From contig JAICJH010000006.1 in NCBI GenBank assembly GCA_025928545.1, positions 1 to 64,000 of the forward strand: a stretch of 64,000 nt of DNA, written 5' to 3'. The stretch is from Bryobacteraceae bacterium. Lineage in GTDB: Bacteria; Acidobacteriota; Terriglobia; Bryobacterales; Bryobacteraceae. A program made the position numbers and the translations under genes. Positions 1 through 64,000 of this stretch are shown piece by piece. Under the pieces are notes generated by a model. The model was not told where the DNA came from. It saw only the letters and a list, made by a program, of their open reading frames with translations, and did not search any database. How positions within the stretch are numbered: position 1 is the first letter of the stretch; each line of letters begins with the position of its first letter.

Positions 1-130
1 GGCCACCGCCAGCTCTTCCTGCGCCGCCCGATGCGCCACGGGCCGCCGCGTCCACAGGCGGCGCCGGCTGCTGGGCATACATTGCCAAAGCGAGGAGTGA
101 CAGGACACCGACTCCGATCATTATCTTCAT
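1..130 (-). CDS. Secreted protein, N-terminal part only (runs off window)
   Basis: The complement of 128-130 is an ATG that opens an uninterrupted frame to the window edge, 43 codons long. The product starts MKIMIGVGVLSLLALAMYAQ, a standard signal peptide with a positive start, a hydrophobic core and a likely cleavage just before or after AQ. A low-complexity Pro/Ala/Gly-rich stretch follows, a common linker type in secreted acidobacterial proteins. The functional domain lies outside the window, so no role can be given. The export call rests on the signal peptide alone. Confidence 0.6.
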   Translation of the reverse strand, partial: MKIMIGVGVLSLLALAMYAQQPAPPVDAAARGASGGAGRAGGG

Positions 131-296
131 AGATGGAACCCTTTCGGTTTTTTACTCGGCTACCACGTTGCCGGTCAGCGTTGATAGTAGCGCACTATGC
201 AGTGAACGCATACTGTATACGATTCGGCGACTTTGCGTCAGCTTCGTGATTGATTTCGCGGGAGCCGGCCAATCTCCCGCATCTGATTGAAAAATT
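131..296. other. Short non-coding stretch, nothing recognised
   Basis: This stretch lies between the start of the leftward secreted-protein gene and the tRNA-Pro fragment. It should hold the promoter of the leftward gene, but I see no confident -35/-10 pair, repeat or hairpin. Confidence 0.3.
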
Positions 297-351
297 TGGT
301 CGGGCTGGCGGGATTCGAACCCACGACCTCTTGCACCCCAAGCAAGCGCGC
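297..351 (-). pseudogene. tRNA-Pro(GGG) 3' fragment, probable attachment-site remnant
   Basis: Read on the minus strand, this is the 3' two-thirds of a proline tRNA. Visible parts are the D-stem 3' strand (GCGC), an anticodon stem CTTGC/GCAAG around loop TTGGGGT with anticodon GGG, a perfect T arm (GTGGG-TTCGAAT-CCCGC), the acceptor 3' strand CAGCCCG, discriminator A and an encoded CCA. The matching 5' acceptor strand (CGGGCTG) and an intact D arm are absent; beyond 351 the sequence is unrelated except for a D-loop-like word near 360-368. A 3' tRNA fragment is what tRNA-targeting integrases leave at the far end of an island. With the tRNA on the minus strand, the inserted DNA would lie at higher coordinates, which agrees with the accessory genes there. 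No integrase gene is visible in the window. Confidence 0.7.
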
Positions 352-372
352 CGGTTGGCTAGCCAGACGATC

Positions 373-396
373 GGCTGATATGTACCAATATCGGTA
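373..396. repeat. Palindromic repeat, copy 1 (paired with 2362-2385)
   Basis: A 24-bp sequence centred on GATATGTACCAATATC recurs near 2362-2385 with one inserted C and one missing A. The second copy contains a perfect inverted repeat GATATG-TAC-CATATC. The pair brackets the PEP-CTERM and methyltransferase genes. It could be a binding site or a recombination site; the sequence alone does not decide. Confidence 0.5.
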
Positions 397-657
397 GCTT
401 ATTAATGTCCCGAACGCTGGCTTTCCTCAGCCAGGAAATGGGGCTCCCAGCTGCAAAACAACCAATTAGCGGGATCCTGCGCGGCCCGCAGATACCCCTC
501 TCGGTCGACACGCCACATAGTCCGACCGAGTTCCTCAATGGTCATGGCGCCGTCTGGCTTTGCCCCCGACTGCAGCTCCAGTTTGGTTAATCATTGATTC
601 AACCTCATGCGGATCAGCCGATCCGAGCCATGGATTGCCTCACTTAAGTGAGTACTC
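397..657. other. Non-coding, nothing convincing
   Basis: A short open frame can be drawn here (405-590) but it has no ribosome-binding site and no recognisable protein features. I see no RNA gene or terminator in this stretch. Confidence 0.3.
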
Positions 658-1308
658 TCAGACTGGATTCGGCGACTTCCTGCGTCGGCGGTATAGCCCT
701 GCCAGTAAAAGCGCCGTCCCAAACAGAGTCATCGTGCCCGGTTCCGGACTGGCAACCGCTCCCAGATTTACATTGAAGCCCTCGACCCGACTCCCTGTGA
801 ATGCGAACACAAGCGACGAAGTGGTGCCTTCCCCGTGCACAATAGCGTCGATAGCCGACTGGTTTGTGATTTCGTTTAGTGACAAAGTAAATGACGGGAA
901 AAAATTTTCGATCAATTGATTCCCGTTGGCATCGTACGCCTCGACCTGGAAGACGTTACCGCTGCCGCTGTCGTTCTCTTCCCTGGCTAATGCCGATAAG
1001 CCCGTTGAGGAATCGAACTGATGCCCGTTGATCAGAACACTGACCGCCACGCTGCCATCGTTGGAATTGGTGAACTTGTAAACATTGTGGGCATCGCTCG
1101 ATGTTGAAAGGTTGGCCGGGTCATAGCTGAACGAGTAGGTGACAGAAGTACCCGATAAGTCGGTACCGGCCGTGGCAAACAAGCCCAGCGTATCCACCGA
1201 ACCGTTTCCGAGTATTCCCGATACCGATTCGGTGATCGTGGCAGCCTGGGCTAGACCGGCCGTCGCAAACGCGGCAATTGCCCCCGTTAATACCAATCTG
1301 AGTCTCAT
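658..1308 (-). CDS. PEP-CTERM sorting domain protein
   Basis: A 216-aa exported protein. It begins MRLRLVLTGAIAAFATAGLA, a clear signal peptide, and ends with SPEPGTMTLFGTALLLAGLY followed by RRRRK. This is the tripartite PEP-CTERM signal: a Pro-Glu-Pro motif, a membrane segment and an arginine cluster. In this family the tail is recognised by an exosortase and the protein is delivered to the cell surface or matrix. The middle part is Ser/Thr/Asn-rich, beta-strand-like and not assignable to a named domain. The start was set at 1308 because GGAGGAAG lies just upstream; the frame stays open 18 codons further without another good site. No exosortase gene is in this window. Confidence 0.85.
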   Translation of the reverse strand: MRLRLVLTGAIAAFATAGLAQAATITESVSGILGNGSVDTLGLFATAGTDLSGTSVTYSFSYDPANLSTSSDAHNVYKFTNSNDGSVAVSVLINGHQFDSSTGLSALAREENDSGSGNVFQVEAYDANGNQLIENFFPSFTLSLNEITNQSAIDAIVHGEGTTSSLVFAFTGSRVEGFNVNLGAVASPEPGTMTLFGTALLLAGLYRRRRKSPNPV

Positions 1309-1562
1309 CTGCCTTCCTCCAAAAAGTAGATTTATCAAACATAACAAAATCGTAGGCGTCAAATCGAAATAACTTGCACAGGCGAAATGGAGTGAGTACT
1401 GGTACCAGGATGGTGAGGAATCAGGCCCTTGATGTGCGGGCCAAGTCTGTACTGCTACGTAATCGGTGGCGGAAAGTCAAAAGGGATGTTCCGCGCGGGG
1501 AAGAGGTCGCTGTCCGGTGGGCAACCCAGCGAATACTGTGGCATCCCCAGGATACTGGAGAT

Positions 1563-2333
1563 ATGCGTGGTAGGCGAGAGTATAAATGGCTGGCGCAGTA
1601 TTACGATCAATTCTTCACATTTCATCTACCGTGGTTTGAAGCGGCCCGGAACTGTGTGCTGGGAAGAATTTTGCCGAGCGTGAAATCGGCTTGCGATCTT
1701 GCCTGTGGTACGGGGACAACGGCGGCCCTGCTGGCGGGCACTGGAATCACCATGTACGCAGTCGACAGCTCGTCAGTCATGTGCCGCCTTACCCGTGAAA
1801 AGGCTGCCCGGCTCGGAGTTCCCCTGCGTGTCCGTCGTGCCGACATGCGCGATTTCCGCCTTCCGGAACCGGTTGACTTGATTTTGTGCGAGTTTGATGC
1901 CCTCAATCACGTTCCCGAAAAAGCGGATTTGGCCAGAGTGGGAGCCGCCGTTGCCCGCAGTTTGCGTCCTGGCGGTTACTTCTATTTTGACGTGAATAAT
2001 CTGCTTGCATTTGAAAAGATCTGGCCAGGTACATGGTGGATGGAAAAGCCCGGGGTGGCACTGGTACTGCACGGAGGTTTCGACGCTGAGCGAGGGAGGG
2101 GATGGTCAAGAGCCGAATGGTTTATACAAAAGGACGATTGCTGGAAGCGTCATCATGAGCGGGTTGAACAGGTCGCTTGGACCGAGACTGAGATACGAAG
2201 CACATTGCTGAAAGCGGGCTTTGATCGGGTGCGAAAGTTTGACGCGACACCGTTCTTCGTGGGCGATCAAGGGATTCGCCCTGGCTGCCGGACGTTCTAT
2301 CTCGCACGGAGATCTGCTCGCGCAGAGGATTAG
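1563..2333 (+). CDS. Class I SAM-dependent methyltransferase
   Basis: A 256-aa protein with a Rossmann-type methyltransferase core. Motif I is CDLACGTGTTAALLA, the acidic end of strand 2 is YAVDSSSVM, a likely motif II region is VDLILCEFDALNHV, and the post-II segment is SLRPGGYFYFDVNN. The substrate cannot be read from sequence; this subgroup (Methyltransf_25/11-like) acts on small molecules or proteins. The frame is open back to about 1374, but the upstream part has no domain character, whereas the ATG at 1563 follows GGAG at a normal distance, so the shorter form is preferred. It sits alone, divergent from the PEP-CTERM gene, with no co-transcribed partner. Confidence 0.75.
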   Translation: MRGRREYKWLAQYYDQFFTFHLPWFEAARNCVLGRILPSVKSACDLACGTGTTAALLAGTGITMYAVDSSSVMCRLTREKAARLGVPLRVRRADMRDFRLPEPVDLILCEFDALNHVPEKADLARVGAAVARSLRPGGYFYFDVNNLLAFEKIWPGTWWMEKPGVALVLHGGFDAERGRGWSRAEWFIQKDDCWKRHHERVEQVAWTETEIRSTLLKAGFDRVRKFDATPFFVGDQGIRPGCRTFYLARRSARAED

Positions 2334-2553
2334 ATCCCCGGCACCTCTGGTTTACAGGCGTGGCCTGATATGTACCATATCGGTAACGGATCTTGTATGC
2401 CCTCGGCCAACGGATGCTGTTGCACGATTGAGCAACGGGAAGGCGCCGCCTCAACCGCCTCATCGAAATTTCCTGTACGCCCTCGACAAGAGCAGTCTGC
2501 TCCTGCTCTAAATCTTTTTCATCCCCCCGTTGTGGCGACCGGCCATGGGCGAG
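2334..2553. other. Non-coding stretch before the 111-bp repeat
   Basis: Apart from the palindromic repeat at 2362-2385 nothing is recognisable here. No ribosome-binding site plus frame combination supports a gene. Confidence 0.3.
2362..2385. repeat. Palindromic repeat, copy 2 (paired with 373-396)
   Basis: This copy contains the perfect inverted repeat GATATG-TAC-CATATC and shares about 22 of 24 positions with the copy at 373-396. It lies 29 bp after the methyltransferase stop. Confidence 0.5.
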
Positions 2554-2664
2554 TCACAACTATTTTCGCCAATAGACTCAACAACTTAACCATCCAGCCC
2601 CAACCCCCTCAGTGCATAATCGAGGCAGATTATGGCACTTTCAGACAAACAACTCGCCGCGAAC
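2554..2664 (+). repeat. 111-bp direct repeat, copy A (copy B at 8944-9054)
   Basis: Without any gap, this segment matches 8944-9054 at about 104 of 111 positions by my count. It comprises the upstream region and the first eleven codons (MALSDKQLAAN) of the gene intact at 9022. Similarity stops abruptly inside the coding sequence. The two copies bracket the toxin-antitoxin, DUF4062 and transposon genes. Confidence 0.8.
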
Positions 2665-2805
2665 ACCGGAATCAATGACGCGATCACTGTCACCTTCAAG
2701 AACATCACTTGCAACAGACTCAGGAAATCACCAAATAAACGGGCCTCGGGAAAAGGGATGGGGATCGCGGCGCGTCCCGCAAAGGCCGATTCGTCAAGCT
2801 CGTAG
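2632..2805 (+). pseudogene. Truncated start of a MALSDKQLAAN-family gene
   Basis: The frame opens exactly as the intact gene at 9022 does (MALSDKQLAAN), then departs into unrelated sequence and stops after 57 codons. The identical leader and first codons show that a paralogue of the 9022 gene was cut off here by insertion, deletion or recombination. The downstream residues show no domain and are probably not functional. Whether a short chimeric peptide is still made is unknown. Confidence 0.6.
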
Positions 2806-2940
2806 TTCGATTGGTCAGTTCATTGATGGCGCTGCTGGCGCTATCGATCACCATTGGGGGGCTGCGCCTTTTTTGTGTTCACTGAGATCCTTGGTAATCC
2901 CCGTGCGCTCAAGATTAGGCGCGAAGGTCTGGTCTGCTGA
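2806..2940. other. Short non-coding spacer
   Basis: No gene or signal was recognised between the truncated gene and the converging coiled-coil gene. Confidence 0.3.
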
Positions 2941-3912
2941 TCAACCCGTAACCTGCCGCGCCAGAGCCTCAGTCGCGGCTAAAATTCCGCCGGGACTTCC
3001 TATCGCAATTGCGACTCCAAGCTCAGTTGCCGACGAAGCGACCGCAATCGCTTTCGCCAAAGAGTTCAGCACGCCCAACTGATCCCTGGCCTGCGCAATC
3101 ACCTGCTTCAGGTGCGCCAGATCGTTCTGAATCGCCGCCAACGTGGCGCCGATTGCCTCGGCCGTAAACTGATGCGACTGGGTTTGCAACGTCTGCGCCT
3201 GAACTTTTAGGCTGACCAATTGCTCCTTTGGCGTATAGGCGGGCAAGCCCAACCAATATTCGTCCACCGACATGGAAAAATCGTTGAATAACGCGGCGAG
3301 ACGCCGTGCTTCCGCCGCCGGATCGAATGGAGATAATGTTGCGGTCGATGCCCTTTCAAGATTCCCGTAGTTGTCGGTGCCGTGCGCAACACTCTCGCTT
3401 TGCGATCGTGTTTCGAGGACGCGTTGCCGTAGCGCAAGGTACGATAGGTTGACCGGGGCAGGCAGGATGGTCAGATTACCAGCAGGATCTTTATGCAGCA
3501 GGACGCCTGCGCGTTGGAGTTTTTCCATAAACTCCATCTCTGCCTCGAGCGCCTTGATTTCTTCTATTCGTGCCTCAGCTCCGGCCTTGCGTGACTTCGC
3601 CTCTTTTCGTGCGACGTCGCTCTCAAGAACTCGGCGTTGTAGCTCATTCTCAATCTTGGTCTTTTCTGCGTCTGCGAAGTTCTTCGTCGCCTGGGAGAAT
3701 TCGTGGTTGGCGAGTCCCTCGAGTTTTCTCCTGCCGAGTTCGACACCTTCGCCGAGCACGTCCTTGGGTCGGAGATGGTGCTCATCAGTGAAGTCTGAGA
3801 TCGTTGTGATCGTTTCGAGAATGTGCTGGCCGGATGGTCCCCGCCATTCTTCGGCAAAGAGTGCTCTGACTCGGGCAATCAGTCTCGTGATGACTCCTTC
3901 AGGCGAGGACAT
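2941..3912 (-). CDS. Coiled-coil protein of unknown function, partner of the DUF4062 gene
   Basis: A 323-aa protein I do not recognise. Residues about 50-150 are a charged Glu/Lys/Arg/Ala-rich helix with strong coiled-coil character (for example KIENELQRRVLESDVARKEA). A predicted helical C-terminal half follows, and the last 40 residues are small and hydrophobic (AIAVASSATELGVAIAIGSP), which could insert into or pack against a membrane. The start at 3912 was chosen because GGAG precedes it and because it overlaps the upstream DUF4062 stop by 14 bp, typical of translational coupling. The frame stays open to 4056 without support. The coupling suggests that the two proteins act together. A sensor/effector pair is a guess from this arrangement, not a domain assignment. 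Confidence 0.65.
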   Translation of the reverse strand: MSSPEGVITRLIARVRALFAEEWRGPSGQHILETITTISDFTDEHHLRPKDVLGEGVELGRRKLEGLANHEFSQATKNFADAEKTKIENELQRRVLESDVARKEAKSRKAGAEARIEEIKALEAEMEFMEKLQRAGVLLHKDPAGNLTILPAPVNLSYLALRQRVLETRSQSESVAHGTDNYGNLERASTATLSPFDPAAEARRLAALFNDFSMSVDEYWLGLPAYTPKEQLVSLKVQAQTLQTQSHQFTAEAIGATLAAIQNDLAHLKQVIAQARDQLGVLNSLAKAIAVASSATELGVAIAIGSPGGILAATEALARQVTG

Positions 3913-4588
3913 TGGCAGGCTCCTCAACGAGAACGTCTGCGAGATCGAAATCCATCTGCAGTCCCACACCTCCACACGCGCGAAAATAATCTGCCAACGC
4001 AGCGAGGGTCGTTTGTATCTGATCAGCGGAAAGGTTTGGAGCAAAAGTGATATCAAATGATTCGGACAACGCTCGCGCCGGCTGCGTACTGCCGATAAAC
4101 TCTGCCGTGGCGCTGCGCATGGCGTCGGCTCTGGCTTCCGGCGGAAGATCCTTTATTCGCGATGAACCCAGCACCGACAGTATCTGCGCGGTCAATTCGT
4201 GTGGAGAGTTGAAGTGAATAACAGGGCGCTCGCGTTGGATGTTTGCCACCAAGGCCCCTCTTCGCTTTTCAGTGTCAATATCGAGCGGACACTCACCTTC
4301 CTCTTGGTCTTCCACAAAGACAAGGACCGGCTTGCGATTCTTCATCGCCATTTCGTATTCAGTCTGAGTCCGTGAGATATCGTTCCCCGGTGCCGTTGTC
4401 CCAGGGCGCTTTCCGACGATAATGAGAACGATATCTGCTTCACCAATCAAGCCACGGATGATCTCTCCAATAGGATTCGCGCTGGCAATAACGTGCTCGG
4501 CCATGGTTGGCTCATATCCTGCACGAATGACGGCATTAGCTGCCGCTTCGCGTACTTTGCGGAAAGTTGAGCTGATGAATACACGCAT
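3899..4588 (-). CDS. DUF4062 domain protein
   Basis: A 229-aa protein. The first ~110 residues fit DUF4062: MRVFISSTFRKVREAAANAV at the start, then ADIVLIIVGKRPG and a TQTEYEMAMKNRKPVLVFVE segment. DUF4062 has a TIR-like alpha/beta fold and is usually the N-terminal signalling domain of larger NLR-like (STAND) proteins. Here it stands almost alone with a ~110-aa C-terminal extension of unknown fold (SFDITFAPNLSADQIQTTLA). The downstream gene overlaps it by 14 bp. Accessory location and TIR-like fold make a defence or stress-signalling role plausible, but no effector or nucleotide-binding domain is visible. Confidence 0.8.
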   Translation of the reverse strand: MRVFISSTFRKVREAAANAVIRAGYEPTMAEHVIASANPIGEIIRGLIGEADIVLIIVGKRPGTTAPGNDISRTQTEYEMAMKNRKPVLVFVEDQEEGECPLDIDTEKRRGALVANIQRERPVIHFNSPHELTAQILSVLGSSRIKDLPPEARADAMRSATAEFIGSTQPARALSESFDITFAPNLSADQIQTTLAALADYFRACGGVGLQMDFDLADVLVEEPANVLA

Positions 4589-4711
4589 CGGTCAATTGTA
4601 GCTATTTGTTGTCGCCATTGTATTGCCTGTGAAGCAGGAACGAGAGTGCCCGATGTTGGGATGGTTTGGCAAACGCGTACACGAGGAAAGGCGGCAGACA
4701 CCGCTGCGGCA
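4589..4711. other. Upstream region of the DUF4062 gene
   Basis: A 123-bp spacer that should contain the promoter for the leftward DUF4062 pair. No confident -35/-10 could be picked. Confidence 0.3.
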
Positions 4712-5207
4712 TTACCCGATATTGCCCGACGGGGGAATCGATTGAAACGCCCCCGAGAAGTACAACTGTTGCAGAAAAATAAGGCGCAGTAGATCGTCTA
4801 ACTGGGTCCCGAGCAGCAGTGCGCAGACCCTGATCTCGTGCAGTTTGGCAGACGAAGCTGCAACCTGAAGATACGCTTGAAATGGCGCGGGATCGACCAA
4901 TTCTTCCTCGCTGAAAACTGGCTCCCAGCCGTTAATCAGTAAGAACGTGATCGCCGCGTTAGCCCCCACCCGTTTGTTGCCATCGATAAATGCGTGGTTC
5001 TGGCAGATATGGAACAGGTACGCCGCCCCATCGCAGGAATCGACGTATGCAGGAATTCGCCACTGAATGTCGCCCGAGGCGTAGCGACCGCCGATTCGAG
5101 TCCGACAACATCCCGGAGCCCCAGCGATCCCCGTGTTTCTTGATCTGCTGCTCGTGGATCTCCAGGACCTCGTCCAGACTCAGAAACACGGGCTCCATGA
5201 AAGCCAT
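4712..5207 (-). pseudogene. doc: Doc-type Fic toxin, split by two frameshifts
   Basis: The frames here together encode a Doc (death-on-curing) toxin, a Fic-fold kinase that phosphorylates EF-Tu in the best-studied case. The N-terminal part is MAFMEPVFLSLDEVLEIHEQ; after a -1 slip the next frame gives LRDVVGLESAVATPRATFSG; after a second slip the last frame gives the Fic motif HAFIDGNKR followed by VGANAAITFLLINGWEP. Each slip falls in a run of four G where five would restore the frame (near 5118 and 5028, about 30 codons apart). Restored length would be about 165 aa. The gene lies 9 bp downstream of an AbrB-type antitoxin. Either the toxin is dead or both indels are homopolymer sequencing errors. 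Confidence 0.75.
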
Positions 5208-5216
5208 TCCGATGAT

Positions 5217-5444
5217 CTACTCGGCCAGCTTCCGGAACGCTTTTCCGTATCGCCTGTGCGCCCATTCCTGGGCTGCGTCGAACTTCTTCCGCCGGTCGTC
5301 AGGTCTCGATGGCGCGATGATCAGTTGTTTTCCGTCGGTGCTGACATCAAGCGCCGTCTCGGAATCGATCTTAAGGAGGTCCAGGATGGGCCGGTCAATC
5401 ACCAGCGCGAGACTGTTTCCGTGCTTGGTAAGCTTTTTGACCAT
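5217..5444 (-). CDS. AbrB/MazE-type antitoxin
   Basis: A 75-aa protein with the swapped-hairpin AbrB DNA-binding fold: MVKKLTKHGNSLALVIDRPI, then LLKIDSETALDVSTDGKQLI. This matches the pattern of MazE/PhdA-like antitoxins (K-x-G-N-S at the start). The C-terminal tail is charged and likely contacts the toxin. GGAG precedes the ATG. The Doc gene follows after 9 bp, so the pair forms a toxin-antitoxin operon, probably autoregulated by the antitoxin. The IS1595-type transposon inserted only about 50 bp upstream of this start and may have replaced part of the native promoter. Confidence 0.85.
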   Translation of the reverse strand: MVKKLTKHGNSLALVIDRPILDLLKIDSETALDVSTDGKQLIIAPSRPDDRRKKFDAAQEWAHRRYGKAFRKLAE

Positions 5445-5494
5445 GAGGTGACTCCGTACTCACAATGTATCACCATTTTAGTGGGGGGCTGCTC

Positions 5495-5502
5495 CTCCTC
5501 AG
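5495..5502. repeat. Left 8-bp target-site duplication of the transposon
   Basis: CTCCTCAG directly abuts the left inverted repeat, and the identical 8 bp abut the right inverted repeat at 8871-8878. Eight base pairs is the duplication length known for the IS1595 family. Confidence 0.92.
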
Positions 5503-5526
5503 GGCAATAAATTACTTGGCTAACCA
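5503..5526 (+). repeat. Left terminal inverted repeat of the transposon
   Basis: 24 bp, identical to the reverse complement of 8847-8870. The transposase ATG lies 5 bp inside it, so the repeat probably overlaps the transposase promoter or leader. Confidence 0.93.
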
Positions 5527-5530
5527 AAGC

Positions 5531-6517
5531 ATGGAAGACGTTCAGGCCGTACACGAACCAAAGACACTGCAAGATGCGATTGTTTATTTTTCCGATCTCG
5601 ATAACTGTCTGAAATACGTGGTCCGGAAACGCTGGCCGAACGGCGTAGAGTGCCCGATTTGCGGCTGCAAGGATGTGATCTTTCTCGCAAATCAACGGCG
5701 ATGGAAATGCAGACAGAAACACGAGCGGCGGCAGTTCAGTGTCAAGGTCGGGACGATCTTTGAGGAAAGTCCACTGGGCTTGGATAAGTGGCTGACAGCG
5801 ATGTGGCAGATTGTGAACTGCAAGAATGGGATCAGTTCCTATGAAGTGTGCCGTGCCATGGGAATCACGCAGAAGTCCGCTTGGTTCATGGATCATCGGA
5901 TTCGGTTTGCGCTCGGCATGGGATCTGGTGATAAAATGACCGGCGAAGTGGAAGCAGACGAAACCTTTATCGGTGGCAAGGCACGCAACATGCACGCCCA
6001 CATCCGTACTCGCAAGATCACCGGCACGGGCGGCAAAGATAAAACAGCCGTCATGGGCATTCTGGAACGCGGCAAGGATGGCAAGCCCAGCCGGATGCGT
6101 ACTAGTGTCGTGCCTAATCGTCGCAAGAAGGCGCTACAGGCTGAAGTTCGCGAGCACGTTGAAGCCGGATCGGCGCTATATACCGACGCCTTGAAGTCCT
6201 ACGAAGGACTGGATGAATTCCAGCACCAGGTTGTAGATCACGCTGTTGAGTATGTCCGTGAGCAGGTGCACACAAATGGCTGTGAGAATTTCTGGAGCCT
6301 CACGAAACGAATGCTGAACGGTACGTACGTGAGCGTGGAACCCTTTCATCTGTTCCGGTACCTGGATGAACAGACCTACCGTTTCAATAGCCGGAAACTG
6401 ACTGACGGAGAGCGTTTCGACATGGCGGTACGGGGGATCGTCGGTAAGCGGCTAACGTGGGATCGGCTGACGGGAAAAACCCAGGACGCCGGTTCGCTTC
6501 AGGAGCACCTCTTGTGA
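5531..6517 (+). CDS. IS1595-family transposase
   Basis: A 328-aa DDE-type transposase. The N-terminal zinc ribbon is CPICGC followed by WKCRQKHERRQFS (about residues 40-70). The catalytic core shows the first Asp in GEVEADETFIGGKARN, the second in YTDALKSYEGL, and the last acidic/Asn position in ENFWSLTKRMLNGTYVSVEP, all typical of the ISXO2-like domain. Length matches family members. The ATG at 5531 is preferred over an upstream in-frame start because that one lies outside the inverted repeat. The frame is intact, so the enzyme should be active. It moves the element 5503-8870 together with its passenger genes. Confidence 0.95.
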   Translation: MEDVQAVHEPKTLQDAIVYFSDLDNCLKYVVRKRWPNGVECPICGCKDVIFLANQRRWKCRQKHERRQFSVKVGTIFEESPLGLDKWLTAMWQIVNCKNGISSYEVCRAMGITQKSAWFMDHRIRFALGMGSGDKMTGEVEADETFIGGKARNMHAHIRTRKITGTGGKDKTAVMGILERGKDGKPSRMRTSVVPNRRKKALQAEVREHVEAGSALYTDALKSYEGLDEFQHQVVDHAVEYVREQVHTNGCENFWSLTKRMLNGTYVSVEPFHLFRYLDEQTYRFNSRKLTDGERFDMAVRGIVGKRLTWDRLTGKTQDAGSLQEHLL

Positions 6518-6575
6518 AGCGACAGGGCCGATGCAAGGTGGCTGCGAGATAATAGTTGACAGAGGAGATCGCCAT

Positions 6576-6746
6576 ATGGACACAACGGTTAGCAAGCAGA
6601 TGACCAGAACACAAATTCCAGAAACTCTTCCCCCTATCAGCCTGCACGAGGCAATGAAGAAACTGTTTCGTGATGCGGCGTCGACACATCTCCCGAAACG
6701 GAACGTGCGGACTCCGGCAAGAGTAAATAAAAAGATTGCCAAATAG
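6576..6746 (+). CDS. Small passenger protein of unknown function
   Basis: A 56-aa protein starting MDTTVSKQMTRTQIPETLPP and containing ISLHEAMKKLFRDAA. The remainder is basic (RNVRTPARVNKKIAK). A good GAGGAG lies 8 bp before the ATG, and the stop is 6 bp before the ATPase start, so it is the first gene of a tight passenger operon. I recognise no domain. Size, charge and position suit an antitoxin, adaptor or regulator of the ATPase-nuclease pair, which is inference from context only. Confidence 0.6.
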   Translation: MDTTVSKQMTRTQIPETLPPISLHEAMKKLFRDAASTHLPKRNVRTPARVNKKIAK

Positions 6747-6752
6747 GCACTG

Positions 6753-8072
6753 ATGCGTTATTTGTTCATAGACAATTTTCGCGGATTCTCGAATACGTAC
6801 ATTCCTTTGGTGGATGTCAACTTCTTCGTAGGAGAGAACAGCTCAGGCAAGACATCAATAATTAGCCTTATAAAATTGCTATCTACTAATGAATTTCTTT
6901 ATGCACAAAAGTTTCGTACCGAAGACGTTAATTTAGGTCACTTTCAGGACATAGTAAGTGCTCATTCATCCAAGCGCACTCACTTTAGCATCGGAATCAT
7001 TGACGACTTACCTGGCCCTAGCGCACATCGCGAAGTTTCTCTAACGGCCATGCTGTATACCTTCACGAATCACGGGGGGCTGGCGAGGCTATGTAGCTTT
7101 ACGTCAATCGTTGGGACAACACAGTTGTTCATTCGCATAGACGGTTCCAAAACCTACTTCAAGTCGATGCCGTTGGAAGAAGCGATCACTTTGGTGTCCC
7201 TCAGAAATATAATAATGCCACGGTGGATTAAGGAACGAGACTCAGCCGCGTCTGACTATCAGAGGCTCACCGAGTCAAAGGATAGTCATTATCCAGACCC
7301 TGAGCAGTATCCACTCTATGGTCCATTGATGATGGCAATAGCTCAAACACCTAAGCTCAAAGCCCAAAGCGATCATCCGATTTTTTACGGTCGGAGAGAC
7401 ATTGTATGGATAGCTCCGATACGAACAAAGGCCCAACGAACCTACGACGACATATCACAGGGTGACTTTTCCTCGGACGGTCAACACACGCCATACTTAA
7501 TACGAAGGGTCACGCAGCCCGGCGCTGAAGGGAAGACCTCATTTGACGCATTCATAGGGAAGGCTGGAAAATCGAGCGGCCTTTTTGAGTCAATAGAAAT
7601 CAAGAGGCACGGGGAGGATGGAACCGCCCCATTTGAAGTTGACGCCGTACTCGACGGAAGCCCGTTAAATCTGATTAATGTAGGCTACGGTGTGTCTCAA
7701 TCACTCCCTGTGTTTGTCGAGATACTTACGCGCCCCAAGGGGAGTTGGTTTGCTATTCAACAACCCGAAGTGCATTTACATCCACGGGCACAGGCATCGC
7801 TAGGGGACGCGTTCTTTGAGATGGCCGTTGCGGACAATAAACGTTTTCTGATTGAGACGCACAGCGATTTCACGATAGATCGTTTCAGGATGAACTACAG
7901 GCAGCCAGGAACCAAGAAGCCAGATAGTCAGATATTATTTTTTGAACGGCGCGATAGGCATAATACCGTCCATTCACTGCCCATAAATGCACAAGGTGAA
8001 TTGCCGTCGGACCAGCCAGACAGCTATCGGCATTTCTTCCTCGCCGAAGAAATGAAGATACTTGGACTGTGA
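6753..8072 (+). CDS. OLD-like AAA ATPase (ABC-type fold), transposon passenger
   Basis: A 439-aa protein with an SMC/ABC-like ATPase fold of the AAA_15/AAA_21 group. It starts MRYLFIDNFRGFSN, has Walker A GENSSGKTS at residues 27-35, a signature-like GYGVSQSLPVFVEIL near residue 310, a Walker B region FAIQQPEVHLHP near residue 335 (Gln replaces the usual Asp while the catalytic Glu stays, as in the DUF3696-like clade), and a switch His in ETHSD. No TOPRIM or other nuclease domain follows, unlike GajA or OLD. The next gene begins 4 bp later and encodes a PIN-like nuclease, which could supply the missing catalytic part. Paired ATPase and nuclease genes of this kind (Septu and PARIS are analogies) often act in phage defence. 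Codon use is A+T-rich compared with host genes. Confidence 0.88.
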   Translation: MRYLFIDNFRGFSNTYIPLVDVNFFVGENSSGKTSIISLIKLLSTNEFLYAQKFRTEDVNLGHFQDIVSAHSSKRTHFSIGIIDDLPGPSAHREVSLTAMLYTFTNHGGLARLCSFTSIVGTTQLFIRIDGSKTYFKSMPLEEAITLVSLRNIIMPRWIKERDSAASDYQRLTESKDSHYPDPEQYPLYGPLMMAIAQTPKLKAQSDHPIFYGRRDIVWIAPIRTKAQRTYDDISQGDFSSDGQHTPYLIRRVTQPGAEGKTSFDAFIGKAGKSSGLFESIEIKRHGEDGTAPFEVDAVLDGSPLNLINVGYGVSQSLPVFVEILTRPKGSWFAIQQPEVHLHPRAQASLGDAFFEMAVADNKRFLIETHSDFTIDRFRMNYRQPGTKKPDSQILFFERRDRHNTVHSLPINAQGELPSDQPDSYRHFFLAEEMKILGL

Positions 8073-8076
8073 CCTC

Positions 8077-8637
8077 ATGTGCGTAATCATTGACACCGTG
8101 TGTTTCCCCAAGGTTTTCGATCCAACAAACGCCCAACACGAGAGGTTTCAGCCGGTATTTGCGTGGGTGATGGATGGCGGCGGAAGTATTGTTTTCGGCG
8201 GAACGAAGTACCGAACTGAGATTTGCGAGCGCATCAGGAGATTCGGCAGATTACTTGTCGATCTTGAACGGAAAAATCGGTTGGTTAGACTCAACGACTC
8301 ACGCGTGGATGCGACAGAAGCCAAGTTAAAGGAACTCGAACCTTGCAAAGAGTTTAATGACGCACACATAGTGGCGATGGTGATAGTGTCAAAGTGCTGT
8401 GTCGTGTGTACTGACGATATAGAGTCACTTCCCTACTTGGCGGATCGCAGGTTCTATCCGAGGGGGACCAAACCTCCGCATGTCTATCACGCTAAGGATC
8501 ATGCTGGATTGTGTTGCGGCAAGTACATGGCGGACATATGTCGTGCGCGTCCAGCCGTATCGCATGGTCCGAACAAAAGAAAACCGAAGGCGAGACCAAA
8601 GGCAGCCCACGGAAACACCAGAAGGAGACGCCGATGA
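8077..8637 (+). CDS. PIN-like nuclease, transposon passenger
   Basis: A 186-aa protein with PIN-domain hallmarks: MCVIIDT at the start (first metal-binding Asp at residue 6), a conserved FGGTKY segment near residue 42, and NDAHIVAMVIVSKCCVVCTDD near residues 100-120 with the later acidic residues. PIN domains are metal-dependent RNases and are the toxic half of VapBC pairs. The C-terminal ~40 residues are strongly basic (NKRKPKARPKAAHG) and may bind nucleic acid. The ATG lies 4 bp after the ATPase stop. Its own stop overlaps the next start as ATGA. The fixed order suggests that the ATPase controls or delivers the nuclease; the target is unknown. Confidence 0.8.
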   Translation: MCVIIDTVCFPKVFDPTNAQHERFQPVFAWVMDGGGSIVFGGTKYRTEICERIRRFGRLLVDLERKNRLVRLNDSRVDATEAKLKELEPCKEFNDAHIVAMVIVSKCCVVCTDDIESLPYLADRRFYPRGTKPPHVYHAKDHAGLCCGKYMADICRARPAVSHGPNKRKPKARPKAAHGNTRRRRR

Positions 8638-8831
8638 AGCCACTAGCGGCCCCCGTCGTACCTGGAGACACGGACTGGGAGCGATTCGACAATGCCGTCA
8701 GCATGGTTCTCAAAGTTCCAAAGGCCGCAATGCTCGCGGACGACGCTAAACGGAAAGCAAAGTTCCGAAGGAAGCGGGCGAGGGCGAAGAAAGCTGAAGC
8801 GACAGCTACGAATTCAAATCTATACCATTAA
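8634..8831 (+). CDS. Small basic protein overlapping the PIN-like gene, possible antitoxin
   Basis: A 65-aa protein. It contains WERFDNAVSMVLKVPKAAML, a short helical motif similar to those in small proteins encoded beside PIN toxins, followed by a Lys/Arg-rich tail (KRKAKFRRKRARAKK). AAGGAG precedes the ATG, which overlaps the nuclease stop as ATGA, so translation is coupled. An antitoxin or nucleic-acid-binding partner of the nuclease is the most natural reading, but no database-level family assignment can be made from sequence alone. It is the last gene before the right end of the transposon. Confidence 0.65.
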   Translation: MKPLAAPVVPGDTDWERFDNAVSMVLKVPKAAMLADDAKRKAKFRRKRARAKKAEATATNSNLYH

Positions 8832-8846
8832 AATCCCAGTACGAAA

Positions 8847-8870
8847 TGGTTAGCCAAGTAATTTATTGCC
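8847..8870 (-). repeat. Right terminal inverted repeat of the transposon
   Basis: Reverse complement of 5503-5526 with no mismatch over 24 bp. It begins 15 bp after the stop of the last passenger gene. Confidence 0.93.
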
Positions 8871-8878
8871 CTCCTCAG
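8871..8878. repeat. Right 8-bp target-site duplication of the transposon
   Basis: CTCCTCAG, identical to 5495-5502. Confidence 0.92.
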
Positions 8879-8880
8879 AG

Positions 8881-8910
8881 CATCGGCGTGAATCGGCGTG
8901 CATCGGCGGC
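8881..8910. repeat. Three imperfect 10-bp tandem units
   Basis: CATCGGCGTG, AATCGGCGTG and CATCGGCGGC follow one another directly. Low-complexity spacers of this kind are common between genes in GC-rich bacteria. No function is implied. Confidence 0.5.
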
Positions 8911-8943
8911 CATTACGAATTTCCCCCAAACCCAAACCCCCGT

Positions 8944-9054
8944 TCACAACAATTTTCGCCAATGGATTCAACAACATAACTATCCAGCCCCAACCCCCTC
9001 AGTGCATAATCGTGGCAGATTATGGCACTTTCAGACAAACAACTAGCCGCGAAC
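8944..9054 (+). repeat. 111-bp direct repeat, copy B
   Basis: This is the intact counterpart of 2554-2664. It covers the upstream region of the 9022 gene and its first eleven codons. The non-coding part is as conserved as the coding part, so the two copies share a recent origin or the leader is functionally constrained. Confidence 0.8.
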
Positions 9055-9819
9055 CGGGCCAACGCGCAGAAATCCACTGGCCCCACCTCCGTTATCGGGA
9101 AACGTAACTCTTCCCGTAACTCCCTGAAACACGGACTCCTCAGCGACATCATCCTGATCAACGGCGAATCCGCCGAGCGTCTCAATGAACTCGCCAGCTC
9201 CATCACCGACGAATACGATCCCGAAACTCCCTCCCAGGAAATGATGGTTCAAAACGCCGTCGCCGCCATGTGGTTCCTCATGCGCTGTTGGGCCGTGGGC
9301 GCCGCTGGACTCAACCATGAAATGAAAGTCCAGGCCCCTTCCATGACTGATGAGGATGCCGCCACCCGTGCCATGCTCGCCTTCCGTTCCCTCTGCGACA
9401 ACAGCCGCCATCTCGATCTCCTCAGCCGCTACCAGCACCGCTACGAGCGCCAGTACTTTCGCGCCATCGCCGCCCTCGACAAAATGCGCGACGAAAGAAA
9501 TGCCCGTGCTGAGCGAACCCGCCACCATGAAGAAAACAAACAAGCGGCCGAAATTCCCGAACCCATTTCCAGCCCCCCGGAACCCATCCAGTCACCGCCC
9601 GAACCCGTCCCGGATGCTCCCGACGAAGCGCTCGACGAAATGCCCAACGAAATCCCCGCCGAAAGAAATGCCGGTGCCGAGCGAAGCCGCCACCCTGAAC
9701 AAAACAAACAGCCGGCCCAAATTCCCGAACCCATTTTCACCCCCGACGAACCCGGCCCAGCCGCCCCTGAACCCATAACCCTGGAGCCCGAAGACGGATC
9801 GGATACCCGAAACCCATAA
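9022..9819 (+). CDS. Conserved hypothetical protein with duplicated Pro/Glu-rich tail
   Basis: A 265-aa protein beginning MALSDKQLAANRANAQKSTG, then a conserved SSRNSLKHGLLSD stretch and a helical middle (MMVQNAVAAMWFLMRCWAVG). As far as I recall, proteins with this N-terminus are frequent and multicopy in acidobacterial genomes and have no assigned function. The C-terminal third is Pro/Glu-rich and carries a 78-bp duplication (9493-9570 and 9661-9738), giving two versions of ERNARAERTRHHEENKQ...IPEP. There is no signal peptide. The 5' end is duplicated at 2554-2664, showing that members of the family have recombined at this locus. Confidence 0.7.
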   Translation: MALSDKQLAANRANAQKSTGPTSVIGKRNSSRNSLKHGLLSDIILINGESAERLNELASSITDEYDPETPSQEMMVQNAVAAMWFLMRCWAVGAAGLNHEMKVQAPSMTDEDAATRAMLAFRSLCDNSRHLDLLSRYQHRYERQYFRAIAALDKMRDERNARAERTRHHEENKQAAEIPEPISSPPEPIQSPPEPVPDAPDEALDEMPNEIPAERNAGAERSRHPEQNKQPAQIPEPIFTPDEPGPAAPEPITLEPEDGSDTRNP

Positions 9820-9842
9820 ACAATATTTATAGCTGACTCTAC

Positions 9843-9871
9843 TTGCATTTCTAAAACTTTCCGATTAAACT
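9843..9871 (+). promoter_or_regulatory. Probable sigma-70 promoter of the ilv operon
   Basis: TTGCAT (-35, 9843-9848), a 17-bp spacer and TAAACT (-10, 9866-9871) lie directly upstream of the leader-peptide ATG at 9885. Transcription would begin near 9878. Confidence 0.6.
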
Positions 9872-9884
9872 GAAAGTTCTGCAA

Positions 9885-9998
9885 ATGCCGTACAGCTTCA
9901 CAGCCCGTGTCGTTACCCTGACCACTCCTGTAGTCAGCATTACTCTGACCGCTACCGCGGTCGGAATTAATGTGGTCGTCGTATCCGGCCCCGCCTGA
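9885..9998 (+). CDS. Branched-chain amino-acid leader peptide
   Basis: A 37-codon frame starting MPYSFTARVVTLTTPVVSIT and ending with a run of four valines shortly before the stop. By my count it holds nine Val, seven Thr, two Leu and two Ile. Such a composition is the mark of ilv leader peptides: when the charged tRNAs are scarce, the ribosome stalls on these codons and the downstream RNA folds so that transcription continues. A hairpin with T-tract follows within 30 bp, and ilvB starts 122 bp after the peptide stop. No strong ribosome-binding site precedes the ATG, and the predicted transcript start is only about 7 nt upstream, so initiation may be nearly leaderless. Confidence 0.75.
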   Translation: MPYSFTARVVTLTTPVVSITLTATAVGINVVVVSGPA

Positions 9999-10026
9999 GG
10001 CACTCGGCTAAGTCAAAGACTTTCGA

Positions 10027-10064
10027 GGCCATCAGCGGGGTGCAAGCCCAGCCGGTGGCCTTTT
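10027..10064 (+). terminator. Attenuator terminator upstream of ilvB
   Basis: GGCCATC (10027-10033) can pair with GGTGGCC (10054-10060) through one G-U pair and is followed by TTTT. It lies between the leader peptide and ilvB, where an attenuation terminator is expected. A competing antiterminator pairing was not worked out. Confidence 0.65.
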
Positions 10065-10120
10065 CTATTGGAATCCAAAACGGTAAATAGCGGTAAAGGA
10101 ATCAGGAGCAATTAGTCAAT

Positions 10121-11896
10121 ATGCAAACTCCGAACGCAACAGCAGGCACTACCACAACGGCAGCCGAGACCGGCAAATTAATGACCGGCGCCGAGATGCT
10201 TCTCGAATGTCTCGCCAAAGAAGGCGTCGACGTCTTTTTCGGTTATCCCGGCGGCGTCACGCTGCCTTTCTACGATGCGGTCTACGATTCGCACATCAGG
10301 CACATTCTGGTACGCCATGAAGAGAATGCCGCCTTCGCCGCCGCCGGATACGCGCGCGCCACCGGCAAGGTCGGCGTCTGCTGCGCCACGTCCGGTCCCG
10401 GCGCCACCAATCTCGTAACCGGCCTCGTCGATGCCCTGATGGATTCCATTCCCCTCGTCGCAATAACCGGCCAGGTGCATTCCAAGTTGATTGGCAGCGA
10501 CGCTTTTCAGGAAGCCGATACCTTCGGCATCACGCGCCCCGCCACAAAGCACAATTTCATGGTGCGCAATGTGGCGGAGTTGCCGCGCATCGTGCACGAA
10601 GCTTTCTATCTCGCCTCCAGCGGCCGGCCCGGTCCTGTGCTGGTCGATATTCCCAAGGATGTTTTCCAGGCGCGCGGCCATTACGTTCCGGTCGATTCCA
10701 TTCATCTCCCTGGCTACAAAGTGTTCACCGAAGGCCATGCCGGCCAGATCCGTCGCGCCGCGCAACTGATTTGGGAAGCGGAACGCCCCTTCGTTTATGC
10801 CGGCGGCGGAATTCTGGCGGGCGCTGCGTCCGCCGAACTCAAAGAGCTGGTCGAGCTCGTGGATATGCCCACCGTCTGCACCCTCATGGGTCTCGGCGGC
10901 CTTTCCTCCAGCCATCGCAACTTCATCAGCATGCCCGGCATGCATGGCAGCTACGCTTCGAACATGGGCATGACGGAGTGCGATCTCCTGATTGCTCTCG
11001 GCACCCGCTTCGATGACCGCGTCACCGGCCAGCTGGGCGCGTTCGCGAAGCATGCCCGCGTCATTCATGTCGATATAGACCCCGCCGAAGTCGGCAAGAA
11101 CCGCACTCCCGATATTCCGATCGTGGGCGATGTGAAGCGCGTTCTCCAGAAGCTCAACAAAGCCGTCCAGGAACTCGAACCCGAGATGCGCGCCACCAAG
11201 GCCAACGCCCGCGGCGCATGGTGGGACAAAATCCGCGGCTGGATGGAAGAGCATCCTTATGACCGTCGCCATGACGACAGCGTCATTCGTCCGCAACATC
11301 TGATGGATGAAATCGACCGCCTGTCGGGCGGCCAGGCCATTGTGACTTCCGACGTCGGCCAGCACCAGATGTGGGCGGCGCAGTTGATCCGCTTCAACGA
11401 ACCCCGGCTCTGGATCAACTCCGGCGGCCTCGGTTCCATGGGCTTCGGCCTGCCATCCGCCATCGGCGCACAGATGGCGCGGCCCGACAAACTCGTGATC
11501 TCCATCTCCGGCGATGGCGGTTTCCAGATGTCCCTGCCGGAGCTCTCCACCATCGCCACGCACGGCCTTCCCATAAAGATAATCGTCATGAACAACGGCT
11601 GCCTCGGTATGGTGCGGCAGTGGCAAACGCTCTTCTACAACAACCGGCAGAGCGCGGTGGCTCTCGAATGTTTCCCTGATGTCGAGAAACTGGCGGGTGC
11701 CTACGGCTTCACCGGCCGCACGGTCGATAAGCCCCAGGAACTCGCTTCGGCGCTGGAGACCGCCTTCAAAACTCCCGGACCTTATCTGCTCAACGTCACG
11801 GTGGCGCCCATGGAAAACGTATACCCCATGGTGCCCGCGGGCGGCGCGGTTTACGAAATGGTCCTGGGACCGCCCCAGCCCGTGGCGGTGGATTAA
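10121..11896 (+). CDS. ilvB: Acetolactate synthase, large (catalytic) subunit
   Basis: A 591-aa thiamine-diphosphate enzyme that condenses two pyruvates to acetolactate, or pyruvate with 2-oxobutyrate, the first common step of valine, leucine and isoleucine synthesis. The N-terminal ThDP domain has FFGYPGGVTLPFYDAVY and the catalytic Glu in VRHEENAAFAAAGYA near residue 68. The middle domain follows. The C-terminal domain carries the Mg-ThDP motif GDGGFQMSLPELSTIATHGL ending in NNGCLGMVRQWQ. Length is typical. It is the first structural gene after the attenuator, and the regulatory subunit follows after 15 bp. The first ~20 residues are Thr/Ala-rich and variable, so a start at MTGAEML is also possible. 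Confidence 0.97.
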   Translation: MQTPNATAGTTTTAAETGKLMTGAEMLLECLAKEGVDVFFGYPGGVTLPFYDAVYDSHIRHILVRHEENAAFAAAGYARATGKVGVCCATSGPGATNLVTGLVDALMDSIPLVAITGQVHSKLIGSDAFQEADTFGITRPATKHNFMVRNVAELPRIVHEAFYLASSGRPGPVLVDIPKDVFQARGHYVPVDSIHLPGYKVFTEGHAGQIRRAAQLIWEAERPFVYAGGGILAGAASAELKELVELVDMPTVCTLMGLGGLSSSHRNFISMPGMHGSYASNMGMTECDLLIALGTRFDDRVTGQLGAFAKHARVIHVDIDPAEVGKNRTPDIPIVGDVKRVLQKLNKAVQELEPEMRATKANARGAWWDKIRGWMEEHPYDRRHDDSVIRPQHLMDEIDRLSGGQAIVTSDVGQHQMWAAQLIRFNEPRLWINSGGLGSMGFGLPSAIGAQMARPDKLVISISGDGGFQMSLPELSTIATHGLPIKIIVMNNGCLGMVRQWQTLFYNNRQSAVALECFPDVEKLAGAYGFTGRTVDKPQELASALETAFKTPGPYLLNVTVAPMENVYPMVPAGGAVYEMVLGPPQPVAVD

Positions 11897-11911
11897 CTAA
11901 GGAAAATTATC

Positions 11912-12442
11912 ATGCTCCAGACAATTTCTATTCTTCTTGAGAACAAACCGGGCGCGCTGCTGCGTGTCACCGGCGTGCTCTCCGCCCGTGGCTACAACAT
12001 TGAAGGCCTGACTGTCGCGAAAACGATGGACCCGGAGCTTTCCCGAATGACGATCACCGTCGATGTGGAGGAACGCCTCCGCACCCAGGTGATCAAGCAG
12101 ATGAACAAGCTGGTCAACGTCCTGCAGGCTACCGATATGACCGATTCCCCTTCGCTGATCCGCGAAATGGTCTTGCTGCGGGTCAAGTGTTCGCAGGAAA
12201 ATCGCACAGCCGTCCTGAAAGAAGCTGAAATCTTCCAGGCGCGCGTGGTCGATTCCTCGGTGGAAGGTTTTGCGATTGAGGCCACCGGCGTGGCCGAAAA
12301 GCTGGATGAGTTTATTGATGTGATGCGCAGCTACGGCGAAAGCGACGTATCACGATCGGGCGCGGTAGCCATGTCGCTCGAGACGAAGAAGCTTCGCCTG
12401 CAACCCCCCGTGCCGACTGGCGCGGGAGCACAAGCTGTTTAA
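11912..12442 (+). CDS. ilvN: Acetolactate synthase, small (regulatory) subunit
   Basis: A 176-aa protein with an N-terminal ACT domain (ISILLENKPGALLRVTGVLS, then GYNIEGLTVA) and a C-terminal ALS_ss_C domain. It binds the large subunit, raises its activity and confers feedback inhibition by valine. Length fits the IlvH/IlvN family. It sits 15 bp after ilvB in the same direction and is followed by ilvC after 36 bp, so it belongs to the attenuated operon. Confidence 0.96.
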   Translation: MLQTISILLENKPGALLRVTGVLSARGYNIEGLTVAKTMDPELSRMTITVDVEERLRTQVIKQMNKLVNVLQATDMTDSPSLIREMVLLRVKCSQENRTAVLKEAEIFQARVVDSSVEGFAIEATGVAEKLDEFIDVMRSYGESDVSRSGAVAMSLETKKLRLQPPVPTGAGAQAV

Positions 12443-12478
12443 GTCAACACAAAATCTCTTAAGGACAAAGTTTTCCCA

Positions 12479-13495
12479 ATGCCAAGACGCTTCTACGAAA
12501 AAGACGGAAACATCGAGCCCCTCAAGGGCAAAAAAATTGCCATCATCGGCTACGGCAGCCAGGGCCATGCGCACGCGCTGAACCTGCGCGATTCGGGTCT
12601 CGACGTTGTAGTCGGCCTCCCCGCCGCCAGCAAGAGCCGCGCGAAAGCGACCGCTGCCGGCCTGACCGTGCTGACGCCCTCGGAAGCCGCGAAAGCCGCC
12701 GACGTCATCATGATCCTGGTCCCCGATCATCTCCAGTCCGATATCTATGAAGCCGATATCGCGCCCAACCTGACCGCCGGCAAGACGCTGATGTTCGCGC
12801 ACGGTTTCAGCATTCACTTCAAGGCAATCGAAGTGCCGAAGAATATCGACGTTTCGATGATCGCCCCGAAGGCTCCCGGCCATCGTGTGCGCGAAGTCTT
12901 CACCGAAGGTTCGGGCGTTCCCGCGTTGGTCGCGGTCCATCAGGATGCCAGCGGCAAGGCTCTCGAAAATGCCCTGGCTTATGCGACCGGCATCGGCAGC
13001 ATGCGCGCGGGCGTGATCGAAACCTCGTTCCGCGAAGAAACCGAGAGCGACCTCTTCGGTGAGCAGGCTGTTCTTTGCGGCGGCGCCGCGGAACTGATCC
13101 GCGCCGGCTTCCAGACCCTGGTCGAAGCGGGCTATGCTCCCGAGATCGCCTACTTCGAATGCCTGCACGAACTCAAGCTCATCGTCGACCTGATCTATGA
13201 GGGTGGCCTGAGCTACATGCGCTACTCGATTTCCGATACGGCGGAATACGGCGATTACACGCGCGGTCCGCGCATCATCAACGACGCCACCCGCGCCGAG
13301 ATGAAGAAGATTCTGGCGGAAATTCAGTCCGGCGAATTCGCGAAGCAGTGGATCGCGGAGAACAAAACCGGCGGCCGCAAGAAGTTCCTCGCCATGCGCG
13401 ATGCACAGCAGGGACAGCAGATCGAAACGGTCGGCGCTGAACTCCGCAAAATGATGACCTTCCTCCGGAAAACGAAAGAAGCGGGCGTAGCGTAA
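12479..13495 (+). CDS. ilvC: Ketol-acid reductoisomerase, class I
   Basis: A 338-aa class I enzyme that isomerises and reduces acetolactate or acetohydroxybutyrate to the dihydroxy acid. The Rossmann motif is [20 protein letters not shown]. The Mg-binding knotted domain includes [17 protein letters not shown] and later [18 protein letters not shown]. The cofactor loop reads [11 protein letters not shown], where most class I enzymes have Arg after GL; this may affect NADPH versus NADH preference. It is the third gene of the ilv operon. Confidence 0.97.
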
Positions 13496-13513
13496 GCGCG
13501 CCCGAAACCAACC

Positions 13514-15088
13514 ATGCGCATTCAGACATTCGATACCACTCTTCGCGACGGCACGCAGGGCGAAGCCGTCTCCTTTTCCGTGGATGACAAAATCCTCATT
13601 ACGCGGAAACTGGACGAGCTGGGTATTGATTACATTGAAGGCGGATGGCCTGGTTCCAATCCACGAGACCGCGAGTTCTTCGCGCGCACCAAAGGCCTGA
13701 AGCTGAATCACTCGAAGCTGACGGCCTTTGGTTCCACGCGGTTTGCGAAGAACCCGGTCCACGAGGATCGTAATGTTCGTGAACTCCTCGAAGCGGAGAC
13801 GCCGGTCATCTCCATCTTCGGCAAAAGCTGGGATCTGCACGTCCACCGCGCGCTCGGTATCAGCGAAGATGAAAATCTCGCGTTGATCTCGGAGACGGTG
13901 GCGTATCTGAAGAAACACGGCCGCGAAGTGGTCTACGACGCCGAGCATTTTTTCGACGGCTACATCAACAACACTGAATACGCTCTGAAAACCCTCCGCG
14001 CCGCTCATGACGCCGGAGCCGACGTACTCTGCCTTTGCGATACCAACGGTGGTACCGCGACCTCAAAGCTCCGCGCCATCGTTGCTGACGTTCGCTCGAA
14101 GTTCGATGGCGTAATCGGCATCCACGCTCATAACGATTGCGATGTGGCTGTGGCGAACACCATGGCTGCAGTCGAAGCGGGCGCGTCGCACGTGCAGGGC
14201 TGCCTGAATGGCTATGGCGAACGATGCGGCAATGCCAATCTCGCGAGCGTAATCGCCAACCTGGAATTAAAAGCGGGCCAGCAGACGATCGGCCCTTCGA
14301 ACCTCCAGTTGCTGACTTCGACAGCCCGCTACATTGCCGAACTGGCGAACCTGCCGGTACCGCGCGGCACTGCCTTCGTCGGCCAGAGCGCCTTTGCCCA
14401 CAAAGGCGGCATCCACGTGAGCGCCGTCATGAAGGATTCGACGACGTACGAACACATCCGGCCCGAACTCGTCGGCAATCACCAGCGCGTCCTGGTCAGT
14501 GATCTCGCGGGCCGCAGCAACATCGTCTACAAGCTCGAGCAATACGATCCGAACAAACTGCTCAATGAAGACTCCCGCCGCAAGCTTCTGGAACGCATCA
14601 AAGACGCGGAGTTTGCCGGTTACGATCTGGAAGCGGCCGATGGAAACTTCGAGCTCTTCGTTCTGGAAGCGCTGCATCCCGGGAAAACATTTTTCGATGT
14701 CCTCGGATACGAAGCTGTAATCCGCGCCGAAGGTTCCGAAACCACTCACACCGCCCGTGTACGCGTGAAGGCGGGCGATGGCGAACACTCAGCCGAGGCC
14801 ACAGGCAACGGCCCGGTGAACGCTCTCGATGTCTGCCTGCGTAAATGTATCTCGGCGCTCTATCCGCAAATCGGCGACGTGCGGCTGACGGACTACAAAG
14901 TCCGCGTACTCGATTCCGGCAAGGGCACCGCGGCGAAAGTCCGCGTGCTTGTCGAATGGTCCGATGGGACACGTAGCTGGTCCACCGTCGGAGTTTCCGA
15001 GGACGTAATCGAGGCCAGTTGGGACGCTCTCGTCAGCGCCCTGCGCCTGGAGCTGATGCGGCTGGCGGCACAGCGCAAACAAAATTAG
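13514..15088 (+). CDS. cimA: (R)-citramalate synthase
   Basis: A 524-aa enzyme of the homocitrate/isopropylmalate synthase family: TTLRDGTQGEAVSFSVDDKI at the start, YIEGGWPGSNPRDREFF, and the HAHNDCDVAVANT metal site. The C-terminal LeuA-type allosteric dimer domain covers about residues 380-515. Keeping IEGGWPGSNP and the long HMGL-like domain separates CimA-type enzymes from LeuA. It condenses acetyl-CoA with pyruvate to citramalate, the threonine-independent entry to isoleucine. It lies 18 bp after ilvC in the attenuated operon, which supports the assignment. Its last 56 bp overlap the convergent tannase-like gene. Confidence 0.93.
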   Translation: MRIQTFDTTLRDGTQGEAVSFSVDDKILITRKLDELGIDYIEGGWPGSNPRDREFFARTKGLKLNHSKLTAFGSTRFAKNPVHEDRNVRELLEAETPVISIFGKSWDLHVHRALGISEDENLALISETVAYLKKHGREVVYDAEHFFDGYINNTEYALKTLRAAHDAGADVLCLCDTNGGTATSKLRAIVADVRSKFDGVIGIHAHNDCDVAVANTMAAVEAGASHVQGCLNGYGERCGNANLASVIANLELKAGQQTIGPSNLQLLTSTARYIAELANLPVPRGTAFVGQSAFAHKGGIHVSAVMKDSTTYEHIRPELVGNHQRVLVSDLAGRSNIVYKLEQYDPNKLLNEDSRRKLLERIKDAEFAGYDLEAADGNFELFVLEALHPGKTFFDVLGYEAVIRAEGSETTHTARVRVKAGDGEHSAEATGNGPVNALDVCLRKCISALYPQIGDVRLTDYKVRVLDSGKGTAAKVRVLVEWSDGTRSWSTVGVSEDVIEASWDALVSALRLELMRLAAQRKQN

Positions 15089-16601
15089 CCGCCTCGTCCG
15101 TGCTGCCCGTGCCCTTCCATCTGGCCTCCTGCGGATGGGGACAAAGTGGCCTGGTGCGCGTCACGACGCCGTTGGTGGATTTCGAGGCGATAACACTGTC
15201 CGGTGCGGTTCCGCTGCTGATCCAGCGGTCCAGCACGGGCATCATGTCGAAAGTTGCCGCGCCGGGGCCGCCGTTACAATGCTGCATGCCGGGCACCATG
15301 AAGAGACGGTAGAAGTCGGCTGTCGATGAGCCCATCGTTTTCTGGACGCTCTCGTAGTAGTTGATGCTGTTGAGCGGAGTGATATCCGGATCGCTCCAGC
15401 CGTGATACTGGATGAGCTTGCCGCCGCGTGCCTTGAACGCGCTGAGGTCGGGATTGATCGCGTTGAATATTGCGCCGAGCTTCGTATCGAGGTAATCGAT
15501 GTCGCTGTCGAAGCCGTCGGACGGCTCCAGACGAAAGCGGTGATAATCCCATTCGGGATCGTCGAACAGCATGTACCGGAAGAACGGGATGCCGAGATTG
15601 AGGTGTCCGCTGCGACCCGGCCCGGTGCCGGTGATCCAGTTGGCCCAGCCACCCGGACCGGCCTCGCCGCCGGGCACCAGCCCTGGCCAGATCTGGCGGC
15701 CGTTCGAGGTCTTCAGACCCGCCCAGAGTTTGGTGACTGCCGAGACCTGCGGTGCCGTCAGGCAGGCGCTGGTATCGGGAGTTGTGCAGAGCAGTTTGGC
15801 GGGCTCGAAGTGGCATCGTCGCGGATCGGTTAACACGCCGTCCTTGACGCCGTCGAGTTCGTCGCAGGCGTTGTTCACGGCATCCGCGATGATGGGCACC
15901 TTCGCCGCCGGTATATAGGCGTCACCATCGGTCGCGATGCCCGACCAGAGATGACCGCCGACATAATGGTGCGTCCAGTAGTTGGCGGGATCGCCCGCGA
16001 CGATGCCGTCGTAATCGTCGGGATAGCGTTGCGCTTCGATCAGGGCCTCGTGGCCGCCCTGGGAGCAGCCGTTGAAATAGGCATGCGCCGGCGGTGCGCC
16101 GTAGAATGCGGCCAGAAGGACCTTGTCGGCCTCCGCCATCAGGTGAGTGCCGCGGTCCGCGAAGTTGAGGATGCGCTCGTAGTGGCCCAGAGCCCACTCG
16201 CCGTCATTGGTGCTTGCAGCGGAGTGGCCGGTATCGGTGCTGCTCGTGGCGTAGCCTTCGAGCAGGGACTTGATCATGGGCGCGTAAGCGATCGTGCCGG
16301 CGAGGCCGCCATTGCCGACGCTCAGCAGCCGCTTGTTCCACTGGAGCGGCATCCAGAGTTCGAACTTGACCTCGGCCCCGACCACTGCGGCGACACGGCA
16401 GAACGAAGGCGCCTGAAACGCCGGAATGCGCGGGCCCTCGGCTGGTGCGGTGAACGGACCTGCGGCGATGGATGTAGCCGAGGTAATAGTAATGGCCGGG
16501 AAATGCGAGCCCGCCAGCTTCTCGCAGGCGGATTGAGCGTACGATGGAGCGGCGGTCGCGGCAGCGACCAGAAAGAAGAGGAACAGGCGGCGAGTCAGCA
16601 T
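15033..16601 (-). CDS. Secreted tannase/feruloyl-esterase family protein
   Basis: A 522-aa protein with signal peptide MLTRRLFLFFLVAAATAAPS. It matches the tannase/feruloyl esterase family: FNGCSQGGHEALIEAQRYPD holds the nucleophile Ser in G-C-S-Q-G, followed by DGIVAGDPANYW, and the catalytic His lies in MVPGMQHCNGGPG near residue 440. Paired Cys residues flank the active-site segments, as in this family, where a disulfide joins Ser and His elements. Substrates are probably phenolic esters of plant material. The gene converges on cimA with a 56-bp overlap of coding ends and starts only 32 bp from the divergent thiamine-diphosphate enzyme. Confidence 0.88.
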   Translation of the reverse strand: MLTRRLFLFFLVAAATAAPSYAQSACEKLAGSHFPAITITSATSIAAGPFTAPAEGPRIPAFQAPSFCRVAAVVGAEVKFELWMPLQWNKRLLSVGNGGLAGTIAYAPMIKSLLEGYATSSTDTGHSAASTNDGEWALGHYERILNFADRGTHLMAEADKVLLAAFYGAPPAHAYFNGCSQGGHEALIEAQRYPDDYDGIVAGDPANYWTHHYVGGHLWSGIATDGDAYIPAAKVPIIADAVNNACDELDGVKDGVLTDPRRCHFEPAKLLCTTPDTSACLTAPQVSAVTKLWAGLKTSNGRQIWPGLVPGGEAGPGGWANWITGTGPGRSGHLNLGIPFFRYMLFDDPEWDYHRFRLEPSDGFDSDIDYLDTKLGAIFNAINPDLSAFKARGGKLIQYHGWSDPDITPLNSINYYESVQKTMGSSTADFYRLFMVPGMQHCNGGPGAATFDMMPVLDRWISSGTAPDSVIASKSTNGVVTRTRPLCPHPQEARWKGTGSTDEAANFVCAVPPAASAPGAGR

Positions 16602-16633
16602 TTGCTGAAAACAGTTTAGTCTATTCTGAACCT

Positions 16634-18340
16634 ATGTATACGGCAAGCACAGCGTGGGTGGAGGCTCTCAATGATGCGGGGATAACCTGTCTCTTCGCCA
16701 ATCTCGGCAGCGATCATCCGGGAATCATGGAAGCGCTGGCGGAGGCGAAGGCTCTCGGACGCCCCGCTCCGAAGCTGATTACCTGCCCGAATGAGATGGT
16801 GGCGCTCAGCGCCGCTCATGGTTACGCGCAGGTAAGCGGCGAAGCGCAGGCGGTGCTTGTCCATGTCGAATGCGGGACCCAGGCCCTGGCGGGAGCTGTG
16901 CACAATGCGGCGAAGGGCCGCGTACCCGTGCTGATCTTCGCGGGCGCTTCGCCCTTCACGCAGGAAGGTGAACTGCGGGGCGGACGCAATGAGTTCATCC
17001 ACTGGCTTCAGGATTCGTTCAATCAGCGCGGCATCGTTCGCGGCTACATGAAGTACGCGGCCGAGGTCCGGACAGGCCGGAACATCAAACAGATGATGTA
17101 CCGGGCGTTGCAGTTTGCCCGAAGTGATCCGAAGGGCCCGGTCTACCTCATGGCCGCCCGTGAGGTGCTGGAGGAGGAAGTCCCCCGTGTTGCCGTAGAG
17201 CAGGCAAACTGGCCGCCAGTCGAACCTTGCCCGCTGCCTTCATCGGGAGTGGAAGAGCTTGCCGAGGCGTTGCTCGCAGCGAAGCGGCCTTTGGTGGTCA
17301 CGTCGTATCTGGGGCGCCGACGGCAGGCGACCACCGCATTAGTCCGGCTTGCGGAGAGGCTGGGAGTGGGAGTGATCGAGTCGGCGCCAGGATATACGAA
17401 TTTCCCGGCGAACCATGCGATGTATCAGGGTTGCTATTACAACGAGCCCTTCCAGAACCCGGTTCTTGCGGAGACCGATCTGATCCTTGTGCTGGATAGC
17501 GACGTCCCCTGGATTCCGCTTGTGAATCGTCCCAGCCCTGCAGCGAAGATCTTTCACATCGATGTCGATCCGCTGAAGGATCAGATGCCGATGTGGTACA
17601 TCGCGGCGGTAAGATCGTTTCGCGCCGATGCCGCTACCGCGCTGCAACAGGTTCACGAATACCTCGACCAGGCGAGTATCGATGCAGACCTCGTGAGTGA
17701 TCGGACCACGCACTATACGGACCTCCACGCCGCTCGCGAAACCCGGTTGCGAGGCGAGGAGGCGCGGCCTTCCGGCAACACCATCACTCCCGCGTTCCTG
17801 ACCGCCTGCGTGCGGGAGCGACTCACTCCCGATGCGATTGTGCTCAACGAGGGCATTACGAACTACCGGGTGATCAAGGAACATATCGCCGGCGACGTCT
17901 TCACCAGCGGCGGCAGTTCACTGGGCTGGAGCGGGGGCGCCGCAATCGGCGCAAAGCTGGCAGCGCCGGACCGTTTTGTTGTTTCGCTGACTGGCGACGG
18001 CTCCTACATGTTCAGTGTGCCGTCTTCCGTCCACTGGATGGCGCGTCGATATAAGACACCGTTTCTCCAGGTCATTTACAACAACGGCGGCTGGAACGCT
18101 CCGCGGCTTTCGGCTTTAGCCGTTCATCCCGATGGTTATGCCAGCCGGGACGAGGACATCGGAGTTTCGTTTGAGCCACCGCCGGACTACTCGGGAATTG
18201 CGGCTGCGTCGGGCGGCGCGTTTGCGAGGATAGTGCGCGACGCAGACCAGCTGGCGGGGGCTCTGGACGAGGCGATCCACGCTGTCACGCGTGAACAGAG
18301 GTGTGCTGTGCTGGACGTCTTCGTCACCACGAAGAGGTAG
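16634..18340 (+). CDS. Thiamine-diphosphate-dependent enzyme (acetolactate synthase-like)
   Basis: A 568-aa member of the acetolactate synthase/benzoylformate decarboxylase superfamily. The N-terminal ThDP domain has FANLGSDHPGIMEALAEAKA and the catalytic Glu in CPNEMVALSAAHGYA. The C-terminal ThDP domain carries LTGDGSYMFSVPSSVHWMAR and YNNGGWN. The central FAD/NAD-like domain is shorter in motif content than in IlvB. It lacks a small-subunit partner and is outside the ilv operon, so a biosynthetic ALS role is unlikely; a decarboxylase or lyase acting on 2-oxo acids is more probable. The exact substrate cannot be read. The ATG at 16634 is chosen because the upstream extension would run into the divergent gene. 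Confidence 0.85.
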   Translation: MYTASTAWVEALNDAGITCLFANLGSDHPGIMEALAEAKALGRPAPKLITCPNEMVALSAAHGYAQVSGEAQAVLVHVECGTQALAGAVHNAAKGRVPVLIFAGASPFTQEGELRGGRNEFIHWLQDSFNQRGIVRGYMKYAAEVRTGRNIKQMMYRALQFARSDPKGPVYLMAAREVLEEEVPRVAVEQANWPPVEPCPLPSSGVEELAEALLAAKRPLVVTSYLGRRRQATTALVRLAERLGVGVIESAPGYTNFPANHAMYQGCYYNEPFQNPVLAETDLILVLDSDVPWIPLVNRPSPAAKIFHIDVDPLKDQMPMWYIAAVRSFRADAATALQQVHEYLDQASIDADLVSDRTTHYTDLHAARETRLRGEEARPSGNTITPAFLTACVRERLTPDAIVLNEGITNYRVIKEHIAGDVFTSGGSSLGWSGGAAIGAKLAAPDRFVVSLTGDGSYMFSVPSSVHWMARRYKTPFLQVIYNNGGWNAPRLSALAVHPDGYASRDEDIGVSFEPPPDYSGIAAASGGAFARIVRDADQLAGALDEAIHAVTREQRCAVLDVFVTTKR

Positions 18341-18367
18341 TAGTAGCCGCAGAGGCCGGATCAAGAC

Positions 18368-20053
18368 CTATTGAAGCGTGCGCTCGACTACCGCGGCATT
18401 CACCGTTCCACTGGGCGGGACGGTGACGGGATCGTTTTGCACGCGTGCGCGCAGCAGTTTTCCGATCGCTTCGGGTGAACGATCGGCGGGAGTGGGCGTG
18501 GCGATCGCGTAGTATTTGCCGGGCGCCAGTGTTCCGGATTTCCAGGCTCCGGTCTGATCCGTCGTGCCGCTCGTGTAAGTGGCGGCGACATCTGCTTCTG
18601 TAATAGCGTCGGCGGGGAATACTGTGATGAAGCTGTTATCGGCCGGATGACTATCCTTGTCCGTGGCCGCTACCTGGATCGAACCGCCGTTTTCTCCAAT
18701 CGTAATGCGAAGCGGCGTGTTGTCGGCTGACGCGCCGGCGCGCAGGGTGTGGCGCAGAACGTCCGCGTTATTGTAAGTCGCGCTTTCGATATACATGCCC
18801 GGCCCAAGACCGCGAACGGTAAGCGAGTAGTTATCCGCGAGAAGGTCCTGAATTGACAGAGAGCCGGGAACACTCACCTTGTTAGTTGCCGACTCACCGG
18901 TGTGCTGTGCATAAACCAGCGACTGGAGCGAGACGGTCAGATCCGGAATCGGCCGCGGTTTGTCGGGCGTGGGGACAGGCGCAGGGCCATCGAGAGTCAC
19001 TTCCACCGGCAGACTGACTCGCGGACTCGCCGCAATCGCTACGTCGTGAAGATCGGAATCGGTCAGGCTGAATGTCGCGGTTCCGAAAAACGCGGGCGCA
19101 TCGCGGAAACTCGCGCCGCGCTGATCCAAATGAATCGCCCAGGCTCCCGGGGTGAGACCGCAGGCGCGAATGACTCCGTCCGGGCCGGTCTCGCCATGAA
19201 ACATCCCCGTGCCATACATGCCGCCGTTGCCTGACTGTCCGAATGTCGGGACCTCGGGGGATATATCGAAGCTAAGCGCGGCGGGGGCGCTGCCGGCCAG
19301 CGTGTGCCCCTCAATGCAAAGCGACGGTGCGCGCACGACCGGAATATCCACGCCTTCGCGGATTTCGCCATCGCCTAGCGTGAGCACCTGCGCGCCTTCC
19401 ACCGACACAGAGCCCGGATAGAAGGTGGGCGCGGCGAGTTGCTTGCGCATGGCGGCATTCGTCGGAAGATCGGAAATGGCTCCTGCCCGAGCGGGACTCG
19501 GACGGACCATGATAATCAAGCCGCGGCCTCGCTCGAAACGGGTGAGCGTGTATTCGCCGCGATCGTCCGATTGCGTGGCGCCTGCGAACACATAGCGGAG
19601 CGCGCCGTGCGAATATTCGCGCGCCACTGCCATTACCTGCATATTGGGAACAGGCTCTTTATTCTGATCGATAATACGGCCTTTGATCTGCGGGGGGATC
19701 GCTAGTTTCATATCGATGCCAATAAGATCCTGCGCCTGACCGATTTGGACGCGCCGTGAGGTTTGGAGCGGAAAGCCCTGCGGCTGATCCATGGAAGCAT
19801 TGACGGTGGCGGCGCCCGCCGCAATACCTTTGAGGACGTAGTGGCCCTGTGCATCTGTCTTTACCTCCACCCGTCCGCCGGCCCCGCGGGTGGAAACAAC
19901 GGCATTCGGAACGGGCGCGCCACTGGGTGAATAGACAATTTGTCCGCTGATGGAACCGGCGGGAACGGGAGTGGAGGAACCGGAACCTGCCTGCGCGGAA
20001 AGGGTGTTTGCGATCAGGCTCGCCATCGGGATTGACACGAAAAGAAATCGCAT
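18368..20053 (-). CDS. Secreted protein with carboxypeptidase-like regulatory domains
   Basis: A 561-aa exported protein starting MRFLFVSIPMASLIANTLSA. Its first ~100 residues form a CarboxypepD_reg-like beta-sandwich (SISGQIVYSPSGAPVPNAVV, then DAQGHYVLKGIAAG), and similar repeats recur to the C-terminus (TSGTTDQTGAWKSGTLAPGK). Such domains in acidobacteria are structural or ligand-binding and are often stand-alone surface proteins. No enzymatic motif is visible. The upstream gene in the same direction encodes a similar protein 9 bp away, so the two form a tandem, co-transcribed pair. Confidence 0.78.
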   Translation of the reverse strand: MRFLFVSIPMASLIANTLSAQAGSGSSTPVPAGSISGQIVYSPSGAPVPNAVVSTRGAGGRVEVKTDAQGHYVLKGIAAGAATVNASMDQPQGFPLQTSRRVQIGQAQDLIGIDMKLAIPPQIKGRIIDQNKEPVPNMQVMAVAREYSHGALRYVFAGATQSDDRGEYTLTRFERGRGLIIMVRPSPARAGAISDLPTNAAMRKQLAAPTFYPGSVSVEGAQVLTLGDGEIREGVDIPVVRAPSLCIEGHTLAGSAPAALSFDISPEVPTFGQSGNGGMYGTGMFHGETGPDGVIRACGLTPGAWAIHLDQRGASFRDAPAFFGTATFSLTDSDLHDVAIAASPRVSLPVEVTLDGPAPVPTPDKPRPIPDLTVSLQSLVYAQHTGESATNKVSVPGSLSIQDLLADNYSLTVRGLGPGMYIESATYNNADVLRHTLRAGASADNTPLRITIGENGGSIQVAATDKDSHPADNSFITVFPADAITEADVAATYTSGTTDQTGAWKSGTLAPGKYYAIATPTPADRSPEAIGKLLRARVQNDPVTVPPSGTVNAAVVERTLQ

Positions 20054-20062
20054 AATTGCTCC

Positions 20063-21628
20063 TTATTTCGCCTGCGCGGGAACTTCGAGATTCAGGGTGA
20101 GGGTAGAGCCGCCGGCCACATTGACGTTGCACGCGCGCGGGTCGGCCACAACCCAGCGGGCTTGCGACGTTTCATTCGCCGCCACGGCGGAGAGGCAATA
20201 CCGGCCGGGGGGAAGCGCCTTGAAGGAAAATGCACCGCCCGCATCCGGATGAGCGACACGCGGTGAGCCCGGGGCAGCCGAATCGGGCTCGGAGAGGACG
20301 GCGAGATACTGCGGGTTCATCCCCGCGCCGCTCATCGTGCCGCGAATACCGCCGCCGGGCGACATCACAATTTCGATCGCTCCATTTTCTTCGCCAATAT
20401 CCACCGTTTTGGGCAGAGCGTAGCAATCGCCGCCAGGCACATTCGCGGTAACGCGGAAGCGACCGGGCGCGAGATTATTGACGATTTGCGGTTTTGAACC
20501 GATGGTCTGGTTCACGCTCAGCACGGTGGTCCAGTCTTCGAGAGATGTCATGGAGAGCGCGGCGGAATCGGGACAACTGTTGTCGGTCCGCTTCAGCACG
20601 AAGCTCGCTGAACGACCCGGCGCGGGCGAGACAACGAGGCCGGTGACGTTCTGACCGGAAACGAGGACGCGTGTTCTGGAGTATTGCGCCGCAGGTTCAA
20701 GAATGCCGCCGCCTCCGCCATAGCCGCGCGAGGGTCCGGAGACAAGCAATTCGTAATTTCCAGCGGGAATGCCTTCGAAAGTAAATGTGCCCGCCTGATT
20801 GGTCTGTGTCGCGGCAACGGCGAGGCCGGGTTGTTCGGGGAGCACAAGTCCCAGCCAGAAGCGGCCTTCGTTCGGTTTGAGTTCGCGATCGATTTTGCCG
20901 CTGACAGACCATGTCTGAGCCGCACCAATAATGACATTGGCCTGAACCTGTTCTCCGCCCGTGAGCGTGAAAAGCGAAGGCGCACCGTTCGTGGGATAAA
21001 ACTGGACGCCGCTACCCAGGCCGCCGAGGACAGGCGTGTCCCCGTTCTGCGCCGCACGCTGGCGGGTCGCGCCCCACGCGACTGCAACCGCGTACTGGCC
21101 GGGAGGAAGGTTGTAGAGACGATAATGTCCGGTGGGATCCAGCGGAACGAAGGCAGTTGCGCCGTTCGGCGTCATTTGACTGATCGGCTGGAACGAATCG
21201 CCTTCGGCTGGCTTGGGCATGGCGTAAACGAAGCCATCCTGCAGTGGCCGCGCCGAGCCGTCGGTGACCTGACCGGAGATGGCGGCCCCGCGAATGAGCC
21301 GGAACTGATGCGCGATTTTGCCTGTCTCCGCGGCGATGGTGAATTCAAAAGTGACACCGAGAAAGTTGGGCTTCGACAACACGAGGCGATAATCGCCCGG
21401 GATGAGATCGGGCACGGCGAAGTTGCCGGACACATCGGTATCGAGATCCGCGACGAGTCGCGGCTGGCCGGTTTTGGAAAGGCGGACGTCAACGGAGGCG
21501 AGTGGCGAATTGCTGTCGTCCTGGACGACGCGGCCGCTCAACGCGCCGGCGATGGCCGAATTCGTCGCGATGGCGAGCAGTGCGAGAGCGAATAGCGGCT
21601 GAATTGGCGGGAGACGCACGCGGACCAT
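20063..21628 (-). CDS. Secreted protein with carboxypeptidase-like regulatory domains (tandem paralogue)
   Basis: A 521-aa protein with signal peptide (FALALLAIATNSAIAGALSG). The N-terminal repeat is GRVVQDDSNSPLASVDVRLS then SGNFAVPDLIPGDYRLVLSK, and further sandwich repeats include TFTFEGIPAGNYELLVSGPS and GAFSFKALPPGRYCLSAVAA. It is the first gene of a two-gene unit with the similar protein downstream. The shared architecture suggests an old duplication. Function is unknown beyond probable extracytoplasmic binding. Confidence 0.78.
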   Translation of the reverse strand: MVRVRLPPIQPLFALALLAIATNSAIAGALSGRVVQDDSNSPLASVDVRLSKTGQPRLVADLDTDVSGNFAVPDLIPGDYRLVLSKPNFLGVTFEFTIAAETGKIAHQFRLIRGAAISGQVTDGSARPLQDGFVYAMPKPAEGDSFQPISQMTPNGATAFVPLDPTGHYRLYNLPPGQYAVAVAWGATRQRAAQNGDTPVLGGLGSGVQFYPTNGAPSLFTLTGGEQVQANVIIGAAQTWSVSGKIDRELKPNEGRFWLGLVLPEQPGLAVAATQTNQAGTFTFEGIPAGNYELLVSGPSRGYGGGGGILEPAAQYSRTRVLVSGQNVTGLVVSPAPGRSASFVLKRTDNSCPDSAALSMTSLEDWTTVLSVNQTIGSKPQIVNNLAPGRFRVTANVPGGDCYALPKTVDIGEENGAIEIVMSPGGGIRGTMSGAGMNPQYLAVLSEPDSAAPGSPRVAHPDAGGAFSFKALPPGRYCLSAVAANETSQARWVVADPRACNVNVAGGSTLTLNLEVPAQAK

Positions 21629-21717
21629 CCTCCTAAATAATTAGGATTATTCTCGCATGCGGCTTTCCCGGGCGCAAACGCAATGGGAAACCCGGTCCTG
21701 TTACTCGTTCGGAATTA

Positions 21718-22854
21718 TCAGCGGCTTTCCGCCAGGCAGGTTAGCGACCGCGCCCGGCAGGTGGTTCGTGGCTGCATTTCAGGAAGCAGATTCGCGACCA
21801 CGCCAGCGTGGTCGGATCCATAGGGGGGATTGGTTCCCGTTTGTTCAACATCCAGAATGTCCGTGGAACGGGCGAAAATCAGATCGATCCGCTCAAAGGG
21901 AACTACGGGGACACCGGCCAGTTGATCCTCAAAGAACAAGGGCCACGTTGAGCCAATCGCCAACGGGTGTGCAACGCGCCAGACATCGAGAAAACCCGCT
22001 GCGAGGAGATTGCCTGCCGTGGGGGTGTGATCGGGTCCAGGATCGGCATTCGCGTTAAAATCTCCTGCCAGGATGACCGGCTCACTCGATGAACTCATCG
22101 CGGCAATCAGTTCATTGGCCTGCGCAACCTGCGCCGCCGTCGACGCCGGGTCCGGATTCACGGATTCCAGATGCGTGGTCACGAATCTGAATCTGGTTCC
22201 GCGCACCCTGACGTCCGCGGCGATAAAACCCCGCGGGTTGTGAACCTCGCCGAGAATCGGGCTTGAAATATTGTAGGCGGCGGTATAGAACTGCGATTGC
22301 ACATCGAGCACGTCGAGGTGACCTGGCGGCACGTCGCTGCGCACCAGAACAGCGTTGCGATCCGTGATGCGGAGATTGATTGCATCGAGAGGATCGGGGG
22401 CCTGCGCGTCGACGAGCGATTGAACGGCCACGAGTGAATAGTGGAGATGCCGCTGAGCCAGAGCATCCATCAGGAGTTGCAGTTGATCGTATAGAACCGT
22501 GGTTGCCTGCGAGTTGCCAAGCGCTCCCGTGCGCCACAACGTGGCTTCCTGCAAGCCGATCAGGTCGGGTTGCGTCAACGCGATTTCGTCGGCCAGTCTG
22601 CCGGCGCGCTGCGGAATATTGCTGGCTTTGACTTCTGCGTAGGTGGCAGCCATCGCGGCCGTGAAAGTTGCAGGAGTTGTGGCTGCGAAGATAAGCAGCA
22701 GATCCGTCCCGCTATCCATATTGCGCGTCATGACTGTGACCGCGGCCTTATCGTCGGCTGCCATTGCCACGCAGGAGAACGCGAGCGTTAACACCAGGAA
22801 TTTGAGCCGCCCCCGGTGCAAACAACGGCCTGCGGATGTCGTTCGGAAGGGCAT
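21718..22854 (-). CDS. Exported endonuclease/exonuclease/phosphatase-family protein
   Basis: A 378-aa protein with a hydrophobic N-terminal segment (FLVLTLAFSCVAMAADDKAA). The EEP fold is shown by MTRNMDSGTDL, LTQPDLIGLQEATLW with the metal-binding Glu, VTTHLESVNP, LAGDFNANAD with the Asp/Asn pair, and a C-terminal YGSDHAGVVANL holding the catalytic Asp-His. The family covers DNases, inositol-phosphate phosphatases and sphingomyelinases; an exported version may act on extracellular DNA or phosphoesters. No partner gene is evident. Confidence 0.82.
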   Translation of the reverse strand: MPFRTTSAGRCLHRGRLKFLVLTLAFSCVAMAADDKAAVTVMTRNMDSGTDLLLIFAATTPATFTAAMAATYAEVKASNIPQRAGRLADEIALTQPDLIGLQEATLWRTGALGNSQATTVLYDQLQLLMDALAQRHLHYSLVAVQSLVDAQAPDPLDAINLRITDRNAVLVRSDVPPGHLDVLDVQSQFYTAAYNISSPILGEVHNPRGFIAADVRVRGTRFRFVTTHLESVNPDPASTAAQVAQANELIAAMSSSSEPVILAGDFNANADPGPDHTPTAGNLLAAGFLDVWRVAHPLAIGSTWPLFFEDQLAGVPVVPFERIDLIFARSTDILDVEQTGTNPPYGSDHAGVVANLLPEMQPRTTCRARSLTCLAESR

Positions 22855-23100
22855 GAAGTTCCTCCAGGTGAATTCATTTTAGGAAGGAACGGAGGAGTTT
22901 ACAAACCGCTATTTACTATGAATGGGTCAACCGGCACGTTGGCTGGGGCAAATGACCCAGTGCTTTTTTGACCGAATTGGATCGCGCCTCGATTCACCCG
23001 CACGACCATCGACGCGGGCAGACCCACAACATGTTCCACAGCAGTGACATGCAACGGCATAGGATCTTGTCCCCCTTGTTCCGCGCCGAACTAATGAAAC
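22855..23100. other. Intergenic region, nothing clear
   Basis: The stretch separates the divergent endonuclease-family gene and LuxR-type regulator. I see no confident promoter, repeat or hairpin. Confidence 0.3.
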
Positions 23101-23958
23101 GTGCTGAAGCGAACCATCATTGGCAGCAGTCTTGCCATCTGCTGTCCAGTGAAAACTAAAACAGTTGTCGTGTGCTCAACCAGTCCGGTTTTGGCGCACG
23201 GAATTCGCAGCACACTTGCAGGCAGGTTTTCGGTTTCGAATATTTTCCCAACGATCCAGGATCTGGAAGAGAATATCGAGAAATTAACTTTAGATTTATT
23301 GCTTATAGATGTATTACTGATAGAAATGAGCGCCGGAGTATCGCTTGATACTCTGCGCCGCTTCAAAACCATATCGCCAGCCAGCCAAATGGTGCTCTGG
23401 ATCGATAGCATCTCGCCGGAATTTGTTTCTCAATGCCTTGCTGCAGGCATTCGGGGGGTGATCTCAAAAGGTGCAACGCTGGACGCCCACATTGGCTGCA
23501 TCAGCGCAGTCGCCGAAGGGCGCTTCTGGATCGACCACGATCTGAGCAAGAGCATGATGGCTGCGCGGCAGATTAGTCTTACTCGCCGGGAACGGCAAAT
23601 GATCTCACTTCTGGTGCAGGGAATGAGTAACAAGGAACTCGCCTGGGCTATGGGAGTTACAGAAGGAACGGTGAAGGTGTACCTTTCCAGGCTTTATCCG
23701 AAAGTCGGCGTCAGCGACCGCTTTGAACTGGCGATGGTGGCCCTGAAGAATCTTCCGGCATCGCCCACGGTCGGCGAAGGACAGCAGCGGAAACCTGGGC
23801 ACCCTGCAACAATCTTCCCGTTTCCTGCAACCCTTCAGGTCAGGCCCGACTCGACGCGCTTACAGACCGCGGTCAATTCGATTCACAGATTTCCAGTCCG
23901 CCCACCGAATCCAATTACAGAATTCCTGGGGAGCCAACCGAATGCAGCTCATTGCTGA
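23101..23958 (+). CDS. LuxR-family response regulator with degenerate receiver
   Basis: A 285-aa protein. The N-terminal ~130 residues resemble a receiver domain: KTVVVCSTSPVLAHGI, the strand with the putative phosphoacceptor Asp in LLLIDVLLIEM, and the conserved Lys in RGVISKGA. The acidic pair normally found after strand 1 is missing (CSTSP), so Mg-dependent phosphorylation is doubtful. The DNA-binding part is a LuxR/GerE helix-turn-helix: ISLTRRERQMISLLVQGMSN, KELAWAMGVTEGTVKVYLSR. A Pro-rich tail follows. The start may be the GTG at 23101 or the GTG at 23149, which opens directly before the first strand; neither has a good ribosome-binding site. No histidine kinase is nearby. Confidence 0.8.
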   Translation: MLKRTIIGSSLAICCPVKTKTVVVCSTSPVLAHGIRSTLAGRFSVSNIFPTIQDLEENIEKLTLDLLLIDVLLIEMSAGVSLDTLRRFKTISPASQMVLWIDSISPEFVSQCLAAGIRGVISKGATLDAHIGCISAVAEGRFWIDHDLSKSMMAARQISLTRRERQMISLLVQGMSNKELAWAMGVTEGTVKVYLSRLYPKVGVSDRFELAMVALKNLPASPTVGEGQQRKPGHPATIFPFPATLQVRPDSTRLQTAVNSIHRFPVRPPNPITEFLGSQPNAAHC

Positions 23959-24199
23959 CCGACGCGACTGGCAGAGGGAGGCGCCGCCGATAAACCGCAA
24001 TCCCGACGACAAATGGCAATGCCAGATCCGGATGGAGGCTGCGGCGGACCTGCTGACATTAGCATCGTCGCGGCTGAAAGACGTGATGCTCTCCGGCCCG
24101 GCGGAGGCGATTGACGAGGCGCACCTCTGTCTGCGTATTGCCAGGATGCGCTTTCGGGAGGCTCGGACACGCTGCCGTGAAAGCGGGGTAATCCTTTAA
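23942..24199 (+). CDS. Small protein of unknown function
   Basis: An 85-aa frame whose ATG lies inside the end of the regulator gene (17-bp overlap). It contains a helical ALCLRIARMRF-like stretch (EAHLCLRIARMRFREARTRC) and no recognisable domain. The overlap suggests coupling with the regulator, but the ribosome-binding site is weak, so it may be a chance frame. Confidence 0.4.
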   Translation: MQLIADRRDWQREAPPINRNPDDKWQCQIRMEAAADLLTLASSRLKDVMLSGPAEAIDEAHLCLRIARMRFREARTRCRESGVIL

Positions 24200-24297
24200 G
24201 CTCCACGTGTCAGTTCGACACGAGCAATGCGGCGACCACATTGCCTCGTCTGCCTCGCGCAGCCGGCAATGGAAGATCACGAGCTATCTTCATATCT

Positions 24298-24609
24298 ATG
24301 GACGCTAAACGAATGGACGCTAAACCAATTATCATGACCGTCGGGTTTCAGGCCCGTCCCGGAAAAGAGGCGGAGCTGAAGCAAGCTCTGACCGAGGTCC
24401 TCACGCCAACCCGGAAGGAAGATGGCTGTTTGTTTTACGACCTGCACGTCTGCGCCGACGACCCTTCGAAATTTCTGTTTCATGAGAGTTGGGCGAGCAA
24501 CGCTCATCACGATGCTCACGACCAGACGCCGCACATACAGCAATTACGCGGAAAGCTCAAAGAACTCTCGCAGCCAGCCGACAAACACTGGTGGGAAAAG
24601 ATAGGCTGA
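24298..24609 (+). CDS. ABM-domain (antibiotic biosynthesis monooxygenase-like) enzyme
   Basis: A 103-aa protein with the dimeric ferredoxin-like ABM fold: IIMTVGFQARPGKEAELKQA, then DGCLFYDLHVCADDPSKFLF and HESWASNAHHDAHDQTPHIQ. Family members are small quinol monooxygenases, or YgiN-like proteins, acting in the cytoplasm. The ATG at 24298 (MDAKRMDAKP) was chosen over an upstream start because it leaves the domain complete. A second in-frame ATG 15 bp later is also possible. No operon partner is evident. Confidence 0.85.
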   Translation: MDAKRMDAKPIIMTVGFQARPGKEAELKQALTEVLTPTRKEDGCLFYDLHVCADDPSKFLFHESWASNAHHDAHDQTPHIQQLRGKLKELSQPADKHWWEKIG

Positions 24610-24726
24610 CGGCGGGGTTCGCACAACGCGGCATTGTCTTGCGGGATGTGGAAAAACCCGAATGGCCGCCGATGCCCGCCGATATAGGGAAAACATGTAG
24701 AATGGCCGTCGGAAGGTTCCACCCGA

Positions 24727-25734
24727 ATGCGTCGCCTAATCTGCTGCCTGACTCTGCTTGTACCCTGCGTTCTGCAACCGGCCCGCTCCTCTGCGGCCGA
24801 CGCGAAATGGATTCACGCGACTACGGAGCACTTCGACCTGTATACCTCCGAAAGCGAAGGTGATGCGAAAGCTGCCTTGCAGCATCTGGAAGCCGTTCGA
24901 GCCTATTTCCTTGCCTCGACGCATTCTAAAGATCCGGGCGGACAAGCCGTACGGATCGTAGCGTTCCACACGCCGGCAGATTATTCGAAGTACCGGCCGG
25001 AGGAAGTTGGCTCGGCGAAAGCCTATGCGCAGGTGGGCGCCGTTCCCGCGACAATCGCGGCCGTGGGCCTGAAACCCGAGATATACGAACAGATCTTTCG
25101 CGAGTATGCACAACTGGTGATGGACGAGTATTCTCCGTCGCTGCCGTATTGGTTTCGCGCGGGTCTGGCAGATCTTTATTCGACGCTCAAGCCGGCCGAT
25201 AACCAGATCAAACTCGGAATTCCGCCCGTCCGGGATTATCGTTCGACAGGTGTCGCCGATCTGGATCTCAGCATGATGTTCGGGATCGACCATGCTGCGC
25301 TGTTAGCCGCCAGAAACAGGCAAGGCGTAAACTTCTACGCGGACAACGATGCGAAAGCGGCTGTATTTGGCGCAGGCAATGCCGCTCAGACTACCGCGCT
25401 GGCTCAATCGCAGAGCGCCATGGCCGCCGATTTTCAGGGCGGGGTCTGGATGCTCACCCATATGATCATGTTCCAGCCGGACTACCGGCCCAAATTCGGT
25501 GAATTCGTCGGCACGCTCGGAACCGGCCAGCCGACCGGAGCTGTTTTCAACAAGGTGTACGGACGTTCCATCAGCCAGGTAGCGGCCGATCTGGCAATCT
25601 ACGCGAAAATGCCCAGCTTTTCCTCGGCAAACCTGCCGTTCAAATATGAGAAGCCCGCGGCGCCTAAAGTTGCGGCGCTGACGAAAGAAGATCAGGAACG
25701 AATTCTGTCGGACCTGAGCAGGAAAACGAAGTAG
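24727..25734 (+). CDS. Exported gluzincin-like protein with a lost zinc site
   Basis: A 335-aa protein with signal peptide (ICCLTLLVPCVLQPARSSAA). The body resembles DUF1570/MA-clan peptidases: WIHATTEHFDLYTSESEGDA at the start and the active-site region IFREYAQLVMDEYSPSLPYW followed by FRAGLADLYS. In active relatives this region reads HExxH with a downstream Glu in WxxEG; here it is REYAQ and FRAG, so zinc binding and catalysis should be lost. A binding or scaffold role is likely. The C-terminal part (AVFNKVYGRSISQVAADLAI) matches the helical tail of this group. Confidence 0.7.
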   Translation: MRRLICCLTLLVPCVLQPARSSAADAKWIHATTEHFDLYTSESEGDAKAALQHLEAVRAYFLASTHSKDPGGQAVRIVAFHTPADYSKYRPEEVGSAKAYAQVGAVPATIAAVGLKPEIYEQIFREYAQLVMDEYSPSLPYWFRAGLADLYSTLKPADNQIKLGIPPVRDYRSTGVADLDLSMMFGIDHAALLAARNRQGVNFYADNDAKAAVFGAGNAAQTTALAQSQSAMAADFQGGVWMLTHMIMFQPDYRPKFGEFVGTLGTGQPTGAVFNKVYGRSISQVAADLAIYAKMPSFSSANLPFKYEKPAAPKVAALTKEDQERILSDLSRKTK

Positions 25735-25888
25735 GCAGCGCCGTTTGTCGCGCGGCTGGCTTCGCAACTGTCAGTGCGCCGGCCGGTCGGCGTGTACGGG
25801 GAATATGATAGATTGTGTTGCCTGGCGACATACAATCTACATTTCGTAATGCGCAACGCACGCTAGAAGGACAGCGGAAGGAACGATC

Positions 25889-27043
25889 ATGAAGATGCAA
25901 TACGGCAGTGACTTTGTGTTTCGCCAGGGGTGGTCAGTGAAGAAGCTACCAGGACTACTCGCCGTCGTTTGCCTGATGACCCAGGGGCAAACTCCGGTCA
26001 CGCTGAAGTCCGCTTATCAGGGTGTCTTTCACATCGGAGCCGCAATTAATCAGGCGCAATTTGAGGAGCGCGATCAACGCGCAACGCCGATTATCATTTC
26101 GCAGTTCGACACCATCAGCCCGGAGAATGTTCTCAAGTGGGGGCCAGTCCACCCGGCAAAGGACACCTACAACTTCGGTCCGGCGGATGGATATGTCGCC
26201 TTCGGCGAAAAATACGGAATGATGGTCATGGGGCATTGCCTCGTGTGGCACAGCCAGACTCCGGACTGGGTTTTCCAGGACGACAGCGGAAAGCCGCTCG
26301 TGAGAGAGGCACTACTCGAAAGAATGCACGACCACATCAAAACAGTGGTTGGCCGATACAAGGGCCGGATTGCGGGATGGGATGTCGTGAACGAGGCACT
26401 GAACGACGATGGCACCATGCGGCAATCGCCCTGGTTCAAAATCATTGGTGACGACTACATCGCGAAGGCATTCGAATTCGCCCATGAAGCCGACCCGAAG
26501 GCGCGTCTCTATTACAACGATTACTCCCTGGAGAATCCGGCCAAACGCAAAGGCGCGGTGGAACTGATGAAGAAGTTGAAGGGCCAGGGAGTGCCGATTA
26601 CCGGCATCGGACTACAGGGCCACAACAAACTGGAAGTTCCTTCCGCTCAGGCGGAATCGGACACCATCGAAGCCTTCAGCGCGCTGGGGCTGGAAGTTAA
26701 CATCAGCGAACTCGATGTGGACGTGTTGCCGCGCACGACGAATCAGAACTCGGCCGATATATCGGCCACCGCGGCGGGCGGCGCAGCGTCGAATCCATAT
26801 GTGGCCGGCCTGCCGGATGAAATGCAGGCGACGCTGGCGAAACGATACGCGGATCTGTTTGCAGTCTTCGTAAAGCACCGCAAGGATATGGGTCGCGTAA
26901 CCTTCTGGGGAGTGACGGACGCCAATTCCTGGCTGAATAACTTCCCGACCCGCGGGCGCACCAATTATCCGCTGTTATTCGACCGGCAGGGAAAGCCGAA
27001 GCCCGCTTTCGATGCGGTAGTGAACGCGGCGCATGCGAAGTGA
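25889..27043 (+). CDS. GH10 endo-1,4-beta-xylanase
   Basis: A 384-aa exported enzyme (N-terminal hydrophobic LPGLLAVVCLMTQGQT) with a complete GH10 barrel. The acid/base Glu is residue 169 in WDVVNEAL, and the nucleophile Glu is residue 274 in VNISELDVDV. Substrate-binding motifs ENVLKWGPVHPAKDTYNF and GHCLVWHSQTPDWVF are present, and FWGVTDANSWLNNFP forms the +1 side Trp region. It cleaves internal beta-1,4 links of xylan. GGAAGGA precedes the ATG at 25889. It stands beside GH43, esterase and TonB receptor genes, consistent with a hemicellulose locus. Confidence 0.96.
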   Translation: MKMQYGSDFVFRQGWSVKKLPGLLAVVCLMTQGQTPVTLKSAYQGVFHIGAAINQAQFEERDQRATPIIISQFDTISPENVLKWGPVHPAKDTYNFGPADGYVAFGEKYGMMVMGHCLVWHSQTPDWVFQDDSGKPLVREALLERMHDHIKTVVGRYKGRIAGWDVVNEALNDDGTMRQSPWFKIIGDDYIAKAFEFAHEADPKARLYYNDYSLENPAKRKGAVELMKKLKGQGVPITGIGLQGHNKLEVPSAQAESDTIEAFSALGLEVNISELDVDVLPRTTNQNSADISATAAGGAASNPYVAGLPDEMQATLAKRYADLFAVFVKHRKDMGRVTFWGVTDANSWLNNFPTRGRTNYPLLFDRQGKPKPAFDAVVNAAHAK

Positions 27044-27058
27044 GCCAATCGCCCTGGT

Positions 27059-27736
27059 TTACCTGGAAGGTGCAGTCAGGCTCACGGTGTAGCCCTTCAG
27101 CGGTTTGTCGTCCGGATCGAGAAATCGGGCGCAGAAATCGGTTGCGCCGCCGCCGTTTACGATAGCGGCGCGCAGTATGTTGGCGCCTTTATTGAGCGTA
27201 AGACGCTTCGAAACACCGTCATCAATTACGGTCTGGCGGTCACCGTAAATGCCGATAACCTCATTGCCGTTCAGCCACCAGACGGAAGCAGCGTTGGAGC
27301 CGATTGCGAGTCGCACGTTGCTCATTTCGCGCGGGCTATTGACGATGGTCACAGCCCAGAACAACACATTGGTTGTGGGCTTGTTCAGCGCGCGCGCGAA
27401 GTGAAAGAGATTGACGTTGTAGAGCTTCGTATCCACGGCGTGCCACGCCAATTCGGTACCGTCGACCGTAACCTTGTCGCCGTCGTGCGGGATCAGTGTG
27501 AACTGATTTGGGAAGTATTCTTTCTTGACGATCGCCTGCACCTGGTTGTCGGTGAGACCATTCGCAGGAATGGGCTCGAGGAGCAGCCAGCGGGGAATAA
27601 AGCCGTCGGCGTCGGGCAGCGCTTCGCGGGTCACGGGAGCGCTGAGTGTGGGCCACGTGACCTGGGCGGCGAGCAGCAACGCGGGCAAGGCCAGAAGCGC
27701 AACGGCCGTAATGGTGTGTTTGCGGGATAGCTTCAT
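27059..27736 (-). CDS. Secreted beta-sandwich protein, hemicellulose locus
   Basis: A 225-aa protein with signal peptide (ITAVALLALPALLLAAQVTW). The C-terminal half resembles a galactose-binding-like module found in secreted esterase-type proteins: NVRLAIGSNAASVWWLNGNE, then GVSKRLTLNKGANILRAAIV and GGATDFCARFLDPDDKPLKG. No catalytic triad is visible, so binding is more likely than hydrolysis. It lies 11 bp downstream of the GH43 gene in the same direction, so both are probably made together. Confidence 0.65.
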   Translation of the reverse strand: MKLSRKHTITAVALLALPALLLAAQVTWPTLSAPVTREALPDADGFIPRWLLLEPIPANGLTDNQVQAIVKKEYFPNQFTLIPHDGDKVTVDGTELAWHAVDTKLYNVNLFHFARALNKPTTNVLFWAVTIVNSPREMSNVRLAIGSNAASVWWLNGNEVIGIYGDRQTVIDDGVSKRLTLNKGANILRAAIVNGGGATDFCARFLDPDDKPLKGYTVSLTAPSR

Positions 27737-27747
27737 TTGGAAAGCCT

Positions 27748-29268
27748 CTACGGCATCCGAAGCAGCCAGTGCTGCTTATCGCTTGCGGGGTCGAATTTCG
27801 ACAGCGTCGCAAAGCTGCTGCCCACTGCCGAGAGAGCAAGTGCGTCCTTTGAGCCGGGCACAGATTTCGGCGTAATGCGCCAGGTAGCGTCCGGCAGTTC
27901 CTCAATCCGCCATAGCTGTTCGGGTACACCGCTGAACGCCGGCACTGTAACCAATTCACCGCCCTGTGTAGCTGCCAGTGCCCGATCGGTGCCGGCGATA
28001 GTGATCCTGAAGTAAGGTGACCCCAGATAGCCCCCAGCGCCAGGAGCAGCGGCGATCGCCCATTTCTGCTGAGCTTCAAGCAGATAGTTGGCCATACGGA
28101 CGTCGATGTTTCCGGAGGGCCAGTTGGCCGAGACCTGGGCCGCCTGCTGGGCCGGAATGGGCACACCCACGCCGCCAAAGATTCCGGGCCCGGCACCGGG
28201 CGGACCACCTCTGCCGCCTGAAAAACCGCCCGCGCCTCTGCCACCGAAACCACCCGATCCGCCTCTGCCGACTCGGGCGCCACCTACGGGCGCGCCCTCG
28301 ACTCGCAGTTCGAGAGAAGTGCCGGTACGAGCCGACTGAATTTCGTAAGTACCTTCTTTGAGGTTCTCGCCTGCGACTGGCCAGCCGTCTTTCCAGAGCA
28401 AGGGCCGGATATCAAGCACGCTGGCGCCGCCCCGATCGAGGTCGGCTTCCCAATGCATCGAGAAACGATACACGCCGTCGCCCTGATCGAGAAGACCGAA
28501 ATGGCCAGGCCCGACGACGCGGCCGCCGGAGCCGATGAGCTGTTTGCCGCCGCCGACGATCATGTCGACGCCCATATTGTCGAGGAAAGGACCTGTCACT
28601 TTGCGGGAACGGCCCATGCGAATGTTGTAGCCGGAGTCGGCTCCGCGGCAGCAGCTGCCATGGGTTGCCAGCAGATAATACCAACCGTCATGGAACATCA
28701 TGTCGGAGGCTTCGCAGTTAATCGCCAGGTTGCGGGGCTGATCGCCAGGGTGCAATCTCTTGCCGGTTTTGGGGTCGAGCTCAACCAGGCGGATATAACC
28801 GAAATAAGAGCCGTAGACCAGCCACAATCTGCCATCATTCGGATCGCGGAAGATACCGGGGTCGATCGCATTGGAATCTTCGACGCCATCGGAAGAGGCA
28901 ACGACGCCACCTTCTTCCCACTTGTAATCCGGTGAAGTGGGGTCGAGAGTCTTGCTCCAGATCATGTTGACATCGGCGCGTGGCTGCGCGCCAATGTTCG
29001 CGGCTACATAGGCATAAAAACGATCGCCGATGTGAATGACGTCGGGCGCGAGGCCGCGGCGCGGCAGCGTGTCGCCGGCCCGCCAGGTCCAGCCATCGTC
29101 GGAGACAAGGGAGGTCCCGCCAGTGCCGTAGGTGTAAAACCTGCCATTGCTCATCACGACGGTGGAGGGATCATGGATACCGACCGTACCATCCAGCGCG
29201 AAAGCGAGCGGGCCCACGACAAGGGCGGTGACCAGAAAAGAACCGGCGAACAATAACGCGTATCTCAT
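27748..29268 (-). CDS. GH43 family arabinanase/arabinofuranosidase-like enzyme with C-terminal binding region
   Basis: A 506-aa exported protein. The five-bladed propeller of GH43 is supported by GIHDPSTVVMSNGRFYTYGT (catalytic base Asp33), the second Asp in DSNAIDPGIFRD and the acid Glu in INCEASDMMFHDGWYYL. It ends near residue 330. A Gly/Arg-rich linker of about 40 residues follows (GGSGGFGGRGAGGFSGGRGG), then a region with QKWAIAAAPG and EQLWRIEELP repeats resembling a ricin-type lectin fold that would bind the polysaccharide. It acts on arabinan or arabinoxylan side chains. The small beta-sandwich gene follows after 11 bp. Confidence 0.9.
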   Translation of the reverse strand: MRYALLFAGSFLVTALVVGPLAFALDGTVGIHDPSTVVMSNGRFYTYGTGGTSLVSDDGWTWRAGDTLPRRGLAPDVIHIGDRFYAYVAANIGAQPRADVNMIWSKTLDPTSPDYKWEEGGVVASSDGVEDSNAIDPGIFRDPNDGRLWLVYGSYFGYIRLVELDPKTGKRLHPGDQPRNLAINCEASDMMFHDGWYYLLATHGSCCRGADSGYNIRMGRSRKVTGPFLDNMGVDMIVGGGKQLIGSGGRVVGPGHFGLLDQGDGVYRFSMHWEADLDRGGASVLDIRPLLWKDGWPVAGENLKEGTYEIQSARTGTSLELRVEGAPVGGARVGRGGSGGFGGRGAGGFSGGRGGPPGAGPGIFGGVGVPIPAQQAAQVSANWPSGNIDVRMANYLLEAQQKWAIAAAPGAGGYLGSPYFRITIAGTDRALAATQGGELVTVPAFSGVPEQLWRIEELPDATWRITPKSVPGSKDALALSAVGSSFATLSKFDPASDKQHWLLRMP

Positions 29269-29355
29269 AATGTTCTGACTCGCCGCGACGTTGACCTTAG
29301 TCGCTGCCGCTTGCGAAGCACTAATTCTATCCGAGCGCGAAGTTCGGGCTCTACG

Positions 29356-32300
29356 CTACCATTTCAGCGCCACGGTCGCATTCAGCAGTGCAACACCGCC
29401 ATATCCCTGGGTGCCGGTTTGGGTCTCACCGTAGTTTGCCGGATTGATCTTGCCAAAAGTCGCGGCGTTAGTGAGGCTCTGGACGTTCAGACTTGTGCTG
29501 GGGCCGTTCCAGTTGTACCACTTGAACGGATTCTGGAAGTCCACGCGCAGTTGCAGGTGCATCCGATCCTTCAGCGGGATATCCTTGTACATCGCGATGC
29601 TGGCAGCAATTAATCTCTGGTTGTTCCAGACATTGGCGCCCAAGTTCCCATTGGTGAAAGCGGGCGCGTAAGTGAAGCAACTGTTCCCGTAATTCACGAT
29701 TGTGGCGCCGCAATTAATCATGCTGTTCTGGTTTGCCTGAGTAAAACGGTCGCCCCCCAGGTCCTGCCAGCTATCGCGCAGGGAGGGTCTCTGAAGCAGG
29801 AGGATGTTGTTGCCATAAGAGGGCATGAAGCCGGGATATTGCGGCACATTGATGTTGGTGAAGGTGGAACCACCAGCCGTGTAGCTCGGTAAGGACACGC
29901 CGCTGATGCTCATGCCCGCGGGCGTGCCGGAAGCGATCGTATAGGTCCAGGTCATGTTATAACCGCCGAAAATGGAGTCAACAAGGCGGTTACTGTGGTT
30001 GAGGAACGTGCGGCCCTTTCCTACCGGAAGCGCGTAATTCATGGTGCCCGTAAAGTTGTGCGTCTGGTCTGAGTTCTGGCGTGCCTTGTACAGGCCCCAA
30101 TCCATATACGGATTGAGATTCGTAGTGCTGCTCATCCCCATCGACTTCGAGTAAGTGTAGAATCCCTGGAAACTGAGTCCCTTCGTCATCCGGTGCTGAA
30201 AACTCACGATGCCGGCGTTATGGTTCGTATGGACACAGTTGCATTCTACGCTGACATTCCCCAGATTGGGGTAGGGCCGGGCATATTGAGTCTGGTACGC
30301 AGCAATGGAGTTAGTCGCCCACTGATAACGGTAGAGAGCGTTGGCGGGATCGTTCAGGTTGATCATCGTCCCGTCATGGTTCGCGTTCGGGATGATCCCC
30401 GTGGGCCGGGTATTTATATTGATACTTCCGAAACCTTTCGATTGCGCGGAGCCTTCCCATCGAACTTCCACCATGGAGCTCTTGCCCAGTTGCCGCTGTA
30501 CGGCGATGTTCCAGGTTGCCACATAGGGCGTCTTGATGTTTCTCGGGATGATAGTGGGGCTGACAGCTCCGGCGTTGGTGTTGACAGCAGGAGCGGAGCC
30601 ATCCGCCCGCAGAGCCGGGAAGCTCCAGGCCGGTATTCCATTGTCCAGCCTGAACAGCGGCGCGAAGTTTGCCGACACCTGGCTTGCGGAATAGGACTTG
30701 GACAGAAGCTCATTGGTGAAAAGCAGGCTCGTGCTGTCGCTGAAGGTGTCGAGATGCGAAAGGCGCGCGCCGGCACGGACCACCATCTTCGGCGAGACGT
30801 TCCATGCGACACCAGCGGTGGGATCCACGCGACGCCAGTCCGTGTCAAACGGTGTACCGTCTTTCGGATGCGTATACGCGCCCTTGCAGCCACCAGCGGG
30901 GCAGAAAGGCAAGTAGGCGGTGTTCGTGATCGTCTCGTTGTCCGGGATGCTGAGATCGAAGAGGCTGATGTAACCAGCTTTGTTTGTTTTGGGCGGCTCG
31001 ATTTCGTAGCGCAGTCCCAGATTCAGCGTTACAGTCTTACTAATCTTCCAGTCGTCCTGGATATATAAACTGTGTTCCCATGACCGCGTATAAAGGTTGT
31101 CCGTGTTCTGGCCAAAGCTAAAGCTGTTGATGTCGCCTAACAGGAACTGAGCCAAACCGATGCCACCAGTATTAGCTATGGCAGTGCCATTCGCCTGAAG
31201 GCCGCCAACTCCGGCCCCGGCGTTATTGTTGGTTCCCTGACCATAATTGAATGTGCCATCGACGTTACCGGGGCCCGAGTTTGCATTGTTGTGAAACCGA
31301 AGCAACTCGTAACCCATTTTGAAATTGTGGGTGCCCATGGACTTGCTCAGGTCGTCTTTAAAAGTGTAGTTTTCAGTCACAGTTCTGCTGCCGCAGCCCG
31401 GCGACAGATTGGCCTGATCCGTGATCAGACCGGGGATCACGCCCGGAAGGCAAGTCGGCGGAAGGCCTGCCGACCCCAGCCCAACCAGCGCAGCATAATT
31501 GTTGTTGCGCGTGATCGAGGAATTGTTTGAGTCCGTCGAATAGTAATTCAGGCGAATATCGTTGACCATCGTCGGTCGCACAATCCATGTTGCTCCCACG
31601 GAACCGGTGTTGCGGTAAGTAATGCCTTTATTCAGCGAACTGTCGAATAGAGGATTGGTGATGGCCAGCGGGGGCTGTCTCCCCCATTCCTGGTTATAGG
31701 TATATGTGGTAAATGCCTTAAAATTGGGGTTGAACTGGTGGTCGATACGCCCGGTGTGCGAATGATACATCGTGATCTTCATGGGCCCGAGCTGGACATT
31801 ATTGCTCGGCCCGGTGCTGGTCCACGAACCGGGGACTGTAGGCGGGCCAATAGGATTCAGCCCGAGGAAAGTTGTGGCGACTTTGCTCCACCTGGATTTG
31901 GGAATGATGTTGCCGGGGAAAGGCTGTCTGCTCCACACTCCGTTTACGTTGGCGGTGGTCTCAGGATCGTAGATCTGATTGGGAACCACAGGCACTCCGT
32001 TCGTCAAAGCTCCGGCAAACGAAAAATCGCCGTTCAGCATCGCCGGGGTCGGAACAGTCGCGAATAGCTGCTTGCCCTGTTTCTCGATCAGCATCTGCAT
32101 GCCGTAAAAGAAGAAGGTCTTGTTCCTGCCATTATAAATTTTGGGAATGTACACCGGCCCGCTGAAGTTGGCATCCGGATTTTGGACAATGAGCGGCGGC
32201 GCCTTGATTACAAAGCCGGGCTGGACCTGCGAATTGCGATACTGATCGAAGAAGCGGCGGTGCTGCATGCTGCGCGTGCGGAACTGGTCGGAGAGAAGGC

Positions 32301-33039
32301 CATGGATCTCATTGGCGCCGGACTTCTTCACAACCGAGACACCAACGCCTGCTGAGTGGCCATATTCCGCGGGCATCGCGGAAGTGAAGACTTTGATTTC
32401 TTCGATGCTGTTATCCACGGTTTCCGACGAGCCCGAACCTCGACCTCCAAAGTTCGCCAAAACGCCGTCTTCAAAGTAGGCCATCTGGTTGCTGCCGATG
32501 CCGTCTATGGTTCCGAACAGTCCCTTTGTATCCTGGTTTGAACCGATCGTAACTCCAGGTGTAAAAAACAGAACCGCCGTTGCGTGCCGCTGATAGTTGG
32601 GCAGGCTGTAGAAGTAGTCGCCCTCTACGGTGGTGCCGCTGGAAGAAGTTTCGGTATCCAGCAATTGAGCGGTTCCTTTCACCTCCACCGATTCGCTCAC
32701 GGCGCCTACTTCCAACTGGCCATCCACGGCTTCCGTCGAATTGATGCGCAGGTTCACACCGTCATGCACGAGTGTCCGAAAACCGGGCGCCACGAATGTG
32801 ACCCGATAGGGGCCCGGGCGCAAATTGAGCGCGCGGTAAATACCCTCTCCATTCGTTGTTGTGGTGGTTTCGAAATTCGTGTCGGTCTGGACCAGGGTGA
32901 CCTTGGCGCCAACCACGACGGCACTGCTGCTATCGGTCACGCGACCGGTTATGTTTCCGTTATCGATCTGCGCATACAAAGGCAGTGCCGCAAGCAGAAT
33001 TACAGTGCCGGCGATGCGTCCGAACCAGGTCTTTTGCAT
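29356..33039 (-). CDS. Oar-like TonB-dependent outer-membrane receptor
   Basis: A 1227-aa outer-membrane protein. Signal peptide: FGRIAGTVILLAALPLYAQ. A carboxypeptidase-like domain at residues 25-110 (GNITGRVTDSSSAVVVGAKV, GIYRALNLRPGPYRVTFVAP) precedes the plug (VEGDYFYSLPNYQRHATAVL, IEEIKVFTSAMPAEYGHSAG) and a large beta-barrel ending in LNATVALKW. Acidobacterial Oar-like receptors are thought to import or bind oligosaccharides; the xylanase and arabinanase neighbours suggest a hemicellulose fragment as ligand, but no binding residue can be named. It lies downstream of its own promoter and divergent from the esterase gene. Confidence 0.93.
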   Translation of the reverse strand: MQKTWFGRIAGTVILLAALPLYAQIDNGNITGRVTDSSSAVVVGAKVTLVQTDTNFETTTTTNGEGIYRALNLRPGPYRVTFVAPGFRTLVHDGVNLRINSTEAVDGQLEVGAVSESVEVKGTAQLLDTETSSSGTTVEGDYFYSLPNYQRHATAVLFFTPGVTIGSNQDTKGLFGTIDGIGSNQMAYFEDGVLANFGGRGSGSSETVDNSIEEIKVFTSAMPAEYGHSAGVGVSVVKKSGANEIHGLLSDQFRTRSMQHRRFFDQYRNSQVQPGFVIKAPPLIVQNPDANFSGPVYIPKIYNGRNKTFFFYGMQMLIEKQGKQLFATVPTPAMLNGDFSFAGALTNGVPVVPNQIYDPETTANVNGVWSRQPFPGNIIPKSRWSKVATTFLGLNPIGPPTVPGSWTSTGPSNNVQLGPMKITMYHSHTGRIDHQFNPNFKAFTTYTYNQEWGRQPPLAITNPLFDSSLNKGITYRNTGSVGATWIVRPTMVNDIRLNYYSTDSNNSSITRNNNYAALVGLGSAGLPPTCLPGVIPGLITDQANLSPGCGSRTVTENYTFKDDLSKSMGTHNFKMGYELLRFHNNANSGPGNVDGTFNYGQGTNNNAGAGVGGLQANGTAIANTGGIGLAQFLLGDINSFSFGQNTDNLYTRSWEHSLYIQDDWKISKTVTLNLGLRYEIEPPKTNKAGYISLFDLSIPDNETITNTAYLPFCPAGGCKGAYTHPKDGTPFDTDWRRVDPTAGVAWNVSPKMVVRAGARLSHLDTFSDSTSLLFTNELLSKSYSASQVSANFAPLFRLDNGIPAWSFPALRADGSAPAVNTNAGAVSPTIIPRNIKTPYVATWNIAVQRQLGKSSMVEVRWEGSAQSKGFGSININTRPTGIIPNANHDGTMINLNDPANALYRYQWATNSIAAYQTQYARPYPNLGNVSVECNCVHTNHNAGIVSFQHRMTKGLSFQGFYTYSKSMGMSSTTNLNPYMDWGLYKARQNSDQTHNFTGTMNYALPVGKGRTFLNHSNRLVDSIFGGYNMTWTYTIASGTPAGMSISGVSLPSYTAGGSTFTNINVPQYPGFMPSYGNNILLLQRPSLRDSWQDLGGDRFTQANQNSMINCGATIVNYGNSCFTYAPAFTNGNLGANVWNNQRLIAASIAMYKDIPLKDRMHLQLRVDFQNPFKWYNWNGPSTSLNVQSLTNAATFGKINPANYGETQTGTQGYGGVALLNATVALKW

Positions 33040-33166
33040 TCAGGATTTCCTCGTTGTTGCGTCAGCACGCCGGTCAACGCCGGCCGCCAGGATGGGCCAT
33101 GCGGGCCCCATTCGGCACACTTCAAGAGAGTTGCCTATGACGCAACAGTACTTTCTTATTATGCGA

Positions 33167-33195
33167 AGTTTAACAACGGCGTTTATTGAAGTCAA
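33167..33195 (-). promoter_or_regulatory. Probable sigma-70 promoter of the TonB receptor
   Basis: On the minus strand: TTGACT (-35, complement of 33190-33195), a 17-bp spacer and TAAACT (-10, complement of 33167-33172). The 5' untranslated region would be about 120 nt. The -10 is the same as in the ilv promoter. Confidence 0.6.
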
Positions 33196-33330
33196 GAAAA
33201 AACAAGACGTTAGAAGGCACGTTATTTTTTATGAAATCACGTATTATTCACCTGCCGGATATATGCAAGTGGAATCGCTTCCATATTGCGGACTTGAGTG
33301 ATATATTGAGGCCTTCGGAGAGCACTATCT

Positions 33331-34404
33331 ATGAAAATCAGAATTTCCTGCCTTTTCAGTTTTGGGCTCGTACTGACTCTGCCTTTGGTGGCGCAGGTGA
33401 AAACCGAAGTGCCCGACCTCGTGCCGGGCGCGAAGCCAGTTACGGTTGAACATATCAAAGTACACGGCGCCTCCCTTGAGGGAAATCTGGAGGGGGACGC
33501 TGTAGACCGGGAAGTCATCGTCTTCCTGCCGGCTGGCTACGCGGCGAATAAGAACAAGCGTTATCCGGTGGTTTATGCTCTCCACGGATATTCGATTGGC
33601 GCACAACAGTGGACGCAGGAGATCCATGTTCCCCAGACGATCGAGGGCGCTTTCGCGCAGGGCGCACAGGACATGATAGTCGTATTACCGGACTCGAAGA
33701 CTGTGCACAACGGGTCGATGTACTCGAGTTCCGTCACGACCGGTGATTTTGAGCAATTTATCGCGCGCGATCTGGTTGCGTACATCGACGCTCACTATCG
33801 AACTATTCCGCGGAGGTCCAGCCGCGGACTCGTCGGCCACTCGATGGGCGGCTATGGCGCGAGCCGGATCGGAATGAAACACCCTGACGTCTTCGGAAGC
33901 CTGTACATTATGAGTCCATGTTGTCTTTCGGCACGGGGAGCAGGGCCAACGCCACCCAACCAGGCAAACGACAAGGCGCTTGAGAACGTCAAGACGCCGG
34001 CGGACTCAGCGAGTCTGCCGTTCGGGCTTCGAGCTCAGCTCGCCTCCGCCGCAGCCTGGTCGCCGAATCCGAAGAAGCCGCCGCTGTATCTGGATCTGGC
34101 GACGGAAAACGGTGTCGTCCGGCAAGATGTGCTCGCGAAATGGGCGGCGAATGCTCCGCTGGCATTTGTCGATCAGTACATCGGGAATCTGCGGCGGTAC
34201 AAAGCAATTGCGATGGATGTAGGAGATCAGGATGGTCTGCGGGTTGACGCAGGCAAACTTCACGACGTGCTGGATAACAACGGAATCGCCAACACATTTC
34301 AAATTTATCCGGGCACCCACACCAGCGCTGTCTCTGTCCGCTTTCAGAATTTCGTTATGCCGTTTTTCAGCAAAAATCTCTGTGCGGGAGATAAGTGCCA
34401 GTAA
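33331..34404 (+). CDS. Exported CE1/esterase-D-like alpha/beta hydrolase
   Basis: A 357-aa protein with signal peptide (ISCLFSFGLVLTLPLVAQ). The alpha/beta-hydrolase core shows VVYALHGYSIGAQQWTQE (oxyanion region), the nucleophile in RGLVGHSMGGYGASRIGMKH, and a late catalytic His in IYPGTHTSAVSVR. The family removes acetyl, feruloyl or similar ester groups from xylan. The divergent TonB receptor and nearby xylanase fit this role. An intergenic region of 291 bp separates the two divergent starts. Confidence 0.88.
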   Translation: MKIRISCLFSFGLVLTLPLVAQVKTEVPDLVPGAKPVTVEHIKVHGASLEGNLEGDAVDREVIVFLPAGYAANKNKRYPVVYALHGYSIGAQQWTQEIHVPQTIEGAFAQGAQDMIVVLPDSKTVHNGSMYSSSVTTGDFEQFIARDLVAYIDAHYRTIPRRSSRGLVGHSMGGYGASRIGMKHPDVFGSLYIMSPCCLSARGAGPTPPNQANDKALENVKTPADSASLPFGLRAQLASAAAWSPNPKKPPLYLDLATENGVVRQDVLAKWAANAPLAFVDQYIGNLRRYKAIAMDVGDQDGLRVDAGKLHDVLDNNGIANTFQIYPGTHTSAVSVRFQNFVMPFFSKNLCAGDKCQ

Positions 34405-34428
34405 TTTGCGCCGTGTTGGGGCAGATGT

Positions 34429-34452
34429 GCGTTTTTACAAAACGAACCTGGC
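34429..34452. repeat. 24-bp direct repeat, copy 1
   Basis: Core TTTTTACAAAACGAACCTGG; the same 24 bp occur at 34472-34495 and 34779-34802. Confidence 0.8.
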
Positions 34453-34471
34453 CGGTTCGCGGGCAATTTCA

Positions 34472-34495
34472 GCGTTTTTACAAAACGAACCTGGC
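34472..34495. repeat. 24-bp direct repeat, copy 2
   Basis: Identical to copy 1 over 24 bp, start-to-start distance 43 bp. Confidence 0.8.
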
Positions 34496-34778
34496 GTTTG
34501 CCGGTTTGCCGCTTCGGCGCGTGTAGACAGCTCTGGTGCGGCGTCATCCAGTCGATATTCGATTGAGAAAGAACTACCGGGCGGAGCTCGTTGTCGGAGA
34601 CGACCGTTAAAGTCCACGGCACGTAACCTCAAAAATGGAAACGTTACCTGATTGGATTGGAGCACGCCGCCCGTTCGATTCGGAATGCATCTTTTTGGAA
34701 GTCCATCAAAACATGCCAAATAGAGGCAGAAGATTGCTGAACTGGGCTTGAGTAGGGTGACAAACCTGGGGGCAAGCG

Positions 34779-34802
34779 GCGTTTTTACAAAACGAACCTG
34801 GC
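34779..34802. repeat. 24-bp direct repeat, copy 3
   Basis: Identical to copies 1 and 2 over 24 bp. It lies 307 bp after copy 2, too irregular for a CRISPR array. Confidence 0.8.
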
Positions 34803-34843
34803 CGTCACAGGATTCAGCCTGGACTGTAATCAGAGGACCGCGA

Positions 34844-36229
34844 TTAAGGCTGGAACGGGGTGGGCTTAAATTCCCCACCGTTCACCAGGACATTCAGCAC
34901 TTCTCGTGTTCGGGCCGGGCACGCACGCCCCTTGTCGGGCGTGAGATTATCGTGCTCGGACTCGATCATGGGCAGCGGTTCCACCGGTGCTGAAATCTGA
35001 TTCAATGCCGTCCAGACGCCGGCTGGCGGAGAAATTGTGTCGATGAAACCCATGCCCGCAAGAACCGGAGCCTTGATGCGCGACGCAAAATTCACGGTAT
35101 CGAAGTAAAGAGCCGTTTTCATCACTTCGGGGTTATCGGAAGCCCAGTTGGGGTAACCGGCTTTACGACCGTGAAGATCGCCGTTGGTGTCCGCTCCGGC
35201 AGGCACGCAGACTAAAACCGCACTGATCTTTTCCGGCCGAAGCCCCGCCAGGACGAGACTCTGCTGGCCGCCCATGCTGCCACCGGTCAGAACCAGTGTT
35301 TTGCCGTCCCAGTCGGGCCGCGTCAGCAGATAATCCAACGCCCGTGAGTCTCGCAGGTACATATCCAGAAAATAAGACTTCTCCCGGTCGCTATTGCCAA
35401 CCACGGCATAATTGCGCGGCACATTTCCGGCGGCGTCGGACGGCAGTTTGTCGTGCGAATCGACATTGATCATCAGCCAGCCCTCGGCTGCGCGCTGCGC
35501 ATCGGCCCGCGCATTCAAGGCATAAACGCCCGCATACTGAAGCTGGATCACAGCGGGAAACTTTCCCTCCTTCGCGGGTCTGGCCACATAACCATGGGTT
35601 TTGGAACCGAGAGCATCCAGTTCAAACATATTCATCTCTACGCCCGCCACATCGGTCTGAACCGGCGTCAGCACGGGGTTGATGGGAATCTTCGCCTGCT
35701 CCGCGAGCTTGGCATCCCAGAACGCATCGAAGTCGGCAGGGCGCGGAATCGACAGCCCAAGTTTCGTCGGCTCAACGGCGGCGCCAACGGCATAGAATCC
35801 GGTATTCCGCCCGGTGTTTCCACCTGTGAAGCGCGGAGCGGCAGGTGGGCCGGGGGGTGAAGTCGGTGTCGATTGGCCAGCGGGCGTTGCCGTTTCCCCG
35901 GAGAGTTTCTCGTACGCTTCCACCGCTACGTAGATCATTTCGGGCTGGTCGGCTACGATCTCGATTTTGTTTTTGCCCGGGGAGAGATCGAGCTTGCCTT
36001 CCTTCAATACGACCGCGTTGTTGCGGCGACTGGTCCATTTATAAGCGTAGTCAGGTTCAACGGGACCGGGCGACACGGTCCATCCCACGGTCTCACCCTG
36101 TTTATAGATGCCGTTTGCGTGGTAGGGAGTAAATGTAAGCTGTTGCGGGATGGCGGGACCCCGCTGTGCGAAGGCGGTGGCCGCGGCGAAGGCCAGTACG
36201 AATTTGAGATGACGGCGAACTCGAATCAC
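34844..36229 (-). CDS. Exported acetyl-xylan-esterase-like (CE7/AXE1) protein
   Basis: A 461-aa protein with signal peptide (HLKFVLAFAAATAFAQ). An N-terminal beta-sandwich (about residues 30-115, with YHANGIYKQGETVGWTVSPG) is followed by an AXE1-type alpha/beta hydrolase: IPRPADFDAFWDAKLAEQAK, RDSRALDYLLTRPDWDGKTL, nucleophile Ser in LTGGSMGGQQSLVLAGL, and FIDTISPPAGVW with the acidic residue. The conserved RxxDF-type entry motif and GGSMGGQQ fit family 7 carbohydrate esterases. The catalytic His in ESEHDNLTPDKG is present. It would deacetylate xylo-oligosaccharides. Confidence 0.87.
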   Translation of the reverse strand: MIRVRRHLKFVLAFAAATAFAQRGPAIPQQLTFTPYHANGIYKQGETVGWTVSPGPVEPDYAYKWTSRRNNAVVLKEGKLDLSPGKNKIEIVADQPEMIYVAVEAYEKLSGETATPAGQSTPTSPPGPPAAPRFTGGNTGRNTGFYAVGAAVEPTKLGLSIPRPADFDAFWDAKLAEQAKIPINPVLTPVQTDVAGVEMNMFELDALGSKTHGYVARPAKEGKFPAVIQLQYAGVYALNARADAQRAAEGWLMINVDSHDKLPSDAAGNVPRNYAVVGNSDREKSYFLDMYLRDSRALDYLLTRPDWDGKTLVLTGGSMGGQQSLVLAGLRPEKISAVLVCVPAGADTNGDLHGRKAGYPNWASDNPEVMKTALYFDTVNFASRIKAPVLAGMGFIDTISPPAGVWTALNQISAPVEPLPMIESEHDNLTPDKGRACPARTREVLNVLVNGGEFKPTPFQP

Positions 36230-36520
36230 ATAAGCTCCGGGACTTAAGTTTAACTGCCTGCGTTGGGTTTACCTGTGCCGCGGGACCTCGCACGGCAACG
36301 ACTCTACTTTTATCGCGTCAATCGCGAAATAGCAAGGGCGCATGTAGGGCAAATACTGCTGCCCATTCGGCCATCAGGGTATCACGAAACAGAATTCGTC
36401 GTGCGGCAGGCAAAGCTGACTGGATGGTGGCCGCGCGGGCAAAAGAGCGGGCGGTTGCGGTGATGGGGAGTTAAGGGGCGTTCGGCACGCTCGACGTTCC
36501 GCGTAACCGATTGAAGGAAT
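36230..36520. other. Intergenic, nothing recognised
   Basis: Spacer between the esterase start and the 3' end of tRNA-fMet. No gene or clear signal seen. Confidence 0.3.
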
Positions 36521-36597
<77 letters not shown>

Positions 36598-36608
36598 CTT
36601 GTATATTA

Positions 36609-38075
36609 CTATGCGGCCTTTGGTGAGTCCTCGAAGCGCTCCAAAGCAGGCTCGCGGAGTTGCGTGTAAACGAGTTCCATGGCATCGCGCATCGCGAATG
36701 GCTTGTATAGAATCGCTACTCCACCGGCCTTGCGAAGTCCTTCTTCAACGTGTCCCAATTCTTTGCGGGTCATGGCAATTGCTCGCAACTGCGGATTCGC
36801 GCGGCGTAACTGCGCAGCGAGAGCGACTCCGGATTCGTCCTGAAGATCCGCATCGACGAGCACCGCGTGAAGTTTACGCTTCGTCGCAATCCTGCGCGCT
36901 TCGACGGCATTCGTCGCGGTATGGACATCCCAGCCGGCATCCCTCATCTGCCGGTCCAGAAACTCCGACAGCTCGCGATTTTTTTCCACCACCAGAACGC
37001 TGGGGAACGGAGAGCCGAACGTTTCACTCTCCCTTCCCACGCGCAGCGAGAGGGACTGACGATCCGGCCCCACACTGACGCGCACACAGCTGTGCGCGCC
37101 GATGCAGCCCTGAGTCACCATAGCCGCGAGCGGCTGCGTGAGGTGGCGGTGCACCGTGCGCTTGAGTTCGCGGGCACCGTATTCAACGCTGGTACCGTTT
37201 TCGAGCAGCCACTGCCGGGCAGCGAACGGTACGTCCACCGCGAAGGCCCTTGAGCCGAGGCGAGCGACGATGTGGCGCTGCAGGTGCTCCACTTCATGAT
37301 CGACGATTGCGGCGAAGCTGGCAGCGCCAAGCGGCTGGTAGGTGAGGACCCGGTCGATGCGGTTCACGAATTCCGGGGAAAACTTTCGCCTGACCGCATT
37401 GATCGCCACTTTGTTCAGCTTGCCGGCGACTTCTTCCGGTGCGATGGGAACGGCGGACTGGAAGCCGATCTCCGGAGCCATTTCACGCATCATCTCTCTC
37501 GCGCCGAGATTGCTGGTCATGAAAACGATGGTTTTTTCGAAGCTGACCTGAGTGTTGTCGCCGAGCCGCAGGATTCCACGATCCAGCAGTCCCAGCATCA
37601 GGCGAGCCATGGAGGGCGCGGCCTTTTCGATTTCATCGAATAAGACCAGGGAGAGTCCACACTTTTCGCTCGCGACGGCGGCAAGCTTCTGCTGGTTCAG
37701 GGCGGGTTGAGTCTCGCGATGGCCGAGGTAGCCAGGGGGCGCTCCGATGAGTTTCGCGACCTCGTGCTCCATCTGGTATTCCCCGCAATCGATCTTCAGG
37801 AGACTCTTTGCGTTGCCGTGCAGCGCTTCGGCGAGCGCCTCCACGGTTCGGGTCTTGCCGGTGCCGGTGGGCCCCAGCAGGAGAAATACGCCAACGGGGC
37901 GGTTTTCAGGGGCGAGGCCAGCCTGGAACATCTCGACGCATGGCACCAGGGCTTCGATTACGCCTGGTTGGCCAACGATTTTCGAGGACATGATGCCGGC
38001 AAGGCTTTCGGCAGGCGCCGCCGGTGGCCGCCTTCTGGGTAAGTTCGAACTTCTCTGGTCTGTCATCCTGGCCAT
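36609..38075 (-). CDS. ClpB-type AAA+ ATPase fused to a response-regulator receiver
   Basis: A 488-aa protein. The first ~350 residues match the second AAA+ module of ClpA/B: IVGQPGVIEALVPCVEMFQA, Walker A GPTGTGKT, PPGYLGHRETQPALNQQKLA, Walker B LVLFDEIEKA, sensor 1 IVFMTSNLG, RKFSPEFVNRIDR with the Arg finger and GARELKRTVHRHL. The ClpB first module and the M domain are absent. From about residue 360 a receiver domain follows: VLVVEKNRELSEFLDRQMRD (acidic pair reduced to EKN), phosphoacceptor Asp in AVLVDADLQDESG and LYKPF. Fusion of a disaggregase-type motor to a receiver suggests signal-controlled remodelling. The ATG at 38075 is one of two close candidates (also 38066). Confidence 0.85.
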   Translation of the reverse strand: MARMTDQRSSNLPRRRPPAAPAESLAGIMSSKIVGQPGVIEALVPCVEMFQAGLAPENRPVGVFLLLGPTGTGKTRTVEALAEALHGNAKSLLKIDCGEYQMEHEVAKLIGAPPGYLGHRETQPALNQQKLAAVASEKCGLSLVLFDEIEKAAPSMARLMLGLLDRGILRLGDNTQVSFEKTIVFMTSNLGAREMMREMAPEIGFQSAVPIAPEEVAGKLNKVAINAVRRKFSPEFVNRIDRVLTYQPLGAASFAAIVDHEVEHLQRHIVARLGSRAFAVDVPFAARQWLLENGTSVEYGARELKRTVHRHLTQPLAAMVTQGCIGAHSCVRVSVGPDRQSLSLRVGRESETFGSPFPSVLVVEKNRELSEFLDRQMRDAGWDVHTATNAVEARRIATKRKLHAVLVDADLQDESGVALAAQLRRANPQLRAIAMTRKELGHVEEGLRKAGGVAILYKPFAMRDAMELVYTQLREPALERFEDSPKAA

Positions 38076-38280
38076 AGCTGTACCATGCGGCGTCAAGAAA
38101 CTGAGCCCCCGACAGCGGCGATTTCAGGGATAAGTCTATGTAAAACAAAGGCAATAAATTTTTAAAGAAAGTTGTCACCGCAAATCGGCCAATGCGCAAA
38201 ATGCGGGATTGGCTGAATACACGGATGCGTCATCGGCTGCGAACGGGAATGGAAAGATCGCGCCGGGGGACCGGCGAATC

Positions 38281-38808
38281 TCAATGCTTATTGATGTTCA
38301 GGTCGCAACTGGTTGGATAAAATGAGCCACCGTCGGTATTCAGGCCGATTCTGCCACCCGGGAGGAGTTTTGAGAAGAACTTATTGAGCGGACCGGATTC
38401 GAAAACAATCCTGCCGCTGGGGTCCAGGCGGAACTTCCCGGAGCCGTCCGAGATCGAGTAGGTCGCCGCGCTGGTGATGCGCAAATCCATGGTGGCGGAG
38501 CCGCCGGTGACACATTCGTACGTGCCGACGGCGACCTTGAGGTCGGTCTTTCCGCCTGGGCCAGTTTCAGAATTCAGCAAGGAGAACAGAAAGCTGGTTT
38601 CTATGCCATCGTCGTCGAATTTCACGTAGCAATAGCTCCAGGCACTATCCAGGCGGGTGATTGTCCCTTTCCGCCCGTCGTTTGTCGAGACCCTTTTTCC
38701 CACTACACATTCTTTGAACGTTTGCAGTGGAGCGGCATTGGCAGACGATACCGGAAACAGCCAGAACGCGAGCGCGAGGAAGGGGAGCGACATCCATCTT
38801 TGCAACAT
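38281..38808 (-). CDS. Exported protein of unknown function
   Basis: A 175-aa protein starting MLQRWMSLPFLALAFWLFPV, a clear signal peptide ending at SSANA. The mature part has two Cys-containing segments (ECVVGKRVSTNDGRKGTITR and GTYECVTGGSATMDLRI) and ends TSCDLNINKH; beta-rich with possible disulfides. I do not recognise the family. The frame runs open far upstream, but the signal peptide fixes this start. It is divergent from the YihY-like gene. Confidence 0.65.
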   Translation of the reverse strand: MLQRWMSLPFLALAFWLFPVSSANAAPLQTFKECVVGKRVSTNDGRKGTITRLDSAWSYCYVKFDDDGIETSFLFSLLNSETGPGGKTDLKVAVGTYECVTGGSATMDLRITSAATYSISDGSGKFRLDPSGRIVFESGPLNKFFSKLLPGGRIGLNTDGGSFYPTSCDLNINKH

Positions 38809-39006
38809 GGGTTCAATATTACGGTATTCGAGAAATGCCCGCAAGCAGTCTGTTGAGATGTTCACGGTCCGTGCCCGGCAGAGGCCAGCGTGAGTCCGAG
38901 GATGCACATTCAGATAAGTTGTTTTCGCCAATCCAGGAAAGTGGGTAATTAAAATGCATGGCCCTCTGGCGAGGATGAGAGAAGCAGATCCGGGCAGGAC
39001 AGCACG

Positions 39007-39912
39007 ATGAATTACCGCAGCATATGGGCTACGTTCCGGGAGACATTCTCCCAGTGGAATTCGCACGATGCACCGCGCCTCGGCGCTGCGCTTGCGTTTT
39101 ACACGATCCTGTCGATGGCGCCTCTGGTGATTCTGATCATTGCGATCATCGCGCTCATGGTTGGTTACTCGACGGCGCAGAATCAGTTGCTCGGTGAAGT
39201 CGCGAGTCTGGTGGGGAGCGCGGGAGCCGAGGCGGTGAAGGCGATGTTGCAGCACGCTCAGAAACCCGGCTCCGGCATTCTGGCTTCACTCGTCGGGATA
39301 GCCACGCTGGTGTACGGGGCTTCGGGCGTATTCGGCGAGCTCCGGTCCGCGCTCAACAAGATGTGGGACGTAAAGCCACAGGAGACGGCGGGGATTTGGG
39401 GCGCCGTCAAGCTGCATTTCTTCTCCTTTGGTATGGTTTTTGCGGTTGGATTTCTTCTGCTGGTATCGCTCGTGATCAGCGCCGTTCTGGCTGCCATCGG
39501 CAAGTTCTTCGGAGGAATGCTCCCCCTGCCGGAATTCATGCTGAGCGCTTTTAATCTGCTGATTTCGCTCGCGGGAACCGCCATTTTATTCGCGCTCATT
39601 TTCAGATACGTGCCGGAAGCGAAGATTGCCTGGAAGCCCATCTGGATCGGCGCGACGGTCACCGCGCTGCTCTTCACGGTCGGCAAATTTTTGATCGGGC
39701 TTTACCTGGGCAAGGCGGCGGTGGGTTCCCCATACGGTGCTGCGGGATCTCTGGTGGTGGTGACCGTTTGGGTTTACTACTCGGCAATGATTTTTTTCTT
39801 TGGGGCGGAGTTCACGCATGTTCTGGCGTGCGAGGGCGAAGGGCATCCGGGTAAGCGAGCGACCCCGGAAAAGGATGCTGCAATACCGCAAACGGCCGCC
39901 GATAAACGTTGA
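39007..39912 (+). CDS. YihY/BrkB-like inner-membrane protein
   Basis: A 301-aa protein with about six membrane segments (for example ILSMAPLVILIIAIIALMVG and FFSFGMVFAVGFLLLVSLVI). The family signature AALAFYTILSMAPLVIL lies near residue 28, with VYGASGVFGELRSALNKMWD and a C-terminal VYYSAMIFFFGAEFTHV. The family, once annotated as RNase BN, has an unclear function in membranes. The C-terminal tail is hydrophilic. The gene stands alone, divergent from the small exported protein. Confidence 0.92.
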   Translation: MNYRSIWATFRETFSQWNSHDAPRLGAALAFYTILSMAPLVILIIAIIALMVGYSTAQNQLLGEVASLVGSAGAEAVKAMLQHAQKPGSGILASLVGIATLVYGASGVFGELRSALNKMWDVKPQETAGIWGAVKLHFFSFGMVFAVGFLLLVSLVISAVLAAIGKFFGGMLPLPEFMLSAFNLLISLAGTAILFALIFRYVPEAKIAWKPIWIGATVTALLFTVGKFLIGLYLGKAAVGSPYGAAGSLVVVTVWVYYSAMIFFFGAEFTHVLACEGEGHPGKRATPEKDAAIPQTAADKR

Positions 39913-40062
39913 GCGCGCAGGGGTTGCCGCAGCCCAGATCTTCGCCTGATACTACTAATGTCTTAGTTTGTTTTGCACAATTCCCGGGCACCTCACAAAA
40001 ATAAACTTCAAAATCCAGTAAACGTGCGAAGGTTTTCGGCGTCTTAGTTGGAGAAAGGTCCG

Positions 40063-41217
40063 ATGAAGGATTCCGTCTATCCCCGTGTGCCACGGATTGG
40101 CTTAGCGCTGGCCGCAGCCGCACTGTTCACTGTTGCCGCCCTGGCGCAAACGCCGGCAGGTAGTTCTGTGATCGGCGCGGTATCGGCCGTGCGGGCCGAT
40201 GCTTCCGAAATCGACGTCAAGCAGGATAATGGCGCCTCGACCGTAGTTCGTTTCAATGCAGCGACAACAGCGCAGCGCGTGGCTCCGGGCCAGACGGACC
40301 TGAGCAAGGCCGCCGCCATCAAGGTTGCTGAAGTCGCTCCGGGGGATCGGGTGCTCGTTACGCTCGATGCCGCCAATACGGGGATGGCGCGCCGAATCGT
40401 CGTGATGGCCTCAAGCGATATTGCGAAACGCAATGCGGAAGATCGTTTGGACTGGACCCGCCGCGGTGTTGCAGGAGTAGTGACCGCGATTCAGGGAAAT
40501 GTGCTTTCCCTGGAGCAGAAGACGCTGGGCGGTGTGGCGAAATTCACCGTGAAAGCCGACGATAAGACGTCGTTCAAACGTTACGCTCCGGATTCGGTGA
40601 AGTACTCGGATGCGAAAGTCAGCAAGCTCGGCGAGGTCGCCATCGGAGATCAACTCCGTGCGCGCGGCGAAAAGAGCGCCGATGGAGCGACCGTAGAAGC
40701 CGGTGAAGTGATCTTCGGAACTTTCCTGAGTAAAGCGGGAACCATTACGGCCCTGAACTCCGCGGCCAATGAAGTTACGGTGAAGGATCTGGTGGATAAG
40801 AAAGCGTCCTTCGTCATACGCTTCACTCCGGATTCGCAAATTAAGCGAATGCCGGATGCAGCCGGAATGGCGGGCCTGATGGCGGCAGGGCGCGGCGCGA
40901 GTTCACCCGCACCGGCGGCCGGGGCTGCTGCGGGCGTTCCGGGTCGCGGGGCAGGCGGCGGCGGACGGAGTGGTCTGGACGTGGCCCAGATGCTTGAGTC
41001 GCTGCCGGCCGCGAAGTTTGAGGATATGAAAGTCGGCGACACGATTGTCGTCTCAGCTACCAGCGGCGCGCGCGCCGGTCAGCTTACCGCTATTACATTT
41101 CTGGCCAATGCGGAAGCGTTGGTGCAACGTGCGGTAGCGGCAGGCGGAGGCGCGGGCAACGGTCCGGCTCCCAGTCTTGCGGGGCTGGCGGGCAGCATTT
41201 CCAGTATTGGTCCGTAG
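40063..41217 (+). CDS. Exported DUF5666-domain protein
   Basis: A 384-aa protein with signal peptide (IGLALAAAALFTVAALAQ). It carries several DUF5666-like OB-fold beta repeats: SVIGAVSAVRADASEIDVKQ, GVAGVVTAIQGNVLSLEQKT, and TITALNSAANEVTVKDL. Family proteins are extracytoplasmic with unknown role. A Gly/Ala-rich linker (GRGASSPAPAAGAAAGVPGR) precedes the last repeat. AAAGG lies before the ATG at 40063. The large TonB receptor starts 86 bp downstream in the same direction, so the two may be co-transcribed. Confidence 0.8.
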   Translation: MKDSVYPRVPRIGLALAAAALFTVAALAQTPAGSSVIGAVSAVRADASEIDVKQDNGASTVVRFNAATTAQRVAPGQTDLSKAAAIKVAEVAPGDRVLVTLDAANTGMARRIVVMASSDIAKRNAEDRLDWTRRGVAGVVTAIQGNVLSLEQKTLGGVAKFTVKADDKTSFKRYAPDSVKYSDAKVSKLGEVAIGDQLRARGEKSADGATVEAGEVIFGTFLSKAGTITALNSAANEVTVKDLVDKKASFVIRFTPDSQIKRMPDAAGMAGLMAAGRGASSPAPAAGAAAGVPGRGAGGGGRSGLDVAQMLESLPAAKFEDMKVGDTIVVSATSGARAGQLTAITFLANAEALVQRAVAAGGGAGNGPAPSLAGLAGSISSIGP

Positions 41218-41303
41218 CCAGGAAGTCGCGCCAAAGGCCGAGCCGCAGGTAAGCGCGGGAACAGACGAGCGCGCGAGGACGCAAATCCGAAAAGAGGTTC
41301 AAG

Positions 41304-44198
41304 ATGATCAGCCGAACTGTCCGCTTCGCCATAATCTTATTCGCCATTCTGTTAGTGAGCGTGCACGCTCAAACATCCTCGCCAAGCCTGCGGGGCGTGG
41401 TTACCGACCCATCCGGTTCCAGCGTGCAGGGGGTTCTGGTGCAACTGGTGGGGGCTCGCGGCGAATTACGGCAAACTACCGGAGTCGACGGCCAGTATTC
41501 GTTTGCCGCGGTTCCGTCCGGCAAATACCAGATCCGTTTCATCGCGAAGGGCTTCTCGGTGGGGACAAAGCAGAATGTGGAGATCGGGTCACCGCTGGTT
41601 GTCGATATGCAGCTGTCGATTGAGGCGAATGCGCAGGTAGTGGACGTTCAGGGCGAAGCGAATGCCATCAGCATCGATCCGACGGAGAACGGCGATGCGC
41701 TGGTTCTGGGCGAAAAGCAACTGGATGCGCTCTCCGACGATCCGGATCTGTTGCAGCAGCAGCTGCTGGCTTTGGCGGGTCCAACTTCCGGCCCCAATGG
41801 CGGTCAGATCACCGTGGATGGCTTCAGTGGCGCGCAACTGCCGCCTAAGTCTTCCATCCAGGAAATCCGGATTAACTCGAATCCGTATTCCCCGGAAAAT
41901 GAGTATTCGTTCGGTTCGGGCGTCCAGATCATCACGAAGCCAGGAACCAGTGCGATGCACGGTGGTGTCAACGGCCGCTACAACAAGGAAGCGCTGAATT
42001 CCCGGAGCCCGCTGCTCACGCAGCCGAAACGGCCGCAGTACAAACAGGAAGCTTATGGAGCCAATCTTTCCGGCAAGTTAATCAAGAACAAACTCTCATA
42101 CAGCGCGAATTTCAATCGCAACGTTGTCACCGAAAATGCGTTCGTCTACGCAACCACGCTCGATAACAATCTGAATATTCTGCAAATCAATCAGGGGATT
42201 CTGACACCGCGTGGAAACTGGAACTGGGGGCCGCGCTTCGATTTAGCTTTAAACAGCAAGAACACGTTGACAGTGAGTTACTTCAACGGACACAATCACG
42301 CCTCCAATCTTGGGGTGGGCGATTTTGCGCTGGCTTCCCGTGGCTACGACAATCACGGGAACAATAGTCAGCTACAGGTTTCGGAAACAGCTATTCTTTC
42401 GCCCCGCATGGTCAGCGATACCCGATTCCAGTGGTATAGAAATGCGAATGAGAGCACCGGCGATAACTCTATTCCCTCCATTGTGGTTTCGGGCGCATTC
42501 ACGGGCGGAGGAGCACAGGTTGGGCATTCCGGCTCCATTACCCACAACTACGAACTGAACAGCAGTACGAGTTATGGGTACAAGACGCACACCTTCCGAT
42601 GGGGAGGGCGTCTGCGCGCTGCGTACATGGACAACACTTCCGTCAACAATTTCGGCGGAACGTACACATTTCAGGGCGGTACGGGCCCGGCGCTCGATTC
42701 CGCGAACCAGCCGATTTCCGGTACGTCGACAGGACTGACTGCGCTCGAAGTTTACCGCCGCACACTGTTGTTTCAGGGACTCGGTGACGCGGCCATCCGG
42801 GCGCGAGGCGGCGGGGCTTTCCAGTTCAGCCTGAGCGCCGGCCAGCCTACACTTTCCATTCACCAACTGGACGAGGCGTTCTTTTTTGTGGACGACTGGC
42901 GCGCCCGGCCGAACCTCACTGTGAGTTACGGGTTGCGGTACGAAACGCAAACCAATGAGGCGGACCATGCCGATTGGGCGCCGCGCATCGCTCTGGCCTG
43001 GAACGTGGGGGCCAAAGCGAACAAGCCCAGCAAGACGGTGCTCAGAATCGGCGCAGGCGCGTTTTACAGCCGGGTGGGCATGTTCACTTTCCAGAATGCG
43101 CTGCGGTTCAACGGCGTGACACAGCAGTCGTTTGTCGTATCGAACCCCTCGTTCTATCCCACGATTCCATCGATTGCCACGCTCCAGGCCGGACGTTTGC
43201 CGCAGCAGGTTCAGATTGTGGACTCGAACATAGAAGCCTCGCGCAATTATCAAAGCTCGATCGGCGTGGACCAGCAGATCAGCAAGTCCGTGCGCATGAG
43301 CGTGAACTATGTGGAGAGCCGCAGCACGCATTTGCAGCGGACGAGGGATATCAACGCGCCAGTCAACGGAGCATTCCCGTTTAACGACTCACAGATTCGC
43401 CTGCTGACCGAAGGAACCGGTTTCAGCCGCAATCATCAACTGAATATCAGTCCGTCGATCAACTACAAGAAAATGTTCCTGGCCGGATATTACACCCTTT
43501 CCTACGGCAGGAGCGATGCGGAAGGCCAGCCTGCGGATCCGTATAATTTGCGTGCCGAGTGGGGGCCATCGTCCTATGGGGATACGCGGCACCGGATTAC
43601 GCTGGTCACTTCGATTCCCCTCCCGGGCAAGTTTAGTTTGTCGCCGCAGTTTTCCGCCTCGAGCGGATCCCCGTATAACATCACGGTGGGAAGAGACCTG
43701 AACGGGGACACCATCATCTCCGAGCGACCGTCGCTCGTGCCCGGCGTCAACGGTGTCAATTGCAGCGGCGGCACACTGATATTCAAACCGGATTTCGGGT
43801 GCTTCAATCTCAATCCATTGGCCGGTACGGGGATTAGCCGGAACTTCGCGCGCGGGCCTTCGAATGTAAATATCGTGTACGCGCAACTGACTCGTTCCTG
43901 GGTTCTGGGAGCGAAGAAGAAAGAGCCGGCGCCAGCCAATACCACTACAACTGTGTCCGGCCCGGGAGGCACGAGCATCACGGTGCCGTCGTCACTGGTT
44001 GGTGGTGCGGCTGTTACGGCGAAGCGAACCTATAATCTGAATTTCAGCCTCACGGCGCAGAATCCGCTCAACCACACGACTTATTCAGCGCCCAGCGGCG
44101 ATCTTTCATCGCCCTTCTTTGGCGTGTACAGGAATATCAGTTCCGGCGGAAGCACGTTCAATCGTCAGGTGGCTATGCAGTTGCGCTTGAGTTTTTAG
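41304..44198 (+). CDS. TonB-dependent receptor-like outer-membrane protein
   Basis: A 964-aa protein: signal peptide (FAIILFAILLVSVHAQ), carboxypeptidase-like domain at residues 25-110 (SLRGVVTDPSGSSVQGVLVQ, GQYSFAAVPSGKYQIRFIAK), a plug-like segment (ITVDGFSGAQLPPKSSIQEI, NPYSPENEYSFGSGVQIITK) and a beta-barrel ending in MQLRLSF with terminal Phe. The DUF5666 protein precedes it. The ligand cannot be inferred. A Thr/Gly-rich insertion (TTTTVSGPGGTSITVPSS) near residue 890 is unusual for a barrel. Confidence 0.9.
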   Translation: MISRTVRFAIILFAILLVSVHAQTSSPSLRGVVTDPSGSSVQGVLVQLVGARGELRQTTGVDGQYSFAAVPSGKYQIRFIAKGFSVGTKQNVEIGSPLVVDMQLSIEANAQVVDVQGEANAISIDPTENGDALVLGEKQLDALSDDPDLLQQQLLALAGPTSGPNGGQITVDGFSGAQLPPKSSIQEIRINSNPYSPENEYSFGSGVQIITKPGTSAMHGGVNGRYNKEALNSRSPLLTQPKRPQYKQEAYGANLSGKLIKNKLSYSANFNRNVVTENAFVYATTLDNNLNILQINQGILTPRGNWNWGPRFDLALNSKNTLTVSYFNGHNHASNLGVGDFALASRGYDNHGNNSQLQVSETAILSPRMVSDTRFQWYRNANESTGDNSIPSIVVSGAFTGGGAQVGHSGSITHNYELNSSTSYGYKTHTFRWGGRLRAAYMDNTSVNNFGGTYTFQGGTGPALDSANQPISGTSTGLTALEVYRRTLLFQGLGDAAIRARGGGAFQFSLSAGQPTLSIHQLDEAFFFVDDWRARPNLTVSYGLRYETQTNEADHADWAPRIALAWNVGAKANKPSKTVLRIGAGAFYSRVGMFTFQNALRFNGVTQQSFVVSNPSFYPTIPSIATLQAGRLPQQVQIVDSNIEASRNYQSSIGVDQQISKSVRMSVNYVESRSTHLQRTRDINAPVNGAFPFNDSQIRLLTEGTGFSRNHQLNISPSINYKKMFLAGYYTLSYGRSDAEGQPADPYNLRAEWGPSSYGDTRHRITLVTSIPLPGKFSLSPQFSASSGSPYNITVGRDLNGDTIISERPSLVPGVNGVNCSGGTLIFKPDFGCFNLNPLAGTGISRNFARGPSNVNIVYAQLTRSWVLGAKKKEPAPANTTTTVSGPGGTSITVPSSLVGGAAVTAKRTYNLNFSLTAQNPLNHTTYSAPSGDLSSPFFGVYRNISSGGSTFNRQVAMQLRLSF

Positions 44199-44251
44199 TG
44201 TCGCTGCATTCAAACAGATAGTTCTCCGTTTGCGGTGATAGACTGCGTTTT

Positions 44252-45817
44252 ATGCGCAGAATTTTGCTCCTCGCAGCAGCCGCCACGTTGCCTGTAATTG
44301 CAGCGATTCAGCAGCCAGTTGCCATCACTGGCGGACGTATTTCAGGCACCCCGGGCCGCGACGCTTCCATTCAGGTATTCAAAGGAATTCCCTTCGCCGC
44401 ACCTCCCGTCGGCAGTTTGCGATGGCGGGAACCGCAGACGGTGGCGCCGTGGACAGGAGTCAAGACGGCCGACAAATTTGGCGCAAGCTGCATGCAGTCC
44501 ATCGTGACTGAACGCAAACCCTGGACGTACGAGTTCATGGCTCACAACGACGTTAGTGAGGATTGCCTGTCGCTGAATGTCTGGACCGGAGCGGCAAGCG
44601 CCGGCGAAAAGCGCCCTGTGTTCTTCTACATCTATGGCGGGGGGCTGACCGAAGGCTCCAGCGCGGTGCCGGTTTATGACGGCGAAGGGCTCGCAAAGAA
44701 GGGACTCGTAGTGGTCACGGTAAATTACCGGGTCGGCATACTGGGTTTCTTCGCGCATCCGGAATTGACGAAAGAATCGCCGAACCACGCTTCGGGTAAC
44801 TACGGTCTGCTCGATCAGGTGGCGGCACTCAAGTGGGTTCAGACCAACATCGCGAAGTTCGGCGGCGATCCGGCGCAGGTGACAATCGCGGGCCAGTCCG
44901 CGGGAGCCAGTTCGGTGTTGGCCCTGACGGCATCGCCGTTGGCGAAAGGTCTCTTCGCTCGCGGGATCGCGCAAAGCGGCGCCAGCGTTGCTGGGGGGCT
45001 GATGGCATCGGGGACAAAGCTGGAACAGGCGGAAGCTGCCGGTGCGACGTTTGCGCAATCCAAAGGCGCCGCTTCTATCGCCGACCTGCGGGCCATGAGT
45101 TTTGAAAAGCTCATGGAACCAGTGGCTGCGACGGGCGGCGGACGCGGACGCGGTGGCGGACGGGGCGGTGGAATCATTATCGACAACTGGCTACTGACCC
45201 AATCGATTCCCGATGCATATGCGGCGGGCAAGAACGCCGACGTGCCGATTATTACCGGCTGGACGAAGCACGATATCGGAATCTCACCCAACCCCACCAC
45301 TACCGCCGAGGCCTTTAAGGCCCAGGCGAAACAGCGCTACGGCGACAGCGCGGAACAATTCCTGCAACTCTATCCGGCGGCGACTGACGATCAGGCTCGT
45401 GCTTCGGCGAACGACGCGGCGTGGGACCAGAACCGCGTCTCTATGTACCTGTGGGCGCGCAACAGGGCGAAGACCGCGAAGTCGAAAACGTTCACTTACT
45501 TCTACGATCACGTCATGCCCGGACCGGATGCGGCAACCTACGGGGCGTTCCATACATCCGACGTGCCATATGCGCTCAACACACTTTACATGGCGGACCG
45601 GCCGTTTGCCGACGCCGACCGGAAAATCGCGGATACGGATTCATCCTACTGGGCGAACTTCGCACTCCATGGCGATCCGAATGGAAAAGGATTGCCAGCG
45701 TGGGCCGCGATCGGCGAGAAGCCAGAGACCATGGAGATCGGTGACAAGCCCGGTTCGATTCCGGTCGCAGGCAGCGTCGGGAAGCTTGCGTTCTGGGAGA
45801 AATTTCTCAGCAGGTAA
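44252..45817 (+). CDS. Exported type-B carboxylesterase
   Basis: A 521-aa protein with signal peptide (ILLLAAAATLPVIAAIQQ). Carboxylesterase type B hallmarks: FKGIPFAAPPVGSLRWREPQ, EDCLSLNVW, the oxyanion region YIYGGGLTEGSS, and nucleophile TIAGQSAGASSVLAL; His is in YGAFHTSDVPYAL. The substrate could be esters from plant matter. A Gly/Arg-rich insert (GGGRGRGGGRGGG) near residue 295 resembles linkers in other secreted proteins of this window. It follows the TonB receptor by 53 bp. Confidence 0.9.
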   Translation: MRRILLLAAAATLPVIAAIQQPVAITGGRISGTPGRDASIQVFKGIPFAAPPVGSLRWREPQTVAPWTGVKTADKFGASCMQSIVTERKPWTYEFMAHNDVSEDCLSLNVWTGAASAGEKRPVFFYIYGGGLTEGSSAVPVYDGEGLAKKGLVVVTVNYRVGILGFFAHPELTKESPNHASGNYGLLDQVAALKWVQTNIAKFGGDPAQVTIAGQSAGASSVLALTASPLAKGLFARGIAQSGASVAGGLMASGTKLEQAEAAGATFAQSKGAASIADLRAMSFEKLMEPVAATGGGRGRGGGRGGGIIIDNWLLTQSIPDAYAAGKNADVPIITGWTKHDIGISPNPTTTAEAFKAQAKQRYGDSAEQFLQLYPAATDDQARASANDAAWDQNRVSMYLWARNRAKTAKSKTFTYFYDHVMPGPDAATYGAFHTSDVPYALNTLYMADRPFADADRKIADTDSSYWANFALHGDPNGKGLPAWAAIGEKPETMEIGDKPGSIPVAGSVGKLAFWEKFLSR

Positions 45818-45840
45818 AATTGAGCGTCGGGCTCGGGACG

Positions 45841-46722
45841 TTACCAGCTCAAACCCGCATCGGCAGCCACGCCCTGGGCGAGGCCCACTGCATCGTAGCG
45901 ATCCAGGCCCTTCGCCAGCATTGTCAGGTATCGGTCGATCAGCAGATTGACAATTGGCATGGGAGCGCGCGCGTCCGATGCGGTTTTCTGTACCAGGTGC
46001 ATATCCTTCAGGATCAACGGAACTGGAAATCCGGCGGGCTCGAACTGCGCATTGATAATTGCTTTGCCGTAACTGACGTGGATGGGACAGTTGAAGACTG
46101 TCGAGTTCAGCATATTGAGCAAGTCGGCGCGGGGAACGCCATTCTTCTCGGCCATGGCGGAGGCTTCGGCCATGGCTTCAACCGCTGCCGTTATCAGAAA
46201 ATTTCCCGCCAGCTTTACTACATTCGCCGCGCCCACTTCTTCACCGAAATCGAAGATGCCCTGACCGATGGCGTCGAGCACCGGCCTGACTGCGGCTTTC
46301 GATGCCGCGTCACCGGAAGTGCAGACCCACAGCTTTTTCGCCGCCGCCGCTTCGGGTCGTCCGAACACCGGCGCAGCCACAAAGCGTCCGCCGAACCGCG
46401 CGTGGCGTTCCGCTACTGTTCGTGATGTGACCGGCGAAACCGTGCTCACTGAAATATGGATGCCGGTTCCGACGGCTTTGCAGAAAGCGTCATCCGCGAC
46501 TTCGAGCAGCGCGCGATCGTCGGCCAGAATGGTTACAACCTGTCCGCCTGCGATTGCGGTATCGGCGGGAGACTTCGACGCTTCAGCGCCTCTGGCAATG
46601 AGACCGGCGGCCTTTTCCGGAGTACGATTCCAGACTCGAAGCGAAAACCCGCCCGCAATCAGGCTCTCCGCAATGGGCAATCCCAGTTTTCCTACACCGA
46701 TCAATCCGAGTATTTCGGCCAT
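45841..46722 (-). CDS. Beta-hydroxyacid dehydrogenase family protein (3-hydroxyisobutyrate dehydrogenase-like)
   Basis: A 293-aa NAD(P)-binding oxidoreductase. The Rossmann motif is GLIGVGKLGLPIAESLIAGG, the substrate loop includes VSTVSPVTSR and RFVAAPVFGRPEAAAAKKLW, and the catalytic Lys lies in VKLAGNFLIT. The second domain is all-helical (LKDMHLVQKTASDARAPMPI). Family members oxidise beta-hydroxyacids such as 3-hydroxyisobutyrate or tartronate semialdehyde; the substrate is open. The gene is monocistronic and converges on the carboxylesterase. Confidence 0.92.
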   Translation of the reverse strand: MAEILGLIGVGKLGLPIAESLIAGGFSLRVWNRTPEKAAGLIARGAEASKSPADTAIAGGQVVTILADDRALLEVADDAFCKAVGTGIHISVSTVSPVTSRTVAERHARFGGRFVAAPVFGRPEAAAAKKLWVCTSGDAASKAAVRPVLDAIGQGIFDFGEEVGAANVVKLAGNFLITAAVEAMAEASAMAEKNGVPRADLLNMLNSTVFNCPIHVSYGKAIINAQFEPAGFPVPLILKDMHLVQKTASDARAPMPIVNLLIDRYLTMLAKGLDRYDAVGLAQGVAADAGLSW

Positions 46723-46763
46723 ATTCGTTCAGTATGACTTGGGGCCGAGCAATTCCGAGGCGT

Positions 46764-47576
46764 TCAGGGTAATGCGATGCCAGGCTTGGCGATCTCGGCC
46801 AGGCGGAGCCCGTTATCCATGTTGCCGAAATCCCGCGGGTGTTGCTTGTTGCGAGTCAGCTTCGGCACGCCAGTCGAAACATAATCAATCAACTCACCGG
46901 CGGTGACGAAGCCGTCGTGATCGGTATCGGCTTCGCCCATTAATCCCTGCAAAACCGTATAAGTAAACGCGCCGTGACCGCCACCGAACTCGGGTCCTTC
47001 CATGGAAAGTTCCTTGGGGCGAGCGGCCATCAATCCAAGCATTTCGCCGGGCGTTTCACCCAACTGTGCAACGGCCGCGCCGATGGCAGTACTCTGTTGA
47101 CCCGCAATGGTTGCTGCACGGCAAACATCGGCGAGAAACACGACGTGGCCTGCAATCTTTACTTCGTTGTCAACCAGGGTTCGGATCTCGGCCATTGGCA
47201 TGGCGGTCGATCCAAGGGAATCGGGGTCGGCGTCGTACGTCAGAATGTATGCGCCGTGCGCGTCCACGGTGCCGTGACCGGCGATCAGGATGTAAACCGT
47301 GTCGTTCTTTCCGGGCTGGCGAAGGAAGGTCTGAAACGCTTCCCGAAGCGCCCCGGTTGTTGCCTGCGCGTTGGTGAGCACGCGCATTTTCGAAGCGGGT
47401 ACCGAGCCGCCGCGTGGGCTCGCCAGAAATTTGGCTAAGGTATTGGCGTCGGAATCCGGGTATTGAAGCCAGAGGTCGTGAGGAAGTTTGCCGTACTCCG
47501 AAATTCCCACTATCAACGCATAGGTATCCGCCTGGAGCGGAATTACACACAGGAGAGCGAGCAGAAGGAGTTTCAC
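46764..47576 (-). CDS. Exported caspase-like (C14) peptidase with EF-hand
   Basis: A 270-aa protein with signal peptide (LLLLALLCVIPLQADTYA). It has a caspase-like p20 fold: the catalytic His is in LIAGHG (His101) and the Cys in LADVCRAA (Cys152). A canonical EF-hand loop occurs at residues 217-228 (D-T-D-H-D-G-F-V-T-A-G-E), with Asp 217, 219, 221 and Glu 228 in place, so calcium control is plausible. Bacterial metacaspase-like proteins (orthocaspases) cleave after basic or acidic residues; export of this one suggests action outside the cytoplasm. No partner gene is adjacent. Confidence 0.9.
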   Translation of the reverse strand: MKLLLLALLCVIPLQADTYALIVGISEYGKLPHDLWLQYPDSDANTLAKFLASPRGGSVPASKMRVLTNAQATTGALREAFQTFLRQPGKNDTVYILIAGHGTVDAHGAYILTYDADPDSLGSTAMPMAEIRTLVDNEVKIAGHVVFLADVCRAATIAGQQSTAIGAAVAQLGETPGEMLGLMAARPKELSMEGPEFGGGHGAFTYTVLQGLMGEADTDHDGFVTAGELIDYVSTGVPKLTRNKQHPRDFGNMDNGLRLAEIAKPGIALP

Positions 47577-47690
47577 AACATTAAGGTAGCAACATTCGGC
47601 GGCGGACTCAAACGGATGCCGCGGTTCGCGGTGATCTAATCAAAGTATGTACCGCAACCGAAATGCGACAGAATTCGGAGGCTGCCAGTC

Positions 47691-50003
47691 GTGATACGCG
47701 ATGAAGATGCTCTGGAATATCATTCGTCTTGCCCTGCCGGGAAGATATCAGTCAGCTCCACGAAGCCCTGCCTCACCCAACGCGATCTGAGCCTGGCGTA
47801 TACGCCGGGTGTGGCTGCACCGTGCCTTGAGATCCACCGCGATCCGGATCTCGTCTACAAGTACACATCTAAAGCCAATCTGGTGGCCGTCATATCCAAC
47901 GGCACGGCGGTTCTCGGACTGGGGAATCTTGGCGCAGCGGCGAGCAAGCCGGTCATGGAGGGCAAAGCGATTCTGTTCAAGCGCTTCGCCGACATCGATG
48001 TCTTCGATATTGAACTCGGAAGCACGGACCCCAAAGAGATCATCCGGGCCTGCCAATTGCTCGAACCCACTTTCGGCGGAATCAACCTCGAGGACATTAA
48101 AGCGCCCGAGTGTTTCGAGATTGAACAGGAACTGCGGCGCACGATGGGCATCCCCGTTTTTCACGACGACCAGCACGGGACCGCGATCATCTCCGGCGCG
48201 GCACTGCTCAACGCAGTCGAAATTGCAGGCAAGCAAATGGACGGCATTCGGGTTGTGGTCAACGGCGCGGGGGCCAGCGCCATTGCGTGCGCCGACCATT
48301 ACGTGAGGCTGGGCGTGCGCCGTGAAAACATCATCATGTGCGACACACAGGGCGTCATTTTCGCCGGGCGCACCGCGGGCATGAACGCGCATAAAGAGCG
48401 GTTTGCCGTCAAGACGGAAGCCCGCACTTTAGCCGATGCCATGCGAGGCGCGGATGTGTTCTTTGGCTTTTCGGCGGCGAATTGCCTGGATCCTGCTTTG
48501 CTGGCTGACATGACCGCGAATCCCATTATCTTTGCGCTGGCGAACCCCGATCCCGAGATTGCCTGGGACACGGCACACAAGGCGCGTCCGGACATCATCA
48601 TGGGAACGGGGCGATCCGATTTACCCAATCAGGTGAACAATGTACTCGGCTTCCCGGCGATATTTCGAGGTGCGCTCGATGTGCGGGCGACCACGATCAA
48701 CGACGCGATGATGCTGGCCGCCACGCGGTCGTTGGCCGAGCTTGCCAAAGAAGATGTTCCGGAATCGGTATGCAGAATCTATGGTGTAGATCATCTTGAA
48801 TTCGGTCGGCAGTACATCATCCCCAAGCCGTTCGATTCACGAGTGGTGATTCGTGAGGCGACGGCCGTGGCGCGGGCCGTGATCGAAACCGGCGTGGCAC
48901 GGCTTCAGCTCAATCTCGATGAGTACCGGGAGAGCCTGGAACGACGTCTGGGCACTTCGCCCGGAGTCATGCGCACCGTGATCCGAAAGGCGCGTTCCGA
49001 GCCGAAGAAAATTGTTTTTCCCGAAGGTGAAGAGGACAAGATCCTGCGGTCGGCTCAGATTCTGATCGATGAGGATATGGCGACCCCGATTCTGCTGGGC
49101 CGAGAGGACCGCATTCGCGAACGGGCCGCCAAACTCGGGCTTAAGCTCGAGGGCAGCAGTATTGTGGATCCGGCATCGTGGCCGGGCACGCAGTCCTATG
49201 TCGACGAACTGCATCGCCTGCGACATCGCAAGGGAGTCACTCGCCGCGAGGCCGCCGAGCTGATTCTGAATCCCGATATGTTCGGCGCGATGATGGTGCA
49301 CCTGGACGATGCGGCTGCGATGATCTGCGGCCTGACGCGCCACTATCCGGATGCGCTTCGGCCGGCATTGCAGATTGTTCCGATGCAGGAGGGAATCGGG
49401 AAGGTTGCGGGAACTTATATCGTGGTGACGCCGCGGGGCAAGCTTTTCTTCCTTGCGGATTGTACGGTCAACGTCGATCCGGATGCGGAAACCCTGGCGG
49501 GCATTGCAGGTTGCACAGCCGGGGTAGCGCGCGAGTTCGATGTGGAACCGCGAGTAGCTTTCCTTTCATTTTCGAATTTTGGAAACAGCGCGCATCCCGC
49601 CGCCGTCAAGATGCGAAATGCCGTGAGGATTGCCCGCGAGCGCTTTCCGGAAATCCCGATGGACGGGGAGATGCAGGCCGATACGGCGGTGGTGCGCGAG
49701 ATCATCGACGAGACTTATCCTTTCAGCACGCTGAAAGGTGGCGCCAATGTCCTGATATTTCCAAATCTCGAGTCGGGCAATATCGCGTATAAACTGCTGT
49801 CGCGCCTCGGAGGAGCACAGGTGATCGGGCCCATCCTGATGGGACTTTCGAAGCCGGTGCACGTGCTGCAGCGGGGGGCGAGCGTGAACGATATTGTCAA
49901 CGTAGCCGCGGTTGCGACGGTGGAAGCGCAGCACCAGGGCGTGGGGAAAAAAGATGCAGAGGCGCGCCTGGCGAAGCGGCTGGCGGCCCAGCCGGTTGGG
50001 TGA
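47691..50003 (+). CDS. maeB: NADP-dependent malic enzyme with C-terminal phosphotransacetylase-like domain
   Basis: A 770-aa MaeB-type enzyme oxidatively decarboxylating malate to pyruvate. The N-terminal malic domain includes [20 protein letters not shown] and [20 protein letters not shown], and [20 protein letters not shown] covers the metal-binding Asp residues. The NADP-binding domain has [19 protein letters not shown]. From about residue 430 a phosphotransacetylase-like domain follows ([20 protein letters not shown]), as in the long MaeB class where it serves allosteric control by acetyl-CoA rather than catalysis. Start is GTG with GGAG upstream. Confidence 0.95.
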
Positions 50004-50006
50004 CGG

Positions 50007-51461
50007 TCAGAGCGTTTTCAGGAAGGCAATCAGGTCTTTTCGTTCGGCGGGCGAGAGGCCGAGTCCGAACGGATGGCCGGGAATTGAGCGGGTCTTACCG
50101 TCATAGCCTTTGAAGCCGGTGGGAACGTACCCGGGCTTGACGCGTGCAGGATCCAGCCAGTCTTCCAGCGTCGCGGCAGAACCGTTATGGCCGAAAGGCC
50201 CTCGGTACCAGACGCCTTTCAGCGAGGGAACTTTGTAATAGCCGGTTCCTTTGTGAGTTTCGAGAGTATAGGCAGGGTCGAGGTCGATTTTGATGGAGAC
50301 GACATCGGCCGCGCCGGCCGGCGGATCGAAGCCATCCACCGCTACCAGCATGTTGTTGGTATAAAGCGGCGGCGTGTGGCAGCCGACGCACTTTTCCCGC
50401 GTGAACAGAGTCTTGCCACGTTCGGAAGCCGCATCAACCGGATTGGGGTTGGGCGGCGGTTGGAGCGAATACAGGTATTGCGCCAGCGCGTAGAGTTGCG
50501 GATCGCTGTAGCGGGCAGCAGGCGCGGATGTTCCTTCTATTGGCCCGGAGCCGTAATGGTCGGCGGAAAACAAATCCTGAGCCAGTGAAGAATAGCGCAT
50601 CAGATCGCCGATTTCGCGTTGGCGGATCAGACCAGTGTGATCGAGGAAGTGGCGATCGCGGACGCCTATCAGATCGGGAATCTGCGGCGGCAGCAACATG
50701 CTGGTGTTGGCGCGGGCAGTCACGCCGGGTGGAATCGCCATGCCGGCGGCAACCAAGGCATCGAGGCTCATGGAACCGGTCAGGCGGTTGATGTCGTTGG
50801 TCAGCCACGGCATCTCGAACTGTTTCGCAAAGTTTCGCACCTGAGCGAGGGTCTTGTCCGGTCCAATGGCTGCCGCGGTGGCTTGGAGCAAAAGCGCGCC
50901 TTCGCGGTCGTTCGGGTTGTTGCCCTGCGCTCCGGCGACAGCAGTTCCGTCGGCGAAAACTCTGGTGTGGCACGTATTGCAGCCCATGGAGCCGAGTTCC
51001 ACAGTGCCTTTGCGGCGCACCACCCAGCTTGCAAAAGGGATGGTTCCATCTTTCGCGATGGGCATCCCGCTTTGCTTGAAGAATTCCGGATCGCGCAGGT
51101 TCTGGGGCGTAAAAAAGACCGGATGCAGCGACGTGGGGGCGTCGAATACGAGCTTGCCCGCGGCGATCCACTGTTCGGGAGTGGTGAGTTTCGAGGGATC
51201 GAAAGTCACCTCCGGCTCGACTGCCTTCAGAAATTCCTGGTAGCCAGCCGGCTCGCGTCCGGGCGCATAAACTGGGTAAGTTTTGTAGATCACCCGCTCC
51301 GGAATGCGATAGTACGCGGCTTCATCCAGATGAACGGGTGAGAACTCCGGCTTCGCCAGGGGCAATTCGAGGGACTCGACGCGCGACTTTTCCCACGTGC
51401 GTGGAATATCGGCCGCAAACGCGGAAACCGCCAGGACAAGAGCAACTGCGAGGATCTTCAT
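50007..51461 (-). CDS. Exported di-haem cytochrome c protein
   Basis: A 484-aa protein with signal peptide (ILAVALVLAVSAFAADIP). Two haem-binding motifs occur: CNTCH near residue 160 and CVGCH near residue 360. The C-terminal domain (FGHNGSAATLEDWL, YKVPSLKGVWYRGPF) resembles cytochrome-c-peroxidase-like proteins of the MauG/CcpA group. It likely carries electrons or reduces peroxide in the periplasm. It converges on malic enzyme with 3 bp between the stops. Confidence 0.85.
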   Translation of the reverse strand: MKILAVALVLAVSAFAADIPRTWEKSRVESLELPLAKPEFSPVHLDEAAYYRIPERVIYKTYPVYAPGREPAGYQEFLKAVEPEVTFDPSKLTTPEQWIAAGKLVFDAPTSLHPVFFTPQNLRDPEFFKQSGMPIAKDGTIPFASWVVRRKGTVELGSMGCNTCHTRVFADGTAVAGAQGNNPNDREGALLLQATAAAIGPDKTLAQVRNFAKQFEMPWLTNDINRLTGSMSLDALVAAGMAIPPGVTARANTSMLLPPQIPDLIGVRDRHFLDHTGLIRQREIGDLMRYSSLAQDLFSADHYGSGPIEGTSAPAARYSDPQLYALAQYLYSLQPPPNPNPVDAASERGKTLFTREKCVGCHTPPLYTNNMLVAVDGFDPPAGAADVVSIKIDLDPAYTLETHKGTGYYKVPSLKGVWYRGPFGHNGSAATLEDWLDPARVKPGYVPTGFKGYDGKTRSIPGHPFGLGLSPAERKDLIAFLKTL

Positions 51462-51526
51462 TGGACCAAAATCAAGATATCACGCGTGGCGGCTAGTGTA
51501 GTGCCGACGCGCTTTTGACCACTATT

Positions 51527-52393
51527 TTATCGGAGGTTGAGAGTCTTCTTCAGCCAGGCGATCATCTCGGCTTTGTAGTGCTGTTGGTCGGCATCCTTCC
51601 AGCTCCCCATGCCGTGGCCGCCGCCTTCGACCGTGACAATTTCGCAGGCGCCACCAACTTTATGGATCGCATCGCACATCATCGTCGATTGCTCGTAAGG
51701 CACCTGATCGTCACGTGTGCCGTGAATCTCGAGGAACGGTGGCATGCCTTTGTGCACCGCGTGGATTGGCGAGATTTCCTTCAACCTGGCGTAACTCGCC
51801 TCATCGTAGCCTTCAACCTGAAAGAACCAGATCCCACCGCCTTTCGACTGATGGCTCCCGATGGAAGCCATGTTGAAACGCGCCGGATAATCCTTGCGCT
51901 GGCGGGCAATCTTTTCGTAGTCGGCAGGTCCGTAGATATCCACGACGGCGGCGACTTTTGTTTCCGGGGTTTCATGAGCCGCCGCGTAGTTCACCAGATA
52001 CCCGCCGGCGGATTCACCGCTCAGAACAAGCTTCGAAACGTCGAGCCGGTACGTTTTGGCATTCGCCTTCACCCACTTGATGGCGGTGTCAATGTCCTCT
52101 TTCGCCTGGGGAAAGCGGAATTCCGGCGCCATCCGGTAATCGATACTGAACCAGGCGAAGCCCGCATCGGCAAGCGGTTGGAAGGTCGGCGCCATATTGG
52201 AGGCGCGAGTGCCGCCATCGAAGCCCCCGCCGTGCACAAGAATAGCGGCAGGAAACGGCCCGGGGCCGTCGGGAACGTGCAGATCCAGCAGTAGTGCGTG
52301 GCCGTCGGGCCTGGCATACTCGACGCCTTTTTGATCCACAGGGGCGGCAGCGAGTCCGGCAGCGCAGAAGAGGGCAAGAACGATGGATTTCAT
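51527..52393 (-). CDS. Exported alpha/beta hydrolase (BD-FAE/esterase-lipase type)
   Basis: A 288-aa protein with signal peptide MKSIVLALFCAAGLAAAPVD. The HSL/BD-FAE fold is shown by AAILVHGGGFDGGTRASN (oxyanion HGGG), SIDYRMAPEFRFPQAKEDID, nucleophile LVLSGESAGGYLVN, acid Asp in HGTRDDQVPYEQ and His in EGGGHGMGSW. Likely a small-ester or acetyl-xylan hydrolase. The start at 52393 begins the signal peptide; the frame is open further upstream through the divergent ychF but without support. Confidence 0.88.
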   Translation of the reverse strand: MKSIVLALFCAAGLAAAPVDQKGVEYARPDGHALLLDLHVPDGPGPFPAAILVHGGGFDGGTRASNMAPTFQPLADAGFAWFSIDYRMAPEFRFPQAKEDIDTAIKWVKANAKTYRLDVSKLVLSGESAGGYLVNYAAAHETPETKVAAVVDIYGPADYEKIARQRKDYPARFNMASIGSHQSKGGGIWFFQVEGYDEASYARLKEISPIHAVHKGMPPFLEIHGTRDDQVPYEQSTMMCDAIHKVGGACEIVTVEGGGHGMGSWKDADQQHYKAEMIAWLKKTLNLR

Positions 52394-52468
52394 CAACGCA
52401 GATTCTATCAGGCCTGGCGGGCCACCTATGGCGGGAAATCGACGGCTGCCCGCTAAACTCAAATTTAC

Positions 52469-53572
52469 ATGCTTAGTGCAGGAATCGTAGGTCTTCCCAA
52501 CGTCGGCAAAAGTACGCTCTTTAATGCCGTCACCCAAACCCGCAAGGCGATGGCGGCCAACTACCGCTTTTGCACGATTGAACCGAACCAGGGGATCGTC
52601 ACCGTTCCCGACGAGCGACTCGCGGTGCTTTCTGCCATCAGCGGTTCCCAGAAGCTCGTACCGGCAATTTTTGAGTTCGTGGATATCGCGGGTCTGGTGA
52701 AAGGGGCCAGCACCGGCGAAGGTCTGGGCAACCAGTTTCTCGGGCACATCCGCGAAGTGGATGCCATTATCCAGGTCGTCCGCTGTTTTGAAAATTCGGA
52801 CATCGAACACGTCATGGATTCGGTAGATCCGATCCGCGATATCGACATCATCAATACGGAACTTGTTCTGGCCGATCTCGAAAGCATCCAGAAACGCCGC
52901 ACGAAGCAACAGAAGATGGCGAAGAGCGGCGATAAGAAGGCGCAGGCGGAGATCGATCTGATCGACCGGCTGGAGCCGCACCTGAACGAGGGCAAATTTG
53001 CCTTTGGACTGGAGATGTCGCCGGAAGAGACCGCGCTCATGAAGGGGCTTTTTCTACTCACCGCAAAGCCCACGCTTTTCGCCTGCAACGTTGCAGAGGA
53101 AGAACTGGGCAATCCGGATGCGAATCCGTGGGTGGCGAAAGTCAGGGATTACGCGGCGCACCATCATGGAACGCGCGCGGTAGTAGTTTCCGCCGAAATT
53201 GAATCCGAGCTGTGTACGCTGCCGCCCGACGAACGTGCTGAATATCTGGCGGGACTGGGCGTCGAACAATCGGGCTCCGGAACACTGATCAAAGAAGCCT
53301 ACTATCTGCTTGGGCTGCGCACTTACCTGACAACGGGTGAGAAGGAAACCCGCGCCTGGACCATTCGCGCAGGTGACAAAGCGCCGGTTGCCGCCGGGGT
53401 AATTCACTCCGATTTTGAAAAGAGTTTCATTTCAGCCGAGACAGTCGCGTACGACGATCTGGTGGCATGTGGCAGCATCGCGCGGGCCCGCGAACTGGGG
53501 AAACTGCGGACTGAAGGCAAAGAGTACGTTGTCCAGGATGGCGACGTGATGGAATTCAAGACGTTCCTGTAA
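52469..53572 (+). CDS. ychF: Redox-regulated ATPase/GTPase YchF
   Basis: A 367-aa Obg-family protein: GIVGLPNVGKSTLFNAVTQT (P-loop), switch region FCTIEPNQGIVTVPDERLA, DIAGLVKGASTGEGLGNQFL, then the coiled insertion DLESIQKRRTKQQKMAKSG and the C-terminal TGS-like domain (CGSIARARELGKLRTEGKEY). YchF prefers ATP and associates with ribosomes. The first switch reads NYRFCTIEPN instead of the usual NYPFCTIEPN. Length is typical for the family. Confidence 0.96.
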   Translation: MLSAGIVGLPNVGKSTLFNAVTQTRKAMAANYRFCTIEPNQGIVTVPDERLAVLSAISGSQKLVPAIFEFVDIAGLVKGASTGEGLGNQFLGHIREVDAIIQVVRCFENSDIEHVMDSVDPIRDIDIINTELVLADLESIQKRRTKQQKMAKSGDKKAQAEIDLIDRLEPHLNEGKFAFGLEMSPEETALMKGLFLLTAKPTLFACNVAEEELGNPDANPWVAKVRDYAAHHHGTRAVVVSAEIESELCTLPPDERAEYLAGLGVEQSGSGTLIKEAYYLLGLRTYLTTGEKETRAWTIRAGDKAPVAAGVIHSDFEKSFISAETVAYDDLVACGSIARARELGKLRTEGKEYVVQDGDVMEFKTFL

Positions 53573-53592
53573 AAGCAGAGCGGCTGCTGAAT

Positions 53593-54714
53593 CTAGGGAA
53601 TCAGGAGCCGCGACTGGATCATGCTGATGTCGCTGGCGGTCAAACCCATTTCTTTCTCAACGTAGGCCGTTACCGAACCATAGTTCTTATCGATGGAGGC
53701 AAACGTGGCTTCCATCTGACCGCGGTTGACCTGCGACCCGCGGCGAATCGCTTCCAGGTCAGTTCCGTTGTCTCCCCTTCGAATAAAGCCTTTGGCAATC
53801 ACCGGAAGTTTGCTGTCCGGGATTTCATTGGTCAGCATGTAGTCTTCGAGGACGACTTCGCGCGGCACGCCCAGCAGGCTCAGCAGAAGTCCCGCCATGA
53901 CCCCCGTCCGATCTTTGCCGGCGAAGCAATGGAACAGAACCGGGACATCGCCAGCCGCGATACTCAGCAGAACGCGGGAATATTGAGGAATGGCCAGCGG
54001 CAGCCAGTTGTATGGCTGAGGTGCTCCACCGCGTCCGGACGCGGCCGTTGGTCCGGACGCTCCAGCCGCGACCCCGGCGCGGGCTGCGCCACCACGACCG
54101 GATGCTCCCGCAGCACCCCGGCCTCCGGCACCCGAGGCAGCGCGCGCCGCACCGTAACGGCCGCCATAAGAGTCGATATTCATTTTGGCGAACTTTGTTG
54201 CGGGGAGCCGCGCGGTATCAGTGGGGGAATCGGCACGTTCGGGATCCACCCGGAAATCGCACACCAGTTTCAGACCGAGCGCAGTCAGATAGGCAATGTC
54301 GTGGTCGGTCAGATCGTGCAACTGGTCTGAACGGTAAATCGAGCCCCAACGGACGTAGCGGCCATCCAGGCCACGGTACCCGCCGAGATCGCGCGTGTTG
54401 AAGGTGCCGTCCAGATCCAGGCGGCGTGCGGCGACGATCCGGACCGGACCCTTACGCGGCTTGAGATGAAAATAAACCCGGCCGTTCTGGCTGACAGTCA
54501 CGCTCACCGGACTGGCCGCGGCCTTTGCGATTATTTTATTGGAATCTATTCGGTCCGGGCTGGAACTGGCGAAGATCGCAACCTGTTCGTTCGGACCAGA
54601 AAGATCGAATGAGATCTTATATGTCGCCGGACCGGTCTTTTCGCAACGCGGGTTCTCGACGGCGGCGGAGGCGATCCGCGCAAGAGTGAAAAGAACGAGG
54701 ACGATGGTTCGCAT
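53593..54714 (-). CDS. Exported tyrosine-phosphatase-like protein
   Basis: A 373-aa protein with signal peptide (MRTIVLVLFTLARIASAAVE). An N-terminal beta-rich region precedes a Y_phosphatase3-type domain with FNTRDLGGYRGLDGRYVRWG, a Gly/Ala/Arg-rich insertion of about 50 residues (GAGGRGAAGASGRGGAARAG), and the P-loop HCFAGKDRTGVMAGL holding the nucleophile Cys and Arg. It resembles MptpB-like phosphatases and could act on protein or lipid phosphates outside the cytoplasm. It follows the DUF1552 gene by 38 bp in the same direction and completes a three-gene unit. Confidence 0.88.
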   Translation of the reverse strand: MRTIVLVLFTLARIASAAVENPRCEKTGPATYKISFDLSGPNEQVAIFASSSPDRIDSNKIIAKAAASPVSVTVSQNGRVYFHLKPRKGPVRIVAARRLDLDGTFNTRDLGGYRGLDGRYVRWGSIYRSDQLHDLTDHDIAYLTALGLKLVCDFRVDPERADSPTDTARLPATKFAKMNIDSYGGRYGAARAASGAGGRGAAGASGRGGAARAGVAAGASGPTAASGRGGAPQPYNWLPLAIPQYSRVLLSIAAGDVPVLFHCFAGKDRTGVMAGLLLSLLGVPREVVLEDYMLTNEIPDSKLPVIAKGFIRRGDNGTDLEAIRRGSQVNRGQMEATFASIDKNYGSVTAYVEKEMGLTASDISMIQSRLLIP

Positions 54715-54752
54715 CGGGGAAAGTCTATCACCCCGCGGAACGCGCGTTCCAG

Positions 54753-56066
54753 TCAAGCCGAGAGAGGTTCCAGACCGCTCATGGTGCCTGTCGAAGTTGC
54801 GAACCTGTCCTGCTCGATTCCCAGGCGCTGGAGCACGGACACGAACAGGTTAGGTAGCGGGTAGTTGCGTTCGCGGTCGAAGGCAAGGTGCTGGCCGTGA
54901 CGGAAGCCGCCTCCGGCAAACAGAGTCGGCAGATTCGTGGTGACGTGCGTGTCCGCATTGCCCATATTGCTGCCATAGAGAATCATCGTGCGGTCCAGCA
55001 GCGATTCATTGCCTTCCCTGCACTGCTTCAGATCGCCGAAGAGCTTGGCCAGCAGTTTCATATGCTCGCGGTCGATGCGTTCCAGCTGGGCCAGCTTTTT
55101 CGCGTTCTTGCCATGATGTGAAAGATTGTGATAACCATCATCGGTTGGCTGCCCATCGGCTGTGATGGCGGGCGAATTGACGCCATCGAGCAGAAGCGCG
55201 ACGAAGCGCGAGGAATCGGTTTCGAAAGCAAGGCGGGCCATGTCATACATGAGCCGCACCTTGTCCATGTAGGCTTTCGGATCGGCGGGATCTATCGGCG
55301 TAGGCTCGGCCACTACCGGCTTCGGCTTCTGCTCCCATTCGGACGCGCTGGCAAGACGCTGTTCGAGATCGCGTACGCCAGTCATGTATTGATCGAGGCG
55401 CGCGCGGTCGGAAGGTCCTATATTTTTTTCAAGGCTCTTCGTCTGGTCGGCAACAGTGTCCATGATGCTTTGGCCCAGAGCGAGGCGGCGCGTCTGCTCC
55501 TGCGTCTCTTCCTTTGTGCCAGTGATAAACATCTTTTTGAACACCACGGAAGCCTTTTCTTCCGAAGGAATCAGTACTCCGCCGCGCGTCCACGAGAGGC
55601 TGCGCTGGCCTTGAGAGACATTGACGCCCAAAGTCAAAGATGGAAAGCGGGTCTGGTTGCCGAGCCGCTCCGCAGCGTATTGATCGAGAGAAATAGAATT
55701 GCGGAAGCCGCCGTTGCCGGGATGGGGAGCCGCGGTCAGGAAAACATTGTCGGCGGGATGGCCGGCATCCACGTCCGGGTGCATCACACCCGAAAAGACC
55801 GTAAAGTCGTCGCGAAAATCCGCCAGATGTTCCAGATAGGGGGAGAGCTTGTAACCGGAGCCGGCGGAATCCTGTGCCGGGAAAAATTTATCGGGGAGCA
55901 ACCCCAGGTTATTACAAATACCGAAGAACCTGCGCGGGACCTGCGTGGTCGCGGCGCGTGCGAAGGCGGGCGTCATCGCATCAAGAAAAGGGAGGGCAAG
56001 GGCAACGCCGGCTCCGCGAAGAATATGGCGGCGGGAAAGGGCGTTCTTTGAGCTGACGCTGGACAT
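54753..56066 (-). CDS. DUF1552 protein with Tat signal
   Basis: A 437-aa protein beginning with a twin-arginine signal ([20 protein letters not shown]). The mature part matches DUF1552: [60 protein letters not shown], and a metal-like [16 protein letters not shown] segment. The family is almost always encoded beside DUF1592-type cytochromes in acidobacteria and planctomycetes and has no proven function. Here the DUF1592 gene lies 49 bp upstream. Confidence 0.93.
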
Positions 56067-56115
56067 CGTCGTGGACCTCCGATAGCTGGCTAGATTATAC
56101 CCTGTTTTTCGTCTG

Positions 56116-58671
56116 TCACCTGGAGCGGAAAAGCTCGCTCTGGATGATGGCCTGGATAATGGCTTCCACTCCGTAGTCGCTGGATTTCGTCTGATCCAGA
56201 ATTGCTTCGAGTTTTGGCCGGTCGCTGAAATGAACCGGCGCGTCCGTAGAGTAGGTAATCAACTGCGAGGCTACGTTGCGGGCCAATTGTCGTTCATCGG
56301 TGATCAGCAGCTTCTTCAGTTCGCGGACGTCGTTGAAAGTACGGCCATCCGGCAGCGTGCCGCTGGCGTCGACGGGCAGCGCATAGTGGAACGCGAAAGC
56401 CTGGCCGTTCTTGCCGATGCCCGGAGCTTTTGCTGCACCGTTGGTGAGCTCGCCGAGAGCGCGGTATTTGTCGCGCTGAGCCCCCACGATATCGAAAGCT
56501 TCGAGCGCGAATCCCGCCGGGTCGATCAACGCGTGGCAGGAGTTGCAGACAGGCTGGCTGCGGTGTTTCGCCAGAAGCTCGCGGATAGTGGCCGCGCCGC
56601 GCGTATCGGTTGCAATCGCCGGAACTCCGGTGGGGCGCGGCGGGACGGGTTTGCCCAGAATTCGCTCGTTAATCCAGACGCCGCGCAGGACGGGCGAAGT
56701 GCTGGTGCCGTTCGCTGTCACTTTTAAAACGCTTGCCTGGGTGAGAAAACCGCCGCGCGTGGAATCCGCCGGCAAAGGTACGCGCCGGATAGCCGCGCCT
56801 TTCACCCCGGGGATGCCATAGAGATCTGCCAAACGCTCGTTGATTGTGACGAAGTCGGAAGAGACGATATTTCGCGCCGGCAGATTTTTCCTTATCAGTT
56901 CGGTAAAGAAAGCGCGGCTTTCGTCGCCTGCGGATTCAATCAGGAAATCGTCCAGATAGTAATCGGGATAGAGATTTTCGTCCGGCGAGGTGACGTCGAG
57001 CTTGTGAAGATCGAGCCAATAATCGAGGAAGGCATGGACGAAGCGCTGCGACCTCGGGTCATCCAGCAAACGTTGTGTCTGCGCGCGAAGTACGGCGGTG
57101 TCCTGAAGCTTGTTTTGTGCGGCGAGTTCCCGCAGGGTTGCATCCGGCTCTGAATTCCACAGGAAATAAGAGAGACGCGACGCCAGCGCGTAATTATCCA
57201 GGCGACCGGGTTTTTCCTCGAGAGTGACAAATGCCGGGGAACAGAGAACCGCTGTGTAAGCGGAGATCATGGAGTCGGTAAACGAGAAACCGGCAGCCAT
57301 GGATTTTGAGGCCAGCCCCGCGAAACGCTCCACCTCGTTATCGGGGATAGGGCGCCGGTAGGCACGGGCGAGGAACCCTTTCAGCAGACGTCGGCTATCG
57401 GCGTCGGGATTCTTCGATTGGAACTCCGTGACACCTTTCGTCACTGTATAGGGCAGATCTGCGAAGAGGAGTTCGTGTCCCTGGGCTGGCCACTGGTCGA
57501 CAAGAGGGCCTTCGACTTCCAGCCAGTTGAAGACAACGCCGGGCTGTCCATCTTCCGTGGCGAGCGGATTGCGCCAGTTGGGCGGGCGCGAGCGAAAAAA
57601 GCGCACCGCATCCGGGCGGACCGAATCTCCCTTCAGCAGATAAACCTCGACTTCGTTGACAACTGGTTCCGGGCCGACATCGAAACTTCCCAGTTTGCGC
57701 ATTTCGCGGGGCGGCACTTCCGAATAGAGCGTGACAGGTTCAGTGGTGCGGCCGGGGTAAATGACTTCGGGGTTCGGCCGCCACCAGCGCGGCGCCTTGT
57801 CCGGCCCCACCCACATCGTGTGTGCTTTCAGTCGCAGCTTGTACCGTCCGGAAACCGGAGCTGTGAACTGATTGAAGCGCATCTCCAACGGCTCGTACGT
57901 GCTGGCGACAACACCCAGACCTTCCGTTTCGCGTATGGCTGGAAGCGCCGGACCAACACTTCTAGGGCCCAGCTTTTTCAGCGCGATGATATCGGCCGAA
58001 TCGCCGACAACAGGGAACATATCGCGCTCCGGGGAATCGGGGAACTGGATTTTACTAAACATGGAGTTCTGTTCCCGGGCGTAATACCGCTTCGTGACAG
58101 CCTCAGGCCGCGTGGCGAATTTCGGAAGAGCCTGACGCAACGCGTATTCCGCCGCAGCCAGGTATTGATTCATGTGAACGTGCGAAACGTCGAGCGCCTC
58201 ACCGGACTTGTTGAAGTGGTTGGCCTCGCCATCTTCCGGAAGCAACTCCTTGATCTGAAGCCAGGGCGCACCGAGAAGATCGCGGACCGTGCTTTCGTAT
58301 TCGTAGCGGTTCATCCGGCGCCAGGTGGAACGGCCCTGCGCTGCATACCGCGCGGCATCGGCCGCCATGAGCGGAGCTTCGAGCGCCTTCAGAAATGCAT
58401 TCCGCGCATCCGGTGTGAGCGAGGCGGATTTGATCGGCGGCATCTCGCCATCGCGGACCCGGTCATGAACCCGCGACCAGCGCGCAAAGTTAACTGGATC
58501 GGCGGGATGGAACGGAAAAGTGGTGAGGTCCAGGTTGCCGGATTTCAGATCTGCGTTATGGCAGGGGGCGCAGTTTGCCGTAATGAACGACCGGACCGGG
58601 GCAGGCTGCTGGGCAAAAAGAATCCGCGCCGCGGCAGCCAGGAATAAGACCCGTTTCGTCGTTCCGCTCAA
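56116..58671 (-). CDS. DUF1587/1592/1588/1585 multi-domain cytochrome-like protein
   Basis: An 851-aa exported protein. Signal segment [17 protein letters not shown]-terminal haem motif CAPCH near residue 35, then DUF1587 ([20 protein letters not shown]), a carbohydrate-binding-like middle, DUF1595/1592 ([36 protein letters not shown]), DUF1588 ([40 protein letters not shown]) and DUF1585 with a second motif [19 protein letters not shown] near residue 708. It is thought to be a secreted electron-transfer protein. It leads the DUF1592-DUF1552-phosphatase unit. Confidence 0.93.
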
Positions 58672-58899
58672 TGCTTTACTTCCTCTGTATTCAAGTGTTC
58701 CGGGCCTGCGCCGGCGGACCTGGACCCGGCTCGCATTTGAACATTATCATATTCCGAACGGCATTGGCGCCCGACTGCATAGGCAGGTAGTCGCGCGACC
58801 TCGTGCCGACAGCCGCCGCCCGCCGAGCCGGAGTTTCCCGCCGCCGCCCGTCTCCGGGTTGACCACCACCCGGCGTATATCACCGGTAATTGCGGTAAG

Positions 58900-58909
58900 G
58901 TAATATTAC
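58900..58909. promoter_or_regulatory. Palindrome in the promoter region of the peptidase gene
   Basis: GTAATATTAC is a perfect 10-bp palindrome, with GGTAAT/ATTACC copies around it (58885-58927) and a -10-like TATAAA just downstream. A repressor site is possible. Length alone makes this weak. Confidence 0.35.
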
Positions 58910-58937
58910 GTATAAATAGGTTATTACCGCGGAACGC

Positions 58938-60950
58938 ATGCCGGATAATCCTCTCCTTTCGATTCAATTTGCCATTCCATTCGATCAGGTTCGTCCGGAA
59001 CATGTAGCCGCCGGTATTCGCACGTTGTTGACAGAAGCGAACGAGAAAATTGACGCGATTGTAGCGGATCGCTCGCCGCGCACATTCGCAAATACAATGC
59101 TCGCGCTCGAAGAGTCGACCGAGGCTCTGGGTTATGCGCTCGGGATCGTGCGGCACCTGGAAGCTGTGGCGACCACGCCGGAGCTGCGCGCCGCGTGGAA
59201 CGAAGTGGAGCCTGAAACCAGCGCATTTTATTCTCGAATACCGCTGAACGAAGGCCTTTGGAAGCAACTACGGGCGTATGCGGCAACCGAGGAAGCAAAG
59301 GCCCTCACTGGAACGCGCCTTAGGTTCCTGACAAAGACGCTGGATTCATTCCGCCGCAGCGGCGCGGAACTGGATGTGGCGGGCAAGACTCGGCTGGCGG
59401 AAATTGACGTCGAGCTTTCCAAATGGACGACGAAATTCTCCGAAAACGTTTTGGATTCCACGAATGCATGGGAACTGATCATCCACGATGAGGCCAGCCT
59501 GGAGGGTTTGCCGCCGAGCGCCATGGCCGCGGCGCGCCAGAGCGCGGAATCGCGGGGGTTGGCGGGTTGGAGGTTCACTCTTCAGGCCCCCAGCTTTACG
59601 CCGGCGATCACGTACCTGGCCGACGGCGCCATCCGCGAAAAACTCTATCGTGCCAACATCGCACGGGCCACGGAAGCCGAGCGGGACAATCGGCCGATTA
59701 TCGTGCGCATTCTGGAACTGCGCCGCGAAAAGGCAAAGTTGCTGGGTTTCGCCGACTTCGCCGATTTCGTGGTCTACGACCGCATGGCCCACACCGGTTC
59801 GCGAGCGCTGGTGTTTCTGGAGGATCTGAAAGAGCGAACCGAGCCTGCGTTTGCACGCGAGAATGCCGAACTCGAAGCATTTGCCGGCCGCAAACTCGCG
59901 CCCTGGGATATCGGCTATTTCGCGGAGTTACAGCGGCGAAAGTTGTATGAATTCGACGAAGAGCAATTGCGGCCCTATTTTCCGGCGGAGCGCGTCGTCG
60001 CGGGAATGTTCGATATCGTGGAAAAGCTATACGGGATTCGGGTGCAGGCGCGTACCGGAGTTCCCCTTTGGCATCCCGACGTTCGTTATTACGAGGTTCA
60101 CGATAGCGATGGTCTGTTGCTGGGCGCCTTTTACGCAGACTGGTTTCCGCGCGAAAACAAGCGCGACGGCGCGTGGATGGACGGATTTATAACAGGCGTG
60201 GACACGCCCGATCGCTTCGAGCCCCATGTCGGCTGCGTGTGTGGAAATCTGACCCCTCCCCTGGCCGACAAGCCCGCGCTGTTAACACATCGCGAAGTGG
60301 AGACCATCTTCCATGAATTCGGACACCTGCTCCATCATGTACTGAGCCGCGTGGAAGTAAGGAGCCTGGCTGGCACCGCCGTGGCCTGGGATTTTGTGGA
60401 ACTTCCCAGTCAGATCATGGAAAACTGGTGCTGGGAGCGCGCAGCCCTGGATATGTTTGCCCGGCATTACCAGACGGGCGCGGCAATCCCGGAAGATCTG
60501 TTTCAAAAGATGGTCGCCGCAAAAACCTATCGCGGCGCCAACATGCAGATGCGGCAACTGGGTTTCGGTTTCGTGGATCTTAAGCTGCATCGCGATTACG
60601 ATCCGGCGCGCGATGGCGACGCCTGTGCCTACGCGCGCGACATACTGCAGCAGTTCAATCCGGCTGCTTTGCCGGAAGGCTACGCTATGATCGCGGCGTT
60701 CACGCATCTGTTCGCAAGCCCCGTCGGCTATGGAGCCGGCTATTACTCCTACAAGTGGGCCGAGGTGCTGGATGCCGATGCCTTCACCCGTTTCCGGTCG
60801 GAAGGAATCTTCAGCCGCGAAGCCGGTGAAGCCTTCCGCGAGAATATTCTCTCGAAAGGCGACAGCGACGACCCGGCTGAATTGTATCGCCGCTTCATGG
60901 GACGGGATCCCGACACGGATGCCCTGCTTCTCCGATCGGGGTTGCTGTAG
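58938..60950 (+). CDS. M3 family metallopeptidase (oligopeptidase A/Dcp-like)
   Basis: A 670-aa cytoplasmic zinc peptidase. The HExxH site is in TIFHEFGHLLHHVLSRVEV (residues 459-463), with the third ligand Glu in VELPSQIMENWCWE. The N-terminal helical lid (FDQVRPEHVAAGIRTLLTEA) and the C-terminal FASPVGYGAGYYSYKWAEVL, with the conserved Tyr residues of the active site, agree with the family. It degrades short peptides. The small ATPase follows after 26 bp. A palindromic operator-like region precedes it. Confidence 0.94.
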   Translation: MPDNPLLSIQFAIPFDQVRPEHVAAGIRTLLTEANEKIDAIVADRSPRTFANTMLALEESTEALGYALGIVRHLEAVATTPELRAAWNEVEPETSAFYSRIPLNEGLWKQLRAYAATEEAKALTGTRLRFLTKTLDSFRRSGAELDVAGKTRLAEIDVELSKWTTKFSENVLDSTNAWELIIHDEASLEGLPPSAMAAARQSAESRGLAGWRFTLQAPSFTPAITYLADGAIREKLYRANIARATEAERDNRPIIVRILELRREKAKLLGFADFADFVVYDRMAHTGSRALVFLEDLKERTEPAFARENAELEAFAGRKLAPWDIGYFAELQRRKLYEFDEEQLRPYFPAERVVAGMFDIVEKLYGIRVQARTGVPLWHPDVRYYEVHDSDGLLLGAFYADWFPRENKRDGAWMDGFITGVDTPDRFEPHVGCVCGNLTPPLADKPALLTHREVETIFHEFGHLLHHVLSRVEVRSLAGTAVAWDFVELPSQIMENWCWERAALDMFARHYQTGAAIPEDLFQKMVAAKTYRGANMQMRQLGFGFVDLKLHRDYDPARDGDACAYARDILQQFNPAALPEGYAMIAAFTHLFASPVGYGAGYYSYKWAEVLDADAFTRFRSEGIFSREAGEAFRENILSKGDSDDPAELYRRFMGRDPDTDALLLRSGLL

Positions 60951-60976
60951 GCCGACGTTGCTATCCTTAGGTTGCG

Positions 60977-61576
60977 ATGTATCTGAAAATCCTGTCGCAC
61001 CCTGTCTTCGCTAATCTCAACTTCCACATGCCGATCGTGGTTGACCTGTCGCATCCGCTCGTCATGCTGACCGGCGACAACGGCTCCGGCAAATCGACGC
61101 TGCTGCATTCCATTCAATACGCGCTCAAAGACGAAAAAGTCGATGGCTATGCTTATCGTCTGGATCGCGGCGACGTGAAGCCGGGCAGTGTTTTTCTGTT
61201 TGATGCCGAACAACACAACCCGCGCATGCAGACGGAGCTTTTCAAAGATCAGCCTGAAATGCTGGAATTTCTCCAGATGGCCAGCCATGGTCAGGTGATG
61301 CTCGCCATGTTCCGCACGAACTTCCCATCACTGGAACCCGGCACGACGTTGCTGCTCGATGAACCGGAAATGGCCCTGTCGGTTTCCAATCAGCGCCGCA
61401 TCCTGAAGATGCTGCAGGAACTGGTGGACCAACGCGGTTTCCGGATTATTTGCGCAACGCATTCGCCCGTGTTGATTGAAGATCCGTCCACCTACGTGAT
61501 CAACCTGGATAATCACGTGAACCGGAATGTGCCGCTCGGATCCTTCGGCGTCGAAGGCGCGAGCACGATTCAGTAG
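60977..61576 (+). CDS. Small ABC-type/AAA ATPase
   Basis: A 199-aa protein with Walker A LTGDNGSGKSTLLHSI at residues 33-41, a signature-like ASHGQVMLAM, Walker B TLLLDEPEMALS and a switch His in CATHSPVLIED. No membrane or nuclease domain is attached, so it is a soluble ATPase of the AAA_23/AAA_21 sort. It lies 26 bp after the peptidase and 55 bp before the first Gfo/Idh gene in the same direction. Its role is unknown. Confidence 0.85.
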   Translation: MYLKILSHPVFANLNFHMPIVVDLSHPLVMLTGDNGSGKSTLLHSIQYALKDEKVDGYAYRLDRGDVKPGSVFLFDAEQHNPRMQTELFKDQPEMLEFLQMASHGQVMLAMFRTNFPSLEPGTTLLLDEPEMALSVSNQRRILKMLQELVDQRGFRIICATHSPVLIEDPSTYVINLDNHVNRNVPLGSFGVEGASTIQ

Positions 61577-61631
61577 TCCCTGCCAATTTCTTTGAGATAG
61601 CATAGATGTCGTCAGGGAGGGTCCTTACGGC

Positions 61632-62810
61632 ATGGATGATGTCAATCGACGTTCGTTTATTAAGGCAGTTGGTCCCGCTGGTTTAATCCCCGCGGTTCCC
61701 GGCGCCCTGTTTGCGCAGGCGGCCGCCGGCCCGAAGGTCGTTCAGGAAGTCGTGCCGGTTTCGCCCGACGCTGATGCGAAGCCGAAGTACTCCGTTAAGT
61801 TCGCCGTGATCGGCGTCGATCACAACCACATCCTCTCCATCACTGCCGCCGTCCAGCGCGGCGGTGGCGAATTGGTTTCCGTCTTCTCTCCCAACCCGCA
61901 ATACCCGAAAGGGCTGGCGGATTTCCAGGCGCGCTTCGGCAAGGTGAAGGTCGCGCGCAGTGAAGATGAAATCCTGAACGATCCCGAAATCAAATTGGTT
62001 TGCGCCGCTCCCATTCCGGATCAGCGCGCCGCGCTCGGCATCCGCGTAATGAAGCATGGCAAGGATTATCTGGTGGATAAGCCAGGCATCATCACGCTGA
62101 ACGAACTCGCCGACGTTCGCAAAACCATCAAAGAGACCGGGCGCATCTACGCCATCCTGTTCTCCGAACGTCTGGAAGTGAAAGCGGCCGTCAAGGCAGG
62201 CGAACTTGTGAAGGCCGGCGCCATCGGCAAAGTAGTGCAGACTGTGAATCTGGCGCCCCATCAGGTGAATGCGCCGTCGCGACCCGATTGGTTCTGGGAT
62301 CCCGCCCGCTATGGCGGAATTCTCTGCGACATCGGCTCACACCAGGTGGACCAGTTCCTTTTCTATACCGGATCCACCACAGCTGAAGTGACGGCATCCC
62401 AGGTTGCCAATGTGCATTACCCGAAGTATCCAAAGTTTCAGGATTTCGGCGATATGATGCTGCACGGCAATGGCGGCGCCGGGTACGTACGGGTCGACTG
62501 GTTCACACCCGACGGTCTGGGCGTTTGGGGCGACGGGCGGCTTTTCATCCTCGGCACCGAAGGCTATATTGAACTTCGCAAATACGCGGATATTGTGGGA
62601 CGCAAGGGCGGTAATCATTTGCTGATTGTGGATCAGAAATCGCAGCGCTACATCGACTGCACGAACGTTGTGCTGCCATTCGGCCCTCAGTTTGTGGCCG
62701 ATGTCGTCAACCGGACGCATATCGCGCAGGATCAGGAAGAGACGCTGTTGACTACCGAACTTGTGCTGAAGGCGCAGAAGGCCGCGAAAACGCTGACGTT
62801 CAGTTCATGA
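61632..62810 (+). CDS. Tat-exported Gfo/Idh/MocA oxidoreductase
   Basis: A 392-aa protein beginning MDDVNRRSFIKAVGPAGLIP, a twin-arginine signal. The Rossmann domain has FAVIGVDHNHILSITAAVQR, and the family EKP-like motif appears as YLVDKPGIITLNEL. The C-terminal sandwich has RYGGILCDIGSHQVDQFLFY with the substrate-binding Asp/His. Such exported dehydrogenases act on sugars or inositol derivatives, with NAD(P) presumably bound in the folded protein before export. A similar gene follows 12 bp later. Confidence 0.9.
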   Translation: MDDVNRRSFIKAVGPAGLIPAVPGALFAQAAAGPKVVQEVVPVSPDADAKPKYSVKFAVIGVDHNHILSITAAVQRGGGELVSVFSPNPQYPKGLADFQARFGKVKVARSEDEILNDPEIKLVCAAPIPDQRAALGIRVMKHGKDYLVDKPGIITLNELADVRKTIKETGRIYAILFSERLEVKAAVKAGELVKAGAIGKVVQTVNLAPHQVNAPSRPDWFWDPARYGGILCDIGSHQVDQFLFYTGSTTAEVTASQVANVHYPKYPKFQDFGDMMLHGNGGAGYVRVDWFTPDGLGVWGDGRLFILGTEGYIELRKYADIVGRKGGNHLLIVDQKSQRYIDCTNVVLPFGPQFVADVVNRTHIAQDQEETLLTTELVLKAQKAAKTLTFSS

Positions 62811-62822
62811 GGACCCGTCATT

Positions 62823-64000
62823 ATGGCGATTAACAAAACAAATTCACGGCGCAATTTTCTAAAGACGAGTGCAGGCGCCGCAGTCGTCGCGGGCTTTCCC
62901 GCCATCGTTCCTTCCAGTGTCTTTGGGCAGAATTCACCGGGCAATCGCATCAATGTCGGGGCAATCGGCGTCGGCCGCATTTCGAGGGGACACGATTTGC
63001 CGGGAATCTGGCAGCATGATATCGCTCGCATCATGGCGGTGTGCGATCTCGATTCCAATCGCGTCGAGCTTGGCAAGAAGCTGATCAATGGACATTATTC
63101 GCAGACGACCGGTAAACCGTACGATGGCGTGACCGGCTACCACCGATATCAGGATCTGCTCGCCAACAAGGATATCGACGCGGTGGTGATTTCGACTCCC
63201 GATCATCAGCATGCGATTTGCGCGGCTGCGGCGGTGCGTGCGGGTAAGGATGTTTATCTGCAGAAGCCGGCGTCGCTGACGATTGCCGAGGGGCGATATC
63301 TGAGCGATGTGGTCCGAAAATCGGGGCGCGTTTTTCAGATCGGATCGCAGCAACGCTCGCTCAGTCCATGGACACAATTTCATCGTGCGTGCGAGTTGGT
63401 TCGCAACGGCCGTATCGGACAGCTGAAACATGTGGAGATCGGACTGCCGGGCGATCCCGCCGGTCCCGCTGCGCCCGAGATGCCGGTCCCAAAGAATCTG
63501 GATTATGACGCGTGGCTGGGATCGACGCCTGTTGCCTATTACACCGAGATGCGCGTGCATCCGCAGGCGGATTTCGGCCGGCCAGGATGGCTGCGCTGTG
63601 AGCAATTCGGAGCGGGCATGATTACCGGATGGGGCGCGCACCATGTCGACACCGCCCACTGGGCCATGGATACCGAACACACCGGGCCGGTGGAAGTTTG
63701 GGGTTCGGCCGAATTCCCCGCCAGCGGCCTGTGGGATGTGCACGGTTCATTCAAGACAGAAGCCGTTTATGCCAACGGCGTGACCATGGCTATCTCGGGG
63801 GACTATCCGAACGGGCTGAAATTCTACGGAAGCGACGGATGGATTTTCGTCACCCGCGACGACACCGTAACCGACTCCGATCCCGTGAGCAAGGAGAAGT
63901 TGCCGCCTTTGATGGCGAGCAATCCGAAGATTCTCACCAGTGTGATCGGACCGAAGGAGACTCATTTGTACCAAAGCCCGGAGCATCATCTGAACTGGCT
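62823..64000 (+). CDS. Tat-exported Gfo/Idh/MocA oxidoreductase (cut by window end)
   Basis: At least 392 aa, continuing beyond the window. The twin-arginine start is NSRRNFLKTSAGAAVVAGFP. Rossmann motif VGAIGVGRISRGHDLPGIWQ, cofactor-loop VISTPDHQHAICAAAAVRAG, the family Lys motif as YLQKPASLTIAEG, and the substrate region MITGWGAHHVDTAHWAMD. It is 12 bp from the preceding related gene, so the two are a tandem, co-transcribed pair. Whether they act in series on one compound is unknown. Confidence 0.9.
   Translation, partial: MAINKTNSRRNFLKTSAGAAVVAGFPAIVPSSVFGQNSPGNRINVGAIGVGRISRGHDLPGIWQHDIARIMAVCDLDSNRVELGKKLINGHYSQTTGKPYDGVTGYHRYQDLLANKDIDAVVISTPDHQHAICAAAAVRAGKDVYLQKPASLTIAEGRYLSDVVRKSGRVFQIGSQQRSLSPWTQFHRACELVRNGRIGQLKHVEIGLPGDPAGPAAPEMPVPKNLDYDAWLGSTPVAYYTEMRVHPQADFGRPGWLRCEQFGAGMITGWGAHHVDTAHWAMDTEHTGPVEVWGSAEFPASGLWDVHGSFKTEAVYANGVTMAISGDYPNGLKFYGSDGWIFVTRDDTVTDSDPVSKEKLPPLMASNPKILTSVIGPKETHLYQSPEHHLNW

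Follow-up and report, generated by a model that had tools for sequence, protein, structure and literature searches.

A compact IS1595-family transposon of an acidobacterium with an ATPase-PIN gene pair as cargo, and its relatives with differing cargo

In this work, we describe a compact, intact transposon of the IS1595 family, resolved to the base at both ends, which occupies positions 5503-8870 of the window, i.e., the whole 64,000-nucleotide stretch analysed from an acidobacterial contig (JAICJH010000006.1). Our preferred reading, to which we give a probability of about 0.6, is that the element belongs to a compact IS1595 lineage in Acidobacteriota whose members exchange their cargo, and that the cargo here, an ABC-type ATPase followed by a PIN-fold nuclease, would act as an ATPase-gated RNase of the abortive-infection type. 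The comparison of loci across bacteria points to the ATPase-PIN pair as a widespread two-gene module that was taken up by the transposon.

Structure of the element

The initial annotation had proposed a complete IS1595-type transposon with passenger genes all facing the same way, and this was borne out: the element is bounded by perfect 24-bp inverted repeats and flanked by an exact 8-bp duplication, its transposase is intact, and its five genes lie on the + strand (Table 1). Short terminal inverted repeats and an 8-bp target duplication are those of the IS1595 family, as is the DDE transposase with its zinc ribbon, which matched PF12762 (1.8e-40) and PF12760 (3e-9) in Pfam, and NF033547 (2.5e-52) in NCBIfam, all above curated cut-offs. 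With the flanking AG/CT, which pairs as well, the repeat arms were scored as 26 nt. The element is present in a single copy: allowing up to 3 mismatches, the 24-mer end was found only at these two sites in the 6.7-Mb home genome, where the reversed 24-mer, used as a control, had 0 occurrences. The element probably transposes in the usual IS1595 manner, duplicating 8 bp of its target.

Table 1. Coordinates in the window of the transposon features and of the flanking target duplication.
Feature	Position	Strand	Basis
Target duplication CTCCTCAG, left copy, 8 bp	5495..5502	.	sequence
Left terminal inverted repeat GGCAATAAATTACTTGGCTAACCA, 24 bp, perfect	5503..5526	+	sequence, repeat search, genome count
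IS1595-family DDE transposase, 328 aa, N-terminal zinc ribbon	5531..6517	+	PF12762, PF12760, NF033547
S1, small ORF, 56 aa, 5' of ATPase; coding status uncertain	6576..6746	+	ORF list, Pfam, comparison of copies
ABC/Rad50-OLD-type ATPase, 439 aa, without Toprim	6753..8072	+	Pfam, PADLOC, alignments, model, Foldseek
PIN-fold nuclease (predicted), 186 aa	8077..8637	+	alignment, predicted structure, Foldseek
S2, small basic protein, 65 aa, transposon lineage	8634..8831	+	relatives in elements, dN/dS
Right terminal inverted repeat, 24 bp, perfect, exact reverse complement of the left	8847..8870	-	sequence, repeat search, genome count
Target duplication CTCCTCAG, right copy, 8 bp	8871..8878	.	sequence

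Searches with the left and right flanks in the genus and in the home genome found no empty site joining both, which counts against our preferred reading. The left flank (4900-5494) matched 8 other genomes among the genus's 19, with matches stopping about 20 bp short of the duplication or earlier, and a 92% paralogue of the right flank, located in another part of the home genome, begins just past the duplication. Promoter and terminator scans gave results at or below chance.

Related elements and exchange of cargo

The flanks of the 40 best-scoring transposase matches outside the home genome were fetched, and both ends were resolved in 31 of them, which together with the window's element constitute a set of 32. 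The remaining 9 flanks, without resolved ends, were kept outside this set (L060, L070, L071, L073, L077, L080, L086, L088 and L089); in several of these the contig ends early. An exact 8-bp duplication accompanies 26 of the 32 elements (the window's and 31 from the best 40 relatives), the boundary having been picked within 6 bases by a score that includes the duplication itself, and in all 32 the right end lies at least 852 bp beyond the point where the transposase match stops.

The cargo differs on closely related backbones. In the tree, the window's transposase pairs with that of L055 (80% identity, support 99/87), and the L055 cargo is unrelated to the window's; the nearest full-length transposase relative among the best 40 matches carries unrelated cargo. 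Two elements of a single genome, L082 and L083, share a stretch of 1.2 kb at 85.7% identity, which covers the left end, the transposase and S2, and at 1e-10 their DNA has no match beyond it; both encode a GmrSD_N (DUF262) protein (24% identity over 86 aa, E 0.001), and the pair therefore represents cargo that is divergent within one broad class, not cargo of wholly different kinds. Pfam and PADLOC identified GmrSD-type, restriction-modification, SocA/Panacea, HNH, HEPN and DUF3800 cargo in other elements from the best 40. The Pfam scan covered 47 of 56 longer predicted proteins plus three short ones, and the PADLOC scan 52 proteins, short ORFs being mostly outside both; in 18 of the 32 elements, none of the scanned cargo matched Pfam above the cut-off, so that the notion of a defence vehicle rests on a minority of elements. 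Taken together, alike backbones and ends holding different short cargo modules indicate a vehicle that swaps its cargo.

S2, whose start overlaps the end of the PIN gene (ATGA), is a near-constant backbone gene of this lineage. In a profile search, a relative was found in 31 of the 32 end-resolved elements (from the best 40), the profile being partly trained on the elements counted; a profile built on just six seeds, five being members of the 32, gave 19 of 32. The exception, L092, had no S2 by profile, and a similar 53-aa ORF is visible there. The same profile found no match on the right flanks of the 32 elements (full length in 26, shorter in 5 and absent in L057; 52,212 bases against 59,720 of cargo) nor on their left flanks (an additional 28,341 bases). 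Since S2 accompanies unrelated cargo and is missing from these flanks, it is a gene of the vehicle and not of the cargo; its dN/dS is low. S1 is weakly supported as a gene, with a counterpart only in the two other transposon-linked copies of the ATPase-PIN cargo and 21-27% protein identity among the three.

The ATPase and the PIN protein

The ATPase matched AAA_15 (1.8e-23) and AAA_21 (1.4e-14) in Pfam, and its best PADLOC match was NsnB (8.2e-41), with further matches to the AriA (3.3e-26), Old and GajA profiles. It displays the motifs GENSSGKT (Walker A, 27-34), GYGVSQ (311-316), QQPE (336-339) and THSD (369-372). Rad50 and SMC heads led the Foldseek matches of the predicted structure (pLDDT 88.6), with GajA, PtuA and Septu among them; the query TM-scores of the 50 matches listed were 0.35-0.45, which weighs against our preferred reading. 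The earlier designation as an OLD-like ATPase holds for the head, which is that of a Rad50/OLD-type ABC ATPase, but the protein lacks the Toprim domain that a true OLD nuclease has: no Toprim appeared among the Pfam and NCBIfam matches, and only about 67 residues follow THSD. A true OLD nuclease is accordingly ruled out.

The passenger previously called a PIN-like nuclease retained that assignment, given its predicted PIN fold and four acidic residues (D6, E48, D95 and D114) invariant in 10 of 10 aligned members. The chains at Foldseek ranks 3-10 are labelled VapC, PIN or toxin-antitoxin (probability 0.93-1.00), at modest query TM-scores of only 0.42-0.49 and with no E-value below 0.001, a point against the reading; VapC20, annotated there as a toxin that cleaves the sarcin-ricin loop, is among the matches. 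In Pfam there was no match above the cut-off (PIN_3 at 0.055), and a search of the alignment profile against solved structures, by sequence, found none. PADLOC gave no good match either (GajB at 0.0062, the best of 10 members), and the window's PIN protein had no match among plasmids and phages, a single sequence that also misses distant relatives; we count both results against our reading.

Distribution of the ATPase-PIN pair

A genome scan with two short conserved peptides yielded 59 ATPase loci, with Mucilaginibacter among the sources, a number to be read as a sample since it rests on those peptides. The PIN gene lies directly 3' of the ATPase gene in 55 of the 59, in many phyla; this pairing came to light beside the ATPase relatives, and not by the single-sequence PIN search, which at E 0.001 matched only the window's own genome among 297 of the phylum. 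Four loci are without a PIN gene: in L133 the ATPase is complete and none was found, and in the other three the ATPase is cut by a contig end.

No such transposase was present within the locus DNA examined at 57 of the 59 loci. Copies with the same cargo were identified in two more Bryobacterales, neither with both ends: in one (L006/L096) the contig starts inside the transposase and the right-end repeat is kept, and in the other (L005/L095) all that is left of the transposase is a remnant, and the right end is poor. Over the shared 53-aa C-terminus, these same-cargo transposases (L096, 87%; L095, 79% over 47 aa) appear hardly nearer to the window's than those with different cargo (L055, 84%; L057, 83%), and this counts against our preferred reading, as does the lack, among the 59 loci, of a second copy of the ATPase-PIN cargo bracketed by both repeats.

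These results revise the initial annotation, in which four passengers travelled as one unit, a proposal to be judged by whether the same gene order occurs without the repeats and whether a second genome has the cargo between both repeats. The conserved module is the ATPase-PIN pair only, which occurs in the same order without the transposase in the locus DNA examined at 53 of the 59 loci (the 55 with PIN minus the two Bryobacterales). Because of this, and of the missing second bracketed copy, we regard the pair as a widespread module captured by the transposon and not defined by it. A four-gene cargo unit was rejected, S2 being a backbone gene, with matches at only 2 of the 59 ATPase loci, both of them transposon-linked, and S1 being confined to transposon-linked copies and weakly conserved.

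Proposed function and alternative explanations

We propose that a backbone of terminal repeats, transposase and S2 would move by IS1595 transposition, carrying here a Rad50/OLD/AriA-type ABC ATPase and then a PIN nuclease, a conflict-type pair that is perhaps directed against viruses. The ATPase would keep the PIN protein inactive within a complex; a sign of phage infection may alter the nucleotide state of the ATPase, by which the PIN protein would be freed or activated, and it would then cut RNA and halt growth or phage production. The VapC-like fold is the reason why tRNA or rRNA is the putative target.

In a bolder form, which we put forward tentatively and consider doubtful, the miniature IS1595 lineage marked by S2 (basic, AT-hook-like) would be an unrecognised, dedicated cargo-exchange vehicle; S2 may serve in transposition or in segment swapping, in which the stretch from backbone to right end is replaced, and the vehicle would ferry one conflict module at a time (ATPase-PIN, GmrSD, restriction-modification, SocA/Panacea or DUF3800) through Acidobacteriota, ATPase-PIN being an uncatalogued anti-phage system of many phyla.

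An addiction (toxin-antitoxin) module, in which the ATPase or a small protein is the antidote to a PIN toxin and loss of the transposon is prevented, is unlikely. The nearest folds to the PIN protein are VapC-type toxins, the operon is compact with the PIN and S2 genes overlapping, and SocA/Panacea antitoxin domains occur in two fellow elements; however, neither S1 nor S2 has a VapB-like Pfam match, S1 is poorly conserved, and S2 is hardly a dedicated antidote, considering its presence with unrelated cargo and its rarity among the ATPase loci. It would also be unusual for a plain antidote to be an ABC ATPase of 439 aa.

Less probable still is a restriction-like DNA nuclease, in which the ATPase would engage DNA ends or structures in the manner of Rad50 or GajA, and the PIN protein would cut or nick DNA. 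PIN-fold enzymes include DNA-cutting FEN relatives, and the ATPase fold matches led by Rad50 and SMC heads, with GajA among them, agree with such an activity, whereas the PIN fold matches are mostly VapC-type chains, including VapC20, and the ATPase model has no long coiled coil.

We consider a role of the pair in stress or RNA processing outside defence, with its capture a matter of chance and of no gain to the transposon, very improbable, for although ordinary genes stand beside many loci and 18 of the 32 elements lack an above-cut-off Pfam match among the cargo proteins scanned, the occurrence is patchy and in distant phyla, only the window's own genome of 297 in the phylum matched the PIN protein at E 0.001, and fellow elements carry conflict-type cargo.

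Regarding the neighbourhood of the ATPase loci, the PADLOC matches at 1e-20 for 142 neighbour proteins of 37 loci include RtcR-CARF, type IIG and type IV restriction, HerA, SIR2 and AbiEii, a count without a control set that covers loci of at least 11 kb and 142 of 145 proteins, three very long ones being left out. Many neighbours are ordinary genes, which speaks against our preferred reading.

Comparison with known systems

The IS1595 family has passenger-carrying members termed 'transporter IS' (Siguier et al., 2009, as cited in PMC3129680), which the present element resembles in transposase family, 8-bp duplication, short inverted repeats and passengers unrelated to transposition. It differs from them, as set apart by the description in PMC3129680 and not by an element list, in belonging to a coherent lineage in which all 32 end-resolved members (from the best 40) have extra sequence, close relatives differ in cargo and S2 is near-constant. 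Tn7-like transposons with defence cargo (the subject of a title cited in PMC8987985) are likewise transposons with exchangeable defence genes, but the vehicle here is far smaller, each element having a single DDE transposase and one short segment of cargo. In Menshen (NsnABC), as described in PMC10952713, NsnB, the PADLOC profile closest to our ATPase, accompanies a DUF262 protein and an OLD/Toprim-type partner; neither was found by Pfam or PADLOC among the five proteins of the element, which has a PIN protein instead.

In PARIS (AriA-AriB), too, an OLD-type ATPase and a small nuclease are encoded by separate, adjacent genes, in line with the AriA match, but its effector AriB is a Toprim protein, whereas the neighbour of our ATPase is PIN-fold. 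Septu and the retron-associated PtuAB share the two-gene ATPase-nuclease logic and appear among the fold matches; their effector is an HNH protein, in whose place a PIN protein stands here. Membership in Menshen, PARIS or Septu is thus ruled out by the differing partner genes. VapC-type toxins share the PIN fold and the four acidic residues, but the protein studied here is paired with an ABC ATPase, neither small protein of the element having a VapB-like Pfam match, and lacks an above-cut-off Pfam match itself. Among the open-licence papers searched, no title or abstract describes ATPase-PIN cargo in an IS1595 element or this S2-marked lineage, which is weak evidence of absence.

The ATPase-PIN pair looks like a widespread two-gene system, directly testable, with a nuclease that PADLOC does not match well. 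What is known of how single defence modules travel between bacteria without plasmids or phages comes mostly by inference from islands. In the present case the vehicle can be read to the base, together with its ends and the cargo that differs between elements, including the L082 and L083 elements on alike backbones within one genome.

A transposon lineage marked by a small basic protein

The transposon in the window, in which an IS1595-family transposase is accompanied by an ATPase, a PIN-like protein and the small proteins S1 and S2 (Table), has perfect 24-bp inverted repeats at its ends and is flanked by a duplication of the octamer CTCCTCAG. A search of the whole home genome revealed no second copy of its ends; one more transposase relative is present there, with 48% identity and internal stops.

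Table. Features of the element and its flanking DNA.
Feature	Coordinates	Strand	Length	Remark
Element	5503-8870		3,368 bp	
Transposase	5531-6517	+		intact
S1		+	56 aa	3' of transposase
ATPase		+	439 aa	3' of transposase
PIN-like protein		+	186 aa	3' of transposase
S2		+	65 aa	3' of transposase
Two overlapping ORFs	2941-4588	-		different frames
Fic/Doc-like gene	4959-5207 + 4712-4969	-		apparently split over frames
AbrB-like antitoxin ORF	5217-5444	-		
Left-flank stretch	4712-5444			matches in other genomes of the genus
Right-flank stretch	8881-9800			92%-identical copy elsewhere in home genome (C57)

From 151 genomes searched, the 40 top-scoring transposase matches, those in the home genome excluded, were retrieved, and both ends were resolved in 31 of them. 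Among the resulting 32 elements (window included), 26 display an exact 8-bp duplication, and the distance from the transposase match to the right end is at least 852 bp in all. A relative of S2 lies inside 31 of the 32, and none was found in the element flanks (31 right-hand, 26 of them full-length, plus the left-hand flanks); likewise, an S2 profile built from six seeds, five of them from these elements, matched 19/32 elements vs none in the flanks. S2 displays low dN/dS (0.05-0.09 in four pairs, three of which approach saturation at synonymous sites). In the window's group, it lies close to the right end, on the same strand as the transposase; in other groups, it adjoins the transposase. Its basic tail frequently contains RGPKRK, a motif resembling an AT-hook. 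Separately, a small zinc-ribbon-like protein (~94-117 aa) recurs in elements L063, L064 and L067, and also in L075, with differing main cargo (39% between L064 and L067, other likenesses being judged by eye), and is possibly a second accessory gene.

Cargo diversity and exchange between backbones

Cargo proteins with above-cut-off Pfam matches were found in 14/32 elements: AAA_15/21 in the window, and SocA/Panacea, C5 methylase, GmrSD, HEPN, HNH, DUF3800, DUF4145, DUF1828, DUF7689 and WapI in others; the cargo scanned in the remaining 18 had no such match. In a PADLOC comparison of 52 cargo proteins, the matches included HEC-06/Orf5, NsnA, PD-T4-2_A, SspE and type II enzymes. Two elements (L061 and L062) have in common an unrecognised gene pair (~221-231 and 153-160 aa), and L055, L078 and L081, which sit on distant transposase branches, an unrecognised protein (~270-282 aa).

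In the transposase tree of the 32 elements, L055 is the sister of the window's element (support 99/87), and a blastp comparison of the two cargoes gave no match at 1e-4. Identity to the window over the transposase C-terminal 53 residues was 87% and 79% for the same-cargo loci of bog_234 and palsa_243, two other Bryobacterales, and 84% and 83% for the other-cargo elements L055 and L057; given this overlap, cargo does not simply track the transposase. In the pairs L055/window and L057/L061, the transposase and S2 blocks are common and the intervening DNA is unrelated. Two elements from one genome, L082 and L083, display 85.7% DNA identity across the left end, transposase and S2, with no DNA match beyond these; both encode a GmrSD_N protein (24% identity over 86 residues), so that this cargo difference falls within one broad class. 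Cargo families reappear on scattered branches of the tree, with 4 changes for the DUF3800 group vs a shuffled mean of 4.2 (six rows: four over the Pfam cut-off, L057 under it and L094 by similarity), 2 vs 2.9 for DUF262, and 2 vs 2.0 for SocA.

Two-gene defences consisting of an ATPase and a nuclease are established. Passenger genes are also established in the 'transporter IS' elements (PMC3129680, citing Siguier et al. 2009); to these, the elements presented here add, as far as the literature searched shows, the ATPase-PIN cargo, S2 as a hallmark, and documented cargo differences on one backbone.

The ATPase-PIN pair as the conserved module

At 1e-20, the ATPase was matched in 10/101 genomes (the home genome and 100 relatives). 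The closest two ATPases after the window's own (64% and 54%) adjoin relatives of its transposase, with PIN downstream. These are the same-cargo loci of Bryobacterales palsa_243 and bog_234, one of them from the host's own genus. The bog_234 contig starts within the transposase; 3' of S2, it has a right end that matches as judged by eye. In palsa_243, the transposase is reduced to a C-terminal remnant and the S2 match spans just 21 residues, while the ATPase and PIN reading frames are open; thus, in this genome the cassette seems to outlast its transposon vehicle.

A genome-collection scan with an alignment of four ATPases yielded 59 loci from Acidobacteria, Bacteroidetes, Nitrospirae, Spirochaetes, Proteobacteria and others, 55 of which carry a PIN gene immediately 3' of the ATPase; the other four comprise L133, with a complete ATPase, and L144, L146 and L150, cut by the contig end. 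The two Bryobacterales loci were the sole ones matching the window's transposase (flanks of up to 6 kb, often shorter) or the S2 profile (-1.5 kb to +2 kb around the ATPase), and no consistent small gene was found 5' of the other ATPases in 52 loci examined. The conserved module is the ATPase-PIN pair. Directly 5' of one such pair, from a different family of the same order, lies an IS1595-transposase-like fragment (L023:4029-4571, 25% identity), a possible independent capture.

Predicted protein functions

For the ATPase model (pLDDT 88.6), Rad50, SMC heads, GajA, PtuA and Septu were fold matches with E-values no higher than 1e-8, and query TM-scores ranged from 0.35 to 0.45 among the 50 matches listed; at the sequence level, its profile matches were NsnB, AriA, Old and GajA. 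For the PIN model (mean pLDDT 81.2), the top ten fold matches (E 0.002-0.041, query TM-scores 0.42-0.49) carry the descriptions "hypothetical protein" and "gene product" (ranks 1-2) and VapC, PIN or toxin-antitoxin (ranks 3-10); acids D6, E48, D95 and D114 are invariant in 10/10 aligned proteins. We favour a mechanism in which the ATPase would gate a PIN RNase, leading to abortive infection, by analogy with PARIS, whose nuclease AriB cuts tRNA in immunity (PMC12409363).

Flanking DNA

Left of the element, the AbrB-like and Fic/Doc-like family names were read from the sequence rather than taken from a database match. One of the two overlapping ORFs starts MRVFISSTFRKVREAA and resembles DUF4062 proteins; the pair is possibly a single frameshifted gene. 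The right-flank stretch opens with a motif of ~33 bp, of which the home genome has many copies.
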